Of a stretch of DNA of 8,918 nt, positions 1 through 8,918 are shown one piece after another. The notes below the pieces were generated by a model, which was not told the DNA's origin, did not search any database, and saw only the letters and a program-made list of their open reading frames with translations. The position numbers and the translations under genes are program-made. Each line of letters opens with the position of its first letter. Positions within the stretch are counted from its first letter, which is position 1. The DNA comes from an uncultured Cryomorphaceae bacterium. GTDB taxonomy: Bacteria > Bacteroidota > Bacteroidia > Flavobacteriales > Schleiferiaceae. The stretch covers positions 1 through 8,918 of the forward strand of contig CAJWXO010000045.1 of the NCBI GenBank assembly GCA_913049755.1, written 5' to 3'.

Positions 1-22
1 TAAGCCACTCGGACACCTCTCC
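1..22 (-). tRNA. tRNA-Ser, 5' part only (cut by left edge)
   Basis: Read on the minus strand from 22 down to 1, the sequence begins GGAGAGG, then TG, then TCCGAGTGGCTTA. This is the usual acceptor-stem 5' strand, positions 8-9 and D-arm start of a bacterial serine tRNA (GTGTCCGAGTGG is typical of tRNA-Ser). The anticodon, variable arm and 3' half lie outside the window, so the isoacceptor is not known; the 5' strand resembles GGA-type tRNA-Ser most. It lies downstream of ansA on the same strand but has its own promoter-like element, so it is probably transcribed separately. Confidence 0.82.
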
Positions 23-38
23 AATGGCTTTGAGGCGG

Positions 39-46
39 CAAATATA
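39..46 (-). promoter_or_regulatory. Promoter -7 element of tRNA-Ser
   Basis: The minus strand reads TATATTTG here, a match to the Bacteroidetes -7 consensus TAnnTTTG. The mature tRNA 5' end is at 22, leaving 16 nt between, so transcription would start about ten bases before the tRNA, as expected for a short leader. No clear -33 TTTG/TTG box is seen at the usual distance, so the call rests on the -7 element and its position. Confidence 0.5.
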
Positions 47-105
47 AACAAAAAATAAAAGCTGAATATCTGTATAACCCGGACTCTATAGGAGCTTTAT
101 TATGC

Positions 106-129
106 CCATTTAATTAAAAAGTTAAATGG
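106..129 (-). terminator. Small hairpin over the ansA stop codon, possible weak terminator
   Basis: CCATTTAA at 106-113 and TTAAATGG at 122-129 form a perfect 8-bp inverted repeat with an 8-nt loop, spanning the ansA stop codon (122-124). It is the only symmetrical structure seen between ansA and tRNA-Ser. It is AT-rich and has no T-run after it on either strand, so a Rho-independent terminator is doubtful. It may only protect the 3' end of the operon transcript. Confidence 0.25.
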
Positions 130-1135
130 TTCTTTCCCCAACTAAGTTTTCCATGAAAAGATTCTCAAATACCTTTCCTTGCTTTCCTTGACCCAAAAGC
201 CACATGGTTTTTGTTATCGTAGCTTCAAGTGTCATATCGCCTGCTGATAGCACTCCTGCATGCCGAAGCATCCTTGAAGATGCATATGCTGGCTGGGAAA
301 CTCCGCCGCCTGGGCATTGAGAGGCATTAATTATTAATACACCTTTATCGCGCGCATCATCTAAAATATCAGATAAGAATTCCAATTTAGGGACATTACC
401 ACTACCATAAGTTTGAAGAATAATTGCGTTTCTACCTGAATTCAGGATCACATTTCTTAAAAAAGACTCATCAATCCCTGGAAAGAATTTCAAAACGGCA
501 ATCTGAGAATCCATTTTAGGGTCAAAAAAATAATGGTCTCTTGGTTTCAAAGTATATTCATGATGAATATCAAGATGCACACCCACATCGACTAAAATAG
601 GATAATTAGGACTTGAAAATGCCTCAAATGCCTGAGAACTTCTCTTGAAAACTCTATTTCCTCTAAATAACTTGTTCTCAAAATAAACGCATACTTCACT
701 AATTGCAGGAGCCTCATTATCCAATCGGCATAGAACTAATTCAACAGAGGTTATTAAGTTTTCACGCCCATCACTTCTTAGAACTCCAATTGGTAATTGA
801 CTTCCGGTTAAAATAATAGGTTTAGAAAAACCCTTTAATATAAAACTCAAAGCTGAAGCTGTATGGGCCATTGTGTCTGTTCCATGAAGAATAACGAAAC
901 CATCATATTGATCGCGGTTCTCATTGAGAATCTCAGCCAATTTTATCCAGTGATTATGATTTATGTCGCTCGAGTCCAGAGGCTCCCACGCTTGAATTGT
1001 TTCGATATCACATTCAAGCTGATTTAATTCTGGGACTTGTCTTAATACTTCATCAAAATTAAATGGGGACAAGTCTCCTTCAGGGCTTTGAATCATTCCG
1101 ATTGTTCCTCCTGTATATATAAGTAGAAGTTTCAC
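122..1135 (-). CDS. ansA: Type I (cytoplasmic) L-asparaginase
   Basis: This 337-aa protein hydrolyses L-asparagine to aspartate and ammonia. The length fits cytoplasmic type I enzymes and there is no signal peptide. Visible active-site elements are the N-terminal TGGTIGM (residues 8-14, nucleophile Thr11), DSSD around Ser56, HGTDTM at 84-89 (Thr86 and Asp87), GSQLPIG plus RSDGREN at 111-126, and FRGNRVFK ending in Lys164, which matches the catalytic lysine of E. coli AnsA. The start is GTG at 1135-1133; its first bases form a 4-nt GTGA overlap with the tatD stop TGA, so translation is probably coupled to tatD. It is the last gene of the inferred sucA-sucB-tatD-ansA unit. The family call is firm; in vivo substrate preference (Asn versus Gln) cannot be read from the sequence. 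Confidence 0.95.
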   Translation of the reverse strand: MKLLLIYTGGTIGMIQSPEGDLSPFNFDEVLRQVPELNQLECDIETIQAWEPLDSSDINHNHWIKLAEILNENRDQYDGFVILHGTDTMAHTASALSFILKGFSKPIILTGSQLPIGVLRSDGRENLITSVELVLCRLDNEAPAISEVCVYFENKLFRGNRVFKRSSQAFEAFSSPNYPILVDVGVHLDIHHEYTLKPRDHYFFDPKMDSQIAVLKFFPGIDESFLRNVILNSGRNAIILQTYGSGNVPKLEFLSDILDDARDKGVLIINASQCPGGGVSQPAYASSRMLRHAGVLSAGDMTLEATITKTMWLLGQGKQGKVFENLFMENLVGERTI

Positions 1136-1899
1136 CTTTGAAAAATACGGTTTGCATTCTCAGATGTGACCTCATCTATATATTCAAGGGAGTAATTCAA
1201 TTTATCAGAAAGGAAAATCGCTATATTTTGCAGATATGAACTTTCATTTCTCTTGCCTCGATGAGGGACAGGAGCTAAATACGGACTGTCGGTCTCTAAT
1301 ACAATTCGATCAAGCCCTATTTCAGAGAGCACATTTATAACATTAGAGTTCTTAAATGTTGCAACACCACCAATACCAAGATAATGACCCATATCTATTA
1401 GTTCACTTGCAATTTCTAGAGACCCAGTAAAACAATGTAAAACCCCCTTGATCTCAGGACACTTTCTCTCTCTTAGGACCTTCAATGTAGGCTCCCAGGC
1501 ATCTCGAACATGCATACTAAAAGGTTTGTCATATTTTAGGCACCAATCTAATTGACGATTCAAAGCTTGAATCTGCTCACCTATATTTGATTTATCCCAA
1601 TATAGATCTAGTCCAATTTCGCCTACTGCTATAAATGCCGATGGGTTTACTTCCCATAATTTATCGTATCGGTCAAGAATTTTTTGCCAGTCACCCTTAA
1701 TATCGCAAGGGTGTAATCCTAACATAAGCTCAATATGATTAGGATATCTTTCTTGAAGACTATTCATACGAGCAAAACTTTCATCATCAACATTTGGCAA
1801 ATACATACTTGTTACCCCAACGGATAAAGCTCTTTGAATTACTTCATCTATGTCTTCTGAAAACTTTGAACTATCTAAATGCGTATGTGTATCTATCAA
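1132..1899 (-). CDS. tatD: TatD-family metal-dependent hydrolase (deoxyribonuclease)
   Basis: This 255-aa TIM-barrel amidohydrolase-fold protein belongs to a family with metal-dependent DNase activity and links to DNA repair and quality control. The expected metal ligands are all present: H5 and H7 (IDTHTH at the N-terminus), E94 in VGEIGLD, H130 in FSMHVRDA, H155 in VLHCFTGS and D204 in LETDSPYLAP, followed by PHRGKRNE. The start is a problem. The frame opens after a TAG at 1908-1906, and only ATT (1902-1900) or TTG (1899-1897) can start it; no ATG exists before the conserved core. An ATG at 1913-1911 overlaps the sucB stop (TAATG) but is out of frame by one base. The gene lies 13 nt after sucB and overlaps ansA by 4 nt. 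Family assignment is firm, the start is not; its physiological substrate is unknown. Confidence 0.93.
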   Translation of the reverse strand: MIDTHTHLDSSKFSEDIDEVIQRALSVGVTSMYLPNVDDESFARMNSLQERYPNHIELMLGLHPCDIKGDWQKILDRYDKLWEVNPSAFIAVGEIGLDLYWDKSNIGEQIQALNRQLDWCLKYDKPFSMHVRDAWEPTLKVLRERKCPEIKGVLHCFTGSLEIASELIDMGHYLGIGGVATFKNSNVINVLSEIGLDRIVLETDSPYLAPVPHRGKRNESSYLQNIAIFLSDKLNYSLEYIDEVTSENANRIFQR

Positions 1900-1912
1900 A
1901 ATTTTCTAATCA

Positions 1913-3115
1913 TTATAAACCCAGAGACTTTTTTATATCTCCTTGCATTAAAATATCAATAGGGTTTTCTAGAGCTTCTTTAATTGCTACCAATGTGCCA
2001 ACTGATTCTTTACCGTCAATAATCCTGTGATCATAGCTCATAGCAACATACATAATTGGACGAACCACAATTTTACCATCAACAACAACAGGTCTTTCAA
2101 CAATATTATGCATTCCAAGAATAGCGGACTGAGGTGGGTTTATGATAGGAGTGCTTAGCATAGACCCAAAAACACCACCATTTGTTATAGTAAAGCATCC
2201 CCCTGTCATTTCGTCCACAGTTATTTTACCATCACGGACTTTTATTGCCAAACTTTTTATCTCAGATTCCACCCCTGCAAAACCTAATTTATCTGCGTCC
2301 CTTACAACGGGAACCATCAACCCTTTTGGGCCACTTACAGCAACAGAGATGTCAACGGAGTCAAAGCTGACCATGTCATCTCCATCAATCATACTTGCAA
2401 CTGTTGGATATTCTTTAAGTGCTCTAACAACGGCAAGCGTAAAGAAACTCATGAAGCCAAGACCAACTTCATGTTTTTTTGCAAAATCTTCTTTATATTT
2501 TTTACGCAAATCCATTATCGGTTTCATGTCAACTTCATTGAAAGTTGTGAGCATAGCTGTTTCATTTTTCACTGAAACCAATCGTTTTGCAAGTTTTCGG
2601 CGCAATGAACTCATCCTTTGACGATTATCCCTGCGCTCTTTTCCTGTTGCTGTTGTTCCCATTGAAGCTTTGGCGTTGATGGCATCTTCTTTTGTGATTC
2701 GACCATCTTTCCCGCTTCCATTTATTGACGATATTGATATACCTTTCTCATCTAATATTTTCTTCGCAGCAGGACTTGGAGTACCTGTAGCATATGTATT
2801 CGCCGAAGGATTATTAACCTTTAAAGCTGAACTTTCCTCAATAGGTTTTGCTGATTTATTAGATTTATTAGGCGCTTTTGCAGCTGTGTCAATTTTGCAA
2901 ACTACTTCTCCAACTCCGACTATACTTCCAGGTTCAAAAAGTATTTCAATTACACCACTCATTTCCGCAGGTAACTCCAAAGTAGCTTTATCTGAATCAA
3001 CTTCAGCTATAGCCTCATCTTTTTCCACATAGTCGCCTGTATTAACTAGCCAATTTGCGATTTCAACTTCACTTATGGATTCACCCGGCGAGGGCACTTT
3101 CATATCAAGAATCAT
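1913..3115 (-). CDS. sucB: 2-oxoglutarate dehydrogenase E2, dihydrolipoyl succinyltransferase
   Basis: This 400-aa E2 core of the 2-oxoglutarate dehydrogenase complex transfers the succinyl group from E1 to CoA in the TCA cycle. There is one lipoyl domain (residues ~1-77) with lipoyl-lysine K43 in DSDKATLE. A charged, low-complexity linker (~78-108) leads to a peripheral E1/E3-binding domain (~110-146, SPAAKKIL and GKDGRITKEDA). The catalytic acyltransferase domain (~165-400) carries the C-terminal SYDHRIIDG motif with H363 and D367. The succinyl rather than acetyl assignment rests mainly on its position 11 nt after sucA and on the single lipoyl domain. The start is ATG at 3115-3113. The E3 (lpd) gene is not in the window. 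Confidence 0.96.
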   Translation of the reverse strand: MILDMKVPSPGESISEVEIANWLVNTGDYVEKDEAIAEVDSDKATLELPAEMSGVIEILFEPGSIVGVGEVVCKIDTAAKAPNKSNKSAKPIEESSALKVNNPSANTYATGTPSPAAKKILDEKGISISSINGSGKDGRITKEDAINAKASMGTTATGKERRDNRQRMSSLRRKLAKRLVSVKNETAMLTTFNEVDMKPIMDLRKKYKEDFAKKHEVGLGFMSFFTLAVVRALKEYPTVASMIDGDDMVSFDSVDISVAVSGPKGLMVPVVRDADKLGFAGVESEIKSLAIKVRDGKITVDEMTGGCFTITNGGVFGSMLSTPIINPPQSAILGMHNIVERPVVVDGKIVVRPIMYVAMSYDHRIIDGKESVGTLVAIKEALENPIDILMQGDIKKSLGL

Positions 3116-3126
3116 AGAATTGAATA

Positions 3127-5853
3127 TTAACTATCAAATGTTTGAGTTATTAAAGTACTTTGAATTTGGTTAGCTGCTTGCTTTGAACCTGGGGCCGTAG
3201 AAGCTGATATTTTTGGAGAAATGCATTTAAATGGATATTCTGAATTTACTCTAAGGTAACTCCATGCCCCCATATTGGCAGGTTCTTCTTGAACCCAAAT
3301 CAACTTTATGTTCTTTGCATACATCGCTAACTCCTTATTTATTTCCTTTTCCGGTAAAGGATAGAGTTGCTCTAGGCGAATAAGGGCTGTTTTATTATCC
3401 CCTCTTTTATTACGCTCGTATAATAATTCATAAAATAATTTTCCCGAACAAAATACCAATTTTTCTATCCCCATTTTATCCAAATCGTCTGCTAGTAGCG
3501 GCATAAAATCACCTTTACTTAAATCCTCCATTTTTGATGTTGCCATGGGGTGTCGTAATAAACTTTTGGGGCTCATAACAACTAATGGTTTTCTAAATTT
3601 CTGATGCATTTGACGACGCAGCATGTGAAAATGATTCGCTGGTGTTGTAGGGTTACAAACGAACATATTTTCTTGAGCACATAATTGTAGAAACCTTTCT
3701 AAACGAGCAGAAGAATGCTCGGCACCCTGACCTTCATACCCATGGGGGAGCAACAAAACCATTCCATTTTGCACTTTCCATTTGTCTTCTGCAGCAGCTA
3801 TAAATTGATCAATTATTATTTGGGCTCCATTCGAAAAATCCCCAAATTGAGCCTCCCATATGACTAAAGTTGCAGGACTTGCCATGGCATAACCATAATC
3901 ATAGCCCAAAACAGCATACTCTGAAAGGTGAGAATTGTAAATTGCAAATCGACCCTTTGAATTAGGTAAATTATCTAATAAAGACAACTCTTCTTCAGAA
4001 TCTTCTAATTTTATAATCGCATGACGGTGTGAAAAAGTTCCTCTCTCCACATCCTCGCCAGATATTCTTATACTAAAACCATCTTGAAGCAAAGTTCCAT
4101 AAGCCATCATTTCGGCCATTCCCCAGTCCAGAGCATTCTTTTCAAAAGCCATTTGAGCCCTGTCCCCTATTAACCTTATGATCTTTTTAAAGAACTTTTT
4201 GTCTTTTGGCAAGGTTGTCAAAGTCGTCGCAACTTCATCCAAGCGATATCTTGAAACACTGGTATCAGGAATATTGTAAACCTCACCAATAGTTGCGCGA
4301 GGATAACCATTCCATTCATCAAGCATAAATGGAACAATTTTATTCTTTTCTATTTTTTTTGAATCATCGAATAAACCCTCCAACATTTCCTTGAATTCCC
4401 TCTCCATTTCGACAACTAAGTTTGGATCAACCTCACCGTTAGCAACGAGTTTATCAAAATAGATTTTTCTTGGATTAGGGTGTTTTGAAATTACCTGATA
4501 TAATAATGGCTGAGTGAATCGTGGCTCATCTCCTTCGTTATGACCATATTTTCTGTAACACAGGAGGTCGATAAATACATCTCGTTTCCACTTTTGTCTG
4601 TATTCAATAGCAAAACGCATAGCGTGAATAACAGCTTCCGCATCATCACCATTAACATGCAAAACTGGAGCAAGAACTACTTTGGCAACATCAGTACAAT
4701 ACGTAGATGATCGACCATCAATGAAATTAGTAGTGAAACCAACTTGATTATTTATGACTAAATGAATGGTTCCCTCTGTCCCATATCCAGACAATCGTTC
4801 CATTTGAATTACTTCATAAACCACTCCTTGACCTGCTATTGCCGCATCTCCATGGATCATTATCGGCAATACCTTACTTGGGTCTTCCGGAAAATTAGAG
4901 CGCCCCTTAGCTCTAGAAATCCCTGCAACAATTGGATCCACAGCCTCTAGATGAGAGGGATTTGGAGCGATATTTAATTTTAACTTTTTACCATTATCCA
5001 ATAACCTTTCTGCAGTATAACCTAAATGATATTTAACATCACCATCAAAATCTGCTTCTTCAAATTCTTTTCCCTCGAATTCAGAAAAAATCTGAGAAGC
5101 TGGCTTACCAAAGATATTTGTTAAAACATTTAATCGCCCCCGATGAGCCATTCCTAAAACTACCTCTTCAACGCCTAAATCAGCTCCTTTTTGAAGCATA
5201 AAATCAAGTCCAGGAATTAAATTTTCGGCTCCTTCAATTGAGAATCTCTTCTGACCGACAAATTTTGTGTTTAGAAAACTTTCAAATGCTACTGCTTCAT
5301 TTAATTTATGCAAAATGTACAATTTATCATCAGCATTTAAAATGGGCGCATTTTCATTAGGATGAATAAAATGCTGTATCCAGCTTATAACATCAGGTTC
5401 TCTAACATACATGTATTCAACACCAATTGATCGACAATATGTATTTTCTAAATGAGTAACAATATCACTTAATTTAGCTGGAGATTCCATGCCCAGCTGA
5501 GAAGCAGCTTGAAATTTTAACTCTAAGTCAGATTCAGATAATCCAAAATTCTTCAGAGCGAGGTCAGGGCTATATTTTCTTCTGCTGCGCACTGGGTTAG
5601 TTTGGGTAAAAAGATGTCCCCGTGTCCTATATCCTTGAACAAGATTCAATACTGAAAACTCTTTTCGAACCTCATCAGGGAGGGCAACACTTTCATCATT
5701 TAAAATATCTCCAAAGTCAGATTTAGAGAAATCATACCCTTGAAAAAAGGCTCGCCAGGAGGGCTCGACAAGATCCGGACTAGACAAGTATTGCTGATAC
5801 AAGTCTTCGATAAAGCCAATGTGTGAAGTTCCTAAGAAGGAAAAACGATCCAT
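3127..5853 (-). CDS. sucA: 2-oxoglutarate dehydrogenase E1 (thiamine diphosphate-dependent)
   Basis: This 908-aa E1 decarboxylates 2-oxoglutarate and passes the succinyl group to the lipoyl arm of SucB. The length is close to E. coli SucA (933). The N-terminal E2-contact/oligomerisation segment is intact (IEDLYQQYLSSPDLVEPSWR, 15-34). Active-site elements include H237 in AHRGRLNVL, H276 in VKYHLGY, NPSHLE at 298-303, the ThDP motif from GDAAIAGQG (335-343) to NNQVGFTT (368-375), and RKYGHNEGDEP (434-444). The C-terminal transketolase half has EAQFGDFSNGAQ (667-678) and LPHGYEGQGAEHSSARLER (702-720). The start is ATG at 5853-5851. It is the first gene of the minus-strand unit, with a promoter-like element 23 nt upstream. 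No damage is seen. Confidence 0.97.
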   Translation of the reverse strand: MDRFSFLGTSHIGFIEDLYQQYLSSPDLVEPSWRAFFQGYDFSKSDFGDILNDESVALPDEVRKEFSVLNLVQGYRTRGHLFTQTNPVRSRRKYSPDLALKNFGLSESDLELKFQAASQLGMESPAKLSDIVTHLENTYCRSIGVEYMYVREPDVISWIQHFIHPNENAPILNADDKLYILHKLNEAVAFESFLNTKFVGQKRFSIEGAENLIPGLDFMLQKGADLGVEEVVLGMAHRGRLNVLTNIFGKPASQIFSEFEGKEFEEADFDGDVKYHLGYTAERLLDNGKKLKLNIAPNPSHLEAVDPIVAGISRAKGRSNFPEDPSKVLPIMIHGDAAIAGQGVVYEVIQMERLSGYGTEGTIHLVINNQVGFTTNFIDGRSSTYCTDVAKVVLAPVLHVNGDDAEAVIHAMRFAIEYRQKWKRDVFIDLLCYRKYGHNEGDEPRFTQPLLYQVISKHPNPRKIYFDKLVANGEVDPNLVVEMEREFKEMLEGLFDDSKKIEKNKIVPFMLDEWNGYPRATIGEVYNIPDTSVSRYRLDEVATTLTTLPKDKKFFKKIIRLIGDRAQMAFEKNALDWGMAEMMAYGTLLQDGFSIRISGEDVERGTFSHRHAIIKLEDSEEELSLLDNLPNSKGRFAIYNSHLSEYAVLGYDYGYAMASPATLVIWEAQFGDFSNGAQIIIDQFIAAAEDKWKVQNGMVLLLPHGYEGQGAEHSSARLERFLQLCAQENMFVCNPTTPANHFHMLRRQMHQKFRKPLVVMSPKSLLRHPMATSKMEDLSKGDFMPLLADDLDKMGIEKLVFCSGKLFYELLYERNKRGDNKTALIRLEQLYPLPEKEINKELAMYAKNIKLIWVQEEPANMGAWSYLRVNSEYPFKCISPKISASTAPGSKQAANQIQSTLITQTFDS

Positions 5854-5971
5854 AAAGTTGTTTTTATTCAGAATATCAAAATTACATCAATTTAATCCTT
5901 TCTAAAGAAGCATTTAGAATTGGATATATTCAATATTAAAAAGAAAAACATTAAATTCTAATTGCACTATA
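5854..5971. promoter_or_regulatory. Divergent spacer between sucA and the crtY-blh gene
   Basis: This 118-bp spacer is very AT-rich and must hold the start signals of both divergent genes. It carries an 8-bp inverted repeat, TTAGAATT at 5914-5921 and AATTCTAA at 5954-5961, 32 bp apart, which could be operator half-sites. A small palindrome, ATATTCAATAT, lies at 5926-5936 between them. There is no ATG on the plus strand anywhere in the spacer. I found no convincing TAnnTTTG element for the plus-strand gene; the nearest are imperfect TATATTG (5968-5974) and TATTTTG (5992-5998), which would be too close to the start codon. Confidence 0.4.
5877..5884 (-). promoter_or_regulatory. Promoter -7 element of sucA operon
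   Basis: The minus strand reads TAATTTTG, matching the Bacteroidetes TAnnTTTG consensus. It ends 23 nt before the sucA ATG, giving a leader of plausible length. A weak TTT at 5906-5904 lies about 19 nt upstream where the -33 TTTG box would be. In such AT-rich DNA a chance match is quite possible. Confidence 0.4.
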
Positions 5972-7975
5972 TTGCCATATCTAGAACAGAATATTTTGTC
6001 TGAAAAAAAAACTCGTTATGATATAATTTTTGTTGGCTGGGGCGCTAGCACTTGTATCCTTTTGATTGAAATGTCAAAGCAATTTTTACTTGATGACAAA
6101 AAAGTCCTAATTCTAGAGCCAAGTGAAAAACTTGAGAATGACAAAACATTCTGTTTTTGGGCAAATCCAAAAGATGAGATTTACCGTGATTACGAATCCA
6201 TTATATCTCATCGTTGGAACAAAATCAAAATCAATAATCAGAAAAGTTCATCAATAGAGCCGATAGAATACTTTCATATGGGAAGTAGCGACTTATATGA
6301 TTGGTCGCGCAGACTTTTTTCAAAATACCAAATTGAACATCGAAGAGAAAAAGTTTTAAATATTGAAAGTCATAATTCGATTGTGATCGAAACACCAAAA
6401 AACAAATACTTTACAGAATGGGGTTTTGATAGCAGGCCTCCTGATTTGAAGAACTTCAAAGATGACAGATTTAATATTTCGCAATCATTTTTCGGGTTAA
6501 AAGTTGAGTTAGAACAAACACAATTAGACACTGATGTCTATCATATGATGGATTTCCGGGTACCTCAGGATAAATCAACTCAATTCGTCTACATTTTACC
6601 GTACTCATCCAAAACTGCTTTAGTCGAATTAACTCGATTCGGAAAAGAAATAATTCCTGAAGATGAAGCAAAAAAAACTCTGCATGATTTTATAAAAAAT
6701 TATTTCGGCTCATACAAAATTATGAGCTCAGAAAAAGGAGTAATTCCTATGAGTTCAAAACTACCAAATCAAAAACCTCATAAAAATTTTGTAACTATTG
6801 GCACTCGCGCTGGCAATGTAAAACCAAGCACGGGATATGCCTTCAAAAACATGTATGATCATTCTAAGTTGATATGCAATAATGGACAATTAAGACCGAA
6901 AAAAGTTAAGCTAAATAGGAGATTTCTTTTTTATGATCAATTATTATTGATCATTTTAACAATTTGGCCTTCGCAAGGAAAGCCAATATTTGAACGGTTA
7001 TTTAAGATAAAATCCTCCAATTTTATCTTAAAATTTCTTGATGAAGAAACGACTCTAACAGAAGACTTATCGATGTTTTCTAAACTACAAATATGGATAT
7101 TCATTAAGTCAGTAATATTCTGGTCTTATTGGAAATTAAAAAAAATAATAGTTCCTATTTTAATGATAGTTTACATTCTCATCGACAAAACGCCTCCCTC
7201 AGGAGAATTACTGAATTTATCCCAAAGCAATCTCATTATTATCTCTGTGGGCTTGCTAGTTGTCGGGATCCCTCATGGTGCTCTAGATCACTTGATTGGA
7301 GTCTTTCCGGGAGAAACCAAGATTACGTTAAAATTTGTTCTCTCTTATTTATTTTTAATGCTAATAGTTTTACTGATTTGGTTTTATGCACCTATCATCG
7401 GTCTATTATTTTTTATTCTCTATTCCGCATGGCATTTTGGGCAAGCTGAAACTCAAAATTGGAATATTGATTCTAATTTTATTGCCTATGCTTGGGGGCT
7501 CACTTTATTCAGCTCTCTATTTTTGATCCATTTTGATGAATTTAAAGAGATCATATCAATACTTGGGATCAATTTAAGTAAGAACTCTTTGTTTAACTAT
7601 CCTCTTGTCGGTAATTCACTATTAATTCTCCCTTTAATTTATGCACTATTGAAAAAACATGTAGAATGGTTAATAATTTTACTCTTCCTCTTTTTATCTA
7701 ATTACGAAAGTCTTCTTTTAACCTTTGGGCTTTATTTTATTTTTCAGCACAGCAGAATTGGCTGGACACATCTGAAATCTAAATTAAAAAATTCAAATTC
7801 TAAGATGTTTATAGAGGCTCTTCCTTTTAATTTAGGGGCAATATTTTTGTATTTAATATCCATTTATGTTTTCAAATTAAATGCTGAAGAATGTTTGGCT
7901 TACTTCTTTATTTTCTTATCAGCAATTAGTTTCCCACATGTGTTATGCATGCATATTTTCTATAAAAAAAACTAA
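5972..7975 (+). CDS. crtY-blh: Lycopene beta-cyclase / beta-carotene dioxygenase fusion (CrtY-Blh)
   Basis: This bifunctional membrane protein of up to 667 aa is predicted to cyclise lycopene to beta-carotene and cleave it to retinal. The CrtY part (~1-390) has a beta-alpha-beta FAD fold at 16-49 (GWGAST, 22-27; E49), NDKTFCFW at 56-63, GFDSRPP at 151-157, MDFRVPQ at 193-199, IPM at 258-260, IGTRAGNVKPSTGYAF at 276-291 and FLDEET at 355-360. The Blh part (~392-667) has many hydrophobic segments, GIPHGALDHL at 432-441, SAWHFGQAE at 485-493, FQHSRIGWTHL at 591-601 and FPHVLCMH at 654-661. No in-frame ATG exists before residue 34; start is TTG at 5972 or, fitting other CrtY proteins better, TTG at 5996 (659 aa). 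The join depends on an A8 run at 7138-7145. It is the only plus-strand gene here and looks more AT-rich than sucA. Confidence 0.9.
   Translation: MPYLEQNILSEKKTRYDIIFVGWGASTCILLIEMSKQFLLDDKKVLILEPSEKLENDKTFCFWANPKDEIYRDYESIISHRWNKIKINNQKSSSIEPIEYFHMGSSDLYDWSRRLFSKYQIEHRREKVLNIESHNSIVIETPKNKYFTEWGFDSRPPDLKNFKDDRFNISQSFFGLKVELEQTQLDTDVYHMMDFRVPQDKSTQFVYILPYSSKTALVELTRFGKEIIPEDEAKKTLHDFIKNYFGSYKIMSSEKGVIPMSSKLPNQKPHKNFVTIGTRAGNVKPSTGYAFKNMYDHSKLICNNGQLRPKKVKLNRRFLFYDQLLLIILTIWPSQGKPIFERLFKIKSSNFILKFLDEETTLTEDLSMFSKLQIWIFIKSVIFWSYWKLKKIIVPILMIVYILIDKTPPSGELLNLSQSNLIIISVGLLVVGIPHGALDHLIGVFPGETKITLKFVLSYLFLMLIVLLIWFYAPIIGLLFFILYSAWHFGQAETQNWNIDSNFIAYAWGLTLFSSLFLIHFDEFKEIISILGINLSKNSLFNYPLVGNSLLILPLIYALLKKHVEWLIILLFLFLSNYESLLLTFGLYFIFQHSRIGWTHLKSKLKNSNSKMFIEALPFNLGAIFLYLISIYVFKLNAEECLAYFFIFLSAISFPHVLCMHIFYKKN
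6933..6954 (+). repeat. Perfect 9-bp inverted repeat in the crtY part
   Basis: ATGATCAAT (6933-6941) and ATTGATCAT (6946-6954) pair perfectly around the 4-nt loop TATT, and TTT follows on the plus strand. The repeat lies inside the coding sequence, about codons 321-328. Stem plus T-tract resembles a weak terminator or RNA hairpin, but it is AT-rich and in the middle of a cyclase domain, so a function is not established. Confidence 0.6.
7001..7032 (+). repeat. Perfect 13-bp inverted repeat in the crtY part
   Basis: TTTAAGATAAAAT (7001-7013) and its exact reverse complement (7020-7032) flank the 6-nt loop CCTCCA. It is coding (about codons 344-354), just before the conserved FLDEET motif and about 105 bp before the A8 run at the crtY/blh joint. 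A 13-bp perfect stem is longer than expected by chance at this window size, even in AT-rich DNA. An mRNA hairpin affecting translation, pausing or stability is one possibility. Confidence 0.65.
7138..7165 (+). other. A8 run, off-frame tandem stops and ATG at the crtY/blh joint
   Basis: Eight consecutive A's occupy 7138-7145. In the current frame they read Leu-Lys-Lys-Ile and continue into Blh. In the frame reached by losing one A, the next codons are TAA (7146-7148) and TAG (7149-7151), ending CrtY at about residue 391, a normal CrtY length. An ATG in the blh frame follows at 7163-7165, 11 nt after the tandem stops, and would give a 270-aa Blh of normal length. The site is thus a possible slippage point, sequencing-error point or recent fusion joint. 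Confidence 0.7.
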
Positions 7976-8918
7976 AACTCTCTATCGAAAATCCAATTTG
8001 CCACACTCTCTAAGTCTTTTGTATCGCAATTGTTCTTTTTTACATTATGCAATGACGTAATCGCTAAATCAAAATGTTTTTTTCTCTGAGCTTCAACATA
8101 AGCTCTACTTCCAGTAGCATCCATCGAGAAAAGAATCTCCTGGACCTTATCCTTTGATCCAGACTTAAGAATTGTTTTTAATACATCTGGCTGATGATTT
8201 GAAAAGTGTATCCAAAGCAGTGTTTTCTTTTGAGAACGAATATCGCCACCAATTTGTTTTCCAAAAGTCTCTGCGGATCCAAATGCATCTAATAAATCAT
8301 CATGAATCTGAAAGCTAATCCCTAATTCAATTCCAAAGTTGAATAATGATTTTGAAACTTCTTTTGATGCGCCAGCAATTAATGAGCCCATTTGCAACGA
8401 ACAGCCAATTAAAACAGCCGTTTTATTTCTTATCATATTTAAATACTGGCCTTCTTCAATTCGATCAAGAGATTCAAAATCCATATCCATTTGTTGACCC
8501 TCACAAACTTCAAGCGCTGTTTGATTAAATGTTTCAAGAAGATCATAAATCATACTTTTAGGTGCTTTAAGTAATGACTTATATGCCATTACCAATAACG
8601 CATCTCCTGATAGTATCCCTGTATTTATACCCCAATTTTCATGAACCGTAGATTTACCTCTCCGAATAGGGGCTTCATCCATAATGTCGTCATGAATAAG
8701 AGAGAAATTATGGAATCTTTCTACTGCGTGAGCCACAGGCATTGCCTCCAGAGCATTTCTCCCCATAGATTCGGCAGCCATTAAAGCTAAAATTGGCCGC
8801 AACCGTTTTCCACCTATTCCTAAAATATATCTTTGAGGAGCATAAAGAGAATCGGGCTGTCGATTCCATTCTGGCTCGCTAAAGTCAGATTCCAAAGACC
8901 TTAAAAATATTTTTCTTA
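7972..8918 (-). CDS. Polyprenyl diphosphate synthase (GGPP/FPP synthase type), 5' end cut by window
   Basis: This trans-prenyltransferase condenses IPP with allylic diphosphates; here it may supply FPP or GGPP for carotenoids and quinones. Numbering from the TTG at 8895, motifs are GGKRLRP (28-34), first Asp-rich motif LIHDDIMDEAPIRRG (66-80; D69, D70, D73), GQQMDMDFE (133-141), KT (158-159), second Asp-rich motif IHDDLLD (197-203) and FGKQIGGD (211-218). The first motif is the short DDxxD form with Phe five residues before it, so product length is uncertain. The frame stays open, with no ATG, from 8895 to the window edge and that segment looks like normal family sequence; the true start is therefore outside and the TTG is not the start. 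The stop TAG (7974-7972) overlaps the crtY-blh stop TAA (7973-7975). A CrtE role is inferred from the adjacent retinal gene; a housekeeping IspA-like role is equally possible. Confidence 0.92.
   Translation of the reverse strand, partial: RKIFLRSLESDFSEPEWNRQPDSLYAPQRYILGIGGKRLRPILALMAAESMGRNALEAMPVAHAVERFHNFSLIHDDIMDEAPIRRGKSTVHENWGINTGILSGDALLVMAYKSLLKAPKSMIYDLLETFNQTALEVCEGQQMDMDFESLDRIEEGQYLNMIRNKTAVLIGCSLQMGSLIAGASKEVSKSLFNFGIELGISFQIHDDLLDAFGSAETFGKQIGGDIRSQKKTLLWIHFSNHQPDVLKTILKSGSKDKVQEILFSMDATGSRAYVEAQRKKHFDLAITSLHNVKKNNCDTKDLESVANWIFDREF

Follow-up and report, generated by a model that had tools for sequence, protein, structure and literature searches.

A crtY-blh gene of Bacteroidota, very probably a genuine bifunctional fusion with an incidental A8 run at its joint

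Introduction

The closest described systems are found in a eukaryote and in the Verrucomicrobiota. In Thecamonas trahens, a CrtI-CrtB-CrtYc/d-Blh protein has been linked to retinal production (PMC10016063). Like the product of the gene described here, it combines a lycopene cyclase with Blh in a single chain, with Blh at the C-terminal end. It differs in belonging to a eukaryote, in having four domains and in using a CrtYc/d cyclase, whereas the cyclase here is an FAD-dependent CrtY (PF05834). For the rhodopsin clusters of Verrucomicrobiota, a second article reports a CrtIB fusion and lists crtY and blh as separate genes (PMC10284914). CrtIB is also a bacterial fusion of two consecutive retinal-pathway enzymes in a rhodopsin-bearing group, but it joins a desaturase and a synthase, not CrtY and Blh.

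Each half of the present gene also has a stand-alone counterpart. Bacterial Blh (TIGR03753 and PF15461) corresponds to the C-terminal half, which exceeds the cut-offs of both models; unlike this counterpart, the fused Blh lacks a separate start and comes directly after CrtY, with no linker. Stand-alone CrtY (PF05834, TIGR01790, and TIGR01789) corresponds to the N-terminal half, which matches PF05834 but remains below the NCBIfam cut-offs. Searches of the open PMC literature turned up no description of a CrtY-Blh fusion in bacteria.

The gene lies in a stretch of 8,918 nucleotides from an uncultured Cryomorphaceae bacterium (contig CAJWXO010000045.1), hereafter the window. The original prediction, made from this DNA alone, recognized a fusion of CrtY and Blh and held that it hangs on one base of a run of eight A residues (A8). 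We consider it very probable that the gene is a genuine, inherited, and old bifunctional CrtY-Blh fusion and that the A8 run at its joint is incidental. We describe the gene and its predicted structure, the joint in relatives, the unfused genes, the phylogeny of both halves, and the retinal pathway of the genomes concerned.

The fused gene and its neighbors

The open frame extends from 5972 to 7975 on the forward strand (667 residues) and opens at TTG 5972. TTG 5996 is probably the likelier start of the fusion, as judged from the relatives. Indeed, two loci (L002 and L016) have a stop codon opposite residue 6, so that their start must lie downstream of it, and several relatives begin only opposite residue 9 or further on. 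Four of the 77 loci that span the joint, among the best 80 of 427 (see below), have a stop codon at residues 6-7, which precede the likely start. With this start, the crtY-blh gene, annotated from Pfam and NCBIfam matches as a bifunctional lycopene cyclase / beta-carotene 15,15'-dioxygenase, occupies 5996-7975 (+).

The lycopene cyclase half matches the PF05834 profile over residues 17-371 (6020-7084, +), with 142.7 bits for a curated cut-off of 23.4 and nearly the whole length of the model covered. PF05834 is a broad model, because it is also matched in 10 of 14 control genomes. The NCBIfam cyclase cut-offs are not reached (87.1 of 209.5 bits for TIGR01790 and 47.4 of 215.2 for TIGR01789), and the usual GxGxxG motif is missing its third glycine. 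Since this half stays below those cut-offs and lacks that glycine, we infer its cyclase activity; its context suggests that it works like CrtY. In the rows compared, the fused CrtY carries the motif NDKT(F/Y)CFW, vs. (N/E)DRTW(C/S)FW in the unfused CrtY.

The Blh half, a beta-carotene dioxygenase (BCD), covers residues 426-663 (7247-7960, +) and is over the curated cut-offs of both TIGR03753 (124.8 bits for 95.25) and PF15461 (112.1 bits for 28). Four histidines, H435, H488, H593, and H656, are invariant across a 45-row alignment and are retained in the unfused Blh rows compared. We take these four residues to be the ones that hold iron in Blh / BCD.

An AlphaFold2 model built on 45 aligned relatives has a mean pLDDT of 88 and a pTM of 0.79. 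Compared with the PDB, the CrtY half of this model has the fold of FAD-dependent oxidoreductases. Its best matches are geranylgeranyl reductases and other flavoproteins, with E-values down to 1.7e-13 and a target-normalised TM of about 0.36-0.57 for the 50 matches listed. Among these 50 matches, none was recognized for the Blh half, and no solved structure related by sequence was found. Residues 374-404 (7091-7183, +; block pLDDT 90-93) are predicted to form one continuous helix, which carries the joint.

On the complementary strand, a polyprenyl synthetase gene (PF00348, 7972-8916, -) converges on the fusion; the two ends overlap by 4 nt, and the frame runs off the end of the window. This neighbor is kept in four relatives (L001, L002, L016, and L019), and the five neighboring genes are kept in L001, L002, and L016. 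Elsewhere in the window, an asparaginase gene and a gene which we take to be TatD-like overlap by 4 nt at 1132-1135 (-).

The joint and its A8 run

The A8 run lies at 7138-7145 (+), within the codons TTA AAA AAA ATA of residues 389-392, where the nearest relatives have AAG AAA. It is followed by TAA (7146-7148) and TAG (7149-7151), both out of frame, which the fused frame reads as part of Ile-Ile-Val. Eleven nucleotides after TAG, an in-frame ATG (7163-7165, +; Met398) opens 270 codons up to the stop ending at 7975. This arrangement is exactly that of the original prediction. If one A is taken away, the frame ends immediately as Leu-Lys-Lys TAA TAG.

Two readings draw on this geometry. The first is a miscount of the homopolymer: the true run would be A7, and the window would hold two adjacent genes, a CrtY ending in Leu-Lys-Lys and a 270-residue Blh. 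The tandem stops and the nearby ATG speak for it, as does the existence of real unfused crtY-blh pairs, one of which (L105) looks much like this picture. The second is programmed slippage of the polymerase or the ribosome on A8, giving the fused protein together with a separate CrtY and perhaps a Blh started at ATG 7163. A run of eight A is, in general, a plausible slippage site, and the slipped frame ends at once. In addition, runs of at least eight A are somewhat more frequent in the open reading frame than in synonymous shuffles (four vs. a mean of 1.9, P 0.04). The three other A8/A9 runs of the frame (6003-6011, 6670-6677, and 7964-7971) would slip too, however, which argues against a programmed site at the joint. 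The A8 run itself appears at the joint in 41% of 2000 synonymous codon shuffles, and an off-frame stop is found within two codons at 27% of the codon positions tested in the frame. The combination of A8 and off-frame stops is thus little more than what chance produces.

Both readings would have Blh begin at ATG 7163, the second one only perhaps, and this codon is not judged to be a start. It lies inside the first membrane segment of Blh, so that starting there would remove the first half of that segment. Near the joint, hydropathy over 19 residues peaks at 1.68 on read-through, vs. 0.74 for the 19 residues from ATG 7163, as the original prediction had anticipated in stating that reading through makes the better membrane segment. 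Moreover, the codon facing this ATG is ATT in L003, whereas L001, L002, and L004, among others, have ATG. A stand-alone Blh from ATG 7163 was rejected on these two grounds, the loss of the segment weighing against a miscount and the lack of conservation in L003 against slippage.

The joint in relatives

All 120 of the database relatives listed (of 1360 found) carry both Pfam domains; the names encountered, "lycopene beta-cyclase" or "beta-carotene 15,15'-dioxygenase," describe one function. No relative was found among viral contigs. When genome contigs were scanned, 427 relatives emerged. Only the 80 best were retained for comparison of the joint, so that loci with separate genes would be under-represented among them. 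In 77 of these 80 loci, a single tblastn alignment spans the joint. The other three stop at contig ends, two of them (L020 and L075) before the joint and one (L030) four codons past it, still open. Not one of the 77 loci has a stop at residues 345-445.

The two nearest genome relatives are fused without the homopolymer. In L001, which is 89% identical, the joint reads TGG GAA TTA AAG AAA ATA ATA GTT, and in L019 it reads TGG AAA TTA AAG AAA ATA ATA GTT; in both, a G interrupts the A run and the frame is the same. Over residues 383-400, differences at the first, second, and third codon positions number 1, 0, and 3 with L001 and 0, 0, and 3 with L019. They are mostly third-position differences, like those in the rest of the gene. 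More generally, the longest A run within residues 386-396 is 2, 3, 4, 5, 6, 7, or 8 nucleotides in 17, 17, 16, 11, 7, 5, and 4 of the 77 loci (from the best 80 of 427), respectively. It therefore reaches at least 7 in nine loci and 8 in four, and is limited to 2-4 in 50.

The fusion does not, then, hang on one base, contrary to the original prediction, since L001 and L019 share the fusion and its frame without having A8, and all 77 loci are open at the joint. A miscount would require the window to differ from every relative that spans the joint: L001, L019, L002, L016, and 73 more loci are fused at this place; they belong to many different assemblies, and some of them lack the homopolymer. We give this reading almost no credence. 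Slippage is little better placed and we regard it as very unlikely, because its substrate is not conserved: the run is broken in the two nearest relatives and is eight long in only the four loci just mentioned. The original prediction had also taken a homopolymer-free joint in relatives as the mark of a genuine, stable fusion, and L001 and L019 have such a joint. That the gene is fused, that this fusion is conserved, and that the homopolymer is not can be regarded as established from the sequences.

Unfused genes and the old gene boundary

Fused and unfused genes coexist in related genomes, which were classed by the length of the frame with the BCD match as fused-size, stand-alone-size, or other. 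In the order of the nearest relative (G001), a BCD match occurs in 70 of 296 genomes, of which 14 are fused-size, 53 stand-alone-size, and 3 other. In the order of G014, the match is found in 35 of 64 genomes (30 fused-size, one of them, G318, broken; 1 stand-alone-size; 4 other). The family of G257, to which G001 belongs, has it in 55 of 88 (29 fused-size, 25 stand-alone-size, 1 other); this sample shares genomes with that of the order of G001. One of the 25 stand-alone-size genomes, G391 (L141), really has a fused gene cut by a contig edge, on a contig of the same length as that of L019. In G318 (L144), the Blh part of a fused gene is split into two frames away from the joint, which may reflect either a real pseudogene or a contig error. 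Of the Blh matches of 254-270 residues, the two examined (P0121 and P0134) were set aside, as they have no initial Met and resemble truncated pieces.

Six of 39 loci with a stand-alone Blh (L105, L106, L109, L113, L135, and L136) also contain crtY. In all six, crtY directly precedes blh and overlaps it when the nearest ATG is taken as the start; the overlap is ATGA in four pairs, 13 nt in L105, and 11 nt in L113. The unfused CrtY ends opposite residues 386-391 of the window protein in 7 of the 10 rows of the joint alignment, and the unfused Blh rows begin, by visual reading of the same alignment, at about 387-391. These ends and starts align at the joint, which therefore coincides with the former boundary between the two genes, without a linker. 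The boundary is where the original prediction had put it, and its domains are those found with Pfam and NCBIfam.

This boundary raises the question of how the fusion arose. The original prediction had considered that a one-base insertion made it. This is not supported for the present genome; it is plausible for an ancestor, five of the six unfused pairs being frame-compatible. An ancestor with overlapping crtY and blh genes may have gained one base, or undergone a frame change of the same net effect, with the A-rich joint as the site. This is compatible with a genuine inherited fusion, the event being ancestral and not one that occurred in the window. The six pairs overlap by 4-13 nt, and one additional base, net, would bring both genes into a single frame in all of them except L113. 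In L105, CrtY ends with AAA AAA TAG, Blh is in another frame, and the overlap is ATGGAAAAAATAG, so that an A run stands at the place of the fusion joint. The position of the unfused CrtY C-termini points the same way, but in the other 3 of the 10 rows the aligner scattered the tail of CrtY. Four-base ATGA overlaps are common in bacteria and hence say little. Besides, the frame relation of L113 is different, its CrtY and its Blh cluster with different rows, and trees do not establish the split pairs as the sister group of the fusions. On balance, we rate this origin somewhat below an even chance.

Phylogeny of the two halves

For the trees, fused rows were thinned from 81 to 55 (FastTree) and 37 (IQ-TREE). 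L054 (motif not found), L019, L059, L080, and L050 (partial), and L117 (5' cut) were dropped beforehand, and the partial protein P0173 was omitted from the IQ-TREE Blh tree. With FastTree, the CrtY halves of the 55 fused rows group together with a support of 0.88. With IQ-TREE, one branch separates those of the 37 fused rows from 10 unfused ones (SH-aLRT 95.6). In the free Blh tree, the fused rows are not one clade; in the Blh trees, L113, P0216, and L137 fall among or beside them on long, weakly supported branches. A tree constrained to keep the fused rows together is not rejected (p-AU 0.548), its likelihood being 1.89 higher than that of the free search. One origin of the fusion would be compatible with the trees of both halves. 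The fusion probably arose once, at the old gene boundary.

The retinal pathway in the genomes

Fifteen genomes, taken from 15 of the fusion loci, were searched for the rest of the pathway. Each has a single BCD match, and the frame that contains it, 658-696 residues long, is the fusion itself. A rhodopsin match is present in 14 of them (not in G007), and in G012, G013, and G014 the rhodopsin gene adjoins the fusion. CrtI-family matches over the cut-off are found in 14 genomes (not in G008) and CrtB-family matches in 13 (not in G001 or G008); many of the 15 are metagenome-assembled genomes (MAGs), so that such absences are weak evidence. Full-length PF05834 matches beyond the fusion occur only in G005, which has two of about 380 residues; the other extra matches are short or partial.

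In G005, two contigs (C10 and C28) bear near-equal crtI-crtB-crtY clusters, with a stand-alone CrtY of about 380 residues, in addition to the fusion; the duplication is possibly due to contamination of the MAG. Three other genomes, G286, G194, and G136 (loci L103, L091, and L104), have a Blh match and no PF05834 match over the cut-off. Their beta-carotene may come from another type of cyclase or from uptake, or the genomes may be incomplete.

Concluding remarks

In the genuine inherited fusion that we favor, the CrtY half, with its FAD fold, would act at the membrane and cyclise lycopene into beta-carotene, and the membrane-bound Blh half would cleave beta-carotene into two retinals, which would supply the rhodopsin of the cell. 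Both enzymatic activities are predicted, and beta-carotene may be handed over from one half to the other. The A8 run would be the incidental outcome of Lys-Lys-Ile codons in AT-rich DNA. A broader proposal, which we put forward only tentatively and consider rather unlikely as a whole, is that the frame changed once by one base, in an ancestor whose crtY and blh overlapped, and gave a linkerless bifunctional enzyme leading from lycopene to retinal. Its joint would have become one helix, beta-carotene would pass directly between the active sites, and many Bacteroidota with a rhodopsin would now depend on this enzyme alone for their retinal.

The question of the A8 run is settled enough for the gene no longer to count as a possible error, and its annotation should name it as a bifunctional CrtY-Blh. 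The fusion family is of moderate interest. Because fused and unfused forms exist within one family of genomes, the advantage of a fusion compared with two overlapping genes can be tested. Finally, counting crtY and blh by the best single model may misjudge the capacity of these Bacteroidota to make retinal.
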